From contig JAUMYK010000003.1 of the NCBI GenBank assembly GCA_030528665.1, forward strand, positions 1 to 62,807: a stretch of 62,807 nucleotides of DNA. The letters run 5' to 3'. The position numbers and the translations under genes are program-made. Under the pieces are notes generated by a model. That model did no database searches and was not told the DNA's origin. It saw nothing but the letters and a program-made list of their open reading frames with translations. This document shows, piece by piece, positions 1 to 62,807 of this stretch. Position 1 is the first letter of the stretch. Each line of letters starts with the position of its first letter. Source of the stretch: a bacterium (GTDB taxonomy: Bacteria; Patescibacteria; JAEDAM01; Absconditabacterales; Absconditicoccaceae).

Positions 1-1
1 T

Positions 2-1752
<1,751 letters not shown>

Positions 1753-1780
1753 AAATAGCAACTTCGAGAAAAAAATAAAA

Positions 1781-1813
1781 AAGACTGATTCCCTTGAGAG
1801 GGGTCAGTTTTTT
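1781..1813 (+). terminator. Intrinsic terminator after groEL
   Basis: The arms ACTGA...CCC and GGG...TCAGT form an imperfect hairpin that runs into a T tract. The arms carry the CTGA/TCAG core of the AAAAATCTGA motif seen throughout the window. Confidence 0.7.
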
Positions 1814-1939
1814 GATAATGTTAGTTCTTATCTTATGGGTTGTAGAAGGTTTGAAAAAGACCTTTCACGCTGTAAAATCCTCTTCTCATGATGAATCTTA
1901 AATCCAGCACTGGAAAAAATCGTCTTCCGCTATAGATAC

Positions 1940-1996
1940 AGAGGAGAAATCTTTGTACTACCAAAGGTACTGATCTTCTCTCTTAGAATTCTCCTC
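1940..1996. other. Structured intergenic stretch between convergent genes
   Basis: A 9-bp inverted repeat, AGAGGAGAA (1940-1948) and TTCTCCTCT (1988-1996), encloses a smaller GTAC...GTAC hairpin. It lies between the 3' ends of groEL and the minus-strand deaminase gene. No T tract follows, so it is not a standard terminator. It could stabilise a 3' end or be an unidentified RNA. Confidence 0.35.
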
Positions 1997-2013
1997 TACA
2001 GTAACATCAGTTC

Positions 2014-2544
2014 TTAGTACTCTTGGATACCCTGTTCGAGATAGATGAGTTCTACACCAGCGTTACGAAATACTTCCTCGCTCAGTGCTGCATCATGAAA
2101 CCTTTTTTCGCATACTACTCTCGTAATCCCACAACTCACGACCAAATGTGCACAATGCCTGACATAACAAGGGGTCATTTTGCAATAGAGCGTTGCCCCT
2201 TCCAGAGAATCTCCTTGTTTGGTAGCACTAGCAATAGCATTGAGCTCAGCACAGCAGTTGCGCATACAGTGTTGAGTAGTTTCTCCTGTAGGTTTGGTAA
2301 TACTTCGGATTTGGTGTCCCTCATGATCGCAGCTTGGAGAGCCTTTTGGAGCGTCGACATAGCCAGTAGCTAGGATATGTCCATTTTTTACGATCACGCA
2401 GCCACTTCTCCCACGATCACAGGTTCCTTTTTCTCCCACTACACGGCAAATATCCATAAAATACTGATCTTCAGGGATCTCGTGCGGTTTGAGATGTCCA
2501 TGATCCTTGATGCTGCCCTCGCATTGACAGTCAGTTTTGTGCAT
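2014..2544 (-). CDS. dCMP/cytidine deaminase-like zinc enzyme
   Basis: 176-residue protein of the CMP/dCMP deaminase superfamily, which deaminates deoxycytidylate to supply dUMP for thymidylate. The core is visible: GCVIVKNGHILATGY, then CAELNAI (a Cys-Ala-Glu version of the HAE zinc/catalytic motif), then a TPC...C zinc pair and the GITRVV strand. The second zinc pair is spaced C-x4-C (CYVRHC) instead of the usual C-x2-C. The N terminus is Cys/His-rich (CQCEG, HGH). Its own promoter lies 32 bp upstream of the ATG. Family assignment is firm; exact substrate is inferred. Confidence 0.8.
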   Translation of the reverse strand: MHKTDCQCEGSIKDHGHLKPHEIPEDQYFMDICRVVGEKGTCDRGRSGCVIVKNGHILATGYVDAPKGSPSCDHEGHQIRSITKPTGETTQHCMRNCCAELNAIASATKQGDSLEGATLYCKMTPCYVRHCAHLVVSCGITRVVCEKRFHDAALSEEVFRNAGVELIYLEQGIQEY

Positions 2545-2575
2545 TTTTTTATGTTTTTAGGATAAAGATAGTGAA

Positions 2576-2603
2576 AGTATAGTGATTTTTTCGTATTTAG
2601 CAA
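2576..2603 (-). promoter_or_regulatory. Promoter of the deaminase gene
   Basis: TTGCTA-N16-TATACT on the minus strand, 32 bp before the ATG. Confidence 0.7.
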
Positions 2604-2725
2604 AAAAATCTTCAAAAGCTGATCATCAGCTATCTTTTCGATAGCAAGCCCTCCTATCAGGAACGGAAGTATAGTCCCGCTACCTTCCCAAGTTCTTAAA
2701 GAAACTTGCATTTCTATCTTAATTA

Positions 2726-2757
2726 TTAGTGGTGCTTTTTGAAGTATATTTTTCCAA
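2726..2757 (+). repeat. Dispersed repeat TTAGTGGTGC, copy 1
   Basis: Carries TTAGTGGTGCTTTTTGAA followed by an AT-rich stretch matching copies at 8428-8458 (minus) and 10343-10372. A short AAGTTCTT...AGAAACTT inverted repeat lies just upstream. Function unknown. Confidence 0.6.
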
Positions 2758-2833
2758 AGGTAAAAATATATTGAAATGAATGTCAATATAAATAAAATAA
2801 AAAAATAATTTTTAGACTTTTTTTATCTTGCTG

Positions 2834-3652
2834 ATGAATACGACTCCAATCAAGTGATATGCTTTTGATATTGATGATAATCTCCTGCATACGCATCTTA
2901 GGGTCTTTATTGAAAAGAAAGTTGTAAAACAGACTGCCAATGGGACTGAAACAAGCTGGAAGGAAATAGAAGTATCGGACAAAGAGTACAAAAAATACCT
3001 TGCTGATGCTGATAACTATAGAATGCCTAATAATGATCCTGAGCATTGTTTTCGTACATTGAGAAAACCAGGGCAGATGAAGCAAGATTTACTTGATGCA
3101 TTAAATGATGATCGCCTCGGTCCAAGTTGGAAAAAATTTAAAAAGGCAAATATCAATGCTAGTCCTCTTGGACTGATTACAGCTCGTGGAAATAATGTGG
3201 AAGACCTAATAGAAAGTCATCAAGCATTGCTCTATGAGGGCTTAACGCTTGAGGAACAAGAGCAGTTTAAAGATAATCTTAACCGTTATCGTTCCTCTTC
3301 GATCAAGGATTTGGATAGCCTGATCAAAAACTATCTTGAAATGAGTTATTATGCTCCTTGTTCCAATCATAGCTATGCGAGTACAAATGGGATGGATTCG
3401 AGTATGCTTGTACCAGACAGAAAAGTCGTCGCTTTTGAGCGTTTTCTTCAGCATATTCAGCAGCATTCTTACTATGGACAGTATCCTTTACAAAAGATTG
3501 GTTTTAGTGACGATGATCCAGAAAATGTACGTGCTATGAGGGAAGCAATGTTAACAAATTTTATTCATCGTTATCCTGATATTGCATTTAGTCTCTATGA
3601 TACCAAGCATAAGAAATATATTAAAGAGACAATTTATAAGAGTAGTGTATAA
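2834..3652 (+). CDS. HAD-superfamily hydrolase-like protein
   Basis: 272 residues if the ATG at 2834 is used. A UGA-Gly at codon 8 hides this start under the standard code. The N terminus GYAFDIDDNLL matches HAD motif I (DxD at residues 12-14), the nucleophile site of HAD phosphatases. The later part (SPLGLITARG near residue 120) fits HAD motif II. The C-terminal half matches nothing I recognise. The gene stands alone between the deaminase gene and valS and ends at a strong terminator. Phosphatase activity is inferred and the substrate is unknown. Confidence 0.7.
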
Positions 3653-3990
3653 TCTCAGGATAAGGAAAGAGCTGAACTTTGAGCCTGTAACAGTGACTTT
3701 GAAAGATAGAGGAGTGCGGTTGATCTGCTTGAATTTGAAGAGGAGATAGTGTTTGCATCGTGTTGGGCTATCTAGTCGTCTTCATCGATGCAGGCTTTTT
3801 TTGATTTGCATTCAGTGGGAGAAAGGATATACTGAGCATACCTTTTCTACTGCTAGAATACGAAAGTCCCAAGGTAGAGATATAGTGGATACGAGAGATG
3901 AGGAGGATGGACAAGAGAGGCGAACCTTTCTATTCTAGTTGAAAAAAAATCAAAAATCAGGCTTTTTTATCTTTTTTGACCTAGAAAATT
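3653..3990. other. 338-bp intergenic stretch before valS
   Basis: Holds a 10-bp-stem terminator (3751-3802) and about 190 bp of valS leader. I looked for a T-box antiterminator bulge and found none, and no tRNA. A copy of the A-tract/CAGG/T-tract motif lies at about 3945-3970, just before the valS start. Confidence 0.5.
3751..3802 (+). terminator. Terminator between the HAD gene and valS
   Basis: GTTTGCATCG (3751-3760) pairs with CGATGCAGGC (3786-3795) and is followed by seven T. It probably ends the HAD transcript; it could also act as a leader attenuator for valS. Confidence 0.75.
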
Positions 3991-6645
3991 ATGTTGGACA
4001 AATATCAGGCGAGCAGCCTCGAATCCAAGCGATACCAAATTCGAGAAGAAAAAAAATACTTTTCAGCTACTATGGATCCCAATAAGCCCAATTATAGCAT
4101 CGTAATCCCTCCTCCAAATGTGACAGGAATCTTGCATATGGGACATGTTTTAGATGAGGCGATCCAAGATGTCTTGATCAGACGAAAGAGGATGTCAGGT
4201 TTCAATACGCTTTGGATGCCAGGGACTGATCATGCTGGAATCGCTACGCAAAACAAGGTAGAAAGAGCCCTCGCTGATGAAGGAAAAACCAAAGAAGACA
4301 TCGGAAGAGAAGCTTTTATCGAAAAAACTCGAGAGCGAAAGCACAAATACGGTGGCATCATCACTCAGCAACAGAGAAAAATTGGAGCTTCGTTGGATTG
4401 GGACAGAGAGAGATTTACGATGGATGAAGGACTTTCAGAAGCGGTGAAAAAGCATTTTGTAGACCTTTATCGTGATGGCTTGATCTATCAGGGAGAATAT
4501 ATGGTCAATCGATGTCCAAGGTGCTGAACTGCGCTTGCTGATGATGAGGTGGAATTTGCAGACAAAGACTGAAATCTCCGAGAAATTAAATATCCGATCG
4601 TAGGAACCAACGAAAGCCTGATCCTTGCGACCACGAGACCTGAAACGATGCTGGGAGACACTGGTGTCGCTGTGCATCCTGATGATCCGAGATACCAGCA
4701 CTTGATCGGGGAAATGGTCGAGGTGCCGTTGACGGGGCGTCAGGTGCCGATTGTAGCGGATCGCTATGTAGAAATGGACTTTGGAACTGGAGTCGTAAAG
4801 ATGACACCAGCTCACGATCCCAATGATTTTCAGGTAGCACAGAGAACAGGGCTTGAGATGCTGGTAATCTTCACTCCAGATGCAAAAATCAATGAAAACT
4901 GATGAAAATACGCAGGTTTGGATCGTTTCCAAGCGAGAAAACAAATCGTTGCAGACCTCGAGGAGCAAGGTTTTCTTGTGCAAACCAAAAAACACAACCA
5001 CGCAGTCGGACATTGCTATAGATGTAATACCGTGATCGAACCTCGCGTTTCTCGCCAGTGGTTTGTGAAAATGCAGCCTTTGGCTGAGCCAGCTTTGGAA
5101 GCCGTAAGATCAGGAAAGATCACGATCCAACCTAAAAGATGGGAAAAAGTCTATTATAATTGGCTGGAAAATATCAGAGATTGGTGTATTTCGAGGCAAA
5201 TTTGGCGAGGACACAGAATCCCAGCTCGATATGGACCAGATGATCAGGTTTTTGTAGCGATGAATGAAAACGAAGCTCTAGAACAGGCAAAAGCTCACTA
5301 TGGAAAAGAAGTCAGTCTGACGCAGGAAACTGATGTGTTGGATACTTGGTTCTCTTCTGCACTTTGGCCGTTTTCTACGATGGGGCGACCGGAGAAAAAC
5401 ACCGACCTCCTTCAGCATTTTTATCCTACTTCTACGCTCGTGACTGGAGCGGATATTATCTTTTTCCGAGTGGCGAGAATGGTGATGATGGGACTCTATC
5501 AGATGAAGGAAATCCCTTTCCGCGATGTGCTTTTCCACGGGATCGTGAGAGATGAACAAGGCCGCAAAATGTCAAAGTCGCTTGGAAACTCGCCTGATCC
5601 GCTCAAATTGATCGAGGAATATGGTGCAGATGCGATCAGATTTACGATGATTTACAATACTTCCGCAGGTCAAGATGTGCATTTCTCTGAAAAGCTGCTT
5701 GAAATGGGAAGAAACTTCGCAAATAAAGTCCGAAATGCAACCAATTTCGTGCTGATGAATCTTGCCGACTTTGATGCAAAAAAAATCCAAAAAGCTGATC
5801 TTCACTTTGAACTCGTGAATCAGTGGATTTATTCGAGATTGCACGCGACCATCGCAGAGGTTAATCAAAAACTCGAAACTTACACCCTCGATGAAGCCGC
5901 AAAACTCGTGTATGAATTTATCAGAGGCGATTTCTGTGATCGATATGTGGAAATGGCGAAAGTCCGCCTCTATGCCAATGAAGACCTCCAAAGCAAGCAG
6001 ACTGCTCAGCGAGTGCTTCGTGATGTGCTTGAAAGCTCGCTCAAGCTCTTGCATCCGTTTATGCCGTTCATCACTGAAGAACTCTGGCAACAGATCAAGC
6101 TTGAGGGAGAAACAATTATGCTTGCAGACTTTCCAAAAAGCGAAAAAAGTCTGATACTCCCTGAGGTTGAAAATGCAATGTCCTATATTCAAGAGGTGAT
6201 CACGGCACTCAGAAATATCAGAGCAGAAGCCAATATCGCTCCAAGCAAAGAAGTTTCCGCACTGATCAAAACCAATAAGACTCAAGAACTCAGCTACTTG
6301 AGAGCTAATAAAGCCTTTTTGATGAAGCTTGCTAAGCTCGCTTCGCTTGAATTTGGTGCTGAGCTCCAGAAGCCTGAACTTTCAGGATTTAGAGTAGTAG
6401 GGGAGTCTGAAATCATCGTTCCATTGCTAGATTTCCTCGATATTGAGGCAGAAACAACAAAAATTCTGACTCAGATTGAGAAACTCCAACAATGATTGAC
6501 CAATACCAAAGCAAAACTCGAAAATGAAACCTTCACTTCCAAGGCTCCAGCTGCGGTGATTGAAAGAGAGCGTAATAATCTCGCTGACTATCAGCAAAAA
6601 ATTGAGAAATTGAAGGAGAATTTAGTACTCTTGAGTGGAAAATAA
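3991..6645 (+). CDS. valS: Valyl-tRNA synthetase
   Basis: 884-residue class I synthetase that charges tRNA-Val. The HIGH-type motif (HMGH, about residue 48) and KMSKS (about residue 526) are both present, along with the editing-domain start ([13 protein letters not shown]) and a C-terminal coiled coil. Five in-frame UGA codons (4525, 4570, 4900, 4903, 6493) are read as Gly. The first completes CPRCG, a conserved zinc-knuckle glycine, and is one of the clearest proofs of recoding here. The stop is TAA at 6643. Length is typical of the bacterial enzyme. Confidence 0.97.
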
Positions 6646-6716
6646 CTACTACCATTTTAGCTCTAGATACAAGAAAAGATGAGAAATCTTAATGCAAAAG
6701 CTGTAAAATTCAATAA

Positions 6717-7499
6717 TTGAGGGGGAGGGGATTTACTTTAATGGAAGTCTTGCTGCTGATCTTTGTCCTAGGGATAGGGATCATCACGATAATGCAGGCG
6801 GTAACGAGGACAACTAATTATATCTCCGAGACCGCTCAGCGTACTATCGCACTCAATCTTGCTAAAGAAGGAATAGAAGCGGTCTATAATATCCGTAATA
6901 CGAATTGGCGTCGTCGATCCTCCCAGAGAAATCAATGTTGGATCAAAGCTGATCCGATGGTGGATACTGGAAGTGAGGGATGTCAGAATGATTTGCGACT
7001 ACATAATTGAAGGTGGGGATTGAGAGAAAAAGTAATGGCAAGTTCTCAGAGTATGATATTTTATCTTCATCCAGTTGCAACACTAGAAAACAATCCTGCT
7101 GTAAATTTTCATAGTGTAGGGAGTAGCTATCCTTATATATGGATGAGAGATTGGATATTGCCTAGAACCGCAAATAATCAACGAGATGATCATTGGCATT
7201 ATGGTGGACACTTTGTAGATGGAAGGTGGATAGATCATTGGACTTTTCTTGATCTTCCATTAGAGAAAAAGGCTCAGGAAGATCATAGACAAGGAAGATA
7301 TTGGAGATATATCACGATAGAAGGACTCTTTGATAAAAATCAGACTACTACGAATAATGATTTGAGATGTTTTAGTTGAGAAGGACTATGTGGAGATCAT
7401 CGTGCTAAGGAATTGCGTTTTTGTACTGTAGTAATATATTCTTCTCCTTATCAATGAGTCGTTACGCTTTGTTCTGTGATGACCAACTTCTTGGAATAA
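6717..7499 (+). CDS. Type IV pilin-like protein
   Basis: 260 residues from a TTG start. The N terminus is a class III signal: RGRG then FTLMEVLLLIFVLGIGI, with prepilin peptidase cutting between G and F and the conserved Glu at +5, so it is probably a pilus or pseudopilus subunit with an N-terminal membrane helix. UGA codons at 7008 and 7377 are read as Gly. An ATG at 6679 opens another frame ending in a run of five G. One extra G would join that frame to this one and give a longer leader, so the start may reflect an indel. The rest of the protein (many W, H, R) is not recognisable. Confidence 0.65.
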
Positions 7500-7538
7500 A
7501 AGGAGTACTATAGAGCTTATTATTACGAGAAAAAAAAG

Positions 7539-7567
7539 ACGCTACTGCGATATCGGTAGCGTTTTTG
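7539..7567 (+). terminator. Bidirectional terminator
   Basis: ACGCTAC and GTAGCGT stems flanked by an A tract and a T tract. It sits between the convergent pilin-like gene and the HicB-like gene. Confidence 0.8.
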
Positions 7568-7589
7568 TGGAGTAATTTTTATGAGACAC

Positions 7590-8105
7590 TTATGCAAGGA
7601 CTTTTTGGATGATAAAATCTGAGATACTGACTCCCTCTTTTTTTGCTAAAAGTGAGATTTTCTCTCTTTGGCTGGGAGTAAAGCGTATCTGAAAAGGAAT
7701 GGTTTTTTCAGTTTGTTGTTTTTCGGACAAAAGTTGTGGCAAAAGTTTTCAATACACATTTTCTAGATCAGAACTGAGATGTTCCTTGTTATAGTTTGCA
7801 CCTTTGCAAACGATACGATACCAGCACTTGTCATCAGTTTTGAATCCAAGACAATAAAAAGTCACCTGATAAGTTTTTGATCAGACTTTGAGCTGTTTTT
7901 TTCATTCTCGTTTTTTTGCTCTTTTGTTTTCATAAAAAGTATATAGACCGTCAATGGTATCTTGTTGTGCATGTTCCAAATCGTAAATCATATCCATCTC
8001 GAGCGCCTCACATTTTACCTGTACAGCGTCGCCTTCCTCATCAAAGTAAGGCTGAGTAGTGTATTCAAATTGCTCTCCGTTAATTTCAAAAATTTTAGTT
8101 TCCAT
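7590..8105 (-). CDS. HicB-like antitoxin with C-terminal ribbon-helix-helix
   Basis: 171 residues including three UGA-Gly. The N-terminal 60 residues resemble a degenerate HicB fold. The middle holds a WYRIVCKGANY motif. The C terminus (FQIRFTPSQREKISLLAKKE) looks like a ribbon-helix-helix DNA-binding tail. The ATG overlaps the end of the toxin gene by 11 bp, so the pair is translationally coupled. The second pair in the window (34988-35512) has the same three-part layout. Likely role: neutralise HicA and repress the operon. Inferred from layout and fold. Confidence 0.6.
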
Positions 8106-8343
8106 GTTGTTGGTTAGTAGGGAATAAAAGTTTTTGATATTTCTCAAAGTAAAATTTTTTGAGCTTATTGCCGTGTGGGGCTAGAGTAATGATTGATCCG
8201 TCAGGCATTTTGTAGTTTTTATGAGAGCCTTTTCCCTTGCTATATTTTCCTCCTTTAGAGATGATTAGTTTAGCAAGTTCCGAAGCGGATATTGAACTTG
8301 GATTGTTCTGGAACTTCTCAATCAATTTCTCTATTTGAGTCAT
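8095..8343 (-). CDS. hicA: HicA-like mRNA interferase toxin
   Basis: 82 residues. The GKGSHKNYKMPDG segment carries the catalytic-type Gly-Ser-His of HicA, and the following hydrophobic strand and PHGNKLKKFY match the dsRBD-like HicA fold. It has an N-terminal extension (TQIEKLIEKF) not seen in the minimal E. coli toxin but shared with the second copy at 34751. Toxin first and antitoxin second is the usual hicAB order. mRNA cleavage is known for the family and inferred here. Confidence 0.75.
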   Translation of the reverse strand: MTQIEKLIEKFQNNPSSISASELAKLIISKGGKYSKGKGSHKNYKMPDGSIITLAPHGNKLKKFYFEKYQKLLFPTNQQHGN

Positions 8344-8385
8344 ATTTCTAGCTTGATGCTATAAAACTTTATATTTGTATATCTT

Positions 8386-8413
8386 AGTATAGTTATTTTT
8401 GCTACAATTACAA
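8386..8413 (-). promoter_or_regulatory. Promoter of the first hicAB-like operon
   Basis: TTGTAA-N16-TATACT on the minus strand, about 43 bp before the toxin ATG. Confidence 0.65.
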
Positions 8414-8427
8414 GAGAATGTCAGATT

Positions 8428-8458
8428 GAGAAAATTATCATTCAAAAAGCACCACTAA
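8428..8458 (-). repeat. Dispersed repeat TTAGTGGTGC, copy 2 (inverted)
   Basis: Same element as at 2726 and 10343, on the minus strand, with the same AT-rich downstream tail (GATAATTTTCTC). It lies between the lipase and hicA genes. Confidence 0.6.
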
Positions 8459-8537
8459 TAGATAAGAAAAAAATCAGATTTTTATTACTTTTTTTCTTAC
8501 TTTCTATACTTCCCATTATACCAGCTGATAAGCCATA

Positions 8538-9356
8538 TTATGCCTGCTCATCAATTTTGAAAAAATTATCCATTGTATGGAGCTTTACGAGGCTCAAACT
8601 TGGCACAAAAAAGCTGACCGTTTTGCCCACATAGCTACAGAGTGAAATGGGATCGCCAAGGATTTTGTAGGTATGGATTTTGGTAGTTCGTTCTTTTTTG
8701 AGGAGGGTATCCTTGAGCATAAGGATAAAGATTTTGTTAGGAGCAGAGCCAGGATTAAAGGTGCAACAATAGTCGATCTCTCTATGTTTTGCCACGATAT
8801 AGCAGAGGGTACCTCCAAGTGAGTGTCCACAGATCCATTTTTTGTAGTGTCAGTGTGTTTTTCTAAGCTCATCAAAAAGCTGAATACTTCCTGTCACTCT
8901 TGGATCAATTGCGTTAACACCGAGGATGATCTGTACATCTGAGATCAGATCAGTACTGTTTTTGAAATCCGTGCCTCTATAGCCGACAATACAGATTTGC
9001 TCTTGATGATTGAGATAAATGCAGTGAAAAATTGAATTATACATCGGCTCCAGATAAAAATCTCAGATTTGATACGGTCTTTCCTCAGGTACCAAATAGG
9101 CATAGGCAGCAATCTGGGCAAGCAAAAAATCCTGCTCTGGAAGTTTGATTTCTCTTTTGAGTTGACTATTTTGGATGAGGGTTTGCATGGTGCTTTGGCT
9201 GGCAGGGGAGAGGTGTTGGAGTTCAGCATTAAGACTCTTGAGTTCTTCTGTCTTATCAACCTTAAACGAAAAAAAATTCTTGCTCTGCTGGAGCCAGCTT
9301 GAACTCTGTTTTTTTACCTTTTCTCCGAGTTGAGATCGCCAGTGTTTAGTCAGCAT
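8538..9356 (-). CDS. Class 3 lipase-family alpha/beta hydrolase
   Basis: 272 residues with two UGA-Gly. The nucleophile elbow GHSLGG and an upstream YRGTD oxyanion-type motif mark the Lipase_3 family. The Asp (GDPIS) and His (KLHTM) of a triad are plausible in the C-terminal part. There is no signal peptide; the N terminus is charged and helical. The ATG overlaps the stop of the upstream membrane protein by 11 bp, so the two are probably made together and may act on lipids at the membrane. Substrate is unknown. Confidence 0.75.
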
Positions 9357-10155
9357 TTTCTTCTCTAAAAAGGGCTAAAAATTCTGGCTCACTAAGCAGG
9401 TCAATCATCTGATCCATCGTAGCCCTTTTTCTCGCTTCATCAAAGACTTTCTTCTGTCCAAAAAGTTCCCCGAGCAAGGTAGTTTGACTAGTATCTATAA
9501 GGTCTTGCTTGAGATAGAGGGCATTTCTATCGAGTGCAATATCGGTTACTCAGTAGTCCTGCAGTTGGTTGATCTTTTCTTTCACATGCCTGGTAAAGAT
9601 TTTGAGATCGTGAGGATTCAGGTAAACAACTCTATGATCTTGAAGCTTCATTGAACTTGATTTTGTCAGCTCAAAAAAGTATCTCAAAAATTTATAGGCA
9701 AAAAAGAGAATAAAAATCAGAAAGGCAATCAAATTCACCCCTTGCAAAATCTTGCCTACCACTCCAGGAATCAAAAAACTCAGTAATCCCAAAATCAGGA
9801 GCGAGACCATTGGGATGGATTTTACAAGACTAGCAAATTCTTTGAGCGTAAAGGCTTTGTTGTGATTGAGTGCGATATAGACCAATGCACGAGTGATATT
9901 GCTACGCCTAGGGAGCGTGATCTTGTGGACAAAAAAGGTATCGTTGATATTGTGGTCATTATCATAGGTATCAATCTCTGCACCTTGGATCATATTTGAC
10001 CAATTTGCTTTTTGAAAGGAGTATTTTACATACATATCGATGCTCAGCATACTCACAAATCCGATCTTCTGCAAAAAATCAATCCCCTCAGGAAAAAAGG
10101 AATTGTTGTTGGCATACTGGAGACCGAGCTTTGGAGACGGTGCTGTTGTTTCCAT
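9346..10155 (-). CDS. Two-helix membrane protein coupled to the lipase
   Basis: 269 residues, one UGA-Gly at 9550. Hydrophobic segments at about residues 115-133 and 138-158 are separated by a short GVVGK turn; both flanks are soluble. I do not recognise a family. The gene has a strong promoter and overlaps the lipase start, so it may anchor or regulate the lipase. That role is an inference from gene order only. Confidence 0.6.
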
Positions 10156-10192
10156 ACTGATGCTATCCTTTGCAAATTAAAAACCTGCTTCT

Positions 10193-10220
10193 ATTATACC
10201 CAAAAGCCCTTTTTTTGCAA
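10193..10220 (-). promoter_or_regulatory. Promoter of the membrane protein-lipase operon
   Basis: TTGCAA-N16-TATAAT on the minus strand, 38 bp upstream of the ATG. Confidence 0.8.
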
Positions 10221-10342
10221 AAAAATCGCCTAAAAATCCCCAAAAAAGTTTGAAAAAGCCTGATTGGAGACTGAGTAGTACTGCCTCATCGCGAACTATC
10301 TTATAGTTCTTAAAAAATCAACTCTCATTGCTATCGTATCAC

Positions 10343-10372
10343 TTAGTGGTGCTTTTTGAATTATAATTTTCT
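10343..10372 (+). repeat. Dispersed repeat TTAGTGGTGC, copy 3
   Basis: Third copy of the element, preceded by a GAACTAT...ATAGTTC hairpin. It lies between a promoter firing leftward and the 3' end of the next minus-strand gene. Confidence 0.6.
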
Positions 10373-10401
10373 CCACGGTATTTTACAGTGGGTATTTTCT
10401 A

Positions 10402-10779
10402 TTAAAATCTTATGTTCAAATAAACAGCCAGAATAAAATTCAAAATTAAGCATATGAGAAGAATTTTTTGTAAATCCTTCTTTGAAAGCATATAAACTAC
10501 TCCAAAGAAAAGAGAGAAACCTGCAATATAGCTTCCCACATAAGAATACATATTATATGCTCCTATGATTATATCTGAAGTGAATAATTGTATTGATGCT
10601 CCAGAAAAATCCTTCAAAAAAGTGAGATTTTTAAGTGCATTATCTCTTCCTATTAAAAGAGACATAAACCATACTACTCCTGTTAAAGAGTAGAGAAAGC
10701 TACACATCACTAGTAGTGAAGGTAAATAAAAATGCTTTTCCCCATTGTTTGCTTTTCTCATATTATGAAAGATTGACAT
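10402..10779 (-). CDS. Small polytopic membrane protein
   Basis: 125 residues with about four hydrophobic helices (LLVMCSFLYSLTGVVWFMSL; IIIGAYNMYSYVGSYIAGFS; a loop SKKDLQ; then LLICLILNFILAVYL). No known motif. Monocistronic with no internal UGA. Function unknown. Confidence 0.55.
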   Translation of the reverse strand: MSIFHNMRKANNGEKHFYLPSLLVMCSFLYSLTGVVWFMSLLIGRDNALKNLTFLKDFSGASIQLFTSDIIIGAYNMYSYVGSYIAGFSLFFGVVYMLSKKDLQKILLICLILNFILAVYLNIRF

Positions 10780-11057
10780 AATAAAAATCCTTCCTTGAGA
10801 TTAAGATTTTATAAAACAATCGCAAGAGAAATTTTTCTTGCAGAAAAACGTATTACATTGATGTATCTACTTTATCCCGCACTAAGTCCGTAGAGGTATT
10901 TGAGGTAGTATGAGTACTGATTTTTAAAATCATAATTTGTTCTTCTTTACAACGACTTGCAATTGAAAGAAGATTCTATAGACCTATCGTACTTGATCGG
11001 ATTTGAAGTTGCTTGCTATCCCCTAAAGTCAATCTTTACCCTACCTCTTCTAGTAGA

Positions 11058-11759
11058 ATGAAACAAATATGTATCTCTATCAGAACGCTCAATATCATGC
11101 TCCAAATGCTCCTCTTGATCGGAGGTAGCATCCTCTTTGTCCGCCTGCATACAGCGATTCAAGTAGCTGAGCATAATTACTATCATGTATCTGGTCGATG
11201 TTTTGATCAGGAGTGGAATCCGCCCTTGACCTTGGATCAGCTTTCAAATTTTTCTCCTCTCCTGTGGGATCAGACCTATCATCTCAGCGAGGCAAGAAAT
11301 TTTGTAGTCAAGATGAGCAAAAAACAGTGGTATGAAAGTATCTTTTTCCTCTCTCTCCTTAAAGGCAAGATGAGACCTTATCATATCACGATCTATGAAA
11401 AAGGAGCCTCTGGACTACGAAGTTCACAGCACCCTTCAGCATTCGGCTATCTCTGAGTGGAGGAAATGCAGCAAAAACTCGCTCCCTTGCAGTCCAGCAT
11501 GATCAGCTGAGCATCAAGGGTGTATTACCCTTTTGGGATCGAACAAGGCACGCTTCTCAATTGCACCAATACTCCACGAAGTACAGGCAATCTTATACTG
11601 ATTCCAAATCGTAATTTTGAGGCTCAGCAGATACAGTTCTTACATTCTGATCGAGAGGGAGGAGAGGAAGTGGTTTTTCTGGTGCTGCGTATGCCAGCAG
11701 GAGTCAGTTTTCGTTTTTCTTGGCAGGAGCATCAGATTCCGAGCTGATTTTTTTGATAA
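11058..11759 (+). CDS. Membrane-anchored protein of unknown function
   Basis: 233 residues from the ATG at 11058 (a TTG at 11013 would add 15). One N-terminal membrane helix (MLQMLLLIGGSILFV) with an extracytoplasmic remainder. UGA-Gly at 11454, 11499, 11745 and 11754, the last directly before the TAA. The C-terminal part (VVFLVLRMPAGVSFRFSW) is strand-rich. No family recognised. It sits alone before rny. Confidence 0.55.
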
Positions 11760-11814
11760 TAGAGCTGGAGGAGTGATCTACTAGAACAGTAAACTTCCTT
11801 TCTTGATTTTCCTA

Positions 11815-11842
11815 TTGCATTTCACTTACAAAATTTTATACT
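11815..11842 (+). promoter_or_regulatory. Promoter of rny
   Basis: TTGCAT-N16-TATACT, about 115 bp before the ATG, leaving an unusually long leader for this genome. Confidence 0.75.
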
Positions 11843-11957
11843 TTGCTGTGAAATTGGGAGGACTCTGCGATCCAAAGCGCTAAAAAGAGAGGAGAGTAAA
11901 CTCGTAGTTCTCCAGTAGTAAATTTCAAACTTTTACGACCTAAATATTCTAAGTACA

Positions 11958-13463
11958 ATGCCGATACGATGAGCGATAGTTACGGCAGCTGTTGCCCTTG
12001 CTGTAGGTGGAGCTGCTTGATTTTATGGCTATAAAAAAAGCTTAACTGAAAAACAAATTCGTTACAAAAAAAAGATGGAAAGAGTAAAGGAAGCTGAGGA
12101 AGAACTCCTAGCTGAAGCAAAAAAGAAAGCAGATCAAGTAATTGAACAAGCTGAGATCAAAGCTCAAAAAATTGAAGATCAAAGACTTGCCAAGATGGAG
12201 GAAATCCAAAATCGTCTTTTGATGAGAGAAGAAAAGATGGATCAAAAGCTTGAAAGACTTGAGGAAGAAAAAACAAAAATATTGGAAAAGCAGAGAGAGG
12301 CGGATGAAGTTATTCTTGCACAAAAAGAAAAACTCGCCCAGATCGCAAACATTACGCCTGAGGATGCGAAAGCACAAATCATAGAGAGAATCGAAGCTGA
12401 GCATCAAGAGGAGCTTATCAGATATATCGAAAAATTTAAAACCATCAAAACTGAGGAAGCACAAAGAGAGGCAGCCATGATTATTGCACAGTCTTTGCCT
12501 AAGGTTGCTGCGGATACGGTAAGTGAGTTTACCTCAAAAATGATTGACCTTCCAAGTGAAGAGTTTAAGGGAAAACTGATCGGAAGAGAGGGGAGAAATA
12601 TCTCACTTTTTGAAAAACTTACAGGAGTTGAGCTTTTGATCGATGATACTCCACTTTCAGTCAGAATTTCTTCCTTTGACTCAGAAAAGAGATTTATTGC
12701 AGCCAAGACCTTGGAACTTTTGATCAAAGATGGAAGAATCAATCCTTTCTATATCGAAAAGGTGTACAATCAAGTCGTAGCTGATTTGCAGCTTACCTTG
12801 ATGGAAAAAGGGAAAGAAGCACTTTCTGTGCTCAATCTTCCAATGATGAAACCTGATATGGTAAAAACGATTGGACAATTTTTTCTCAGATACAGCTATG
12901 GACAAAATTTATGGATTCATTCCCTTGAGGTAGCCAAAACCGCAGAAATGATCGCTATTGAGCTTGGTTTGGATGCTACGCTTGCCAAAAAGGCAGGACT
13001 TCTCCATGATGTAGGTAAGGTCGCAGCAGGAGCTGGAGAGTCGCATACCAAGGTTGGTGCCGATATGCTTCGCAAACGAGGAATGGACCCTGTGATCATC
13101 AATGCTGCTGAGTCGCATCACTATGATGTAGAGATGACGCATCCGATTTCTTGGATCGTAGCAGCAGCTGATGCGATGTCTGCATCCAGACCTGGTGCAA
13201 GATTTGATACCAAGGACTTCTTTATCGAGAAGATGGGAGAACTCGAAAAACTCATCGTTGAGGTAGAGGGGGTAGAAAAGGTACATATTATGCAGGCTGG
13301 TAGAGAGATTATGGTCTTTGTAAATCCAAAGCTGATCTCAGACCTTCAGGTAGAGGGACTCCTCAAGACAATTGGTGAAAAGATAGAAGAACAGCTGGAT
13401 TATCCAGGTATTATTAGAATTACAGCTTTGAGAGAGACTAAACTCATTCAATATCTCAGATAG
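11958..13463 (+). CDS. rny: Ribonuclease Y
   Basis: 501-residue membrane-anchored endoribonuclease that starts mRNA decay. Visible in order: an N-terminal membrane helix (residues 6-24) holding two UGA-Gly (11970, 12018), a long Glu/Lys coiled coil (about 40-150), a KH domain with GREGRN (near 205), and an HD domain with LLHDVGK (near 350) whose His-Asp bind metal. The true start at 11958 is masked by the UGAs under the standard code. Length and order are exactly those of RNase Y. Downstream membrane-protein genes follow closely and may share the transcript. Confidence 0.95.
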
Positions 13464-13481
13464 ATATTTATATGTTTATTG

Positions 13482-14255
13482 ATGTGTATGTATCCCTATA
13501 TAGAGCTTTTTGGGACAAAAATGTATATGACAGGACTTGGTATTGTATTTGCTGGACTGGTATTTGTACTGACCACTTACCAACTGTGTAAAAGATACAA
13601 TCAGGATTTTATCAAACTGTTTAATCGATTGCCTTGGCTTTTGATTTCGATCTATCTCCTAGGATTATATGTGACTTCTTTCCTGGATACAGCTTCATTC
13701 CTCCCCACTTCACTTAAAGCCTTTAGTCCCTATGGCTATCGCTTTAGTTTGGTGGGAGTCCTGATAGCGGTGTGCTTCTCAATCTTGGTCTTTCTGAGAT
13801 GATTTAGGAGAAACGAAACCAAAAAAGTCTGGCTTGATATTCTCTTTCATGGCTTTGCCAATGCACTCACCGTTTTGGGTATCTTCCTCCTCTTGGGCGA
13901 TAATTTTATAGGGAGAGAGTATAGTGGTGTACTGAGCGTACAGGCACTCAGACCTGAGAGTGCTTTGGTCAAATTTGAGGGTGTCTATCCTGTAGGACTC
14001 TTTCTAGCGATCGGAGCAGCACTGAGCAATGCATTGATTACTTTTTCCAAGCTTGCTCTCAAAAAAGTTGGGCTTGGTATCTGGGGGTTTATCTCCCTAT
14101 GTGGAGTATTGATAACGATCCTTCCCTTTTGGAAATATCCAGCACACGGAGTCCTCTCCCTTGGAAAGGTTACTTTAGACATCAATTATTTTGTACTCCT
14201 TTTTGCGATACTTTTTTTCCTCCTGCTTTGGAGAAGATTGAGAAAACCTTATTAG
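13482..14255 (+). CDS. Polytopic membrane protein, possibly Lgt-like
   Basis: 257 residues (or 255 from the ATG at 13488), one UGA-Gly at 13800. About seven hydrophobic helices. The start (MYPYIELFGTKMYMTGLGI) and the LGDNFIGREYSG segment recall prolipoprotein diacylglyceryl transferase, which has an N-terminal YPI..G pattern and a conserved GRxGNF/GN stretch. Similarity is only by eye. The presence of a lipobox protein at 22831 means an Lgt is expected somewhere. It begins 18 bp after rny. Confidence 0.45.
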
Positions 14256-14303
14256 ATAGTGCTATTATATTCTTTTATTTCAAAAAGGGAAAAATTCTGA
14301 CCG

Positions 14304-15836
14304 ATGAAGTTCTTTTTCCTCAAAACGGATAGTTTATATAAAATTTTCAAAACACTGGAGAAAATCCCAGCACAAAAGGCTGTTCAGATATTTATTGATC
14401 CTGAACACTCTTTTTTTGAAAACCAGTGGCGAGGCAAGCAAATGCAGGAAATTATCCATAAGAGGGGCTTAAATGTTACCTTTATTGCAGAAAAAGATGC
14501 CAATAGAAAATACTTTCAGCAGCTCTGAATGCAGGTCCATTTCAAAGAAGAGAGGCTTATTTTCAAATTTCTCAAGACCCTTTCACTCTTCTTTTTTGAC
14601 ATCAAAAAATTTCATCTCCATACCTACAATAAGCAAAAATACCTTTTCTATATGGTTTTTTTCTTTGAAGTGTTGGCTGGCTTGGCTGTGATCTGGTTTT
14701 TATTGCTTTTGATCCTGCCAAGTGCGAATATCACGCTTAATGTAGCCCAGCAGAGAGAAAACATTATTTATAATTTCCGCTATTATCCCGCAAGTGATGC
14801 TGAGTATTTAGGAGCGATCAAACAATTGAGTATCCCGTATTATACAGGGAGTATCCAGTATCAGTATACACTCGCCATTAGTACAGAAAATATCAAGCAT
14901 ATCATCAATCCCTCAGCCTGACAGGTCAAAATCTACAACAAAACTCCTAATGAGCTAAATCTCCTTGCCAATACGAGATTTGTTACTAGTGATGGACTGA
15001 CCTTTGTGACCAAGGAGCCAATTAGCATACCTGCGGGATCAGATACCAATGTCTCCGAGCTTAAGACAAGACTCTATGCCGCAGAATATGATGAAAATGG
15101 AGTGATTATGGGGATTAGAGGTAATATCCCCTCTGATACAAAGCTTACGATCAAAAATATCAAAGATAGCTTTTACCTCCAAAATATCTGGGCAGAAACG
15201 ATTGAATCCTTTACTGGAGGGACAAGTACCTCGCTAGGGATGGTCTCTGAAAAGGATCGCGAACTCCTTGCTCACAAGATCAAAGATGCTGTCTACAAGG
15301 ACAAGCTCAATATCGTGAGCAAAGAGTTTAAGGAAAAAAATGCGATGATTCTCCTCTTTGATCCCTTGATCAAGACCCATTTTCATACTCTGACCATCGA
15401 TGCTAAGATCGGTGATAAGGCGACTTCCCTGAGGGGAAATACTCAGGTTTCTTTTGATTTTTTCTATCTCAAGTGGGAGGATGTGGTCAAAGCTTTTAGT
15501 CAGTATGTCCGCGAGAGACAGTCGGATAGTATCCAGCTTATTAGTATTGATCCGACTACCTTCAATTTTATGCAGGAATTTAAACGAATTATTGATCAAA
15601 AAGTATTTGTTGTGCCGACCAAGGTATCGATCTTGCAGGGCTATGATTTTCAGAGGGACATCAAAGGTATCCTCACTACAATCAAATCAAGTATCGTGGG
15701 AAAAAGTATTGAAGAAGCAAGAAAACTGATTCTCTCCTATCCAGAGATCGCAAGTACCAAGATCAACCTTGGATTGCTCGGGGGAACTACCCTTCCAAGT
15801 ATTAAATCGAGAATTGATGTTGAGGTAGATTTCTAG
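14304..15836 (+). CDS. Membrane protein with baseplate-J-like domain
   Basis: 510 residues with UGA-Gly at 14526 and 14919. A cytoplasmic N-terminal domain (about 1-110) contains DPEHSFF and looks a little like a mutant-nuclease fold. One membrane helix follows (about 113-138), then an extracytoplasmic domain with LLANTRFVTSDGLTF and SIPAGSD, the pattern of baseplate J/gp47-type proteins that are frequent in CPR genomes. It may be part of an envelope-spanning assembly with the ATPase at 16742. Domain call is by eye; role is inferred. Confidence 0.5.
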
Positions 15837-15876
15837 AACTTGATACCTATGCTTTTATTTGATAGAAAATGTGAGG

Positions 15877-16662
15877 ATGGAATTGTGCAAGATGCCAAAG
15901 AAGATTGATCGATCATTGTTCATATCAGCCAAGGGGCTTCCGCTGTGGGGAGCTTTGGTCTTTACGCTGATCCAGGTGGTGGGAATTTTGTGGCGAGGTT
16001 GGAGTATTGGCATGATTGTGATGGTCTTTTTCCTTGAGCTGCTTGTACAAATTCTGGTCTGGATATTGAGGTTGGCATTTTGGAATGCGAAAGAGGGCAG
16101 AGCTTATATGATGTGGATCCTGCTCCTGATCTGAGCTGGAGGCTTTTCTTTTATCGCGGAGTTTCATCAGTTGAACATAGGTGATGAGTTGCTGTTTTCT
16201 CCTGAGGTCGGAATGATCTTTGGCTTCCTTTTGATCAAGGATATCCTCAAATTTCTTTTTCCTCAAGAGCAGGTGCAGTCTCCAGTTTGGACCTTACGAA
16301 CCCTTTTCCCTGGCTGCAAAAAATTTGTAAATGCTTGGCTCTTTATAATGTTGATGTTAGGGGTTGGGCGAGTAGGCGCCTACCTATGTGAAATACGATG
16401 GGGACGGGATACGGAGACAGCATTGATTATGATGGTCAAAATCTGCTATATCCTTATGATTACCATGAGATATATTTTCGATACCCTAGAGTATCTGCGG
16501 ATAGAGGAGGAATTGGAAAAACTCCGTCTCCACAAAGCCAGTCAAGCTGCTAGACCCAAATCAACGCAATCAGTATGGAGAGCTGAAGAGAATACACCAG
16601 CAGATCCCAATGCAGTGCAAATTATCGATGCTGATGAGCCCTCTTCTTTTGATCATTCCTAA
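15877..16662 (+). CDS. Four-helix membrane protein
   Basis: 261 residues from the ATG at 15877 (ATG 15892 and TTG 15859 are alternatives). UGA-Gly at 16132. Helices include GALVFTLIQVVGILW, IGMIVMVFFLELLVQILVWI, a third around the UGA and a fourth near AWLFIMLMLGVGRVG. The charged C terminus is cytoplasmic. No family recognised. It lies between the baseplate-J-like gene and the ATPase gene. Confidence 0.55.
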
Positions 16663-16678
16663 AAATCTTTCCAAGATC

Positions 16679-16707
16679 TTGCTTTTTTTGCTCGTTTTGG
16701 CTATAAT
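16679..16707 (+). promoter_or_regulatory. Promoter of the ATPase-S1 gene
   Basis: TTGCTT-N17-TATAAT, 34 bp before the ATG. Confidence 0.8.
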
Positions 16708-16741
16708 AGAGGAGCACTTTAGGAACTAGTTGCAGATACCT

Positions 16742-19636
16742 ATGGCTACATCACATTCCTCACCCTATGTCTACTATCAGATCAAACCTTTCAAGGACAA
16801 TGAACTCTGAGTAGGGCATTGGGAAAAACTCATCAAAAACCTGATCTCTCTGAAATCCAAGAGGATCACTTTTATGATTCAGGGGAATAGTGCAGAGATT
16901 CAGCTTTTTGTAAAATTACCAAGAGATTTTCAGACCTATTTTAGCAATACCTTTTATACCACTTTTACGACCTCAGACCTGATCAGTTGTGAGAAAGTAC
17001 TGCTCGGTACGGAGAGAAAATATCTTCATCTCGCTCCAGATGCGATTTTCAAGACCAAAGAGGACTTTACCAAAGAGGGGACCTACCTTGATCCGATGAA
17101 TGAAATCTTTGCCGTCTTTCAAAATGTGGATAAAGCATCAGTTTTAAAATTTGTTTTTGAATATACTTTCAAATTGGAGGAAGATGATCTAACCAAATTC
17201 CTCAATGCACTTGGCAAAATCATCAAATATCTCCGAAACTGAGGTGCAAAAAAAGAGGAAGAAAAACCTGATCCTGATGCTCCGGAGGTTAACCTTTTTA
17301 TGAAAATATGGCGAAACATTAGCTCATCAGACCCTTATCTCAAGGAGAGTATTGCCAATACACTTAATTCCGTTTTTGCTCCCTTTTTAGCCCAGGGTAC
17401 TTTTGAGACAAAGACAAAGCCGGGATGGATCCCTCTCAGTTTTGCACAGGTCATCAATCTTTTTCATATTCCTACCAAAGCCAATTTTGTCAAAGGATTA
17501 GACTATACTGTATATAGAAAATTGCCTTATCCGACCTCTATTCCTACCCCAGAAAATACGCCTGAAAAAGAACTTACCCTTTTGGGAGATACTGATTATA
17601 GAGGAGAGAAAATCAGATTTGGAATCCGTGAAGAAGATAAATTTAGGCATATGTATATTGTAGGGAAGACAGGTACAGGTAAATCTACCTTTATCAATAA
17701 TATGATTATCTCAGATATGAGAGCTGGAAATGGGCTTTGCCTACTTGATCCCCACGGAGAGTTGGTCGATGATCTCCTCGAATACATCCCATCTCATCGT
17801 ATCAATGATGTGATCCTTTTTGATGTAGGAGATGCGGAATATCCTATTGGATTTAACCTTTTGCAGGCCGATAATGAAGATGAAAAAAACAGAATCGCCT
17901 CAGGAGTTGTTTCTACATTCCAGAAACTTTTTGACAATTCACGAGGTCCAAGACTAGAGTATATCCTCAGAAATGTAGTGCTCTCGATTATTGATTATCC
18001 TAATGCAACCCTGATGCATATTTTGAGAGTGCTGACCGATAAAGAATTTCGTGAAGAAGTAATTTCGCATATCAAGGACCCTGTCTTGCTCAAATTTTGG
18101 AATAATGAATTTAATAAATGGCAGGATAAGCAGAGAGAGGAGGCAGTAGGTCCAATTACCAATAAAGTCGGTCAATTTCTCTCCTCTCGCTTAGTAAGAA
18201 ATATTTTTGGTCAGCCGAGAACGAGGCTCTCCATCAGAAAGGCAATGGACGAAGGTAAAATAATTCTCGTCAATCTCTCCAAAGGAAAAATCGGAGAAGA
18301 CAATGCCAATATGATTGGATCGCTTTTGGTAACCAAAATCCAGATCGATGCTATGGGAAGAGCCGATATGGCAAAACACTTGAGGAGACCGTTTTATCTC
18401 TATATTGATGAGTTTCAAAATTTTGCGACAAAATCCTTCGCGACCATCCTCTCAGAGGCGAGGAAATACAAGCTCTCACTTATCGTAGCAAACCAATATA
18501 CCTCTCAGCTTGATGAGGCGATCAAAGATGCAATTTTTGGTAATGTAGGTACGATCTTTTCCTTTACATTAGGATATGATGATGCCTCAGTGATGACCTC
18601 ACAGTTCAAGGAGATTGTAGCGGTTAATGATCTGATTTCTCTGCCTAAATATACCGCCTATACCAGATTGATGGTAGATGGCGTCTCGAGCGATCCCTTC
18701 AGTATGAAGACGCTTCCACCATTCCAAACTGAGGGCGATATTGCTTATATCGAAAAAATCCGTAAACAATCGAGGCAAAGATATGCAATGGAGAGAGGAC
18801 AACTGGAAAAATTGATGAATGCACGAAATAAGAAAACTTTTTCTATCCAGGAAAAAATAGCAGAAAAAGCCAGATTTGAAGGTCTGGGACTCAATCAACA
18901 ACAAGCAGACAACCTCCAAGACCTCGTAGTCCAGCAAACCATAGGTCTGATGGATGAAGTACTTATTGATGAACTCGCTGCTGATGCGATGATCGTGGAT
19001 GTTGAGCAGGGCAACCACAAACTCATCCGACATCAGGCTCCCAAATCCCTTCCTAATGTTGCAAAACTTCAGGTTCCAAAATGAAAAGTGGTCAAACTCA
19101 ATCCTACTACACAGCTTAAATTTTTGGTAGAAATCTGGCAACATATGACCGAAACCACTGCCAACAAAAAACCATTAACAATCTGGATCGGCTCAGAACA
19201 AGAATGTCAGCACCAACTCCAAGAAATCTATCAAAAAACCTGACTAGATCCAGCGACCACCGACTTTCTCAAGTACATCCCAAACATCACGCTTCTCGAA
19301 CAAAAACAAGCTCATGCAAAAACTCACTCTTCTATATCCTCTGAGGGAAATAACACCTCCTCTCCTACAAGAGCCAGACCTGCACAATCTACCGCCTTTT
19401 CAATTGACAATATTGTTCTTGGTCAGGAATATGAGGGTTATGTAAAGCTTACCTATAATTATGGGATATTTGTGACAGTTAAGGGGGTAGAGGGACTCCT
19501 GCATAAATCTCAGATAAAAACTCCTGATGGTGTGGATCGAAAAAAATATTATAATCCTGGTGATAAAATTATTGTTCTTGCTCATGAATTTAAGGATATT
19601 AACGGAGAAAAAAGAATTGTACGAAGCCAGAGGTAA
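16742..19636 (+). CDS. TraG/VirD4/HerA-type ATPase fused to an S1 domain
   Basis: 964 residues; UGA-Gly at 16808, 17240, 19082 and 19235 join what otherwise look like four pieces. Walker A GKTGTGKST (near 307), the LLDPHGEL motif after it, and Walker B YLYIDEF (near 553) place it with DNA-pumping ATPases of the conjugative coupling/HerA group. Residues about 890-964 form a clear S1 RNA-binding domain (GYVKLTYNYGIFV, then GVEGLLHKSQI, then NPGDKI). The frame is continuous to TAA. S1 is not part of the usual family architecture. DNA or nucleoprotein transport is known for relatives; the RNA link is inferred. Confidence 0.85.
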
Positions 19637-19811
19637 ATATATTTTTTATTTGAAAGGTCAAGAGAATATATGATTAGGAATAGGAGTGTTTTAAAGAATG
19701 GTCTTCTAGGAAAGTTGAGGTAAGAAAAAAAATTGTTATCGTAAAAATAGCTAATTAGATTTTTCTGAGGTAGTGCTATTTTATATCCAAAAAAATGATA
19801 ACATAGTAGTG

Positions 19812-20198
19812 TTACAAAACATTAACAATCCTGCTCTGAATTGCAAGCATCTCCTCATTTGAAAGCTCTAAAGTTTCAGCCTTTCTAATATCAGCAATAC
19901 TTTCACTGGGTACCAAATGAATATGGCAATGAGGAACATCCCATCCAGCTATAATCATTTGGGTTCTTTTGTATTGCATTGCGGTATCGAGTGCAGGAGC
20001 GATCTTTTGCGCTGCAAGCATCAGAGCTTGAGCATATTCTGTAGGCAGATCAGCGAAATAATCAATTTCTACCTTGGGTACGATCAAAGTATGTCCTCTG
20101 GTAAGCGGATGGATATCCAAAAATGCATAGACCTTCTCATCTTCATAAATCTTGTAGGATGGGATTTCTCAGTTGATAATACGACTAAAGAGTGTCAT
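19812..20198 (-). CDS. HIT-family nucleotide hydrolase
   Basis: 128 residues with one UGA-Gly (I-I-N-G-E-I-P, the conserved HIT N-terminal glycine). The histidine triad HCHIHLV is intact. HIT proteins hydrolyse dinucleoside polyphosphates or AMP-conjugates such as AMP-NH2. Normal HINT length. The gene is alone, with an inverted repeat (GTTATC, TAAAAATAGC arms) just beyond its 3' end. Confidence 0.9.
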
Positions 20199-20246
20199 TA
20201 GTAGAATGTAAAAATAAAAATGCTGATATGTATTGTGTGAAACCTG

Positions 20247-20942
20247 CTAGTTCTTATCAGTCTTTTTAGTTTGAGCGCCTCGCTTTATAGGAGCCTCTTC
20301 TCTCCAGCCAAAGACTTTTTCCAAAATCCAGCACTCTACCTTGATGATCGGAAGTATCACCCATTTTTTCAAAAAACGATAGGGCAGGGGATGTATCAGG
20401 ATCAGTGGTACAAGCAATCCTACGATCATCCCTGCTAAGATATCTGTCGTCCAATGTACAGTGGTTCCAATTCTGCAGATCCCTGTGATGATGGCAAAAA
20501 TAAACAAAAAACCTGACCAGATTTTCAAACTTTTTTTACGATGATGGAGTCAGATGAGGAGTGTCGCCATCGCTACTGCAAAGGTCACAACTGCATGATC
20601 AGAGGGGAACGAAGTTGTCGGTAAAAAGCTATGCAGCAAAGTCTCCTGATCCAAGACCTCGATTCCAAACTCATAAATCGGTCTCTGTTTGTCAAAAAAC
20701 TGCTGAGAAGCGATATTCACAGCAACTGCAATCACACAACTCAAAAAGATAAATAAGGCCTGCTTTTTTACTTCCAAATCACGCTGAAATATCCCTTTGA
20801 GATACCAAAAGGTCAAAAAAATCGGATAGACAAAGACAAAAATATCAGCTCCGATAGGGTAAAACCTTTGAAGTCGGTTATATTCTGCTCCGAGTCCTAC
20901 AATTCGTTTGAGGCTAGCATAGCCCCATTGAGGTTCGACCAT
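20247..20942 (-). CDS. PAP2-family membrane phosphatase
   Basis: 231 residues, one UGA-Gly at 20550. The three PAP2 signatures are present: KQRP, PSDH, and CRIGTTVHWTTD (the SR...H...D block), separated by membrane helices. Members dephosphorylate phosphatidic acid or undecaprenyl pyrophosphate at the membrane. The start shares a TAATG overlap with the nth stop, which decides the ATG at 20942 over the one 15 bp upstream. Substrate is not determinable from sequence; lipid-carrier recycling is likely. Confidence 0.85.
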
Positions 20943-21604
20943 TATGATTTTGGGCATGGTTTGTGTGAGCTAAGAGACATAAAATACGGACAGAGTTTTG
21001 AGAGTTTACAGTCTTGACATTTAGGATTTCTCGCTGTGCAAAGATACCTCCCAAAGAGGATAATGCAGTGATGTGCGATCTGTTTATACTTATTTGGGAT
21101 AGCGGTTTCAAGGAGTTTTGAGGTTTGGAGAGGTTGTTTGGTTGCCACAATTCCAAGCCTATTACAAACTCTATGGACATGGGTATCTACAGCAATCACA
21201 GGCTGGTCGTAGAGGACATGCAGGACGACTTTTGCTGTTTTCTCGCCTACGCCTGGAAGTTGTACGAGTTCAGCTTCGGTAGCAGGAATTATTCCTCAAT
21301 GTGCTGCGAGGATTGCTGAGGTAGCATAGACATTTTTTGCCTTGGTTTTGTAGAGACCGATCGATTTGATGGCATGTTCAAACTTTTCGAGTCCCATCGC
21401 TAAAATATCTTCAGGCTTTTTTACTTTTTTGAAAAGAGTGTCAGTGACTTTGTTGACTTGCTTGTCGGTCGTCTGTGCAGACATCATCACAGCAATCAAG
21501 AGCTGAAACCCATTTTCATAGTTGAGTTCCGTGTCCGCATTCGGATACAGACTATGTAAATATTCAAAAATCTGACGCAAACGAGCAGGAGAAAGCTTTT
21601 TCAT
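20942..21604 (-). CDS. nth: Endonuclease III
   Basis: 220-residue base-excision DNA glycosylase/AP lyase. The helix-hairpin-helix LPGVGEKTA with its catalytic Lys, the catalytic Asp in AVDTHVHR, and a C-terminal 4Fe-4S cluster (C-x6-C-x2-C-x5-C) are all visible. One UGA-Gly lies at 21296. Start at MKKLSPARL fits the family length. It is translationally coupled to the downstream PAP2 gene. Confidence 0.95.
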
Positions 21605-21633
21605 TGATAGTAGAGGGATAAAACAAAGACATC

Positions 21634-21661
21634 TTGACTTTAGGGTAGAAAAGGATATATT
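21634..21661 (+). promoter_or_regulatory. Promoter of the 72-residue protein gene
   Basis: TTGACT-N16-TATATT, 30 bp upstream of the ATG. Confidence 0.65.
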
Positions 21662-21690
21662 CCATATTGTAACCAAAAAATCAACAAATT

Positions 21691-21909
21691 ATGCACACTT
21701 ATCAAGAAATGATGGAGTTTATATCAGAACTCCAAAACACTAAGAAGACGACACTACCAGCTTCCCCTGCTCCGCAAGAAAAGAAAGCACAGCAGCACGA
21801 GGAGAGGGAATATCATCCCTCGATCAATCTAGAACCTACTCTAGATTGTCCCAAACGAAGATGTAGCGCAGCAGATCAAGATCCCTTAATGAGGGATATT
21901 CTCAATTAA
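21691..21909 (+). CDS. Small hydrophilic protein
   Basis: 72 residues: a helical N terminus (YQEMMEFISELQ), a Pro/Ala/Gln-rich middle and a CPKRRC pair. It has its own promoter and a following terminator, which supports a real gene. No family recognised. Confidence 0.5.
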   Translation: MHTYQEMMEFISELQNTKKTTLPASPAPQEKKAQQHEEREYHPSINLEPTLDCPKRRCSAADQDPLMRDILN

Positions 21910-21916
21910 GAATTTA

Positions 21917-21952
21917 AAAAAGTCCCCTAGTAATGCTAGTGCGGACTTTTCT
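21917..21952 (+). terminator. Terminator between convergent genes
   Basis: AAGTCC and GGACTT arms with an inner CTAG/CTAG pairing and a T tract. A flanking A tract lets it serve both directions. Confidence 0.7.
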
Positions 21953-21958
21953 TGATGA

Positions 21959-22672
21959 CTAAAATCAGTCTTTTCTTACTTTTTCGATGAGTTCTTGCCC
22001 TCCTACTTCCTTGATTTTTCCTTGTTCAAGGATGAGAATCTGTTCAAGAGGAAGATTTTGCACCATCTCAAAAAGATGCGTGATGATGATAAAGCTATTC
22101 TCCTCAGTATTGGTCGTTTCTAAAAGCTCAGCGACCTGTCTTACCGAGTTCACATCGAGTCCACTATCGATCTCATCAAGGATGATATACTTGGGTTGGA
22201 GAAGTTTGATTTGAAGAACTTCAATTTTTCTCTTTTCTCCACCACTAAATCCTACATTCAAATCTCTCCAGAGAAAGTCTTTGCTAATCTCAAGCTCCTG
22301 CATTAGCGGCTCAATGATTTTTTTAAAGCTTAAAAAAGTACTTGGAGTCTCCTGTCTGCTATCATAGATCGACTTGAGAAAGTCAAAAAGCTTGATACCA
22401 GGAATCTCAGGGATATTTTGAAAGGTAAGAAAAATTCCTGCCTTGCTTCTCTCATCTGGGCTCATTTCATTGAGGAGCTGTCCATCGATTCGCATTTCCC
22501 CATTGGTGATTTCGTATTTTGGGTTACCAGCGAGTGCCATCGCGAGCGAGGATTTTCCAGAACCATTTTTTCCTAAGATGCAGTAGTTTTTCCCATCTTT
22601 AAAATCAAAAGAAATCTGATCCAAAATTTGTTTGTCCTCCACTTGGAGTGAAAGTTGTTGTATACTGAGCAT
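21959..22672 (-). CDS. sufC: SufC-type ABC ATPase
   Basis: 237 residues, the last UGA read as Gly before a TAG. Walker A GKNGSGKSS, the FTFQNIPEIPG Q-loop typical of SufC, signature GFSGGEKRK and Walker B YIILDEIDSGLD are present. SufC energises the SufBCD scaffold for Fe-S cluster assembly. No sufB or sufD lies in the window, so the partner genes are elsewhere or absent. Nth in the same window needs a 4Fe-4S cluster. Confidence 0.88.
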
Positions 22673-22704
22673 AGTACGAGTCTATAGAGAATAAAGATCA
22701 CTTA

Positions 22705-22732
22705 TGGATACAGATTTCCCTAAAAATTGCAA
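22705..22732 (-). promoter_or_regulatory. Promoter of sufC
   Basis: TTGCAA-N16-TATCCA on the minus strand, 33 bp before the ATG. The -10 box is weak. Confidence 0.5.
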
Positions 22733-22770
22733 GCTTTTGCGATCCAAATCAGGATTTTATTACTTTTCTC

Positions 22771-22798
22771 TTGAAAAAGTGCTATTCTTTGCTATGCT
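22771..22798 (+). promoter_or_regulatory. Promoter of the lipoprotein gene
   Basis: TTGAAA-N16-TATGCT, 33 bp before the ATG and divergent from the sufC promoter. Confidence 0.55.
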
Positions 22799-22830
22799 CA
22801 TAGCAGTTTTATCCTCTTTACCTCATAGTA

Positions 22831-23325
22831 ATGTACAAACAAAAATTATCACTCCTTTACACGCTTGCACTGACTACAGTTCTTACAATGCTTGCTGGCT
22901 GTGCTTCCTCAACTTCTCAGACGCTCAGTCCAGAGCATACCATTGAGTATAGCTATATCCTTAGAGACCCTATTACCACAGAAGTTCTCCTTTCTGGAGT
23001 GATGCAAGATCAAACCTTGACTCCTGCGACTGCTGAGATTTTTGAACTCTTCTCTGGTGCAAAAAAAGATGAAAGCAGAACCATGATGACCAGAGACCCT
23101 TTGCATCAGCACGATCCTTCTCGTGTTCAAAAACTCCCAACCCTGATCCTCAATGAAATGGGATTAGAGAGCGGAGAAACTTCCTCAATCGTAATTGACA
23201 ATCAAAGCTATACCCTTGTTGATGTGATCAGTGAAGATGGAGTAGAAAAGGTAGTGCTTGACCCAAATCCTCCACATACTTTCCAAACGATGGATTGGGA
23301 ATTCACGCTTACTCAGATCAAATAG
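22831..23325 (+). CDS. Lipoprotein
   Basis: 164 residues. A lipoprotein signal peptide ends in LAGC, so Cys 23 is probably lipidated and the rest lies outside the membrane. The mature part is strand-rich. The order of segments (SYILRDPITTEVLLSG..., ending DPNPPHTFQTMDWEFTLTQI) loosely recalls an FKBP/SlyD fold, without diagnostic catalytic residues. No UGA inside. The fold call is speculative. Confidence 0.65.
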   Translation: MYKQKLSLLYTLALTTVLTMLAGCASSTSQTLSPEHTIEYSYILRDPITTEVLLSGVMQDQTLTPATAEIFELFSGAKKDESRTMMTRDPLHQHDPSRVQKLPTLILNEMGLESGETSSIVIDNQSYTLVDVISEDGVEKVVLDPNPPHTFQTMDWEFTLTQIK

Positions 23326-23371
23326 CAAGTTATTATTTTTCCTATGTGCTTTACCTTTTCTTGTATAGTCG

Positions 23372-25555
23372 ATGCATCTTTTCAAGAGGCTTTTGTTGAC
23401 CAAATTTCCACATTCCACGATCCACAATACGATGAATCCTGCGAGTATGTTTGTGGGATTCATTTCTGCAAAAGAGTTTTTCTCCGTGATCAATCGTAAA
23501 ATCATTGAAAACCACAAACTCAATCTCTTTGATGTCAACCTTGATCCTGTGGAATTCAAGATGGGCTTTGGTGAAAATCCAAACTCCGACAAGCAAAAAG
23601 ACATCGAAACCTATTTTGCCTATTGTGTAGCTGCTAATCTCAATGGCTATCAGTTTTATTCCCCTGCCAATCTTGCAAACGGAGTTACGCTCCTTGCTGC
23701 ACTCTATTTCAAAGAGACTTTGCAGGACTATCCTGACTATTATTTTGCACAGTTGCTCTATGCGGTGTATTTGCTTTCCTTTACCTTTGCTGGGAGGATG
23801 AAGGTGTTTCCTTCAGACCAGCAGCAGGAAAACTATAACTGGTTTGTAGAGGTGTTCTTTGATTTTTACAAGATTACCTTTCAGCAGTTAGGTACTGAGA
23901 TTTCCGAAAAGGACTTTGATGCCGTCAAAAAAGGGCTTTTAAGTCAGACTTCTTTTTTCTTTTTGTTGTTCCATTTTTACAAAAAGCTCAATGTACTTCT
24001 TGCAGACAAGTCCACAGATGAGGATTATCTGGATCGAATCCTTGGTAAGCATCCCAATGACAAACTCCTCAAAGCCTTCAAGGAAAACTATGCTACGACC
24101 AAATATCTCCCACATTCCTCACCACTGGAGCAATCCGTGATCAATAATGTTCGACCTGCAGATATTTTGGTCAAATACTTGCTTGGAGATGCGGATCCTT
24201 GCCTTGTTGTAGATACGATCATTGCAAAAATTTTTCACAAAGCTGATCGAGACCCACTGGTTGACTCCTTTCTCAGATCGGATGCGAAATTGCCTCAGCT
24301 CTTTGAGGAATTGTTAGATTATAAAAAATATAAATACTGATTCTTTTGAGGGGTACAAAACTATATGATCAAACTCCTCAGATCGCAGGGCAAAGAAGAG
24401 CTTTTAGAGGATATTGATGAAATGCTCTCTGCGATTGATAACGGGGATGATGTTTCCAATTTTGATATTCCTGAGAGAATCAAAAGAGAGTCGAGAGTGA
24501 CTGAGAGATTGCTCAATTTTTATGTGACATTGATTGGTGGATTTACGAGTGCAAAAGGGGATAGTTTTTATCTCAGATTGCACAAACCAGAGCTACTAGA
24601 GTTTTTTTCTCAAGAGACATTGACTGCGATGCTGGGTTCTGAGCTTCAGCTCGATTATGCAGGAAATATGCTCTATCAATATAGCAAAAACCTCTATTAC
24701 TACCGCTTTATCGATGACAAGGTCAGAGCTGGGAAAAATAGGTTTTCCATCCCTGTAAAAGGTGATACGAGACCAACGATTAGTAATTTTGCGGTGATCA
24801 AACTCTATACAGAAGGTATGATCTGCTCATTTTTCCAAGACCTCAATCCAAAGGAGACCAAGCTCAGGATCAAAAATACGCAACTCCTTGCTGATTTTAG
24901 AAAGCAGTTTGGGGCGATGATTTCTACTTGGGTAAAAAAGGAGAATCCTGAGTTTATTCAGCTTTTTTATGCTCCTTTGCTCGAGCAGTTGGGCGAAGAA
25001 TCCGCTGCTAGGAATTTTCTCCAAACCATACTTCAGGAGGAGGATGTTATCAATCTCAAGGATGCCCTTTACAAGCTGGAGTATTGGCTTGCGTACTACA
25101 TTTTTTTGCAGTTTCAGAGCTGTAAGATTGCAAAACACTATGGGACTGCCTTTACCTTAGCATTGCACGGAGCAGTGAGAGAAACGATACTGGGTATGGG
25201 TATAGTGATGACCTATCTTCACGAAAATGTTAAAAATCTGACTGAGGATCAGAGGGATTGCCTTTGGATTTTATATATCAGAGATATCTTAGGGATCAAA
25301 CATAGCAAGGCGAACCAACTTTTGGAGGGATTCAAAAGGGTTTGGTCAGATTTTCATCCGTTTTTAAAGGTATGGATTGGTTTTGATGACAATCCTGACT
25401 TTCTCAAACTGATTGCTAAAAATATTCAAAAAATTATGGAGAACAAGACCTATACGGAGGTGCTTCAGGATTTTACGGGAGAGGATATGATTCGATTTAG
25501 GGGATTGCTAAAAAATATTTCGTATTACAACAAAAGATATGTGATCCCAAGCTAA
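23372..25555 (+). CDS. Large protein of unknown function
   Basis: 727 residues; two UGA-Gly (24338, 24350) join the two halves. It is mostly helical, rich in Phe/Tyr/Leu, with no signal peptide and no clear membrane helix. I recognise no catalytic motif. The two halves show a vaguely similar pattern of aromatic helices, which might reflect an internal repeat. A 63-bp tandem repeat array begins 30 bp after its stop. Probably cytosolic; function unknown. Confidence 0.65.
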
Positions 25556-25585
25556 AGCGATAAAATGATAGCGCCTCCTTCATAT

Positions 25586-25776
25586 GTCATCCTGCCTGTC
25601 CCGCACAAAGTTGCGAGGAACTTGATTCAGCATCTTAACTCTCTGTTTGTCATCCTGCCTGTCCCGCACAAAGTTGCGGGGAACTTGATTCAGCATCTTA
25701 GCCGTAAGCTCGTCATCCTGAACTTGATTCAGGATCTTAGCAAGCGGACAAGATTCCGGATCAAGTCCGGAATGAC
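25586..25776 (+). repeat. Tandem 63-bp repeat array (family A)
   Basis: Three units start with GTCATCCTG at 25586, 25649 and 25712, exactly 63 bp apart. Each contains GAACTTGATTCAG(C/G)ATCTTA. The last changes into the palindrome ATTCCGGATCAAGTCCGGAAT and ends AATGAC, an inverted match to the GTCAT start. A related copy lies at 38508. Probably a palindromic REP-like element, not CRISPR: there are no unique spacers. Confidence 0.85.
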
Positions 25777-25807
25777 GAGAAAAATCAAATTATAAACTAC
25801 AAATCGT

Positions 25808-25852
25808 CCTCCCTCGATGAGGGAGGTGCTGAGCGAAGCGAGGCGGAGGGAG
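25808..25852 (+). repeat. GC-rich palindromic repeat (family B), copy 1
   Basis: Contains CTCCCTCGATGAGGGAG followed by GCTGAGCGAAGCGAGGCGG. Related copies at 31169 and 39066. It is markedly more GC-rich than the neighbouring genes. Confidence 0.7.
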
Positions 25853-25901
25853 CGAGATCTCGCATCAATCCCAAAATCTACCATGATAACTATTACCTAT
25901 C

Positions 25902-25934
25902 AAAAAAAGCCTCAGTTGATCGCTGAGCTTTTTT
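25902..25934. terminator. Bidirectional terminator
   Basis: A tract, GC(C)TCAG, loop, CTGAGC, T tract; serves the convergent genes on each side. Confidence 0.8.
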
Positions 25935-25947
25935 CAAGAATTAGAGA

Positions 25948-27267
25948 CTAGCTGTCAGAGGATTTTTCCTCTACGAGGACTGAGATTTCTCCGATCACAT
26001 TTTTTTTGACCCAAAGGATTTTAAGGCTCAGTTCTTTGAGCTGCTTTCCTTCAATGTCTTCATGTAAGCTCAGCGGCAGTCTAATGATTTCTCCAGCACT
26101 TGGAAATCTCTCCAAATAACTCGTAATAAAATAACTAAGCGTTTCAGCTTCATATTCTGAATCCAGATTGAGTTCATCAAAATGGAGGTTGAGCGCATTG
26201 AGGAGTTCATCCATTCTGACATAGGACTGACAAATCAGGGATCAGTCTTCATGTATTTGTATCGGAGTGATTTCTTCATCAGACTCATCTTGAATCTCAC
26301 CAAAGACTTCTTCAATAATATCTTCCAAGGTCACGATTCCATCTACTCCACCATATTCATCCATAACGACTGCAATATGTTTGTGTGTTTTTTGAAATTT
26401 TTCCAAGAGCGAGTCCAAAGGCTGACTACGAGGAATTTTGATGATGGGATTGAGCTTGAGTGAGGAAATCACGGTTGAACCTTTTTCTTCTTGTCTAAGT
26501 CTGAGGAGTTCTTTGAGCGTAACGACTCTATCGATACTATCCATACTCTCTTGATAGACAGGAATACGAGAGTACTGGTAACTTATGAGTTTGCTGATAG
26601 CCTCATCCAGTGTGAGATTATCCTGAAGTGCTTTGATCTTGATCCTCGGAGTCATAATATCCTCAGCCGTCAGCTCATCAAAGTTGAGTAACTTTTTGAT
26701 CTTTTGATCCTCGCCATTGTCAAAGATGCCTGCCTTTTTGCTCAGTTCAATAAATGCTTCTAAATCTGATTCACTGATGGCAGATTTTTTTTCTTTTTTT
26801 GTAAGTCCCTTCATCATCCATTCAAGAATTATGACGAGAGGGTATAAAATTTTGATCAAGATCGTATACAAAGGAGCAATACTGAGCGAAATTTTCTCAG
26901 AATGTCTTGTAGCAAAAGTTTTCGGAAAGATTTCTCCAAAGAGGAGAACCAAGATCGTTACTACAATCGTAGCCAGCGTGATCATAACCGTTTGGTCGTA
27001 GGCAACCTGTCCAGCCAGTTGTAGTGCGATCACCGTTGCAAGTGATGCTGCAAAGACATTTACAATATTGTTTCCAATAAGGATGGCGATCAGCATTCTT
27101 TCTGGTTTGAGTTTGAGCTTGTAGAGTGCTTTAGCTCAAGGACGCTTGTCTTTGAGAAAGGCTGAGGCTTTGTGCATAGCTACTGCGGTAAATGCAGTTT
27201 CGCTCGCAGAAAAAAAGCTAGAAAGTAAAATCAAAACGACAAAGAGTGCTAACGATCGAGGATCCAT
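25948..27267 (-). CDS. CorC/HlyC-type CNNM transporter-like protein
   Basis: 439 residues, two UGA-Gly. An N-terminal CNNM/DUF21 membrane domain starts with a hydrophobic helix and SSFFSASETAF and continues through LLFGEIFPKT. A CBS pair follows (MTPRIKI, then YSRIPVY), then MDEYGGVDGIVTLEDI and a small C-terminal CorC domain. Relatives act in Mg2+/Co2+ efflux or regulation. The start at 27267 is 41 bp from its promoter -10 box. Family call is strong; the ion is inferred. Confidence 0.9.
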
Positions 27268-27307
27268 ACCAGCGTATCAAAGATAAAAAAGTTTTAATCC
27301 TGACTGT

Positions 27308-27335
27308 ACTATACACAATAGCCTTTGAATTGCAA
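27308..27335 (-). promoter_or_regulatory. Promoter of the CorC-like gene
   Basis: TTGCAA-N16-TATAGT on the minus strand. Confidence 0.75.
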
Positions 27336-27373
27336 GTCCACTCACAGCATCTCTCCTCCCTCACTATGAGCAG

Positions 27374-28387
27374 TTATTCCATCACAAAGACCAATCCTGT
27401 ATGATCAGACCCTGCAAACTGAATCGCACGAAGCTCAGAAATTTTAAGTTCAGGACTGACAAAACTATGATCAATATGACTTCTCAGGAAAGAAGGAAGT
27501 TCTGCAATATCAGCAATGCGAAGGAGTTTACTCAGATCCCAGCTCATAAAGATTGGAAATGCTCTGGTGCTATTGATCAGCTTTCCATCGAGTTTTTGCT
27601 CAAATGCTTTGTAAAATTGAGACCAAGGACTGACATTAAAATCTCCGAGCATAATAATTTTTTCTTGCTTGGGAGCTAAGGTTTGATTGAGATGTCAGTG
27701 CTGCTGCTGAAAATCGCTTGCAATTCTCGTGAGTTGGGCATTTCTATTGAGAAAGTGACTTGGCTTGGTTGGAGAACTCGTATGGATGAGATAAAAAAGA
27801 TACGAATCCTGATCAGTCTCCATACGGAAGTACTGATAGTTCCATCTTTCCTCTTCCAGTCAGGTGTCAAACTGTTCAAGAGGATATTTACTCGCTACTA
27901 AACTGCTATTTCCTCCTCTGAGTATATAGGGATATGCTTGGAGAAGCTGTGGTTTGAGGACTTCTCTATGCTGAGCTTCAAACTCTACAAAGAGCAAGAT
28001 ATCTGGCTTTTCCTCTTTAATTTTCGATAAAATATCTGCATAGTCCTGATTATCTTTGTAGATATTGGAGTAGAGGACTTTGATAGGATGAACAAGCTCG
28101 CTACTCAACTGATAACTTTTGTAAAAAGTCCAAAAATCCTGACTCAATACCAGCACTAGCCCCCCAAATCCCAACACAAAAAAATGGGCATACTGGGTAA
28201 AAAATCAGACTTTTCTTTCCTTGGTATACAAACGAAAAAACAGCCTCCATACCGCGATTATCAGCCCAAGCAAAAACACTACTGCCCAATAGGGTAAAAA
28301 ACTGATTGCCAATTCTCCTCGATAACTGGAGCGAAATGCTAAGAGCCATATCCCAGTCAAGATCACGATTATACTTGCTACTCCCAT
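27374..28387 (-). CDS. Membrane-anchored endonuclease/exonuclease/phosphatase-family protein
   Basis: 337 residues from the ATG at 28387 (TTG 28402 is possible); UGA-Gly at 28205, 27860 and 27695. Three N-terminal membrane helices, then an EEP catalytic domain: NIYKDNQDYADIL (metal/substrate Asn), LLFVEFE (catalytic Glu), GDFN, HIDHSFVS and the terminal SDHTG. Members cleave phosphodiesters in nucleic acids or lipid headgroups. The membrane tether and outward-facing domain suggest processing of external DNA or lipids; this is inference. Confidence 0.8.
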
Positions 28388-28527
28388 CGCTTTTTCATCC
28401 AAATAAACCTTTCCCTCAAGCCTAGTTATTTCCCCTCAAAAATCAAACCGAGAGCGAGATTTTGATCTTGACTTGTATTTGAGAGATAAAAAAGTATGAT
28501 CATCTGCGGAAAACCAAAAATAGTAAA

Positions 28528-29202
28528 ATGATGAAAAATATCCACTTTTGGGGGCTTAAGCTGCTCTCTATGACAATGCTTTTTTGTAAATTCTTTTTGC
28601 CCATAGTGGCGATTTCGGCACTCGTTAATATGGTCTTGTTTCCAGCAGATATGGAGCTTTTTATGCTCCTGTTTTGGAAGACAATTCTGACCACGATAGT
28701 GACGATCGCGATTATGCTCTGGGGTGTCCGCCGAGAAAAAAAAGCCAAAACGCAGTCCAAAATCAGACTTTTTTGGTGGTATTTTTTACCGATGATTCCT
28801 TATGTAGAGTTGCTAATGATTGCAGTATTTGAGCGGGATTTATTACTCTTTATGGAGAAATTGGTGGCATACCTCCTGACTTATGCGCTACTTGCAGCGT
28901 ATTATACCTATGCAGGAGAACTCAAAAAGCTGCTGAAAAAAATCAAAAAATCTGAATTCAAAAAAGGAAGCCCTTGAATCCAAGTGATGCTTCCTTTTTC
29001 GTATGTGGAGTGTTACACAGAGAACTTAGGGGCTATATGCAGGAGCTGAGCTATTTGATTGGCAAATCAGATAAAATCTCCTGAATCGCAGTTTCTATCT
29101 CATTGATCCCATAGGCAAAATTATTCCTCAATGCTCCATTTTCACGCAAAAGGGTCTGTAGCCTATCACTCAGCTCTTGCATTCCCCCGACCATGAGCTT
29201 AA
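28528..29202 (+). CDS. Membrane protein whose apparent stop is a UGA inside a terminator
   Basis: The first 149 residues (28528-28974) form a 3-4 helix membrane protein with a Lys-rich tail. The next codon is UGA (28975), which in this genome means Gly, so the code-25 frame runs on for 75 codons to TAA at 29200. That tail crosses a strong hairpin terminator (28961-28999) and lies antisense to the next gene, so it is doubtful as protein. Either UGA ends translation here, or the message is non-stop, or there is a sequence change. The core part is real; function is unknown. Confidence 0.5.
28961..28999 (+). terminator. Strong terminator overlapping the end of the membrane-protein frame
   Basis: AAAAAGGAAGC and GCTTCCTTTTT are perfect 11-bp arms around an 17-base loop containing the UGA at 28975. 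Confidence 0.85.
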
Positions 29203-29461
29203 GATCTTCAGGAGAAGCGATCAGACCATCCAAAATCTCTTTATGCAGTCTGGTGGTATAGAGTCTGAGCTGGATCAAAGTCCTGATCACTATATCCACA
29301 AATTCGCTCTCAAATTCGTGTACAATACCGCCTCCATATTGACTCGTAGTCTCAGTTGTGAGTTCCAAAGCACCTACCAGAGCATCACAAGTACCTGCGA
29401 TTTTCTCAAGTAAGGTAGTCATTTTGGTAGTAGTCTGAGAAAGGGTATTGAGTCCGTTCAT
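29051..29461 (-). CDS. Helical protein of unknown function
   Basis: 136 residues from the ATG at 29461, ended by TAG. Entirely helical with heptad-like patterns (TTTKMTTLLEKIAGTCDALV; LQTLLRENGALRNNFAYGI), so probably a small coiled-coil bundle. It has its own promoter with -10 box 41 bp upstream. No family recognised. Confidence 0.6.
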   Translation of the reverse strand: MNGLNTLSQTTTKMTTLLEKIAGTCDALVGALELTTETTSQYGGGIVHEFESEFVDIVIRTLIQLRLYTTRLHKEILDGLIASPEDLKLMVGGMQELSDRLQTLLRENGALRNNFAYGINEIETAIQEILSDLPIK

Positions 29462-29501
29462 TTGTGCGATACAATAAAAGATAAAAACTTTTGACACTCC
29501 A

Positions 29502-29530
29502 ATTATATCCACTTTTATCAAAAAAAACAA
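29502..29530 (-). promoter_or_regulatory. Promoter of the 136-residue protein gene
   Basis: TTGTTT-N17-TATAAT on the minus strand. A copy of AAAAATCTGA lies immediately upstream (29531-29540). Confidence 0.7.
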
Positions 29531-29646
29531 AAAAATCTGATTGTTCTTTTCAGTTTTTTCTTTTCATTTTTATTTTTTGTGATATGAGTGGTTTTTTGTA
29601 TTAGAGTGTAGAGAGAAAAGAGGAGTGAGGAAGAATATTTTCTTTA

Positions 29647-29684
29647 TCAAAAAAGCCTGACCCTCTTCAAAGATCAGACTTCTT
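29647..29684 (-). terminator. Terminator built from an inverted CTGA motif pair
   Basis: On the minus strand AAGTCTGA pairs with TCAGGCTT and runs into TTTTTT. It ends the secreted Cys-rich protein gene. Confidence 0.75.
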
Positions 29685-29690
29685 ATTATT

Positions 29691-30662
29691 TTATTTTTTT
29701 ACTCGAGAGCATCCAGATTGTGCTTTACAGCCTGCTTGCGTACTAAGGCTGCTACAGCTATGACTGGTTTGGGTAGTTGTTTCTATACAGTATTGAGGGT
29801 TATGGGAGTTTTGATTACAGTTTCGATAATGGCAGGTATATTTACTGAGGTCATTTGGATCATGTATCATTGGATCATCTGATACCTCTAAGAGACAGCT
29901 TGGATGGATAGGGATAGATTTTCCAGGAGTATAGCTAGGGTCTCGGATTCTCCACTGAATATTTTTGTTACGAGGGCAGTTGCTATCACGTCATCATGCA
30001 GTATAATTATTAGGATCATCACTAGGATTGAAAATATTTCTACGACAGCAGGTAGGGTCATATGCTACTCATTCACGATCACGGCATTCAAAACGATTGG
30101 TATTCACTTTCCCTGTCCATTTTTTGCTTGTCGTGGTGTAGCTTCCTACGCAGTGATATGCTTCAGGTTGAGCTGGTGGAGTTGAGGTAGTAGGGCAGGT
30201 TGGACAAGTCGGGCAAGTAGGACAGTTAGGGGCAGGAGGACAGTGCGAAGTATTGAGACAGGAGCCATCTTCGATACATCTGAGTCTCGTTTCATGATTG
30301 GAAATGGTAGTACCAAACTGAGCTGTTAGATTATCTCGCATATGAGCGGTGAGCATATTATTGTTGTTAGTCGAGAGATAGGAGTTGAAGCTCAGTTGCT
30401 GATTGCTAAGCTGAGGATGAGAAGAGGATTGTGCATAGGTAGCGATTCTGAGTTCGTGATTGCTTGCTCGTGTATTGAGTTTGCTGATAAGGGCATCTCG
30501 CATATGCGCTTTGAGTTGATTTTGGTTTTGATTGGAACTGAGACTTGAGAAGCTCATCTGTTGAGTAGAGAGCTGGTTGTGTCTAGCTCATGCAGAGTAG
30601 GCGAGAAAGAGTGCGATTCCCAGCAGTCAACAGGCTGAGAGCCAGAGGACTTTGTTTTTCAT
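29691..30662 (-). CDS. Secreted cysteine-rich repeat protein
   Basis: 323 residues. The start at 30662 and signal peptide (KNKVLWLSACGLLGIALFLA then YSAGA) appear only when UGA is Gly; five further-downstream UGA-type gaps also close. Two copies of an AHMRD.L...SNHE.R repeat are followed by CPTCPTCPTCPTT, a Pro/Cys linker, and a C-terminal Cys-rich domain (CCRRN, CHYRNC, CSSLSTQAGCKAQSGC). Disulfide-linked surface or adhesive roles are plausible. No known family. Confidence 0.65.
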
Positions 30663-30686
30663 AGCGATAAGGAGTAGAAAATATAA

Positions 30687-30711
30687 AAAGACACCATACG
30701 GTTTATGGTGC
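30687..30711 (-). terminator. Terminator overlapping the stop of the next upstream gene
   Basis: CACCATA and TATGGTG arms followed by a T tract on the minus strand. The TAA of the 106-residue gene lies within the first arm. Confidence 0.75.
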
Positions 30712-31023
30712 CTTAACTATTATAATACCTGCAATAAGTACCAAAAATAGTATCCATCTACCAAGCATGGTGTCTTTGGATATTTTGGTTCTCTTAATGC
30801 AGGATATTGCTTTTGCATTAGAGTATATAATAGTTAAGGCTCTATCAATGTAGTGAAACTCTTTACAAAAGCAAGTAGAAAATACTCTTTTTACATATAT
30901 CCTATAAGGAATAAGGGAAAAACTATAATCCCAGTTGGGAAAAGCAAATAAAAATCTGATTGAAGTTGAGAGAACTATGGTTGATACAGGTATAAATGTT
31001 CCGTACCTCCTTTCCCCTACCAT
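30703..31023 (-). CDS. Small protein with C-terminal membrane helix
   Basis: Up to 106 residues; the start is uncertain because the 5' part runs into a degenerate repeat. The C-terminal MLGRWILFLVLIAGIIIV is a membrane helix. A terminator overlapping its TAA supports transcription. No family recognised. Confidence 0.35.
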   Translation of the reverse strand: MVGERRYGTFIPVSTIVLSTSIRFLFAFPNWDYSFSLIPYRIYVKRVFSTCFCKEFHYIDRALTIIYSNAKAISCIKRTKISKDTMLGRWILFLVLIAGIIIVKAP

Positions 31024-31340
31024 CCTGAATGTGATTCACTCATTCAACCTGTTCTCGACTCTAGTCGGCAAACTTGATTCAGGCTCTCTTCGTAAGCGGA
31101 TGAGATTCCGTAGGCTGCGTCCCCCTCCATCAGAATAAACTACGAGCTACATCTTTTCACAAGCTAAGTCCTCCCTTCAGATGAGGGAGATGCTGAGCGA
31201 AGCGAGCTAGATTGCAGACTAAGTCCAAAATGACAGATCGTCATCCATCTCACACACGGAAGCACCAATACCTAAAGCTCTTCAGCCTCTCTTCCTCATG
31301 TTTCCCTTGCATCAGTTCATGCTTTCTCGCTTTTTCCTGG
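31024..31340. repeat. Degenerate repeat region
   Basis: Without a gene. 31024-31135 is a decayed family A element (ATCCTGAAT, CTTGATTCAGG, GAGATTCCG remain). 31169-31210 is a family B copy (CTCCCTTCAGATGAGGGAG then TGCTGAGCGAAGCGAG). The remainder shows nothing recognisable. Confidence 0.55.
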
Positions 31341-32420
31341 CTAACGTTCATCACTAAACTGCTTCGCACAATGCCAAGCACTACTCCAGCATCGCTGGAG
31401 ATTGTATCCTCAGGTCTTTCCTGTAATATTGATCGCCTCGCCGAGGACATAGACTCCAGGCAGTTTTTTGAGTTCAAAATGTTCATCCAACTCTTCAAAA
31501 CAGAGTCCACCACTCATTACTTTACATTCATCTCGGCTCCTCAGGCTGGTAGGCGTGAGGGTCATGGTATACGCTCTGAGACCTTTAGGAGCCTTGAGAA
31601 ATGCGAGGAGTCTTTTGGTCATTTGTTGTGCTGGGATGGTGAGTTTGATTTTTGGATTTTTTTTAAACTGAGGATTGAGATAGCCGAGCCATAGCGAAAC
31701 ATTGAAAATCGCGGGTCAGGAAACTCCCCAGTGGGTAAAGAGGACAACTCTATCATCCTCATAGATGGTTTTGCCATTGACCAAAAGTCTGGTTTTAGCC
31801 TCCAATGAGCTTCCTGAGAGACTGCTGAGGTCTTCTTTGGTATTGAGTCCACAGAGTGCAGGTGCACTAGGATGATAGTTGAGTTGGTGCTTCTTAGCAA
31901 AATCAAAAATAAAGTCAGTTCCACCGACTTTGGGAAAGGACTGACCTCCACAGGCAATAATCACCCTTTTGCTCTCAAAATTTCCTTGATCTGTCTTGAT
32001 AATCCAGTGTTCGAGATGTTTTTCGATATCTAGGACACGATGAGCATAGCGGATTTCATTCTGATTTTCAGCATTTTTTGCTAAGAGAAAATCAAGGAGT
32101 TCTTTGGCTTTATTGCTTGCAAGGAGCATTCTCCCATTATCCTCTTCCTTGCCCAAAATCCCATGCGCTTCCAAAAAGCGGATCATCTCTCTGGGTCAAA
32201 AGGTCGAAAAAATCTGAAAAAGCCTTTCAGTTTGGTCTCCCAAATAGGTCTTAAAAGTGGCTCTAAGATTGGTAAAATTGCATCTTCCTTTACCTGAGAG
32301 GAGGATCTTAATCCCTGCGGTTTTGTTGTGTTCGAGTGTGAGTTTCTTCCACTGTTTTGGTAGCTGCATTCCACAAAACAGCCCACTTGCTCCCGCACCA
32401 ATAATCACACAATCTAGCAT
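31341..32420 (-). CDS. HI0933-family flavoprotein
   Basis: 359 residues; UGA-Gly at 32196, 31716 and 31410. The FAD-binding start IIGAGASGLFCG, the family mark SGKGRCNFTN, ACGGQSFPKVGG and the C-terminal GGYNLQ are present; the first Gly of GGYNLQ is encoded by UGA. Relatives are NAD(P)/FAD-dependent oxidoreductases of unsettled function. Slightly shorter than the usual 390-400 residues. It follows the PAP2 gene by 12 bp and is probably cotranscribed with it. Confidence 0.9.
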
Positions 32421-32432
32421 TGCATCTTTTCC

Positions 32433-33092
32433 CTAGAGACTAAAAAATACCTTGATTACGGCTTCAAAAATTGCATCTCCAAAATAGAAAAAAAACAGAT
32501 ACGCCATCAAAAAACATCCCAATCCCAATAGTCATCCTACCCAAATATCGCTCATCCAGTGGACTTTGAGATACCATCTACTCCATCAGACTACAAGCGT
32601 TGCAGCCAGAGCCAGTCCATAGCCAATCCAAGCCCAACTATGACCGATCACCAGCCAATCAAGAGCTAATGCGAGTGAGAGAAAAAATACAATCCCTGCC
32701 GAGGTATGACCACTGGGAAAACTATAGTCCTTAAAACGAAGTTTCCCAGCAAGTGGTCTCTGGCGTTGGGTAATTCTTTTGATCGACCAAAATCAGAGTG
32801 AAGCCATGATCATACTCGTAACGCAAATCCCCAAGATATGCCATTCTCCACTAAGAAAGAGTATAATTGATATAATAGCATAAAAAATACATACGCTTTT
32901 GACATTGATGGCATGATTGATCCATAGTGCAATTTGTTCTCGAGGGGATTGTCTCTCTTGAGTAAAAGCGAACTTTTCATCTATACGGGCAAAAAAGTTG
33001 GGAAAGAGAATCATCCCGATAGTGAGTGTTATTACGAGCAAGGTCGTAATCATACTCAAGTAGGCTAAAAATCTAGGAGAGAGCATGAGCAT
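32433..33092 (-). CDS. Second PAP2-family membrane phosphatase
   Basis: 219 residues, three UGA-Gly (32793 and two downstream). Motifs RQRPL, FPSGHTS and WSRWYLKVHWMSD are intact and lie between membrane helices. It is not a close copy of the PAP2 at 20247, so the cell has at least two, likely for lipid phosphate or undecaprenyl pyrophosphate turnover. It heads a two-gene unit with the flavoprotein. Confidence 0.88.
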
Positions 33093-33134
33093 CCTATGCT
33101 AAGGCTATCAGAAATAAAAAGGCGTATATCCTGA

Positions 33135-34280
33135 TTATGCTACCGCTTGTACTGCTTGAGCAACGAGTGGAGCGATCGTTTTGTCCAGTGCAGAAGGGAT
33201 GATCATCTCTGGACTTGGATGATCGACAGCATGTGCTAGTGCTTCTGCTGCTGCGATGAGGTGTTTTTCTTCAATTTGGGGAATCCTTGCTTCCAAAACT
33301 CACTTGAAGAGACCAGGAAATGCTAATACATTATTTACCTGATTTGGGAAATCAGATCTTCCAGTGGCAATAATGGCGGCACCTCATTTGAGCGCCTCTG
33401 CAGGCATAATTTCTGGTTCAGGGTTTGAGAGTGCAAAGATGATGGGATCAGCTTTCATCGTTTTTATTTCTTCAGCAGTGATCAGGTTTGGCTTACTTAC
33501 ACCGATAAAGACATCTGCATTGACCACTACCTCAGCCAGTGATCCTGATTGATCATCCAGATTGCTAGCTACTCGATCCTGTTTGTAGCTATTTAAATCT
33601 GTTCTTTGACTATGGATGGCTCATTGAGAATCAGTGATCACAATATGCTTTGCTCCATAGGCTTTAAGGAGTTTGGCAATAGAAAGCCCTGCAGCTCCAG
33701 CCCCAGCAATCACAATTTTGATAGTTTCGATAGTTCTAGAGGTGAGTTTAAGCGCATTGATGAGTCCAGCAAGCACGACAATTGCGGTTCCATGCTGATC
33801 ATCGTGAAAAACAGGGATATTGAGCCTTTTTTTGAGTTCGCTTTCTATTACAAAACACTGAGGAGCTGCAATATCCTCAAGATTGATCCCTCCAAAACTT
33901 GGGGCAATATTTTCTACAATACTGATGATCTCTTCAGGGTTTTGGGTTTTAAGCACGATCGGTACCGCATCCACGCCCCCAAACTCCTTAAACAAAATCG
34001 CCTTTCCTTCCATCACAGGCAGTCCCGCAAGTCCTCCGATATTTCCCAGTCCAAGTACCGCGCTTCCATCACTCACGACTGCGATGCTTCTCCCTTTTCG
34101 GGTATAGTCGTAGGCAAGATCAGGATTTTTAGCGATTTCAAGACAAGGCTGTGCTACACCAGGACTGTAGTAGGTAGCCATATCTTCTCTGGTTTCTAGT
34201 GGGACTTTGGAGATCATCTCTACTTTTCCAAGATGTTTTTTATGCTGTTCAAGTGAACGGGTATAGTAAGAGCTACTCAT
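33135..34280 (-). CDS. NAD(P)-dependent malic enzyme
   Basis: 381 residues. Oxidatively decarboxylates malate to pyruvate. Visible: YYSPGVAQPC, KGRSIAVVSDGSAVLGLG, the metal-site HDDQHGTA, the Rossmann loop GAGAAGLS, and SNPEPEI. Three UGA-Gly occur in the C-terminal third. Length matches the short bacterial type. Its product can feed pyruvate or, with KorAB nearby, reductive 2-oxoacid chemistry. It has its own promoter. Confidence 0.93.
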
Positions 34281-34317
34281 CGTAATAGTATCAAAAAAAT
34301 TAAAAAATCTGAATTTA

Positions 34318-34345
34318 ATCCTAAAGTTTTACCCTCTCATTGCAA
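34318..34345 (-). promoter_or_regulatory. Promoter of the malic enzyme gene
   Basis: TTGCAA-N16-TAGGAT on the minus strand, 38 bp before the ATG. AAAAATCTGA (34303-34312) sits next to the -10 box on the opposite strand. Confidence 0.65.
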
Positions 34346-34362
34346 GTCCAAACATACAAAAA

Positions 34363-34394
34363 AGCTTTCCACAACTTGATAAAGCGGGAAAGCT
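34363..34394 (-). terminator. Terminator of the 55-residue protein gene
   Basis: AGCTTTCC and GGAAAGCT arms with TTTTTT on the minus strand, directly before the malic enzyme promoter. Confidence 0.75.
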
Positions 34395-34407
34395 AGTGAC
34401 AGTGTAA

Positions 34408-34575
34408 TTAGTCTAAACGTTTTTTGGCTCGTTCTGTCATACTTTCCTTAAGTAAGATGACTGACCCAAGAAAAAGCATGCCAGTAAGTAAAGAGCTGAT
34501 ACTAAAATCTCTAAAGATAATGAGGAGTATCCCCAGTACCAAGTACATAATTGGAATAAGTGTTTTTGATTTCAT
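34408..34575 (-). CDS. Small two-helix membrane protein
   Basis: 55 residues, too short for most gene callers. Two hydrophobic helices (IPIMYLVLGILLIIF; LLTGMLFLGSVILL) joined by a short RDFS loop and ended by a basic tail (ERAKKRLD). It is bracketed by its own promoter and terminator, strong evidence for a real gene. Function unknown. Confidence 0.65.
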   Translation of the reverse strand: MKSKTLIPIMYLVLGILLIIFRDFSISSLLTGMLFLGSVILLKESMTERAKKRLD

Positions 34576-34602
34576 AGTGTTTTTTATTTTATGTGAGTTG
34601 AT

Positions 34603-34631
34603 ATACTAAGGATATTTATCTTAAATGTCAA
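34603..34631 (-). promoter_or_regulatory. Promoter of the 55-residue protein gene
   Basis: TTGACA-N17-TAGTAT on the minus strand, 28 bp before the ATG. Confidence 0.7.
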
Positions 34632-34688
34632 GAGGAATGCGAAAAAAATGACCTTGTGAGCTTTACTACCAAAAAAATCAGCTTTTTC

Positions 34689-34716
34689 TTGCAATTACAG
34701 AAAAAAATGCTATACT
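34689..34716 (+). promoter_or_regulatory. Promoter of the second hicAB-like operon
   Basis: TTGCAA-N16-TATACT, 34 bp before the ATG. An A-tract/ATCAGC/T-tract motif ends just before the -35 box. Confidence 0.8.
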
Positions 34717-34750
34717 TATCTTGCAATGATTTATGTTCGAGCACTCCAAG

Positions 34751-34987
34751 ATGACCAAACTTGAAAAACTCCTCGAAAAATATAGGCAACATCCTGAAAG
34801 CGTGAGCGCCAAAGAGATGATCAAAATCCTACAGCATCACGGCTATCAAGAAAAGGGTGGGGAGTGAAGTCATACCGTCTATGTCAAAGAAGGCGTAGCC
34901 GAGCACATCGTCTTGGCAGTGCACAACAATAAACTCAAGTATGGATATGCCACCAGATACAAAAAAATTTTATACCCTAATGCGTAA
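34751..34987 (+). CDS. hicA: HicA-like toxin, second copy
   Basis: 78 residues with a UGA-Gly (34865) directly in front of the catalytic-type Ser-His, giving the same GEGSH motif as the first copy (GKGSH). It shares the N-terminal extension (TKLEKLLEKYRQHPESVSA) with the toxin at 8095. The antitoxin ATG follows the TAA directly. Expected role: translation-dependent or -independent mRNA cleavage when the antitoxin is lost. Confidence 0.72.
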
Positions 34988-35512
34988 ATGCAGATGAACT
35001 ATACATACAAAGGCAAGCTCTATCAGTATACGATCGAGGATTTGGGACAATGGGTGGAGGAGATCGAGAGCGACTGGATTCGCATTAGTTGCGAGGAAGT
35101 AGGACTTAAAGCTGAATTTCTCAAGGAAGATCTCCAAGAAGCACTGGAAGTCCTCAAACTCTATATCAATATGAGCCTTGAGGAAGACTATACCAGCACT
35201 GAGATGATCCATGCATTGGGTAGACAGTACAAGGCTAAAATCCATTGGCTCGGCAGACAGCAGGATGGGCAAGTATGGGTCAGGGTCGTATGCAAAGGAG
35301 CCCGCTACCATCAAAAACATCCAAAATCTGATCTGCAAACACTGTTCACTCAGACCCTGCCCGCCTTGATCACTGCGCAACAGGTAGAGAGAAAGACCGC
35401 GAGCTTTCAGATCAGACTGACCCCCTCGGAAAAATTGAAAATCAGCACCCTCGCAAAGCAAGCAGGACTCACTATCACAGACTATCTCCTCAAGCAGGCG
35501 CTTCCTGCCTAA
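34988..35512 (+). CDS. HicB-like antitoxin, second copy
   Basis: 174 residues. An N-terminal degenerate HicB-like domain, a middle VWVRVVCKGARY block homologous to the one in the first antitoxin, and a C-terminal ribbon-helix-helix (FQIRLTPSEKLKISTLAK). Starts at the base after the toxin stop. No UGA inside. Likely autoregulates the operon. Confidence 0.6.
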   Translation: MQMNYTYKGKLYQYTIEDLGQWVEEIESDWIRISCEEVGLKAEFLKEDLQEALEVLKLYINMSLEEDYTSTEMIHALGRQYKAKIHWLGRQQDGQVWVRVVCKGARYHQKHPKSDLQTLFTQTLPALITAQQVERKTASFQIRLTPSEKLKISTLAKQAGLTITDYLLKQALPA

Positions 35513-35610
35513 TATTTCTCGTAGGATTGTTAATGCTTTCCTTGCTGAGGCAGGCTGATGAGGGCGAATGATGGCTTTCTCCTAGAGCGGATGTCCCCCT
35601 TTTTTTGCTC

Positions 35611-35697
35611 AAGCAAAAAACTCCTTCCAGTAATCAGGAAGGAGTAGAGAGAGAAGAAATGATGTACAACGAGCACACTATAGAGTGACCCATACGC
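35611..35697 (-). ncRNA. Candidate small RNA (about 85 nt)
   Basis: A minus-strand promoter (35704-35731) is followed about 85 bp later by a terminator hairpin (CTCCTTCC and GGAAGGAG, then TTTTTT). No convincing protein is encoded between them. This is what a short regulatory RNA looks like, but it could be an orphan promoter. Confidence 0.4.
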
Positions 35698-35703
35698 ATT
35701 TTC

Positions 35704-35731
35704 TAATTAGCTATTTTACCAGCAATTGCAA
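35704..35731 (-). promoter_or_regulatory. Promoter of the candidate small RNA
   Basis: TTGCAA-N16-TAATTA on the minus strand. The -35 box and spacer match the genome consensus; the -10 box is weaker. Confidence 0.5.
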
Positions 35732-35792
35732 GAGATTTTTTCCAAAAAAACCAAAAAAGGCTCGGGAAAATCCAAAGCCTTTTGTTGAAATG

Positions 35793-36281
35793 CTAGTATG
35801 CTAGTATCTCAAATGATTTTATATTGGGATCCATGCGAAGTCCCAAGATATGTTGCATACAGCGAGCAGCATAGGAGACTATGATGACCTCTTGACCTTG
35901 CATATCCAGTATCATCCCTCCAAAGGGGAGATACATGATGACTTTCTTGCGTCCTCGATAAAATTGAGGCACCTGCTCCTCATCCTTGTACTCTACAAAG
36001 AGTAGTGAGCCGTGATCGAGCTTCTCTTTCTCTTGAAGCCAGTTGATCTTGTTAGTCTTGAGGCTATAGTACTGCTCTTGATTAGTTTTTGCCATTTCAG
36101 TCCAGTGATTGGACTGAGGACAGATTACACCATTAGCCTGAATATCGCTTTCTCTTGAGTGGATTTCAAGTTCTTTGAGATTGGTGCTAAGTTGTACTTT
36201 TGTGTCCGCTATTCTTCCTTGTTGTGCAATGAAATAATTTTCCAATGCATGTAATACCTGTGTTTTTGTAAGTCCTATCAT
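35793..36281 (-). CDS. Hypothetical protein
   Basis: 162 residues, cytosolic, no UGA. N-terminal helix (TKTQVLHALENYF), then strands in the C-terminal half (KKVIMYLPFGGMILDMQGQEVIIVSYAARC). I do not recognise a family. A strong promoter precedes it. Confidence 0.6.
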   Translation of the reverse strand: MIGLTKTQVLHALENYFIAQQGRIADTKVQLSTNLKELEIHSRESDIQANGVICPQSNHWTEMAKTNQEQYYSLKTNKINWLQEKEKLDHGSLLFVEYKDEEQVPQFYRGRKKVIMYLPFGGMILDMQGQEVIIVSYAARCMQHILGLRMDPNIKSFEILAY

Positions 36282-36308
36282 ATTTAATTTTTTTTATGTT
36301 ACAATGAT

Positions 36309-36336
36309 ACTATATCTTTTCAAAAAAGAAAGTCAA
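36309..36336 (-). promoter_or_regulatory. Promoter of the 162-residue protein gene
   Basis: TTGACT-N16-TATAGT on the minus strand, 28 bp before the ATG. Confidence 0.75.
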
Positions 36337-36468
36337 TATAAAAAATAAAAATTCTGATTTCCAACTTTTTCTTTCTTGGTATCAGAGCGATCTTTCCAGA
36401 TTTAGAATTGACTTTCATCCGAGAGGAAAAGTAATTATTGCCACTTTTATAAAAAACTTATCAAAAAA

Positions 36469-36497
36469 TTGACATTTTTGTATTTTATGGATAAAAT
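36469..36497 (+). promoter_or_regulatory. Promoter of the M23-NlpC gene
   Basis: TTGACA-N17-TAAAAT, 36 bp before the ATG; AGGA lies 8 bp before the ATG as a rare visible ribosome site. Confidence 0.75.
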
Positions 36498-36532
36498 TAG
36501 CACTGTAGTTTTAGTAAACAAAAGGAATAATC

Positions 36533-38389
36533 ATGAGTATGAGATGGCGTAAATACGAGGAACTCAATGCAAATCTCCACAAAAGATTTGGCGCAAGAAT
36601 CCTCAAAAAGCACAACAAAGGAAGAAGGGTGGAGAAAGCTTTTAATCTCTCCAATAAAATCAATCAAAACCTGCTCTATCTAGGAGAAATCTTGATTGTG
36701 GGGATTTTTAGCTTTTCGACGCTGATTTTTGGAAATACCAATAGTACGCCAAATAATACGCAGCTTGTCTATCCTCTGCAAGAGGTCTCAACCCTTGAGT
36801 GTAGAACGCAAGAATGGGCAAACCTCACTGATACCTGTAAACTCAATCTTCCGATTATCAAAAATGCCGATTATGAGGACTACAAACATAATACGACCTA
36901 TACCGATATTTACACGGTACTCTTTGGTGGACATTACAAGGATGGATGGGCAATCAATGAAGGAAGTCACTATGGAATAGATGTTGCCTCTGCTAAAGGG
37001 ACGCCACTCTATGCTATAGCTAATGGTAAGGTCTATTTTGCTGGGCAGCAGGCTGGATATGGTAATGTGGTAAAAATCCAATTTGTCTATAAGGGAACGA
37101 TGTATTTTGCTACATATGGACATATGGATCAGATTCTCGTGCAGACCGGACAGCCAGTATCTAAGGGGCAAAAAATCTGAACCATTGGAAATAGTGGATC
37201 GACGATGGGAGGTTTATGAGGATATCATGTGCATTTTGAGATCAATAAAGGTACTAGTGGAAAACCAGTATATCCCTTTTATAAATGTCCTGATAATAAG
37301 CAGTCTGGTATTGATATTATCAATCAAGGGCTGTGTAGAACAGAGATGTTTCAGTACAATTTGGATCCAATTATCTTTTTGGAGGATGCTCAGGCAACGC
37401 TTCCTCATACTCAAGAGCTAGCACACAATGCTGCACCTACGGTTTCTCTTCAGGAGAGCAATGCTCGTGAACAGCTTCTCCAGATCGCAAAGACCTATCT
37501 CAATAGTCCGTATCTCTTTGGTGGTACTGGAGACCAGCCAGGTGAGCCTATGGACTGTAGTCAGTATACTAAATCAGTTTTTGCTCAGGTGGGGATTGCA
37601 TTAGAGAGAAATTCTGCAGATCAGGCACATATGTTTGCAGCAGGAGGACACTGGTATGAAAGTATTGAGAAAGCAAAGGTAGGAGACCTCGTTTTCTTTC
37701 AAAATACCTATGAAGCTGCCAGTGAAAGAGATATTTCTCATGTGGCAATCTATGCTGGTAATAATCAGCTCATCCATGCCAGTGCAGATAGGGTAAAAAT
37801 TACTCCATTTGATCAGTATTGGAGTGCTCATTTCAAGGGAGTTGGTTCATTCACGCGTTTTGCTCATGCATTCAATCAAGAAAAGGCTGATCGTTCTGAA
37901 GATGCACTACAGGCGATACCAAGCCCTGTATTGCCAGAGCTTATTCCAGCTCCATTAGAAACTCCTGCTCAGGAGCATAATGCTTCCGATCTCGTGAGTG
38001 ATCAAGCAGTACAGAATACGCAAAAAAAGCCTGAAAATCTGATTAGTTTGGATAGTAGTAACCTTGATCCTGTAGGAAGAGAGTTCTTAGAGCAGTGGGA
38101 TATCCGCTTTGTTGGAGAGCTTGCTTCTCAGCTTCAAAAAGGGCAATCAACTTCTTTAAAACTGCAAATTACCAAAAAATCTGATGGTACTCCATTCAAT
38201 GGTGTACTCAAGCAACCGATTATCCTTGTAGCTAATAGTACAAATATTTCAATTGATCCGGTCGCTATCAGTTTGGTACAAGAGGGAGAAGTAGCTATCA
38301 CGCTTCAAGCCAAGCAGTCCTGACCAGTCTATACCGCCATCAATATGGGGCTAAATAAAATGTGAGGACTCAATATGCATGTCTTTTAG
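36533..38389 (+). CDS. Peptidoglycan hydrolase: M23 peptidase plus NlpC/P60
   Basis: 618 residues. A basic N terminus and one membrane helix (about 50-65) are followed by an M23 domain (SHYGIDVAS, YGHMDQ, GYHVHFEI, zinc ligands intact) and an NlpC/P60 domain (MDCSQYTKSVF with the catalytic Cys, GDLVFF, SHVAIYAG with the His), then a C-terminal strand-rich domain. UGA-Gly at 37178 and 37217 fall in and before GYHVHFEI; two more lie near the end. Having both endopeptidase types suggests wall remodelling or attack on a host wall. The latter is inference. Confidence 0.92.
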
Positions 38390-38421
38390 CCACTAGCCCT
38401 ATGATGCGTATAAAGTTCAAA

Positions 38422-38446
38422 GTCCTTCAACTTGAGGGGCTTTTTT
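38422..38446 (+). terminator. Terminator of the M23-NlpC gene
   Basis: GTCCTTCAA and TTGAGGGGC arms with a one-base loop, followed by TTTTTT. Confidence 0.75.
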
Positions 38447-38507
38447 GATAGGCTTTGTATATCTGAAGCTGATTGGGGAAAAGTGCTTCAGGATAGTATG
38501 CTGTTAT

Positions 38508-38639
38508 TCGTCATACTACCTGTCCCGCACAAAGCTGAGGGGAACTTGATTCAGGATATTTACCCTCTGTCCGTCATGCTGAACTTGATTCAGCATCTTA
38601 GCAAGTGGACAAGATTCCGGATCAAGTCCGGAATGACGA
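38508..38639 (+). repeat. Family A repeat, second locus
   Basis: Same build as at 25586: GTCAT..., GTCCCGCACAAAG, GGAACTTGATTCAG, then ATTCCGGATCAAGTCCGGAAT and GACGAG. Confidence 0.8.
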
Positions 38640-38650
38640 GAGAATCCCCA

Positions 38651-38792
38651 CTCCAGTACCAGCAAGTTCCGTAGGTTCCCTTGAAAGAAAGGTGAAAGCC
38701 CAGCGAACGACCCCGGAGCCCACGAAGTGGGAGGGAGTGAGCTTCCGGAGGTAGTCCGTGATAAACAGGTTTACTTACTTGCACTACTGGAG
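38651..38792 (+). repeat. 142-bp element with terminal inverted repeats, copy 1
   Basis: Ends CTCCAGTACCAGCAAGTT and ACTTGCACTACTGGAG are inverted repeats. The core AGCGAACGACC, CGGAGCCCACGAAGTGGG, AGGGAGTGAGCTT matches copy 2 at 46201 closely and the length is identical. Both copies are followed about 45 bp later by a GGCA(A/T)TGCC palindrome in A/T tracts. MITE-like; no transposase is present. Confidence 0.8.
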
Positions 38793-39065
38793 AAAGCGTT
38801 TTTGCGGAATCTTGTCCCGCACTCCGATGCGGGATTTTGGGGCATTGCCAAAAAGTTCGTCGGGTGGTTCAAGGAGGGCGAAGCGCCTCCTTTAACTATC
38901 AAAGGAGAGATTCCGTATCAAGTCCAGAATAACGGGAAGAAATCCTCTTCATTCTTAATTCTCTACCAAAAAAACTCCCCCTGTCCTGCAGACATCCCTC
39001 TCATCGAGAGGAAACCTACAGCACTACTTCTTAACTCTTCACTCTATATTCTGAACTATAAAAGT

Positions 39066-39100
39066 GAGGGAGGTGCTGAGCGGAGCGAGGCGGAGGGAGC
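39066..39100 (+). repeat. Family B repeat, copy 3
   Basis: GAGGGAGGTGCTGAGCGGAG followed by CGAGGCGGAGGGAG. Confidence 0.65.
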
Positions 39101-39242
39101 TTGATTTTCCCCAAACTCCAAACTGGCGAGAACTTGCTCACTACTTTTTCTCTTATCTCAATCCAAATGACGACCTTTTGTACCAAGATGTCCCTATTCT
39201 CCTATCTGTCAAGAGAAAAGTAAAGTCAGCTTTTTCTTTTTT

Positions 39243-39270
39243 TTGCAAATGTTGGTAATTTTGCTATACT
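39243..39270 (+). promoter_or_regulatory. Promoter of the kor genes
   Basis: TTGCAA-N16-TATACT, 33 bp before the ATG at 39304 (18 bp before an alternative ATG at 39289). Confidence 0.8.
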
Positions 39271-39303
39271 TGAGACTGTTTATATTTTATGCTACACACT
39301 ACT

Positions 39304-40971
39304 ATGAAAGTAAGTATCGGATTTTCTGGACCTGCAGGTTCGGGAGTAAATACCGCTGGAATATTTCTCGCAGAAATTCTTGCCCAGAGAGGATTTACCG
39401 TCCACGGAGACAAGGAATACGCCTCGATTATCAAGGGAGATAATAATTGTTTTTTTCTCTACATTTCTGATGAGGAGCAGGTTTTTATTCGTAAGCAGAT
39501 CGATTTTTTTCTTGCCTATGATCCCTATGCGGTCGGCAAAAATGAGTCTATCTATGATCTCAAAAATGTCTTTATGATCAAGGAGGAAAAATGTAAATAC
39601 AAAAATACCTTTACCTTAGGAGCTGCACTCAAACTGCTCAATCTTCCACTCGAAGAAGGAAAAACAATGCTGACTCGCCAGTTTGCGCATAAATCTTTTG
39701 CCCAAGAGGTTATGGATCAGAATTTTGCTGATTTGGAGGCAGGATACGCCTATGCAGAGCAAAGTTGTACCGACAATTGCACGATCTTTGACTGCAATAA
39801 AACCCTCGGCGCTCCCAAACAGTTTATGTATGGAAATGAATGCTTTGCCAAAGGTGCTATGGCTTCTGGATTGGATTTTTATGCAGCTTATCCAATGACA
39901 CCCGCTTCTTCAGTAATCGATGAAGTGGTAAAAAATAAGGAGGTTATTTTCTTTCAATGAGAGGATGAAATCGCCGTGAGTATGGCAATGCTATGAGCCA
40001 AATTTGCTGGGAAAAGAGCAATGTGTGGAACCAGTGGTGGAGGATTTGCACTGATGAGTGAATCAATTTCCTTTTCCCATCAGGCGGAAATCGGTGGAGT
40101 TTATCTCCTTTCTCAGAGAGATGGACCAAGTACGGGAACGCCAACTTTTACGGGACAGAGTGATCTCAATTACGCTTTGCATGCAAGTTTTGGAGATACG
40201 AAACCAATAGTATTTTATCCCTCAAGCTTTGAAGAAGCCTATACTTTCGCAGGTAAGGCACTCAACTGGTCTGATCACTACCAACACCCCGTTATCCTGC
40301 TCAGTGATAAACAGCTCTCTGAGTCCTATCTCACTATAGATCCTACTACACTGAGAGCTGAACCGATCCAGAGAGGAAAAATGTTTGAAAAATCTGACTC
40401 CGACACCGATACTTTCAAAAGATACGAACTCACCTCTGATGGGATTTCAACCTATTCGATCCCAGGACAGGAAAAAGCAACCTTTATCGCTACCTCTTAC
40501 GAACACGACGAATACGGTGCTACCAATGAAGAACCGACTATGAAAGGTAAAATGAGTGCTAAAAGATTTGAGAAGCTCGCAACTTTTATCCAGCAGGAAT
40601 TTACTGAGGATTTTTATGGCTATGAAATTGTCAATCCAGATGCTGAAAAATTCTTCATCACAATGGGAATCAATCGCTATGCTATTGAGCAGGTAATTCA
40701 GGGTAGACCAGACTTTGGCTTGATGGTTATCAAATGCCTTGCTCCTTTCGATCCAAGACTCAAAGCCTTCTTGGATGAGCATAAAAACAGGATCAAAAGC
40801 CTGACCTTTGTGGAAATGAATCAGAGTGGGATTCTAGAAGACCTCGTCCGCAAAGAATGTGAACTCTACGGTGACTGGTCAGCTAAAATTTCGCATCAGA
40901 GAAAAGTTACACTCTATCCTATCTTTGAAGAAGACATAGCATTAGAATTAATAAGGAACAATGAAAGATAG
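39304..40971 (+). CDS. korA: 2-oxoacid:ferredoxin oxidoreductase, fused gamma-alpha subunit
   Basis: 555 residues; UGA-Gly at 39958 and 39994. The N-terminal third is the gamma domain (GFSGPAGSGVNTAG), followed by the alpha part (YPMTPASSV, GEDEIAVSMAMLGA with both Gly from UGA, TSGGGFALM, RDGPSTGTPT). It oxidises a 2-oxoacid (2-oxoglutarate or a relative) with CoA and reduces ferredoxin, together with KorB at 41448. Fused gamma-alpha is known in bacterial KorAB. Substrate specificity cannot be read from sequence. Confidence 0.88.
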
Positions 40972-41021
40972 ATGATTGAAGTACAATCAAAAGCAACTTT
41001 TACTTTATTTCTTTATAAGAG

Positions 41022-41378
41022 ATGGTTGTTGATTTACCAATAAGAAGTAAGAAATTTGGAATTTCTATTGCACAATACTATGTCTCTTTGAAAGAAAAAA
41101 AATACTATGAAGTAGCTTCTCAACTTTTTAGAAGTGGAACAAGTATTGGTGCTAATATAGTTGAAGCTCAAAGTGCAATTTCGAAGAAAGAATTTATTGT
41201 AAAAATGCAAATTGCTTTAAAAGAATGAGAAGAAAGTTTATATCGATTTGATATTTTGGAACATTGATTTTGAGAAGAGGTACAAGATTTAAAAAATGAG
41301 TGTAAAGAGCTTGTAAAAATTTTAGTTGCTATATTGAAAAAAACAAAAAATAATATGAAATTGGAAAAAAAATACTAA
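41022..41378 (+). CDS. Four-helix bundle protein (S23-type)
   Basis: 118 residues; three UGA-Gly close to one another (41226, 41262, 41268). The pattern LFRSGTSIGANIVEAQSA is the signature of the S23/four-helix bundle family, whose genes were first seen within 23S rRNA intervening sequences and are common in CPR. Its codon use is more AT-rich than that of its neighbours, and it sits between korA and korB, which suggests insertion into that operon. Molecular role unknown. Confidence 0.85.
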
Positions 41379-41447
41379 ATATTACTTCTTATTTATCGAG
41401 AGTCAAAAAATTGTTAATTGCTAACTTTTAATTTTTAATTGTGAAGT

Positions 41448-42050
41448 ATGAGACATAATACCAATAAAATTCAACGATGTCCAGGATGTGGAGACTTTCT
41501 CATCCATCTTGCACTCAAACAAGCCCTTGCTGAACTCAAAATCCCTACCCATCAAACCGTAGTCGTTACGGGGATTGGTTGTAATAGTAAGATGAGCCAA
41601 TATATGGAGGGCTATGGAGCAGAAACCCTGCATGGAAGGGGAATCCCTTTTGCTACTGGAGTAAAGCTGGCTAATCCTGAGCTTACGGTGATCTCAGTTT
41701 CAGGAGATGGAGATACTTATGGTATCGGAATCGGTCATCTTATCCATGCTGCGAGGAGAAATCTCCCTTTTGTGCATATCACCTGTGACAACCAAAACTA
41801 TGCACTTACCACAGGACAGGCTTCTTGTACGACTCCGCTCGGTGCCAAGACCAAGACTACACCTAGTGGAAATACCGTTGCTCCGATGCATCCCGTTCAA
41901 CTCGTTGAACTCGCTGGTTGTAAATTTGTAAGAACGGTTCCTGACAAGGATATCAAAGGACTCAAGGAAACGATTATGGAAGCGATCCAGTTTGAGGGCT
42001 TTGCTCATATCAATGTTCAACAGTCTTGTCCAAGCTGGAAGAGATGGTAA
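41448..42050 (+). CDS. korB: 2-oxoacid:ferredoxin oxidoreductase, beta subunit
   Basis: 200 residues. The TPP-binding beta subunit: CPGCGDF, GIGCNS, TLHGRGIPFATG, then SGDGDTYGIGIGH and NQNYALTTGQASCTTP. It lacks most of the C-terminal extension of longer KorB proteins (often 270 or more), so it is a short form; it ends cleanly with TAA. Partner of the fused subunit at 39304. Confidence 0.88.
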   Translation: MRHNTNKIQRCPGCGDFLIHLALKQALAELKIPTHQTVVVTGIGCNSKMSQYMEGYGAETLHGRGIPFATGVKLANPELTVISVSGDGDTYGIGIGHLIHAARRNLPFVHITCDNQNYALTTGQASCTTPLGAKTKTTPSGNTVAPMHPVQLVELAGCKFVRTVPDKDIKGLKETIMEAIQFEGFAHINVQQSCPSWKRW

Positions 42051-42107
42051 AACTAGCTGCATACCCCTCTTTTGTATAAGAAAAAAAGAAAAAAAACTGA
42101 ATTTCCC

Positions 42108-42135
42108 TTGCATTTCTCCCCCAAAACACTATACA
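42108..42135 (+). promoter_or_regulatory. Promoter of the 151-residue protein gene
   Basis: TTGCAT-N16-TATACA, 31 bp before the ATG. Confidence 0.7.
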
Positions 42136-42166
42136 CTACAACCCAAAAATAAAAAAAATTAAATAT

Positions 42167-42622
42167 ATGAAAGTAGTAGTAAAGGCGACTAAAAAAATTG
42201 TCGCAAAATTTAGAAAAAACAGTCAGGAACAAAACCCCAATCTTTCTCCAATGCAGGTCTTGATTGACCGTTTAGAGGAAAGAAAACCCTCTACACAGTC
42301 GCATCAAAAAATGCAGGAGAAAAATGTCTGGTACTTAGGGCAGATGCTAGCTTCACTTCGGGAGGAATATAAGCTAACTGAGCAGCAGTATGATGAGCTT
42401 TGTCGCAAGCTCGCTTCTCTCTTAGATCAGTCTTTGATTGATCTTAGGCACTGTATTCTTCCTCTGAGTGAAGATGCTTTGATTAACATCAAATGCCTGA
42501 GGGATTTTGGTCCTAGGTTTACCTATGAAGTGGATTTTAATGGGCGTGTATACCACGCAACCGTTGAAAAAACTTTTCAGCCTGTAAGGCGATTAGACAA
42601 GTTGGTTCCCCATTTTGTCTAG
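42167..42622 (+). CDS. Hypothetical protein
   Basis: 151 residues with a very basic N terminus (KVVVKATKKIVAKFRKN), a helical middle and a strand-rich C terminus (FTYEVDFNGRVYHATVEKTF). Own promoter and terminator. The basic start could bind nucleic acid; no family recognised. Confidence 0.6.
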   Translation: MKVVVKATKKIVAKFRKNSQEQNPNLSPMQVLIDRLEERKPSTQSHQKMQEKNVWYLGQMLASLREEYKLTEQQYDELCRKLASLLDQSLIDLRHCILPLSEDALINIKCLRDFGPRFTYEVDFNGRVYHATVEKTFQPVRRLDKLVPHFV

Positions 42623-42628
42623 TCAATG

Positions 42629-42659
42629 AAAGAGTTCAGGATTTTCCTAACTCTTTTTT
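42629..42659 (+). terminator. Terminator of the 151-residue protein gene
   Basis: AAAGAGTT and AACTCTTT arms followed by T. Confidence 0.8.
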
Positions 42660-42776
42660 CTTTTGTCTCCATTTCGCATACCAAGGGGAGGATCGAGCGA
42701 GTATGAGAAAGCCTTGAAAACGCTCTCCAAAACCCTAGACTAAAATCAGTATTTTAAAACTTTTTTCCCTTAGATA

Positions 42777-43520
42777 ATGCAACTTTTTATCTGTCCTAAT
42801 CTCCATCTCCAGGGACAGCTCCTGACTATCAAAAATCATCCAGAACTTGTCCGCCAGCTCAGAAAAGTGCTGAGAGCAAAGCCCGGCTATCGCTTTCTGG
42901 TGCAATATCTGAACACAAACACGAGGTATCAAGTGCTTCTTCAGGATCGAACAGACACGCAGGTTACAGCTACCCTCGAAGCGATACTGACTCCACCTCT
43001 GGAGCTGAGAAAAACCGCAATGGCAATCGCCCTGCCCAACAAGCGAGAAAAACTTGAACTCATCGTACAAAAACTCACAGAAATCTGAATTACTACCATC
43101 TATCTTCGAGCTGCAGAGAGATCAGTCCTCAAAACCCTTCCTCCTCAAAAATATGATAGACTTCAAAAAATTATGCTTGAAGCGCTTGAGCAGTCCTACG
43201 GTTGGCAGCTTCCTCAGCTACAGATGCTAACAGATTGGCAACAGATTGCTCAGGAGTATCAGCTGAGAGTCTTTGATCTTCCAGAATCCAATACCCCTCC
43301 TGCCTCTTGTATGCACAAGCATCAAAAATCTGATCTTCCACCCTTGGGTATCATAGGTCCAGAGTGAGGTCTGACAAACAGAGATTATGCCCTGTGGCAG
43401 GGGAGTATGCAGAGATTTGCACTTGGAACTTCAGTATTGAGGATGGAAACCGCAGCTATTATCGGTGCTTGGAGTTTGCACAATAATGTCTCCGCATCCT
43501 ATGAATGTTTTATTTGATAG
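42777..43520 (+). CDS. rsmE: 16S rRNA m3U1498 methyltransferase RsmE
   Basis: 247 residues. A PUA-like N-terminal domain is followed by a SPOUT domain with the knot motif IIGPEGGL and LGTSVLRMETAAI. The second Gly of GPEGG is a UGA (43365), one of the best recoding proofs. UGA also at 43086 and just before the TAG. The enzyme methylates U1498 in 16S rRNA. TAG is followed directly by the ATG of the next gene. Confidence 0.93.
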
Positions 43521-44117
43521 ATGATTATGATGCAAAAACTATTTTTTTGGCTGATGATGGTTCTTATGGCGATTGCTAGCTTGCTTGGGCGAAAGTGGCG
43601 AAATGCTCGTATGGTACTGATTGATAATCCTACAGGGAGTATGCTAGCATTTACTCTGGATGGCAAAGAGCATAGTTTGCAACCTCTTACGCAGATGACA
43701 GTCTCACTCCCTGATGGAGAACACACTCTTCTCATTCAGGATCAGTCTCATACTTTTTACAAGACAGGTTTCATCTTTCCAGACTCTTTTGATGCACTTG
43801 TTGATAGTCTGAATTTCGATCTTCCTCTTGAAATCCTCAATCCTAGTGCTTCGCGTTATGTGCTAGGACATCAAATCTATACCGATGGAACACTCTCTGA
43901 AGAAACGATAAGCGCCCTCCGCCCGACATACCCTTGTCCAGCACAGTATAAAACCATGCATACCTGCTTTGAGGAGTATATTGATGAGTTGTATTTCGAA
44001 AGAGTGGTAGACTATGATTTGGATACGCCATTCCCAGAGCAGATGAAATTGCCTCGTTCCAAAAAATATGAGCTTCGTTCCAAACTTTTTAGAGCAGAGG
44101 AGTATATGCAACACTAA
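43521..44117 (+). CDS. Membrane-anchored protein, tandem paralog 1
   Basis: 198 residues, starts directly after the rsmE stop. One N-terminal membrane helix (LFFWLMMVLMAIASLLG) then a small strand-rich domain with VLIDNPTGSMLAFTLDG, LPDGEHTLLI and a C-terminal RVVDYDLDTPFP...RSKKYELRSKLFR block. The next gene has the same blocks in the same order. No family recognised; probably faces the outside. Confidence 0.65.
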   Translation: MIMMQKLFFWLMMVLMAIASLLGRKWRNARMVLIDNPTGSMLAFTLDGKEHSLQPLTQMTVSLPDGEHTLLIQDQSHTFYKTGFIFPDSFDALVDSLNFDLPLEILNPSASRYVLGHQIYTDGTLSEETISALRPTYPCPAQYKTMHTCFEEYIDELYFERVVDYDLDTPFPEQMKLPRSKKYELRSKLFRAEEYMQH

Positions 44118-44234
44118 ACGAGAGTCTATACCAATGCTATTTGCTCGGATATTTGAGGGATGATAGGGTACGGAGTGTTGTTTTCAAGGGAAATAATAAA
44201 AACATACAAAAATCTGATTTACCTCTTTTTTTCC

Positions 44235-44262
44235 TTGACTTTTTTTGGATATTTTATATGCT
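44235..44262 (+). promoter_or_regulatory. Promoter of tandem paralog 2
   Basis: TTGACT-N16-TATGCT. It overlaps an in-frame ATG at 44258, which excludes that ATG as the start. Confidence 0.7.
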
Positions 44263-44332
44263 GTTTTTACTCTTTTCGCAGTGCTTCTGAGTTTTTTGCG
44301 AAAGAGGATATTTATCTTTATTGTATACAAGT

Positions 44333-44914
44333 ATGAAAAAAATCAACCTTATTGTTACGCTTGTGATACTTGCAGGATTTTTTGGATGGAGTGGCTACAA
44401 TCAGTGGGATGCATCTCGTGTGGTAGTGATCGACAATCCGACTGGTCAGCAGATCACTTTTCAGCTCAATGGAACGGATTACTCGATAGATGCAGGAGGA
44501 AAGCAGACTATTCATCTAGATGAGGGGGAACATACGCTCAAGATCGGAGAAGAAGAAAAAAAGTTTACAAAACCAGTCTTTACTTTCAAATGGAGTATGT
44601 TTGTGGGGCGTTCAAAGCAGCTCTCAGTTCTCAACCCTACTGAATCTACCTATATCCTCTGGCACGAAGTCTATGGTAAAGATTTGACCGAGGAAAAGGT
44701 AGACTCGCTCTTGCCAACATATGATTGCGAGATCGATGGTGAACCAGATACTTGTAATCATAAAGAGATTGATGACCTCTATTTTGAGAGTGTCGTAGAC
44801 TATACGCTAGATCAACACTTCCCAGATGAGGTAAAAATGTCTAGAGGAGCTAGTTATGTACTGCGTTCAAAACTCTTTAGGCTTGATGACTTTATTGCCT
44901 ATATAGAGGAATAA
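44333..44914 (+). CDS. Membrane-anchored protein, tandem paralog 2
   Basis: 193 residues. Same plan as the previous gene: membrane helix, VVVIDNPTGQQITFQLNG, LDEGEHTLKIG, LPTYDC...C, ESVVDYTLDQHFP, SYVLRSKLFRLDD. Two Cys near the middle in both copies could form a disulfide. A local gene duplication; it has its own promoter and terminator. Confidence 0.68.
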   Translation: MKKINLIVTLVILAGFFGWSGYNQWDASRVVVIDNPTGQQITFQLNGTDYSIDAGGKQTIHLDEGEHTLKIGEEEKKFTKPVFTFKWSMFVGRSKQLSVLNPTESTYILWHEVYGKDLTEEKVDSLLPTYDCEIDGEPDTCNHKEIDDLYFESVVDYTLDQHFPDEVKMSRGASYVLRSKLFRLDDFIAYIEE

Positions 44915-44935
44915 ATACAAGATAGAGGGATAACT

Positions 44936-44972
44936 AAAGACTGATCTTACACTAAGGGGATCAGTTTTTTTC
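44936..44972 (+). terminator. Terminator of tandem paralog 2
   Basis: ACTGATC and GATCAGT arms followed by TTTTTT. Confidence 0.8.
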
Positions 44973-44989
44973 TTGTTGCATTTTTGGTT

Positions 44990-46129
44990 TTAGGTAGTAG
45001 GTATATTCCTGAGTTTTTCCCTAATGCATTCTGAAATCAGCTTTCTATCCCATTTTTTATGAGCAAAAGTTTTGAATGCTGACTTGAGCTTCTCGATCTC
45101 TTTACTCTCCACAAGTATTCCACAGTCTTTATCGACCAGTTCTACGCTTGCCCCCTCAGCAAATCCAAAGACCGGAACTCCCATAAGCAAAGCTTCTACC
45201 GTACCAATACCAAAACTTTCTTTGGTGAGATTGATCAGTCCTGCACTGTTACGAATCGTTTCTGCCAATCCCTCTTGCATCCATCAGGTAAAAATAATCG
45301 TTTCTCCAGCTATTGATTTGAGATATTGCTCATCAGGACCGCTCCCTATCATAATCAATGGCAATTTCAAGGCATTAAAAAGCTCAATGATCAGCCCACA
45401 TTCCCTGACAAAATTGACCAACCTCCCCACGCAGACAAAATACGGCTTCGGACGCTGAGTAATTCCTGTGAGCCAGTACTGGTCTCAGACCTTTGGATAA
45501 CGCACTTCGCCCTCCATTCCATAAAGTTCTTTTGCCAGTTGTGCCGTATACTGACTATTGAAAACGACCTTATCAAACTCGCGATACTGGAGATCCCACT
45601 TGCGAAGCCTTGGTGTAATCCAGTCAAAAAGCCATCTTTTCCATCCTTTTAGTTTCCCTGCATATTCCTCGTGATGACTCCAGATGTATTGCATCGGAGA
45701 GTGGAGGCAGAGACTGGTTTTTACTCACGCTATTGGCTCGATATTTTTCGCAATCGCAAACGAAGAAATCTGAATCTGATCAGGTTTTCGCCTTTTTATC
45801 TTGCGAGACAAAAGTTTCATCAGCTGAGGATAAAAAAGCATCAAATTACGATAATCAAAAATGCTAGACAATAACGGAACTTTCCTTTGTTTAAACAAAA
45901 GAAAAAGCTGATTGATCCATTGCGGCAATGCCTGCACGATTTTGACCTGATATTTTTTTCCTTTTCCCCCTGGAATCTCAATTTCCAACTCCTCAAATTC
46001 ACTAATCAAGGTAAAAAGCTGAATCTCTACCTCAGCTCCCTCTTGCTTCAGCGTTTTTTGCAGCAAATCCTCGAGTACTTTCAAGACCCCACCTGGCATC
46101 GTCCAACAGTTGACAAACGCAATCCTCAT
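44990..46129 (-). CDS. Family 4 glycosyltransferase
   Basis: 379 residues; UGA-Gly at 45725, 45485 and near 45282. The start MRIAFVNCW...GGV and the C-terminal TGWMQEGLAE and ESFGIGTVEALLMGVPVFG (the E-x7-E of GT4) define the family. Such enzymes transfer sugars from nucleotide donors to lipids or polysaccharides at the inner face of the membrane. It stands alone here. Donor and acceptor unknown. Confidence 0.88.
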
Positions 46130-46200
46130 CAGCCTTTTCTTCTTTTGAAATAAAATCAGTGTAAATGACTTTGTATAAACATATAAGAGATCATCTCCCC

Positions 46201-46342
46201 CTCCCAGCACCAGCAAGCTCCATAGGTATTCTGGAAAGCAAGACAAGCTCTAGCGAACGACCTCGGAGCCCACGAAGTGGGAGGGAGTGAGCTTTGAGAT
46301 GATACTTTCAATGCGAGATTTACGAACTTGCTTTGCTGGGAG
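46201..46342 (+). repeat. 142-bp element with terminal inverted repeats, copy 2
   Basis: Ends CTCCCAGCACCAGCAAG and CTTGCTTTGCTGGGAG are inverted. Core CGGAGCCCACGAAGTGGG and AGGGAGTGAGCTT are identical to copy 1 at 38651, with the same total length and the same orientation. Confidence 0.8.
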
Positions 46343-46492
46343 TAGACTTTTTTGTTACTTTTTGGGGCAATGCCAAAAAGTAAATAAGACTAAAAGTGAA
46401 TGATCTTCCCCACATTTTCTAAACATTACAACAGTTCTAGTATAGGAGAAAAGCCCTTTTTTTCAAGAGAAAGATTTTTCTTACATTTTCTC

Positions 46493-46520
46493 TTGCATTT
46501 GAGGAAAAAAATGATACAGT
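46493..46520 (+). promoter_or_regulatory. Promoter of the asn operon
   Basis: TTGCAT-N16-TACAGT. The predicted RNA start is near 46527, 14 nt before the leader ATG. Confidence 0.7.
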
Positions 46521-46540
46521 GAAGATAGATTTAATTGAAT

Positions 46541-46606
46541 ATGCAAATGGCTATGACGCTTCATCTTACGACTTTGATGGTAAATAATAATCTACGGACA
46601 CCGTAG
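46541..46606 (+). CDS. Asn-rich leader peptide of the asn attenuator
   Basis: 21 residues. Residues 15-17 are three consecutive Asn (AAT AAT AAT, 46583-46591), followed by LRTP and TAG. The peptide would be a ribosome-stalling sensor of charged tRNA-Asn with no function of its own. The three Asn codons directly abut RNA arm 1 (46592-46597), the classical geometry. No UGA inside. Confidence 0.75.
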   Translation: MQMAMTLHLTTLMVNNNLRTP

Positions 46607-46678
46607 AGAGATTGAGTCGTAGCCAAAAAAACTCCTAAAATCTTCTGCGGTATCAAGACAACCGTAGGGGATTTTTTT
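46592..46678 (+). promoter_or_regulatory. Asparagine-responsive transcription attenuator
   Basis: Arm 1 CTACGG (46592-46597), arm 2 CCGTAG (46601-46606), arm 3 CTGCGGT (46645-46651), arm 4 ACCGTAG (46661-46667) then seven T. 1 pairs with 2, 3 with 4 (terminator, strengthened by AAAATC/GATTTT), and 2 can pair with 3 (antiterminator). Ribosome stalling at the Asn codons would cover arm 1 and free arm 2 for arm 3, letting asnA-asnS be transcribed. A ribosome reaching the TAG would cover arms 1 and 2 and allow termination. Confidence 0.75.
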
Positions 46679-46706
46679 AATCTGTTTTTTTATTCCTTAT
46701 ACAATA

Positions 46707-47723
46707 ATGATGATGAAAACCTATCTTGAGAAGCTTAGTGCTTTACCGCGTTTGGATATCAGATCCACACAAAAGGCTATCCAGCTTGTCAAAAGAAACT
46801 TTGAGCAGTATTTAGAAACCTTTTTATGACTTGAAAAAATTGAAGCTCCACTTTTTCTCAGCAAAGAGAGTGGACTCAATGATGCCCTTACAGGAGTGGA
46901 AAAAGCCGTCAGCTTCCAGATTCCTTTTCTCTCGGATGAGCAGGCAGAGGTTGTTCATTCCTTAGCAAAGTGGAAAAGAATGGTGTTGTATACCTACGGA
47001 TATGATCCCGGAGAGGGGATATATACCGATATGAGAGCAATCCGTGCAGAGGAAGAGCTTGATGCGATCCATTCACTCTATGTCGATCAGCGAGACTGGG
47101 AAAAGATCATCACTCAAGAACAAAGGACACTTGATACTCTGAAAACAACGATAACGAAAATCTATCAAGCGCTTTTGGCGACAGAGGAGCTGCTCACTAA
47201 ATCCTTCCCTCAGCTGAAGCCCTTTCTTGCCAAAGAATTGTATTTTATCTCAGCACAAGACCTAGCAGATCGTTATCCTGAGCTTACTGCCAAGGAGAGG
47301 GAAACGGCAATCTGTAGAGAATATGGTAGCGTCTTTGTGATGCAAATTGGTATGCCGCTCAGCTCAGGGCTCCCACATGAGAAAAGAGCTCCAGACTATG
47401 ATGATTGGCTACTCAATGGTGATTTACTTGTCTATTATCCTCCTTTGAAGCAGGCAGTAGAGCTTTCATCGATGGGGATTAGAGTAGATGCTGAGCGTCT
47501 TCTCCATCAACGAGCGCTGCGTCATCCTGATAAAAAGCTCGATGCTCCCTATCATCAAATGATTGTGGATGGAGTATTGCCTTATACGATTGGAGGAGGG
47601 ATTGGGCAGTCAAGAGTAGTGATGTTGTTACTTCACAAACTTCATATTGGTGAGGTGCAGGTTTCCCTTCGAGGAAAAGAAATTGAAACCTGATCTGCAA
47701 GTCAAGGTATTCCTTTGTTGTAA
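46707..47723 (+). CDS. asnA: Aspartate-ammonia ligase
   Basis: 338 residues (332-336 if a later ATG of the ATGATGATG run is used). Makes asparagine from aspartate, ammonia and ATP. The fold is that of class II tRNA synthetases; visible are SKESGLNDALTGVEKAV, LYVDQRDWEK, the MQIGMPLSSGLPHEKRAPDYDDW region and GGGIGQSR. UGA-Gly at 46827 and 47691. E. coli AsnA is 330 residues. First gene after the attenuator; asnS follows by 67 bp. Confidence 0.95.
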
Positions 47724-47790
47724 GGCTTGCATCTGCTTCTAAAAAACTTATATTCATGTTCAGTATTTTATCTTTTTTTTGCTATCAATC

Positions 47791-49182
47791 ATGCAAACTA
47801 CCGCAATCAAAACCCTTTATCATAGTTATGAACCCCTGATTGGAAGCCAGATTATCGTAAATGGATGGATCAGATCACTCAGAGATTCCAAAACTTTTGG
47901 ATTTATCGAACTCAATGATGGTTCTCATCTCAAAAATTTGCAGGTCGTATTCGAGTCAGATTTGGAAAACTTTGAAGAAATCACCAAATTCAGCACAGGA
48001 AGTAGTATCCAAGTACAAGGAGAACTCATCAAATCCGAAGGTGCAAAACAAGCTTTTGAACTCAAAGCCAGCAAAGTAACGTTGATCGGAGCGGCAGATG
48101 AAAGCTTTCCTCTCCAGAAAAAAAGGCATTCCTTTGAATATCTGAGAACTATCGCCCATCTCAGACCAAGAACCAATACCTTTTCTGCGGTGTTTAGGGT
48201 AAGAAGCCTGCTTTCTTTTGCGATTCATCAATTTTTCAATGAGAGAGGCTTTATTTGGGCGCATACGCCGATTATTACCGCTTCTGATGCCGAAGGGGCA
48301 GGAGAGATGTTTCAAGTAACGACCCTTGACCTTGATAATCCTCCAAAAAATGAAGAAGGAAAAACTGACTTCAGCAAAGATTTTTATGGAAAAAAAGCTG
48401 GTCTTACCGTGAGTGGGCAACTTGAAGGAGAGACCTTTGCTACTGCATTTGGGAAGATTTATACCTTCGGACCTACTTTCCGTGCAGAAAATTCAAATAC
48501 CACCAGACACCTATCAGAATTCCGAATGATCGAGCCAGAAATCGCATTTGCAGATTTGGAAGACAATATGCAACTTGCAGAAGATATGATCAAATATGTA
48601 TTCAGCTACGTCCTCGAAAACGCTCCAGCTGAGATGGATTTTTTCAATCAATTTATCCTCCCAGGGGTAAAAGAGAGAGCTGAAAAACTCGTCAACTCCA
48701 GCTTTGCGAAAGTCAGCTATACCGAAGCGGTAAAAATGCTCCAAGAATCTGGTCAAAAATTCGAATATGCTCCAGAATGGGGAATCGACCTGCAAACCGA
48801 ACACGAAAGATACCTCTCAGAAAAAATCTTCAACGGACCAGTTTTCATCACTGATTATCCAAAAGATATCAAAGCCTTCTATATGAAGCTCAACGAAGAT
48901 GGGAAAACCGTAAGAGCGATGGATATGCTCGTACCTGGAATCGGAGAACTCATCGGAGGATCGCAGAGAGAGGATGATTTTAAAAAGCTTGAAACCAGAA
49001 TGCAAGAGATGGATTTGAATACTGAGGACTACAGCTGGTACCTTGATTTGAGAAAGTACGGTAGCGTGCCACACGCAGGGTTTGGAGTAGGGTTTGAAAG
49101 ATTAGTGATGTATATTACTGGGATGGAGAATATCCGTGATGTGATTCCATTCCCAAGGACGCCAAAGAATTGTGAGTTTTAG
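47791..49182 (+). CDS. asnS: Asparaginyl-tRNA synthetase
   Basis: 463-residue class IIb synthetase. N-terminal OB fold ([20 protein letters not shown]), motif 2 ([21 protein letters not shown]) and motif 3 ([15 protein letters not shown]) are clear. Together with asnA it forms a unit that makes Asn and charges tRNA-Asn, fitting the shared attenuator. No internal UGA. Start at the ATG 47791, which matches family length. Confidence 0.97.
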
Positions 49183-49194
49183 GAGAGAACTAAG

Positions 49195-50010
49195 ATGAGT
49201 TTTAAAAACCTTAAAAAGAAAATGAGTACGATCATTCTCCCTATCTTAGATAGAAGAATTGTGACCAAGAGAAATTCAGATTTCCCCTTCTTTATGCTCC
49301 AAAAAACAGAAGAAAATCCTGAATCCCTGATCAATGTTTTTGCTGAAAAGGAGGCAATTACATTACATTATACTCAGCAAATGATGTATGAAAATAATCA
49401 TTATCTCCTTGGCTATGTGAAATCGATTCATACTCCACTCAATCTAGACCTTATTAGAGAAGATACGCATATCAAAACTCTTCCTCTCCCCATCCAAAAT
49501 GCTTACTATGCTAAAATTCAAGACGATAAAAAGAACTATTACTTCCGTTTTTCCGAGACCAAGCCATCTGATTTGCCGACGATCCAAACCTTTACCTTCG
49601 TAGTCTTGCAAGGTACTGATTTGGTAGCGATAGTGAGAGATGGAGGAGAGAAGCACTTTTCTTTGCCTGGAGGGACCTGTGAATTACGAGAAACTGATGC
49701 AGCATGAGCCAAAAGGGAGGTCCTAGAAGAAGCGCAAATTGCTCTTGACAAGCTTCACTTCTTGGGAGGAAATATTGTGACCTTACATAAACCAAATACT
49801 GATCATCCTCAGCAAACCTTCTTCCAATCCAGATTCCTTGCGTTTATCGCTCCAGAACAGGTTCAGGATTTTATTCCTTTCAAAGATGGCTATGAAACTG
49901 AGGAAAGAAGATTTGTCCCATTGAAAGAGTTGCCAAACTTTATTTATCGACTATCAAGTGAAAATGGGCAATATCTGTACCATCAAGTAGCTAAGCTACT
50001 GTCTGTATAA
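49195..50010 (+). CDS. Nudix hydrolase
   Basis: 271 residues. The Nudix box reads GGTCELRETDAAGAKREVLEEAQI with one Gly from UGA (49705); it fits GX5EX7REUXEEXGU except for the last position. About 120 residues precede the Nudix domain and have no clear match. Hydrolyses a nucleoside diphosphate derivative; substrate unknown. It starts 12 bp after asnS. Confidence 0.85.
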
Positions 50011-50034
50011 GATCTTTTACTATGATGATGACTA

Positions 50035-50754
50035 ATGGCAGGAGCAAATTCATATTCCCTTTTCCTTACCAGTACTATCGGAGGGATCAAAAAAGAAAAC
50101 TGATCCCTTGTTGCCATTCCCTTTTTCAATCATAATCACTTCCTCACAAACCTCAAAAAAAGCCTCAAACACACCCAAAAATTCGTCCTCATCGCAAGTA
50201 ATCCTGATAATTATGATGAAAATAAGAGATTGCTCCACTTAGACCAACAAGCTTGTGAAATGTCGGACTTGAGCTTTCAAAATTATATGGTTATTGATCA
50301 CCGCAATATGAAGCAAGTAAGCGAAATCTTAGCTCAGGCTTCTTTGATTTTTCTTGCTGGAGGCAATACTCAGCTCCAAAACCACTTTTTTGCAACAATT
50401 CAGCTCAAAGAAGCTCTGCACAAAACCACTGCTCCGATCCTCGGCATCAGTGCGGGAGCGATGAACTGTGGAGAAATCGTAGTCAATAGCTCACAAAAAA
50501 GCAAAAATCCTGATCTCCCCTTGCTATTGAAAGGACTTGGAATCTCAAAATATACCATCATTCCACATTTTGAGCAAAAACAAAACAATCCTGACGAACT
50601 TAAACTTATACTTGAAGCTTCGCAAACCACAAAAATCTATGCACTTCGAGATGGAAGTTATATTCGAAATGATATGATATATGGAAAATGTGAACTCATC
50701 TATCAAGGAAAAAGAAGCTTGCTTTGTGATGAGTGAGGAAGTGCCAAACTTTAG
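50035..50754 (+). CDS. Peptidase S51 (peptidase E-like)
   Basis: 239 residues; UGA-Gly at 50104 and 50734. The nucleophile elbow GISAGAM with AGGNTQ upstream and IPHFE downstream match the S51 family (dipeptidase E/cyanophycinase fold). Dipeptidase E cleaves N-terminal Asp dipeptides. The start ATG at 50035 lies 24 bp after the Nudix gene. Confidence 0.85.
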
Positions 50755-50795
50755 CAATATACTGGTAATCTATTTTATTTCTTAACGATTGACCT

Positions 50796-51590
50796 ATGCG
50801 TTGCAAAATTCTTGGTTCCTGAGGAGCTATTCCTACTCCAAGACCTTTTGGTTCAAGTAGTTTTTCAAACAAAGCAAGAAAAAATCTAGAGATGCAAAGG
50901 GATTGTTCGTGTTTTTGGATTGAAGATATTCAGGCTTTGGTGGATTGTCCAGAGACAGTAGGACATTCAGCCAACAAGGCAGGGCTGGATTCGATTGAAA
51001 ATCTTTTTATTACGCATTGGCACCCAGATCATTGTTTTGGACTCAGGTTGGTATTGGAGTCGAGATATGACTTTTATACCAATACTGCTATGCCCCTGAA
51101 TCTTTATCTCCCCAAAACGGTTTACGAGGATATTAAAAAGGTCTATCCAAGTATTGATTTTTTTATAGAGGTCAAAAAATGTGCAAATCTGATCTTGATG
51201 CAGGAGGGACAGGAGGTCATGATTCATAATATGACAGTGCAGGCAATCGGCTATACGCAAGATGATCCGCATTGGTTTGCTTATCTTTTTAGTCAAAACG
51301 ACAAGAGTTTGCTCTATCTGCCTTGTGATACGATTGGTTTTACTAGAGCGCTTCCTCCAGTAGATGTGTTGGTGCATGAATGCTGAATATTCTCTCCAGA
51401 AGTAAAAGATGAACTGTCGTTTGAACAAATGCTTGTAAGAATCAAAAAAGCTGCTCCTTGAAAAGTGATTGTAACCCACATTGAGGAGATTGAGCTTGCA
51501 AGGTATCCAGAGCGTTTTGAGGCGCTTGAACAGGAGTATCAAGATATTAACCTGTTTCTCGGCTATGATGGTATGGAGATTCAGCTTTAA
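50796..51590 (+). CDS. Metallo-beta-lactamase-fold hydrolase
   Basis: 264 residues; UGA-Gly at 50820, 51384 and 51459. The metal motif is THWHPDH (HxHxDH), and ILGSGGAIPTPRP at the start with an early Gly from UGA matches the PhnP/RNase Z-like branch. The later VTHIEE provides another His. Could act on cyclic phosphodiesters. Substrate inferred only from branch similarity. Confidence 0.8.
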
Positions 51591-51605
51591 ACCTTTTTTT
51601 AGCGT

Positions 51606-52256
51606 ATGACTGAGAAGATGGTGCTTGAGCGTAGATGTAAACTCTTATTTCTTGATTTTAATGGCGTACTTTCGTATCGTCCCTTTTGGGCAAGTTTGCA
51701 AAGTACCGATCCTCTCACTTTCTCGAGTATTCAGGAATTACTTTTTCAAAAAAATCTTCCTCTCTTACATCAATGGATGAGAGGTCAAGTCAGTGCAGAG
51801 GATATTTGTAGCTATTTGGCAAAGAATTTAGAGCAAGATTACGATTATCTTTTGCAAACACTGATCCAGGACTGTAAATCGATTGACCTTTTCAAGCCTG
51901 CACGATCCTTGCTTGCTGAGCTTAAAAAGGAAAACTATCTTGTACTAGTCACCGATAATATGGATTGTTTTTCTAGATGGATTGTGCCAGCATATCCTGA
52001 GGAATTTGCTTTGTTTGATGTAATCTTTGATTCCTAGCAGGCAGGATATTTCAAAAAAGAGTATAATGGACTTGCATTTTTGGATAAAATTACTACTTAC
52101 AAGGTAAGTATTGAAAATACTGTACTTATCGATGACTCTCTCAATAATACAGCCTGCTTCAAAAAACGAGGATGAAAGTGCTTTTGCCCACAGTCTCCTC
52201 AAGAAGTCTTACATGAACTCTCATTCCTTCTGTCTGAGCAGCAAAAAGAACAATAA
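51606..52256 (+). pseudogene. HAD hydrolase with an in-frame amber codon
   Basis: 216 codons. Motif I (FLDFNG), motif II (VTDN), motif III (YFKKE) and motif IV (LIDDS) of a HAD phosphatase are all present in one frame, but a TAG at 52035-52037 interrupts between motif II and motif III. UGA-Gly occurs downstream. Everything after the TAG is well conserved, so the break is recent, is read through, or is a sequencing/strain variant. TAG is used as an ordinary stop elsewhere (rny, asnS, rsmE). Ends at TAA 52254. Confidence 0.75.
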
Positions 52257-52288
52257 ATCAGACTTTTACCTCTTTTTCCCTGCTACGT

Positions 52289-52849
52289 ATGACCTACCAC
52301 CTCAACGGAAAACACATCCAACTCAGATCACTCACAAAAGAAGATATTCCAGCCCTCATAAAACACGGCAACGATCCTCTTCTGAGAAAACATCTTGGCG
52401 CTAATTTCCCATCTCCCTACGATCTCCCTGTTGCTCAAAAATGGGTAGAATATGTGTCCAAAAATGAGTATGGCAGAGAAGAGTTTGGAATCTTTGTTGA
52501 TGATCAATTTGTAGGCTGTGGGGGGATCGAGCTAGGTAAAGGATTTGAGCTAAAAAATATGCATGTAGGCTATCGAATCGGAGCTGACTTTCGTGGAAAA
52601 GGCTATGCCACCGACTTTTTGCAAACCATTGTTGACTATGCTTTTACTAAATACGATATTCACAGAATCCATTCCAAAGTCTATAGTTACAATACAGCTT
52701 CTGCTAGAGTGATGGAAAAAGTAGGGTTTCAGCGTGAAGGTGTCGAGAGGCAGGCGATTTGCTATCAGGGCGAGTACGCGGATGCCTGGAGCTATGGACT
52801 CTTGAAATCCGAATGGCAGGAGAGATCCTGAGAAAAGCTGGATGCCTAA
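52289..52849 (+). CDS. GNAT acetyltransferase (RimJ/RimL type)
   Basis: 186 residues, ending GEKLDA after a UGA-Gly at 52829. The acetyl-CoA signature RGKGYATDFLQTIVDYAF, YNTASARVMEKVGFQREG and the C-terminal beta-bulge match the RimJ/RimL group, which acetylates ribosomal protein N termini or small amines. Substrate unknown. Confidence 0.88.
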
Positions 52850-52909
52850 CTTTGTCTCATCTAAAACACGAGATCAAAATGCTGACTTTTAATTTCTTTT
52901 TTAATACGT

Positions 52910-53299
52910 ATGCTTACAAGACTGCTTGCACTCGTTGAACAAAAGGCACAGTATGATCAAAGTAATTCTCGGTATCAAGGTGCGGACACATATTTCCAAG
53001 GACTGAGTGATGAAATCTCGGAAGTCAAAGCGGAGCTTCTGCCCAATAATACCGTCTATCTCGAGGACGAACTTGGCGATATCCTTTGGGATTATCTGAA
53101 TCTCCTTACTGCACTCAAACAGGAATGAAAAATCACTAGTATAGCGCAGGTTATTAGCCGTGCAGAAAAAAAATACGCCCAGAGACTTGAAGCAGTGATC
53201 GCTCAGGGGGAGGCAGGACGAACTGCTGTTAAAAAGCAGCAAAAGGCTGATCTCGCATTGGAACATCAGCAAAAATATGGAATACAATCAGATTTTTAG
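52910..53299 (+). CDS. MazG-like nucleotide pyrophosphohydrolase
   Basis: 129 residues; UGA-Gly at 53126. The metal-binding pattern E..EV..E (DEISEVKAEL) and EDELGDILWD match the MazG core, which removes pyrophosphate from (d)NTPs and may purge aberrant nucleotides. The C-terminal 55 residues are helical (EKKYAQRLEAVI). Its TAG lies within a TCAGATTTTT motif. Confidence 0.8.
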
Positions 53300-53316
53300 T
53301 TTTTTTTCTTAGCATA

Positions 53317-53931
53317 ATGAAACAAATCCTCTTTATCCACGGCGGTACCCTCGCCAAAGACAATCAAGAACTTCTTGAGACAATGAGTAAATGGGACATC
53401 AACCCGTTCAAGGAGAGAAAAAGACGAAGAGATACCCTCTACAAGCATTTTCCAGACTTTACCTTTATTAAGCCTGATATGCCCAATAAGGAACTTGCAA
53501 ATTATGCACTCTGGAAGATGTGGTTCGAAAAGCATATTCCCTTCCTTGATCCAGAGGAGTTGATTATTATAGGGCATTCTCTAGGTGGGATGTTTTTGAC
53601 CAAGTACTTTGCAGAAAATAGCTTCCCATTGCCAGTGGCGCAGTTGCATTTAGTAGCGCCTGTTCTTGATCAAGAGGGGCTGAATGAGGGAGATAATTAT
53701 CTTTGAGATTTTGCCTATGCGGAGCAGGATATCGCTAAGATTGCTGGAAAGGCTCAACATATCTGTGTCTGGGCTTCCAAGGATGATGATTCCGTACCCT
53801 ATACGCATGGTGTGAGGATTCATCAGCAGATTGCTGGTGCTGAATTATTTTTATTTGAAGACAAGGGGCACTTTAGGCAGGAGGAGTTTCCTGAGCTTGT
53901 CACTACTATTCGCAAGTATCAAAAAAAGTAA
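53317..53931 (+). CDS. Alpha/beta hydrolase (RBBP9/YdeN-like)
   Basis: 204 residues; UGA-Gly at 53704. Starts with FIHGGT, has the GHSLGG nucleophile elbow, a DDDSVP acid position and a GHF histidine near the end. The small size and pattern match the RBBP9 family of serine hydrolases. Substrate unknown. Confidence 0.82.
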
Positions 53932-53942
53932 AAAACTCTGAC

Positions 53943-53970
53943 TTGATTTTGCCAAGCAAATTCCTATCAT
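53943..53970 (+). promoter_or_regulatory. Promoter of the Thr-Met-Gly repeat gene
   Basis: TTGATT-N16-TATCAT, 31 bp before the ATG. Confidence 0.6.
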
Positions 53971-54001
53971 ACAGATCGTTTTACTTTTTAGATGAAAAGA
54001 A

Positions 54002-54418
54002 ATGAAGAAAATTTTTGTACTTTCTGCAGTAGCAACTTTAGCTTTGCTCGCTACCGCAAATGCGACTACTACAGGAGAGACAAACACTATGGGTACTGGA
54101 ACTACAATGACTGGAACAGTAATGACAGGTGAAACTATGACAGGAACTACAATGACTGTGACTGTAATGAAAGGAACTTCAATGACAGGAGCTACAATGA
54201 CTGGAACAGTAATGACAGGTGCAATGATGGATTCAGAAGCTACAGCTAAAGCTTTTCTTAAAGAAAAGGCAGCTATCCTTGAGGGTATTGCACAGACAGT
54301 AAAAACCAAAGAAAAAGCACTTCAAGAAAAAGTTGCAGCACTTGTAGAAGTATTTAAAAAGAGTGCTGATGAATATACCAAAAATGTAGGTGTATATCTT
54401 GCTTACCTTTTGAAATAG
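54002..54418 (+). CDS. Secreted Thr-Met-Gly repeat protein
   Basis: 138 residues. A signal peptide (KKIFVLSAVATLALL then ATANA) is followed by about 50 residues of near-tandem TMTGT/VMTG units, then a helical Lys/Glu/Ala-rich C terminus of about 65 residues (KEKALQEKVAALVEVFKK). The repeat is compositionally extreme. It could be an extended surface spacer. No known family; no internal UGA even though Gly is abundant. Confidence 0.7.
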   Translation: MKKIFVLSAVATLALLATANATTTGETNTMGTGTTMTGTVMTGETMTGTTMTVTVMKGTSMTGATMTGTVMTGAMMDSEATAKAFLKEKAAILEGIAQTVKTKEKALQEKVAALVEVFKKSADEYTKNVGVYLAYLLK

Positions 54419-54436
54419 GGGTGATATATATACGAG

Positions 54437-54470
54437 AAAAGGAGTCAAAAGTCAGACTTCTTTTTTTTAA
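54437..54470 (+). terminator. Terminator of the Thr-Met-Gly repeat gene
   Basis: GGAGTC and GACTTC arms with a long T tract; contains the TCAGACTT motif variant. Confidence 0.65.
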
Positions 54471-54498
54471 TTGTTTTTTTGTGCAAAAAGGCTATACT
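54471..54498 (+). promoter_or_regulatory. Promoter of the second M23 gene
   Basis: TTGTTT-N16-TATACT, 29 bp before the ATG. Confidence 0.7.
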
Positions 54499-54527
54499 CA
54501 TTCCTCTTTATCCTCTCCTAAAAAAAT

Positions 54528-55598
54528 ATGAAAAGGCTGATCTTAGCTCTGCTCTGTATTTTGTGCTATTGGAGTAGTGGGTATGGATGGACTTATCCGG
54601 TTATCACTATTCAGGGAAATTTTTGTTGAGCTCAGGAGCCGAATTGTGAAATCCCTTTACCAAAAATCCATAATGCAGATTATCTAAGCTATTACTCAAA
54701 TCCGCTCTATCGTAGGGTGTATACTGTACTCTGGGGTGGTACCTATTTTTGAGGCTGGGATTTTGGACTTTGAGCGCATAAAGGGGTGGATATTGCGAGT
54801 AAGTTGGGTACACCGATTTATGCTATAGGAACTGGGCAGGTACTTACTGCACAAAGCAAAGGTGATCGAGGAAAGGTGATTACTATCAAGCATCATTTTG
54901 CAGGAAAATATATCTATTCAAATTATGCGCATTTGGATGAAATACTTGTACAGCCAGGAGAGCAAGTAGGAGAAGGGCAGTTGATTGCCAAGATGGGTAC
55001 AAGTGGCTATAGTACAGGTCCACATCTCCATTTTCAGATCGATACCAATGAAGGAAAACATCCTTATCACCCTGGTAATTGTGGTGGAGCAACCCTGATG
55101 CAAAATGTTAATGAAGCTAGATGCCGAAATCTCGTTCAGCAAAACACCCTTGATCCCATTCTTTTCTTGGAAACACAGGGAAAAATTTTTGAGTCTGAGG
55201 TCATTGATACTTCGAGAATGCCCAGTCAGTCTTCTCACTTTTTAGCACCGTATGAACTGGATATTCAGCTTTCTAAACCTCTTTTTCATCTTGAGAACTT
55301 TGGGCAGCTACAAATCCGTAATCTTCGCCCTCAAGGAGATGGTTTTCTACGCGGAGATATTGAGCTTGAGGCAGGAGAAGATGCTAGCCTTATTCCCAAT
55401 AAAATTATCCATCTGGGGAAAGAGAGAGCTATAAGTATAAAGGCAAAAAAATCCTGACTTTTTATGGTCAAGATTCGTTATGATGGCGATCTTGTAAAAG
55501 AAATTCCCTTCTTTGTAGTAGATGATGAGCTTCTTGCACTCCTCAAGGAAAAAGCCCAGACTCGTCCAGAGTTGCAAACAATTTTATCTGAGTTGTAA
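54528..55598 (+). CDS. Secreted M23 peptidase
   Basis: 356 residues; four UGA-Gly (54627, 54750, 54768, 55455) would break the N terminus under the standard code. Signal peptide (KRLILALLCILCYWSS), then an M23 domain with AHKGVDIAS, YAHLDE and GPHLHFQI, zinc ligands intact. The region before it (NADYLSYY...VYTVLWGG) resembles the same part of the M23-NlpC protein at 36533, so the two are related. Probable peptidoglycan endopeptidase. Its end overlaps the convergent dnaG end by 15 bp. Confidence 0.88.
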
Positions 55599-57317
55599 TC
55601 CTTTTCTCAGTTGGAGGAGTTCTTGTTTTTCTGCGTGGGGAAGGGTAGTACTTTTCAGCGCTAGTTGAAGTAATTTTTGTAAGTGAGGAAGAAGGGTCTG
55701 GAGGATGATATGATATCTTTTGTCTGGATCAGAGAATGCTTCTAGTTGTTGATCCCACCAGAGGCTCATTTCATCAATCTGCTGCTCTTCCTCAGTGGAG
55801 AGGGTTCCTCAAAAACTTCTTTCGAGGATGCTTCCTGGCTCTGCCTGTGCGAGTAGTCTAACAAATGAAAGTAAGGTATCTCAATTTTGGCTATCTCAGA
55901 GATATTTTTTGATTCCTTCTTGTGCAATAAGTCAGACAAAGAGTGCATCTCTTTCAAGCTGATAGTTTTGCTCCTGTTGTTCTTGTTGTCTTTCTTGCTG
56001 TAGGAGGAGGAGTTTACCGTCACTTGCTTTATATCTCTGAAATTGGGCGTTTAAAATTTCAACTGCAAATCCTAATTTTTCAGCCAAAATTTGTTTGTAA
56101 TGTTCCTGGATAGCGAGGCTGTTGACTGATAAAATGAGTTCAAACAGAGCGTTGATGAGTTTTTGTTTATCGACAGGGGAGTTGATATCCATAGTAGAGC
56201 GAAAATGCTCATAAATACTGATAAATCCATCTTTAGCATTATTTAAACAGTGCTCAAATTCAGATTTCCCATTTTTTGTATTTGCAAGATCATCGATATC
56301 TTTATTCCCTTGCGGTAAACTTATGATTTTTGGAAAAATATTCTGTTGATAAAAAAGCTTAAGTGCTCTAACAGTAGCCTGATAGCCAGCACCATCATTG
56401 TCAAAGAGAAGATAAATATTTTCGCTATATCTTTTGAGGAGTTTGATATGATCGCTGCTGAGTGAGGTACCAGAGCTAGCCACACCGATAGGATATCCGA
56501 GTCTTGCAAGCCCAAGTACATCCATCTGCCCTTCAACGATAATGAGTTTTTGTTGCTCTCTAATATGATTTTTAGCTCGGTTAAGTCCGTATAATACCTT
56601 AGATTTTTCAAAAGCTTTGTGTTCGGCACTGTTGAGATATTTAGGTTTGTCATCAGGATGCAGTACCCTCGCTGAGAATCCTATCACATTGCCCATCGTA
56701 TCATAAATAGGAAACGTGATCCTGTTTCTAAAAAATGCATAAATCTCACCATGACTATTTTTTTTGGCAAGGGAGGCTTCTAAAAGATCGTTATCACTAA
56801 ATCCCTTGCTCCTGAGAAGCTGAATCAGGCTATAATGCTTGTCTGGAGCGAGCCCAATCCCAAAATGTTGGATAAGCTCTAGACTGAGTTGTCTTGTTTG
56901 TGTGAGGTAGTTTAGTGCCTCAGGACTAGCTTGTAGTGCCTCTACAAAAAAGTTTTGGGCAAGTGTATGCATTCTTTTGAGTTTTGCTTTTTCGTCACTC
57001 TGGTTACTGAGTTTTTGGATATTCGTATCGTAGCTGCTGAGATCAATATGTTGAATTTTTGCGAGTTCTTTGACTGCATCCCAAAAATCAATTCTCTCTA
57101 TCTCTTGTAAAAAACTCAGAGCATTACCTCCTTTTCCACAGCCAAAGCACTTAAAAATCTGTTTGGTTGGAGAGACCATAAAGGAAGGGGTCTTTTCATT
57201 ATGAAATGGACAACATCCAGAAAAATTGCTCCCAGCTCTTTTGAGTGGAACATATTTACTGATAATATCTACGATATCTGTTGAGTGTAGGAGATCATCA
57301 ATCAACTGGTTAGCCAC
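55584..57317 (-). CDS. dnaG: DNA primase
   Basis: 577 residues from a GTG at 57317 (TTG 57326 is an alternative). The CHC2 zinc finger (CPFHNEKTPSF, then FKCFGCGKGG), the Toprim core (IIVEGQMDV, LLFDNDGAG) and a C-terminal helicase-binding part are present. Four UGA-Gly occur only in the last third (55932, 55896, 55881, 55809), where a standard-code reading would truncate it. Synthesises replication primers with DnaB. Confidence 0.93.
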
Positions 57318-57464
57318 GAGTTGCAACCTTAAGAGCTAAAACGATTAGTATTGTATGATTTTGTGTACTATTGTAAAGAGAAAATCAATCTAAAGATCAT
57401 TTTTCTTGAAAGTATAAAGCTTTTCTGTAGTATGGAGTCAGATTTTTTTATTTTTGTAGTACTG

Positions 57465-58217
57465 ATGAGTATCAAAGCACAACTTGCTGAGTTCTATACC
57501 AAGGAGGCGAAAAAATATACCCAAACCAGAAAAAAACATCGATCAGATGGTCAGCACTTTGTAGATGCGATTACTCAGCTCAATCTTCCCAAGCCTAAAA
57601 TCCTTGAACTTGGCTGTGGGGGAGCAAGATTTCTTGATTATTTCAAACAGCACTATCACTGAGATTTTGACTATTGTGGCGTAGATCTCTCCTCATGACT
57701 TCTTCATTATGCTCAAAAGTATCATCCAGAGCAGCGTTTTGTGCAGGCGGATATGACTACTTGGATGGCAGGGCAGGAGCAGGAACAGCGAGATGTGATC
57801 TTAGCATGTGCAAGCTTTCAGCATCTCCCAACCCAAAAAGAAAGGAAAATGCTGATCAAAAATGCTTATAAAGCACTCAAATATCATGGTCTCCTCCTGA
57901 TGACCAATCGAGCTTTCTCCGAGCGATTCCTTAAAACGCATCCAACTCTCTTTATCAAATCAGGGCTAAAATCACTTTTCTCTTTTTGACAATGGAGCTG
58001 GAGAGATGTCTTTATCCCTTGGAAAACGGCATGACAAATACATTATAGATATTATCATCTCTTTAGTCTCTCAGAACTCAGGGAGTTACTGATGACAGGA
58101 GGTTTTGTGATCAAACAACTCAGCTACCTTGATAAGCAAGGACTATACACTGAGGATCGAAAAAGGGCAAATAATTCCTTCTTTCTTGCTCAAAAAACCG
58201 TTTTCTTGGGGGCGTAA
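57465..58217 (+). CDS. Class I SAM-dependent methyltransferase
   Basis: 250 residues; UGA-Gly at 57660, 57705, 57987 and 58032. Motif I ILELGCGGARFLDYF, an acidic loop VDLSSG, and LACASFQHLP are typical; the C terminus (HLFSLSELRELLMTGGF) matches small-molecule methyltransferases. The start ATG 57465 is preferred to upstream starts because the fold begins there. Substrate unknown. Confidence 0.85.
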
Positions 58218-58254
58218 TCAAAAAGATTTTTTTTAACATTCTTATTCCTTACTG

Positions 58255-58494
58255 ATGGTACTTCATACGCAAAAAATCCCTTCTTCTGCTAGAAAAAGCT
58301 CCAAAAGACTGATCAGAAATCTCAAACTCTTTCTTGCAGCGGTGGGCGTGATTTTGGTCTGGAGGGGAGTGTGGTGACTCTTGGATCTCTATCTCTTCCC
58401 TGCTTCCAAGACTTTGAGCTATCTAGTAGGTATCGTGCTGGGGATTCTGATTTTGATCTTGGATGATGGAGTCTTAGAGGAATTGAAGCATTAG
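58255..58494 (+). CDS. Small two-helix membrane protein
   Basis: 79 residues, invisible under the standard code because of a UGA-Gly at 58375. Basic N terminus, then helices FLAAVGVILVWRGVWGLLD and LSYLVGIVLGILILIL, and an acidic end (DDGVLEEL). The WRG.WGLLD..LFP pattern recurs in CPR small proteins to my recollection. It lies 37 bp after the methyltransferase. Function unknown. Confidence 0.6.
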
Positions 58495-58544
58495 TCTCAT
58501 TTCACTCCCTTCTCCTCCGAAAAAGAAAAAAGTCTGACTTTCGC

Positions 58545-58574
58545 TTGATTTTTCTTCCAAAATACATATATACT
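58545..58574 (+). promoter_or_regulatory. Promoter of the rplJ-rplL operon
   Basis: TTGATT-N18-TATACT, just upstream of the L10 leader. An AAGTCTGACTTT motif ends next to the -35 box. Confidence 0.65.
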
Positions 58575-58582
58575 AGTCATCT

Positions 58583-58668
58583 TTGCCGAAGACAGTAGGT
58601 GAACGACCTTGTGAAGTTCATAAATCCTACCGAGGTTATCCATATCGCTTTTCAGACTTAAATCTTTT
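58583..58668 (+). promoter_or_regulatory. Ribosomal protein L10 leader
   Basis: The RNA contains GCCGAAGACAGTAGGTG, a hairpin region, AATCCTACC and GAGGT in the order seen in the L10 leader family; GTAGG pairs with CCTAC. L10(L12)4 binds this kink-turn structure and represses its own translation. It lies between the promoter and the rplJ start with the usual spacing. Confidence 0.8.
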
Positions 58669-58736
58669 TTTAGGAATGAATGACGAAGATAACTCTGGCA
58701 ATGAGTTATTTTTTATTTCTAGGTTTTACACTACTC

Positions 58737-59249
58737 ATGACAATCTCAAAAGAGAAGAAAATTGAGCTGGTAAAACAGTATGTGCAAGATCTTCAATCTG
58801 CAAAGAATGTAGTAGTATTGCAGCAGTCTGGACTGCCTGTGACACTCTCTACTTCTATTAGAAAAGAAGTCATTGGAGCTGCTGGTAAATATAATGTTAT
58901 CAGAAAAAAACTGTTTTTGCTTGCTCTTAAAGAGGCTGGCTTTGATGCTGTAGCTGAAAGCGATCTTGATGGTGCGGTAGTAGTTCTTTATGCAAATGAA
59001 GATGAATACGCTCCGATGAAGGTTGTTAATAAGTATGCAAAACAAGTGGCAGGAGACAAGGAGCTTAAAGCTTCACTCAAATTCCTTGGAGGATGGTATG
59101 ACAAAAAATGGCATAATGCTGAATATGTGACCGAATTGGCAAACATCCCATCCAGAGAAGAACTCTTGTCCAAATTGGCATACTTGTTCAATTACCCAGT
59201 ACAATCATTTGCTGCGGTGCTTGATCAAATCTCAAAAAAAGCTGAATAG
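58737..59249 (+). CDS. rplJ: Ribosomal protein L10
   Basis: 170 residues from the ATG at 58737 (MTISKEKKIELV). L10 anchors L7/L12 dimers on the 50S stalk. The N-terminal rRNA-binding domain and C-terminal helix (QSFAAVLDQISKKAE) match the family. Chosen start fits the usual 165-175 residue length; the upstream in-frame ATG at 58680 would be in the leader RNA. First gene of the stalk operon. Confidence 0.93.
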   Translation: MTISKEKKIELVKQYVQDLQSAKNVVVLQQSGLPVTLSTSIRKEVIGAAGKYNVIRKKLFLLALKEAGFDAVAESDLDGAVVVLYANEDEYAPMKVVNKYAKQVAGDKELKASLKFLGGWYDKKWHNAEYVTELANIPSREELLSKLAYLFNYPVQSFAAVLDQISKKAE

Positions 59250-59311
59250 GCTTTCTCCTATTCAATCTGTAATCCTAAGAAAACAATTTTATTTATTATG
59301 TTTTGTACACA

Positions 59312-59692
59312 ATGGATTTGACTAAAAATCAACAACAGATCTTGGATCTTGTAAAAGAAATGAATGCTGTTGAGCTTAACGGGCTTGTAAAAGCTTTGGA
59401 AGAAGAATTTGGAGTAACTGCTGCTGCTATGGTAGTTGCAGGAGGTGCTGCTGCTGGAGCTGCTGCTGATGCTGGAGCTTCTGATGCTATGAATGTTGAA
59501 CTTGCTGATGCAGGTCCACAAAAGATCGCTGTTATTAAGGTAGTTAAAGAAGTTCTTGGACTTGACCTTAAAGGAGCTAAAGAATTGGTTGAAAAAGCAC
59601 CAGTTATCATCAAAGAAAACGCTAAAGCTGACGAAGCAGAAGCTTTGAAGACCAAGCTTACTGAAGCTGGAGCTACTGTAAACTTCAAATAG
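59312..59692 (+). CDS. rplL: Ribosomal protein L7/L12
   Basis: 126 residues. N-terminal dimerisation helix pair, Ala/Gly-rich hinge (GGAAAGAAADAGA), and a C-terminal domain with VIKVVKEVLGLDLKGAKELVE. Follows rplJ by 62 bp and recruits translation GTPases. Confidence 0.96.
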   Translation: MDLTKNQQQILDLVKEMNAVELNGLVKALEEEFGVTAAAMVVAGGAAAGAAADAGASDAMNVELADAGPQKIAVIKVVKEVLGLDLKGAKELVEKAPVIIKENAKADEAEALKTKLTEAGATVNFK

Positions 59693-59769
59693 TTTAGAGT
59701 AAAAAAAATGACAAAAATCAGAGTTTTTTTGGTTTTTGTGTCCTTTTATTTCTGAAATTACCTATACTT

Positions 59770-60435
59770 ATGACAGTAACTGCTGCACAAATTATTGAGG
59801 CGCAAGCACATATAGGTACACTCAAAAATGAAGCTCATCCAAAGACAAGTAAATACTGGTCTGAGGTAACCAATGGAGTAGTAGTGATCAATCCAGAATC
59901 AATAGCACAACAGCTTGAAACTGCAAGAGATACTATCCAAAAAGCGAAAGCTGCTGGAAAAGAAATCTTGGTCGTATGTGAAAAGAAAATGTATGCTGCT
60001 GAACTTGAGGAACTCGCTGCAAAAACTGGAGTTTCTTATCTTAATTATAAGGTATCTGGAGGGTTTTTGACCAACTTTGATACTTTCAAAAAGAGAATTG
60101 ACTCAATCAATGAAATGGTAAGCTTTATGGAAAGTGATGCTTATGCTGCTCTTACCAAAAAAGAGCAACTCGTCTACAAAAGAAATTTTGAGAGAGCTAA
60201 TAAAGTATATAAGGGAGTTACTAACCTTAAAAAAAGACCAGAACTCGTAATCGTAGTAGATGGAACTATGCTTTCTACTTTGATTGATGAGGTAGAAGTT
60301 TTGAAAGGAAAGCTCGAGGCAATCGTGATTGCTGGAACCAACTTTTCAAGATACTGGGCAGAAAATGATTTGGTAGTAACAAACATCAATAGCTATAAGA
60401 GTATTGATTTTGTACTCAATTACTTGCTAGCTTAG
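59770..60435 (+). CDS. rpsB: Ribosomal protein S2
   Basis: 221 residues. Recognisable S2 features: the N-terminal AHIGTLKNEAHPKTSKYW, KAAGKEILVVCEKK, VSYLNYKVSGGFLTNF (family: HRWLGGTLTNF) and PELVIVVDG. The sequence is divergent and a little short, as CPR ribosomal proteins often are. tsf lies about 590 bp downstream, the common rpsB-tsf pairing interrupted by one membrane protein gene. Confidence 0.9.
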   Translation: MTVTAAQIIEAQAHIGTLKNEAHPKTSKYWSEVTNGVVVINPESIAQQLETARDTIQKAKAAGKEILVVCEKKMYAAELEELAAKTGVSYLNYKVSGGFLTNFDTFKKRIDSINEMVSFMESDAYAALTKKEQLVYKRNFERANKVYKGVTNLKKRPELVIVVDGTMLSTLIDEVEVLKGKLEAIVIAGTNFSRYWAENDLVVTNINSYKSIDFVLNYLLA

Positions 60436-60463
60436 TAACAATTATTTCTTCCTTACGCAACTC

Positions 60464-60910
60464 ATGCAACCAACAATGTATTTGCCAAGTTCATCTGAAA
60501 GAAAGAGAGCAATAACAGCCTATCTTTTGGTAGGGGTTCTCTTTTTTTCAGGCAAGGAAGATTTATCGGTCTATGAGTATTTTCATTATAGACAGGCAAT
60601 TGGCTGGTATGCGACTACAATGTTCTTCTTATTGATGTGGTTGTTTGTTTTCTGGATTCCCTTGATTAGGGTAATTCCGTTTTTGCTTATCCTGTCCAAT
60701 TTAATCTGGATGGGGGTGTTGGTATTTATGGCTCGAAAGGGCAAATATGCTACCACAGCTCCAACAGAGTCTCGACGAAAAAGGATTTATGCTGATATTG
60801 GATCTTGGATTCTCCATCTCTTTGATATTAAAAAAAATGTCTATGGGGATATTGCTCTTGATAATAATGAACAAATCACTACTCTAGAGCAGACGCCTCC
60901 TCAAGAATAG
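60464..60910 (+). CDS. Membrane protein between rpsB and tsf
   Basis: 148 residues with hydrophobic segments ITAYLLVGVLFFSG, ATTMFFLLMWLFVFWIPLI and a third (LLILSNLIWMGVLVFMA), then a cytoplasmic C terminus. No family recognised. Its place inside the rpsB-tsf pair suggests cotranscription. Confidence 0.6.
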   Translation: MQPTMYLPSSSERKRAITAYLLVGVLFFSGKEDLSVYEYFHYRQAIGWYATTMFFLLMWLFVFWIPLIRVIPFLLILSNLIWMGVLVFMARKGKYATTAPTESRRKRIYADIGSWILHLFDIKKNVYGDIALDNNEQITTLEQTPPQE

Positions 60911-61025
60911 GAGTCCTAGAGGAGACTACTTGTACTTTATCAAAGATAACTGGTGCTTACTATTTATGTTTGATAAAAGACAACATCAGAAGTCTGATTT
61001 TTTATTTTGTTTAGTATGTAAAAAA

Positions 61026-61820
61026 ATGCAAATCGACATTAATTTGGTAAAACAGTTGAGAGATATGACTTTCGCTCCATTGGGTGATTGTAAAAATGCT
61101 TTGGTAGAAGCTGGAGGAGACCTAGAAAAAGCTGTAGCAATTTTGAAAGAAAAAGGAATCGCTAAAGCTGGTAAAAAGGCTGACAGAGAGACCAACGAAG
61201 GATTGATTAAAACGCATAAAGATGGAGAGAGAACCTTTGTAGTAAAGTTGCTCTGTGAGACTGATTTTGTAGCAAAAAATGAGACTTTCCTTGCTCTTTT
61301 TGACAAGGTATTTGCAGAACTCAAGGCTACTACTGGTGAAATTGAAAACCTTGAAGCATTGGCTCCTGAGCTAACAGAAAAAATCAATACTTTGATCGCT
61401 GAGGCAGTTTCAACAATTGGAGAAAACCTTAGACTTGGAGAGGTATTTATTACTTCCAATACCGTATATGTTTACTCTCATGCAGGAGATAAGGTAGTAT
61501 CTGTAGTTGCTTACAATGGTGATGAAAATGTGGCTAAAGAACTTGCATTGCAGGTTGCTGCTTTGAATCCAGAATTCCTTACTTTGGATGAAGTACCAGC
61601 TGATGAAAAAGAAAAACTCGCTGCTCAATTTACAGAAGAGCTCAAAGCTGCTGGAAAACCTGAAGCTATGATCCCAAATATCGTAAAAGGTAAAGTAGAC
61701 AAGGCTTTTGCTGATAATGTATTGCTTGAGCAGGAGTATATCAGAGATGGAGCTAAAAAAGTAAAAGAAATCTTGCCTGCAGGATTTGAAGTTTCAAAAT
61801 TCTACAGATTTGCTGTGTAA
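61026..61820 (+). CDS. tsf: Elongation factor Ts
   Basis: 264 residues from the ATG at 61026. UBA-like start (VKQLRDMTFAPLGDCKNALVEAGG), the TDFVAKNETF motif that contacts EF-Tu, and KVLLEQ...EQEYIRDG at the end. Exchanges GDP for GTP on EF-Tu. An upstream in-frame stretch (60930) is leader. Confidence 0.95.
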   Translation: MQIDINLVKQLRDMTFAPLGDCKNALVEAGGDLEKAVAILKEKGIAKAGKKADRETNEGLIKTHKDGERTFVVKLLCETDFVAKNETFLALFDKVFAELKATTGEIENLEALAPELTEKINTLIAEAVSTIGENLRLGEVFITSNTVYVYSHAGDKVVSVVAYNGDENVAKELALQVAALNPEFLTLDEVPADEKEKLAAQFTEELKAAGKPEAMIPNIVKGKVDKAFADNVLLEQEYIRDGAKKVKEILPAGFEVSKFYRFAV

Positions 61821-61868
61821 TTTTTCAGTGAAGAGTTCAAAGTGTAGAATTTAGAATTGAAAAAATAG

Positions 61869-61908
61869 AAAAAGTCTGATTTCTGATGAAGGGAGTCAGC
61901 TTTTTTTC
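61869..61908 (+). terminator. Terminator of tsf built from inverted CTGA motifs
   Basis: AAAGTCTGA and TCAGCTTT arms, then TTTTTTT. Same design as at 62655. Confidence 0.8.
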
Positions 61909-62091
61909 TTTTAGAGAAAATAACTTAATGGTGGAGCTTTACATTACTTGTTTTTTAAAACTTTATTATTATATTTTTGTTATTTATATCTTAATAAAAA
62001 ATATACTTTTCGTGATAGGAAGAAAGGAATATAAAATGGTTTGATTATTTTTTACCGAAATCAGTTTTTATTTTTTCATGATGCCAAAATG

Positions 62092-62637
62092 ATGGATCAG
62101 GTTCATTTTTATGCATGAGCATATCACTTTTTTTCAAATTTTTCTGCTTTTGAGATAGAGTTTGAGGGAGAATATTGGCAAACTTCTGAACACGCTTATC
62201 AAGCCTTGAAGTTTATTAAAATTCCTGCTCTTATGAAGGCAATTCAAGCAACTCCTTCGCCCTATGAGGCAAAAAAGCTTGCTGAATATTATGCAGAGCA
62301 GCAAAGAGTGGATTGGAATGAGGTGAAAAGAGGAGTTATGGAGCAGATTATTCGTGCTAAACATCAGCAGCACTTTTGTATTCAAAGAAAGCTTCTGGAA
62401 ACCTATGGAAAAGAGATGATTGAAGTTTCTCCTCAGGATTCCTATTGGGGACGAGGTCCTGATCAGAAAGGAAGAAATGAACTTGGAAAAATTTGGATGC
62501 AGATCAGAGAAGAAGCTGTTAATCAAATCAGAGCTGGAAAGCTGATCTCTCCTGAAGTTTTGGCTCACAAGCTACAGGAGAGGATTGATCAAATAAAGCT
62601 TCAAGAAAGGAGATATTATGCTTCTCTTTTGGAATAA
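62092..62637 (+). CDS. NADAR/YbiA-family N-glycosidase
   Basis: 181 residues. The start VHFYAGAYHFFSNFSAF (Gly from UGA at 62116) and SEHAYQALKF show the N-terminal NADAR motifs; DSYWGRGPDQKGRNELGKIWM is the C-terminal block. NADAR proteins cleave N-glycosidic bonds, for example removing ADP-ribose from guanine or hydrolysing riboflavin intermediates. The true start lies 114 bp upstream of the first standard-code start. Confidence 0.85.
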
Positions 62638-62654
62638 TTATTTGAATAAGTGAG

Positions 62655-62692
62655 AAAAGTCTGATTGCTGTTTCAGGAGTCAGCTTTTTTCT
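62655..62692 (+). terminator. Terminator of the NADAR gene
   Basis: AAAAGTCTGA and TCAGCTTTTTT arms around a short loop; symmetric A and T tracts allow use from both sides. Confidence 0.75.
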
Positions 62693-62707
62693 TTTTTTAT
62701 AAAAAAT

Positions 62708-62807
62708 ATGAGATATGCTACTTCATCATTACTCTTTCTCATCAAAATCACCTGATTTCCTATAGCGCATCTCAAAAAACTTGCAAATTCTCTTGATTTC
62801 AAATTTC
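62708..62807 (+). CDS. N-terminal start of an unidentified protein (partial)
   Basis: An ATG opens a frame (one UGA-Gly) of 33 codons running off the right edge, beginning MRYATSSLLFLIKITG, hydrophobic and basic. Too short to name. Could be spurious. Confidence 0.35.

What the first reader, a model, noticed from the sequence alone, without database searches (positions are those of the whole stretch)
46493..46678. Classical Asn attenuator controlling asnA-asnS in a UGA-recoded CPR bacterium
The leader has a promoter, a 21-codon peptide with three consecutive Asn codons, and four RNA arms. Arm 1 CTACGG directly follows the Asn codons and arm 2 CCGTAG ends at the stop codon. Arm 3 CTGCGGT can pair with arm 2 or with arm 4 ACCGTAG, and arm 4 is followed by seven T. 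This is the exact geometry of ribosome-mediated attenuation known from amino-acid operons of Proteobacteria. The downstream genes make Asn and charge tRNA-Asn, so the sensed amino acid matches. I know of no description of such an attenuator in this group.
Basis: partly seen in the sequence, partly recalled or inferred. Interest (0 to 1): 0.88.

Follow-up and report, generated by a model that had tools for sequence, protein, structure and literature searches.

The report
Asparagine attenuator in an Absconditabacterium
A tiny asparagine-rich leader peptide and a switchable RNA hairpin sit in front of the asparagine-making and asparagine-charging genes of a recoded bacterium, so the cell very probably switches these genes on when charged asparagine tRNA runs short; the mechanism is textbook, but the amino acid and the bacterial group look new for it.

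Summary
A 21-codon ORF (46541-46606) with Asn-Asn-Asn lies 100 nt before asnA-asnS, followed by four RNA arms. In a ribosome-footprint folding model arm 3 is released just after the last Asn codon, as in eight E. coli leaders, and a ribosome on the stop codon covers arm 2. No Rfam family matches at threshold; there is no T-box. The host is very probably an Absconditabacterium: named AsnS relatives, UGA read through, CGA as Trp. Best explanation: ribosome-mediated transcription attenuation sensing Asn-tRNA charging (0.85). I found no described Asn attenuator, and none in the candidate phyla radiation, in the papers searched. Not shown: conservation (no relative's DNA could be reached), promoter, expression. 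New member of a known kind; a fifth arm pair (P0) may lock untranslated leaders in the terminating form.

The parts
46541..46606 (+). Leader ORF, 21 codons, MQMAMTLHLTTLMVNNNL(CGG)TP, stop TAG 46604-46606; alternative TTG start at 46535. CGG (codon 19) reads Arg in table 25 but probably Trp in Absconditabacteria
   Evidence: Sequence; only one of 844 short ORFs of the window with three consecutive Asn codons; CGG meaning from the literature and from CGA in this window
46583..46591 (+). Three consecutive Asn codons (AAT AAT AAT), the proposed sensing codons
   Evidence: Sequence; arm-3 sequestration falls right after the last of them
46591..46597 (+). Arm 1 (TCTACGG)
   Evidence: Pairs 7 bp with 46601-46607, -7.8 kcal/mol
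46600..46613 (+). Arm 2 (ACCGTAGAGAGATT), contains the stop codon; covered by a ribosome with the stop codon in the A site
   Evidence: 13 pairs with arm 3, one bulge; 2:3 region -15.0 kcal/mol; 14 of 5000 shuffles as strong
46637..46651 (+). Arm 3, shared by antiterminator and terminator
   Evidence: Pairs with arm 2 or arm 4
46661..46675 (+). Arm 4, 3' side of the terminator hairpin
   Evidence: 3:4 hairpin -17.4 kcal/mol; region fold matched by 0 of 2000 shuffles
46672..46678 (+). Seven-T tract of the intrinsic terminator
   Evidence: Sequence; fourth most stable of 79 hairpin-plus-T sites at -10 or better in the window
46548..46557 (+). P0 5' arm, inside the leader ORF (codons 3-6)
   Evidence: Pairs with 46616-46625; 8 of 5000 shuffles as strong
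46616..46625 (+). P0 3' arm; together with 1:2 gives -25.7 kcal/mol in the untranslated leader
46707..47723 (+). asnA, aspartate-ammonia ligase
   Evidence: TIGR00669 333.9 bits against cut-off 292.8; PF03590
47791..49182 (+). asnS, asparagine-tRNA ligase
   Evidence: NF003037 679.8 bits against cut-off 414

Best explanation
It is a ribosome-mediated transcription attenuator that senses charged tRNA-Asn and controls asnA-asnS. When Asn-tRNA is short, the ribosome translating the leader stalls on one of the three AAT codons and covers arm 1. Arm 2 then pairs with arm 3 as soon as arm 3 is made, the terminator cannot form, and RNA polymerase goes on into asnA-asnS. When Asn-tRNA is plentiful, the ribosome reaches the UAG stop and covers arm 2; arms 3 and 4 form the terminator and transcription stops near 46678. 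An untranslated leader folds P0 and 1:2 and also terminates. Shown here: ORF, arms, predicted energies, gene identity, model geometry. Inferred: translation of the ORF, the stall, termination and readthrough in the cell, co-transcription of asnA and asnS.
For: Three consecutive Asn codons in 1 of 844 short ORFs, the one before asnA-asnS; joint chance 1 of 20,000 shuffles. Mutually exclusive 2:3 (13 pairs, -15.0) and 3:4 (-17.4) helices. Before arm 4 is made, 2:3 pairs at 0.93, 0.93 and 0.78 with Asn1, Asn2 or Asn3 in the A site, and 0.00 with the stop codon there. Sequestration of arm 3 is 0.85, 0.85 and 0.72 on the three Asn codons and 0.42 on the next codon; in eight E. coli leaders it also falls at or within about three codons of the end of the control-codon run. 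The sensed amino acid matches both downstream genes. Hairpin-plus-T sites occur through the window, 79 at -10 or better (no chance control). E. coli pheM-pheST is a precedent of a leader peptide before a synthetase operon. A Listeria leader tested by mutation has similar predicted energies in print, -10.3 for the first structure and -17.1 for the terminator (PMC5864092, passages).
Against: No comparative support: no DNA of a code-25 relative could be fetched. No promoter match and no clear Shine-Dalgarno before the leader, asnA or asnS (by eye). The simple terminator scan missed the 3:4 hairpin because of its 9-nt loop. With the full transcript at equilibrium the terminator wins even with a stalled ribosome (0.69, 0.93 and 0.99), so the switch must depend on co-transcriptional order; the E. 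coli leaders mostly behave alike in the model, pheL being the clear exception. Stalls anywhere upstream of the Asn run also sequester arm 3 (0.79-0.85), so the fold fixes only the downstream edge of the sensing window. About 0.4 remains after the drop, and the no-ribosome state keeps 0.56 with an assumed start at 46519. The model is rough: for hisL it gives 0.60 at the stop codon, against that leader's known behaviour.
Confidence: 0.85

Rival explanations
1. A T-box riboswitch: uncharged tRNA-Asn binds the leader RNA directly, as before some asnA genes of Firmicutes.
For: Three of 40 related asnA loci scanned carry an Rfam T-box immediately upstream of asnA (L001, L006, L010), so a T-box is a known control of this gene.
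Against: No T-box match in the window at gathering level nor at E up to 10 in 46400-46760; no TGGNACC core in the leader; the leader carries an Asn-run ORF instead.
Confidence: 0.02
2. A plain terminator or partial terminator without amino-acid sensing; the ORF, the Asn run and arms 1 and 2 are accidental.
For: Hairpin-plus-T sites are common here: 79 at -10 or better in 62.8 kb, both strands. A loose detector gives 35 ORF-plus-two-helix hits in the window. The 1:2 region alone is not very unusual, 84 of 2000 shuffles.
Against: Only this hit of the 35 has both helices at -15 kcal/mol or better; 1 of 844 ORFs with an Asn run; joint 1 of 20,000. The neighbouring upstream gene lies on the minus strand, so no plus-strand gene just upstream needs a terminator here.
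Confidence: 0.05
3. The switch responds to translation in general, or to the rare CGG codon (codon 19, probably Trp), rather than to Asn.
For: Stalls upstream of the Asn run also sequester arm 3 in the model. CGG is rare, 16 of 16,330 codons.
Against: A ribosome with CGG in the A site already lets arm 3 go (0.40), so a CGG pause favours termination. The Asn run sits at the edge and matches the genes.
Confidence: 0.05
4. The hairpins are bound by a protein (for instance AsnS or another RNA-binding protein) that decides between them, and the ORF is incidental.
For: The strong P0 + 1:2 structure (-25.7 kcal/mol) could be a protein site; autoregulation of synthetases is known (recalled: E. coli ThrS).
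Against: No Rfam protein-binding leader matches at 46400-46760; it would not explain the Asn run or the stop codon inside arm 2.
Confidence: 0.03

Closest known systems
E. coli pheM-pheST attenuator (Rfam Phe_leader)
   Same: [quoted passage not shown] alternative pairings; ORF of similar size (14 against 21 codons); a drop of arm-3 sequestration after the control codons.
   Different: Senses Phe, in a gammaproteobacterium; Rfam's Phe_leader does not match the window.
E. coli thr, leu, trp, his, phe and ilv leaders
   Same: Ribosome position on the leader peptide chooses antiterminator or terminator (mechanism recalled).
   Different: Other amino acids, biosynthetic operons; a long-range pair like P0 was not looked for in these.
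Firmicutes asnA under a T-box
   Same: Same gene, same kind of signal (tRNA-Asn charging, specificity not checked here), premature termination (3 of 40 loci).
   Different: tRNA is read by RNA directly; no ribosome or leader peptide.
Leader-peptide attenuators outside Proteobacteria: Actinobacteria trp, trpS, leuS (PMC1262725), bacilli his (PMC2965389), Listeria ilv-leu Rli60 (PMC5864092)
   Same: Leader peptides with runs of, or rich in, the regulated amino acid, some before synthetase genes (passages read).
   Different: PMC2965389 and PMC1262725 do not hold the words asparagin-, asnA or asnS in their main text; other phyla; other amino acids.

Membership tests
Ribosome-mediated (leader-peptide) transcription attenuator | Short translatable ORF with a run of codons for the sensed amino acid | tested here: met
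   21 codons, NNN; 1 of 844 short ORFs in the window. Translation itself not tested.
Ribosome-mediated (leader-peptide) transcription attenuator | Sensed amino acid matches the downstream genes | tested here: met
   asnA and asnS above curated cut-offs
Ribosome-mediated (leader-peptide) transcription attenuator | Mutually exclusive 1:2, 2:3 and 3:4 pairings, 3:4 an intrinsic terminator | tested here: met
   chance controls. Prediction only; the simple terminator scan missed 3:4 for its 9-nt loop
Ribosome-mediated (leader-peptide) transcription attenuator | A stall on the control codons blocks arm 1; a ribosome on the stop codon blocks arm 2 | tested here: met
   Footprint model (footprint length recalled), with eight E. 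coli leaders as yardstick, hisL deviating at its stop codon
Ribosome-mediated (leader-peptide) transcription attenuator | Leader and pairings kept in relatives with compensatory changes | not testable with these tools
   No whole genome is held for the window; the one genome-contig scan gave no code-25 locus; four viral-contig scans gave none recognisable as such
Ribosome-mediated (leader-peptide) transcription attenuator | Terminated short RNA, and readthrough that depends on amino-acid supply | not testable with these tools
   Needs RNA data or a reporter
Ribosome-mediated (leader-peptide) transcription attenuator | Promoter before the leader | tested here: inconclusive
   Consensus scan lists no plus-strand site at 46493-46520; the promoter consensus of this group is not known to me
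Rfam leader families (Thr, Leu, Trp, His, Phe) | Match to the family's covariance model | tested here: not met
   No match. With the same library six of the eight E. coli leader regions match one of these families, ilvL matches another cis-regulatory family (Rev39_5p_UTR), and ivbL matches none
T-box riboswitch (RF00230) | Covariance match and TGGNACC antiterminator core | tested here: not met

The most novel reading that the evidence does not exclude
This is the first ribosome-mediated attenuator seen in the candidate phyla radiation and the first that senses asparagine, in a lineage that has recoded UGA to Gly and CGA/CGG to Trp. It is a five-arm variant: the extra P0 pair between the ORF and the RNA just after arm 2 locks an untranslated leader in the terminating form, so the operon is expressed only if the leader is both translated and stalled. 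The near repeat of arm 2 and arm 4 (ACACCGTAGAGAGATT and ACAACCGTAGGGGATT) suggests that it arose on the spot by internal duplication when asnA was acquired.
Probability: 0.4. Interest if true: 0.68.

Novelty: new member of a known kind. Interest (0 to 1): 0.57.

Why it matters
Candidate-phyla bacteria are reduced and mostly uncultured, and little is known of their gene regulation (recalled). A leader that measures tRNA-Asn charging would show that at least one of them tunes amino-acid supply by translation-coupled transcription, so transcription and translation must run close together in this lineage. It would add asparagine to the amino acids read by leader peptides and give another case where one gene (asnA) is under a T-box in one group and a leader peptide in another. 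Because arms, codons and genes match so closely, it is directly testable in an E. coli reporter.

Tried and rejected
T-box: rejected. Rfam family membership: none at gathering level in the leader; eight matches at E 0.27 to 9.9 in 46400-46760, all far below their gathering scores, judged chance. Chance: rejected.

Comparative test: failed for lack of DNA. The single genome-contig scan with AsnA returned 41 loci, none of which by title or open frames looks like a code-25 organism; L038, a Mycoplasmopsis, reads TGA through but is not one. Viral-contig scans with AsnA and with P0003 gave no relative; those with AsnS and with an alignment of 15 AsnS (the window's own P0121 and 14 relatives) gave 7 and 20 loci of 40-59% identity, below the 67-74% of the relatives named as Absconditabacteria, SR1 or Gracilibacteria, and I did not study those loci further apart from L044, L045, L049 and L050. 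Six of 219 AsnA proteins, P0003 and P0241-P0245, carry Trp at conserved Gly columns, the mark of UGA-Gly genes read with a UGA-Trp table, but their DNA is out of reach.

A loose whole-window detector was not specific (35 hits) and recovered only 3 of 8 E. coli leaders (thrL, pheL, pheM), so I used it only for ranking. Asn runs before other asnA genes: 1 of 190 short ORFs at 41 loci, a TTG-start ORF at L036 in an AT-rich genome, judged chance. An AsnA tree of 35 rows puts window AsnA (with P0001) apart from the other six code-25 proteins, but a single origin is not excluded. The valS upstream region was read by eye for a Val leader; none was obvious. find_trnas was a side check, ordinary.

Full report
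THE THING. Between a minus-strand gene with weak, below-cut-off glycosyltransferase matches (about 44990-46129) and asnA (46707-47723), which is followed by asnS (ATG 47791 to 49182), lies the leader. Its transcription start is unknown. Both genes pass curated models: asnA TIGR00669 at 333.9 bits against 292.8, asnS NF003037 at 679.8 against 414. The leader holds an ORF of 21 codons, ATG 46541 to TAG 46604, reading MQMAMTLHLTTLMVNNNLRTP in table 25. Codon 19 is CGG and probably reads Trp (see below). An in-frame TTG at 46535 would add two codons.

THE ARMS. Arm 1 (46591-46597) pairs with arm 2 over 7 bp (-7.8 kcal/mol). Arm 2 (46600-46613) pairs with arm 3 over 13 bp with one bulged G (-15.0 with an inner 4-bp helix). 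Arm 3 (46637-46651) pairs with arm 4 (46661-46675) over 15 bp (-17.4); the seven T at 46672-46678 overlap the end of arm 4. Arm 2 with its context, ACACCGTAGAGAGATT, nearly repeats arm 4, ACAACCGTAGGGGATT. A fifth pair, P0, joins 46548-46557 inside the ORF to 46616-46625; with 1:2 it gives -25.7 kcal/mol in the untranslated leader.

IS IT CHANCE? The leader folds better than all of 200 dinucleotide shuffles, z -4.53. The terminator region is matched by 0 of 2000 shuffles, the 1:2 region by 84 of 2000, P0 by 8 of 5000. The 2:3 duplex is matched by 14 of 5000 shuffles and by 6 of 2599 real tiles of the window. Of 844 short ORFs (8-40 codons, both strands) in the window, 1 has three consecutive Asn codons, and it is this one. 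Asn is 4.1% of codons here, so such a run is expected about 0.0013 times in 21 codons. The combination of an Asn-run ORF with a 2:3 partner (-12 or better) at its stop codon appeared in 1 of 20,000 shuffles. A loose detector gave 35 hits in the window; only this one has both helices at -15 or better. The same detector found 3 of 8 E. coli leaders, so its sensitivity is low.

DOES THE GEOMETRY WORK? I removed the RNA covered by a ribosome (to +15 from the first base of the P-site codon, a recalled figure) and folded the rest. With Asn1, Asn2 or Asn3 in the A site, and before arm 4 is made, 2:3 pairs at 0.93, 0.93 and 0.78. With the stop codon in the A site arm 2 is covered, 2:3 is 0.00, and the terminator follows at 0.99. 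Scanning every codon, arm 3 is held by upstream RNA at 0.85, 0.85 and 0.72 on the Asn codons and 0.42 on the next codon. The same scan on eight E. coli leaders (thrL, leuL, trpL, hisL, pheL, pheM, ivbL, ilvL) also drops at or within about three codons of the end of the control-codon run.

Results against the model: stalls anywhere upstream of the Asn run hold arm 3 as well (0.79-0.85); about 0.4 remains after the drop, which one search shows as a weak six-pair alternative with the P0 3' arm; the no-ribosome state keeps 0.56 with an assumed start at 46519; hisL rises again to 0.60 at its stop codon, and leuL and ilvL recover in part. With the whole transcript at equilibrium the terminator wins even with a stalled ribosome (0.69, 0.93, 0.99), so the decision must be made while RNA polymerase is still before arm 4. 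The E. coli leaders mostly behave the same way in the model, pheL being the clear exception.

WHAT IS NOT CONFIRMED. Co-transcription of asnA and asnS across 67 nt is an inference. No DNA of a code-25 relative could be reached: no genome is held for the window, the one genome-contig scan gave 41 loci without a recognisable code-25 one, and four viral-contig scans gave none.

WHO IS THE HOST? Reading TGA through raises coverage by long frames from 0.60 to 0.87. Of the 120 AsnS proteins listed, seven carry a source's name; five of these name Candidatus Absconditabacteria, candidate division SR1 or Gracilibacteria (67-74% identity) and one an uncultured bacterium with recoded TGA. CGA stands at conserved Trp positions: 2 of 3 CGA codons in AsnA (211 homologues), 11 of 14 in ValS (against E. 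coli) and 1 of 1 in AsnS (7 homologues), while AGA and AGG there align mostly with Arg. Shulgina and Eddy 2021 (PMC8629427, passages read) report UGA to Gly and CGA plus CGG to Trp in Absconditabacteria. The window fits that code. My own seven TGA columns in AsnA and ValS never align with Trp, but with Gly in only one, so they do not by themselves prove Gly; the six AsnA proteins below with Trp at conserved Gly columns do so for relatives. CGG is rare, 16 of 16,330 codons; no CGG occurs in the three proteins tested, so its meaning here rests on the paper. The leader's CGG lies past the sensing edge, so a pause there favours termination (0.40).

DISTRIBUTION. Six of 219 AsnA proteins compared, P0003 and P0241-P0245, show Trp at conserved Gly columns, the mark of UGA-Gly genes read with a UGA-Trp table, so asnA occurs in several recoded relatives. 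Equal longest-contig lengths suggest that asnA and asnS share a contig elsewhere (P0001 and P0123, 7,688 bases; P0243 and P0189, 14,576 bases), an inference. In a 35-row tree the window AsnA (with P0001) does not group with the other six, but one origin is not excluded. At asnA loci of other bacteria, 3 of 40 scanned have a T-box just upstream of asnA and one more (L036) has a T-box some 2.2 kb upstream (L041 was not scanned); 1 of 190 short ORFs upstream of 41 loci has an Asn run.

COMPARISON WITH WHAT IS KNOWN. It works like, and meets the sequence-level definition of, a leader-peptide attenuator; the closest in logic is E. coli pheM-pheST. It is not a member of an Rfam leader family and not a T-box. 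Leader-peptide control is described in Proteobacteria and Actinobacteria and, for his genes, in bacilli (PMC2965389 and PMC1262725, passages read), and for ilv-leu in Listeria (PMC5864092, passages); a S. aureus leucine-rich attenuator appears in the listings only. Searches for asparagine, asnA or asparaginyl-tRNA synthetase with leader-peptide and attenuation terms, and for the candidate phyla with attenuation or leader-peptide terms, brought no described Asn attenuator and none in this group (listings; passages of six of the listed papers). The other listed papers were not opened, and the library lacks most subscription journals, so this is not proof of absence.

VERDICT. An ordinary mechanism in an unusual place, with an amino acid not found described. 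New member of a known kind; confidence 0.85 in the mechanism; interest 0.57.

Noticed in passing
46707-47723, 3991-6645, 47791-49182: CGA codons stand at conserved Trp positions (AsnA 2 of 3, ValS 11 of 14, AsnS 1 of 1), so table 25 alone mistranslates this genome; this fits the published Absconditabacteria code with CGA/CGG as Trp.
   Followed up: yes
58568-58724: Rfam L10_leader match (48.3 bits, cut-off 44) at the ribosomal protein L10 gene (frame 58680-59249): a second RNA control element in the window.
   Followed up: no
38715-38733 and 46265-46283, minus strand: Identical 19-mer CTCCCACTTCGTGGGCTCC in two places, none expected in shuffles; perhaps a repeat element or a small RNA.
   Followed up: no
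46355-46383: Perfect 11-nt inverted repeat TTACTTTTTGG / CCAAAAAGTAA with 7 nt between the arms, in the region between the divergent genes.
   Followed up: no
for example 61906, 62691 plus; 29653 minus: Several terminator hairpins share a sequence of the type AAGUCUGAU...GUCAG-CUUUU, as if from one terminator family spread over the genome.
   Followed up: no
3653-3990: About 340 nt between the previous frame and valS, with a strong hairpin and T tract near 3795; no Val leader was obvious by eye.
   Followed up: partly
L049, L050: Two large IMG/VR contigs (395 and 149 kb) encode an AsnS and show more open frame when TGA is read through (0.63 to 0.79).
   Followed up: no
L007, L008, L009, L013, L014: Five asnA loci, three titled Acholeplasmatales and two uncultured bacterium, have a tRNA-Gly(GCC) gene on the opposite strand just upstream of asnA.
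   Followed up: partly
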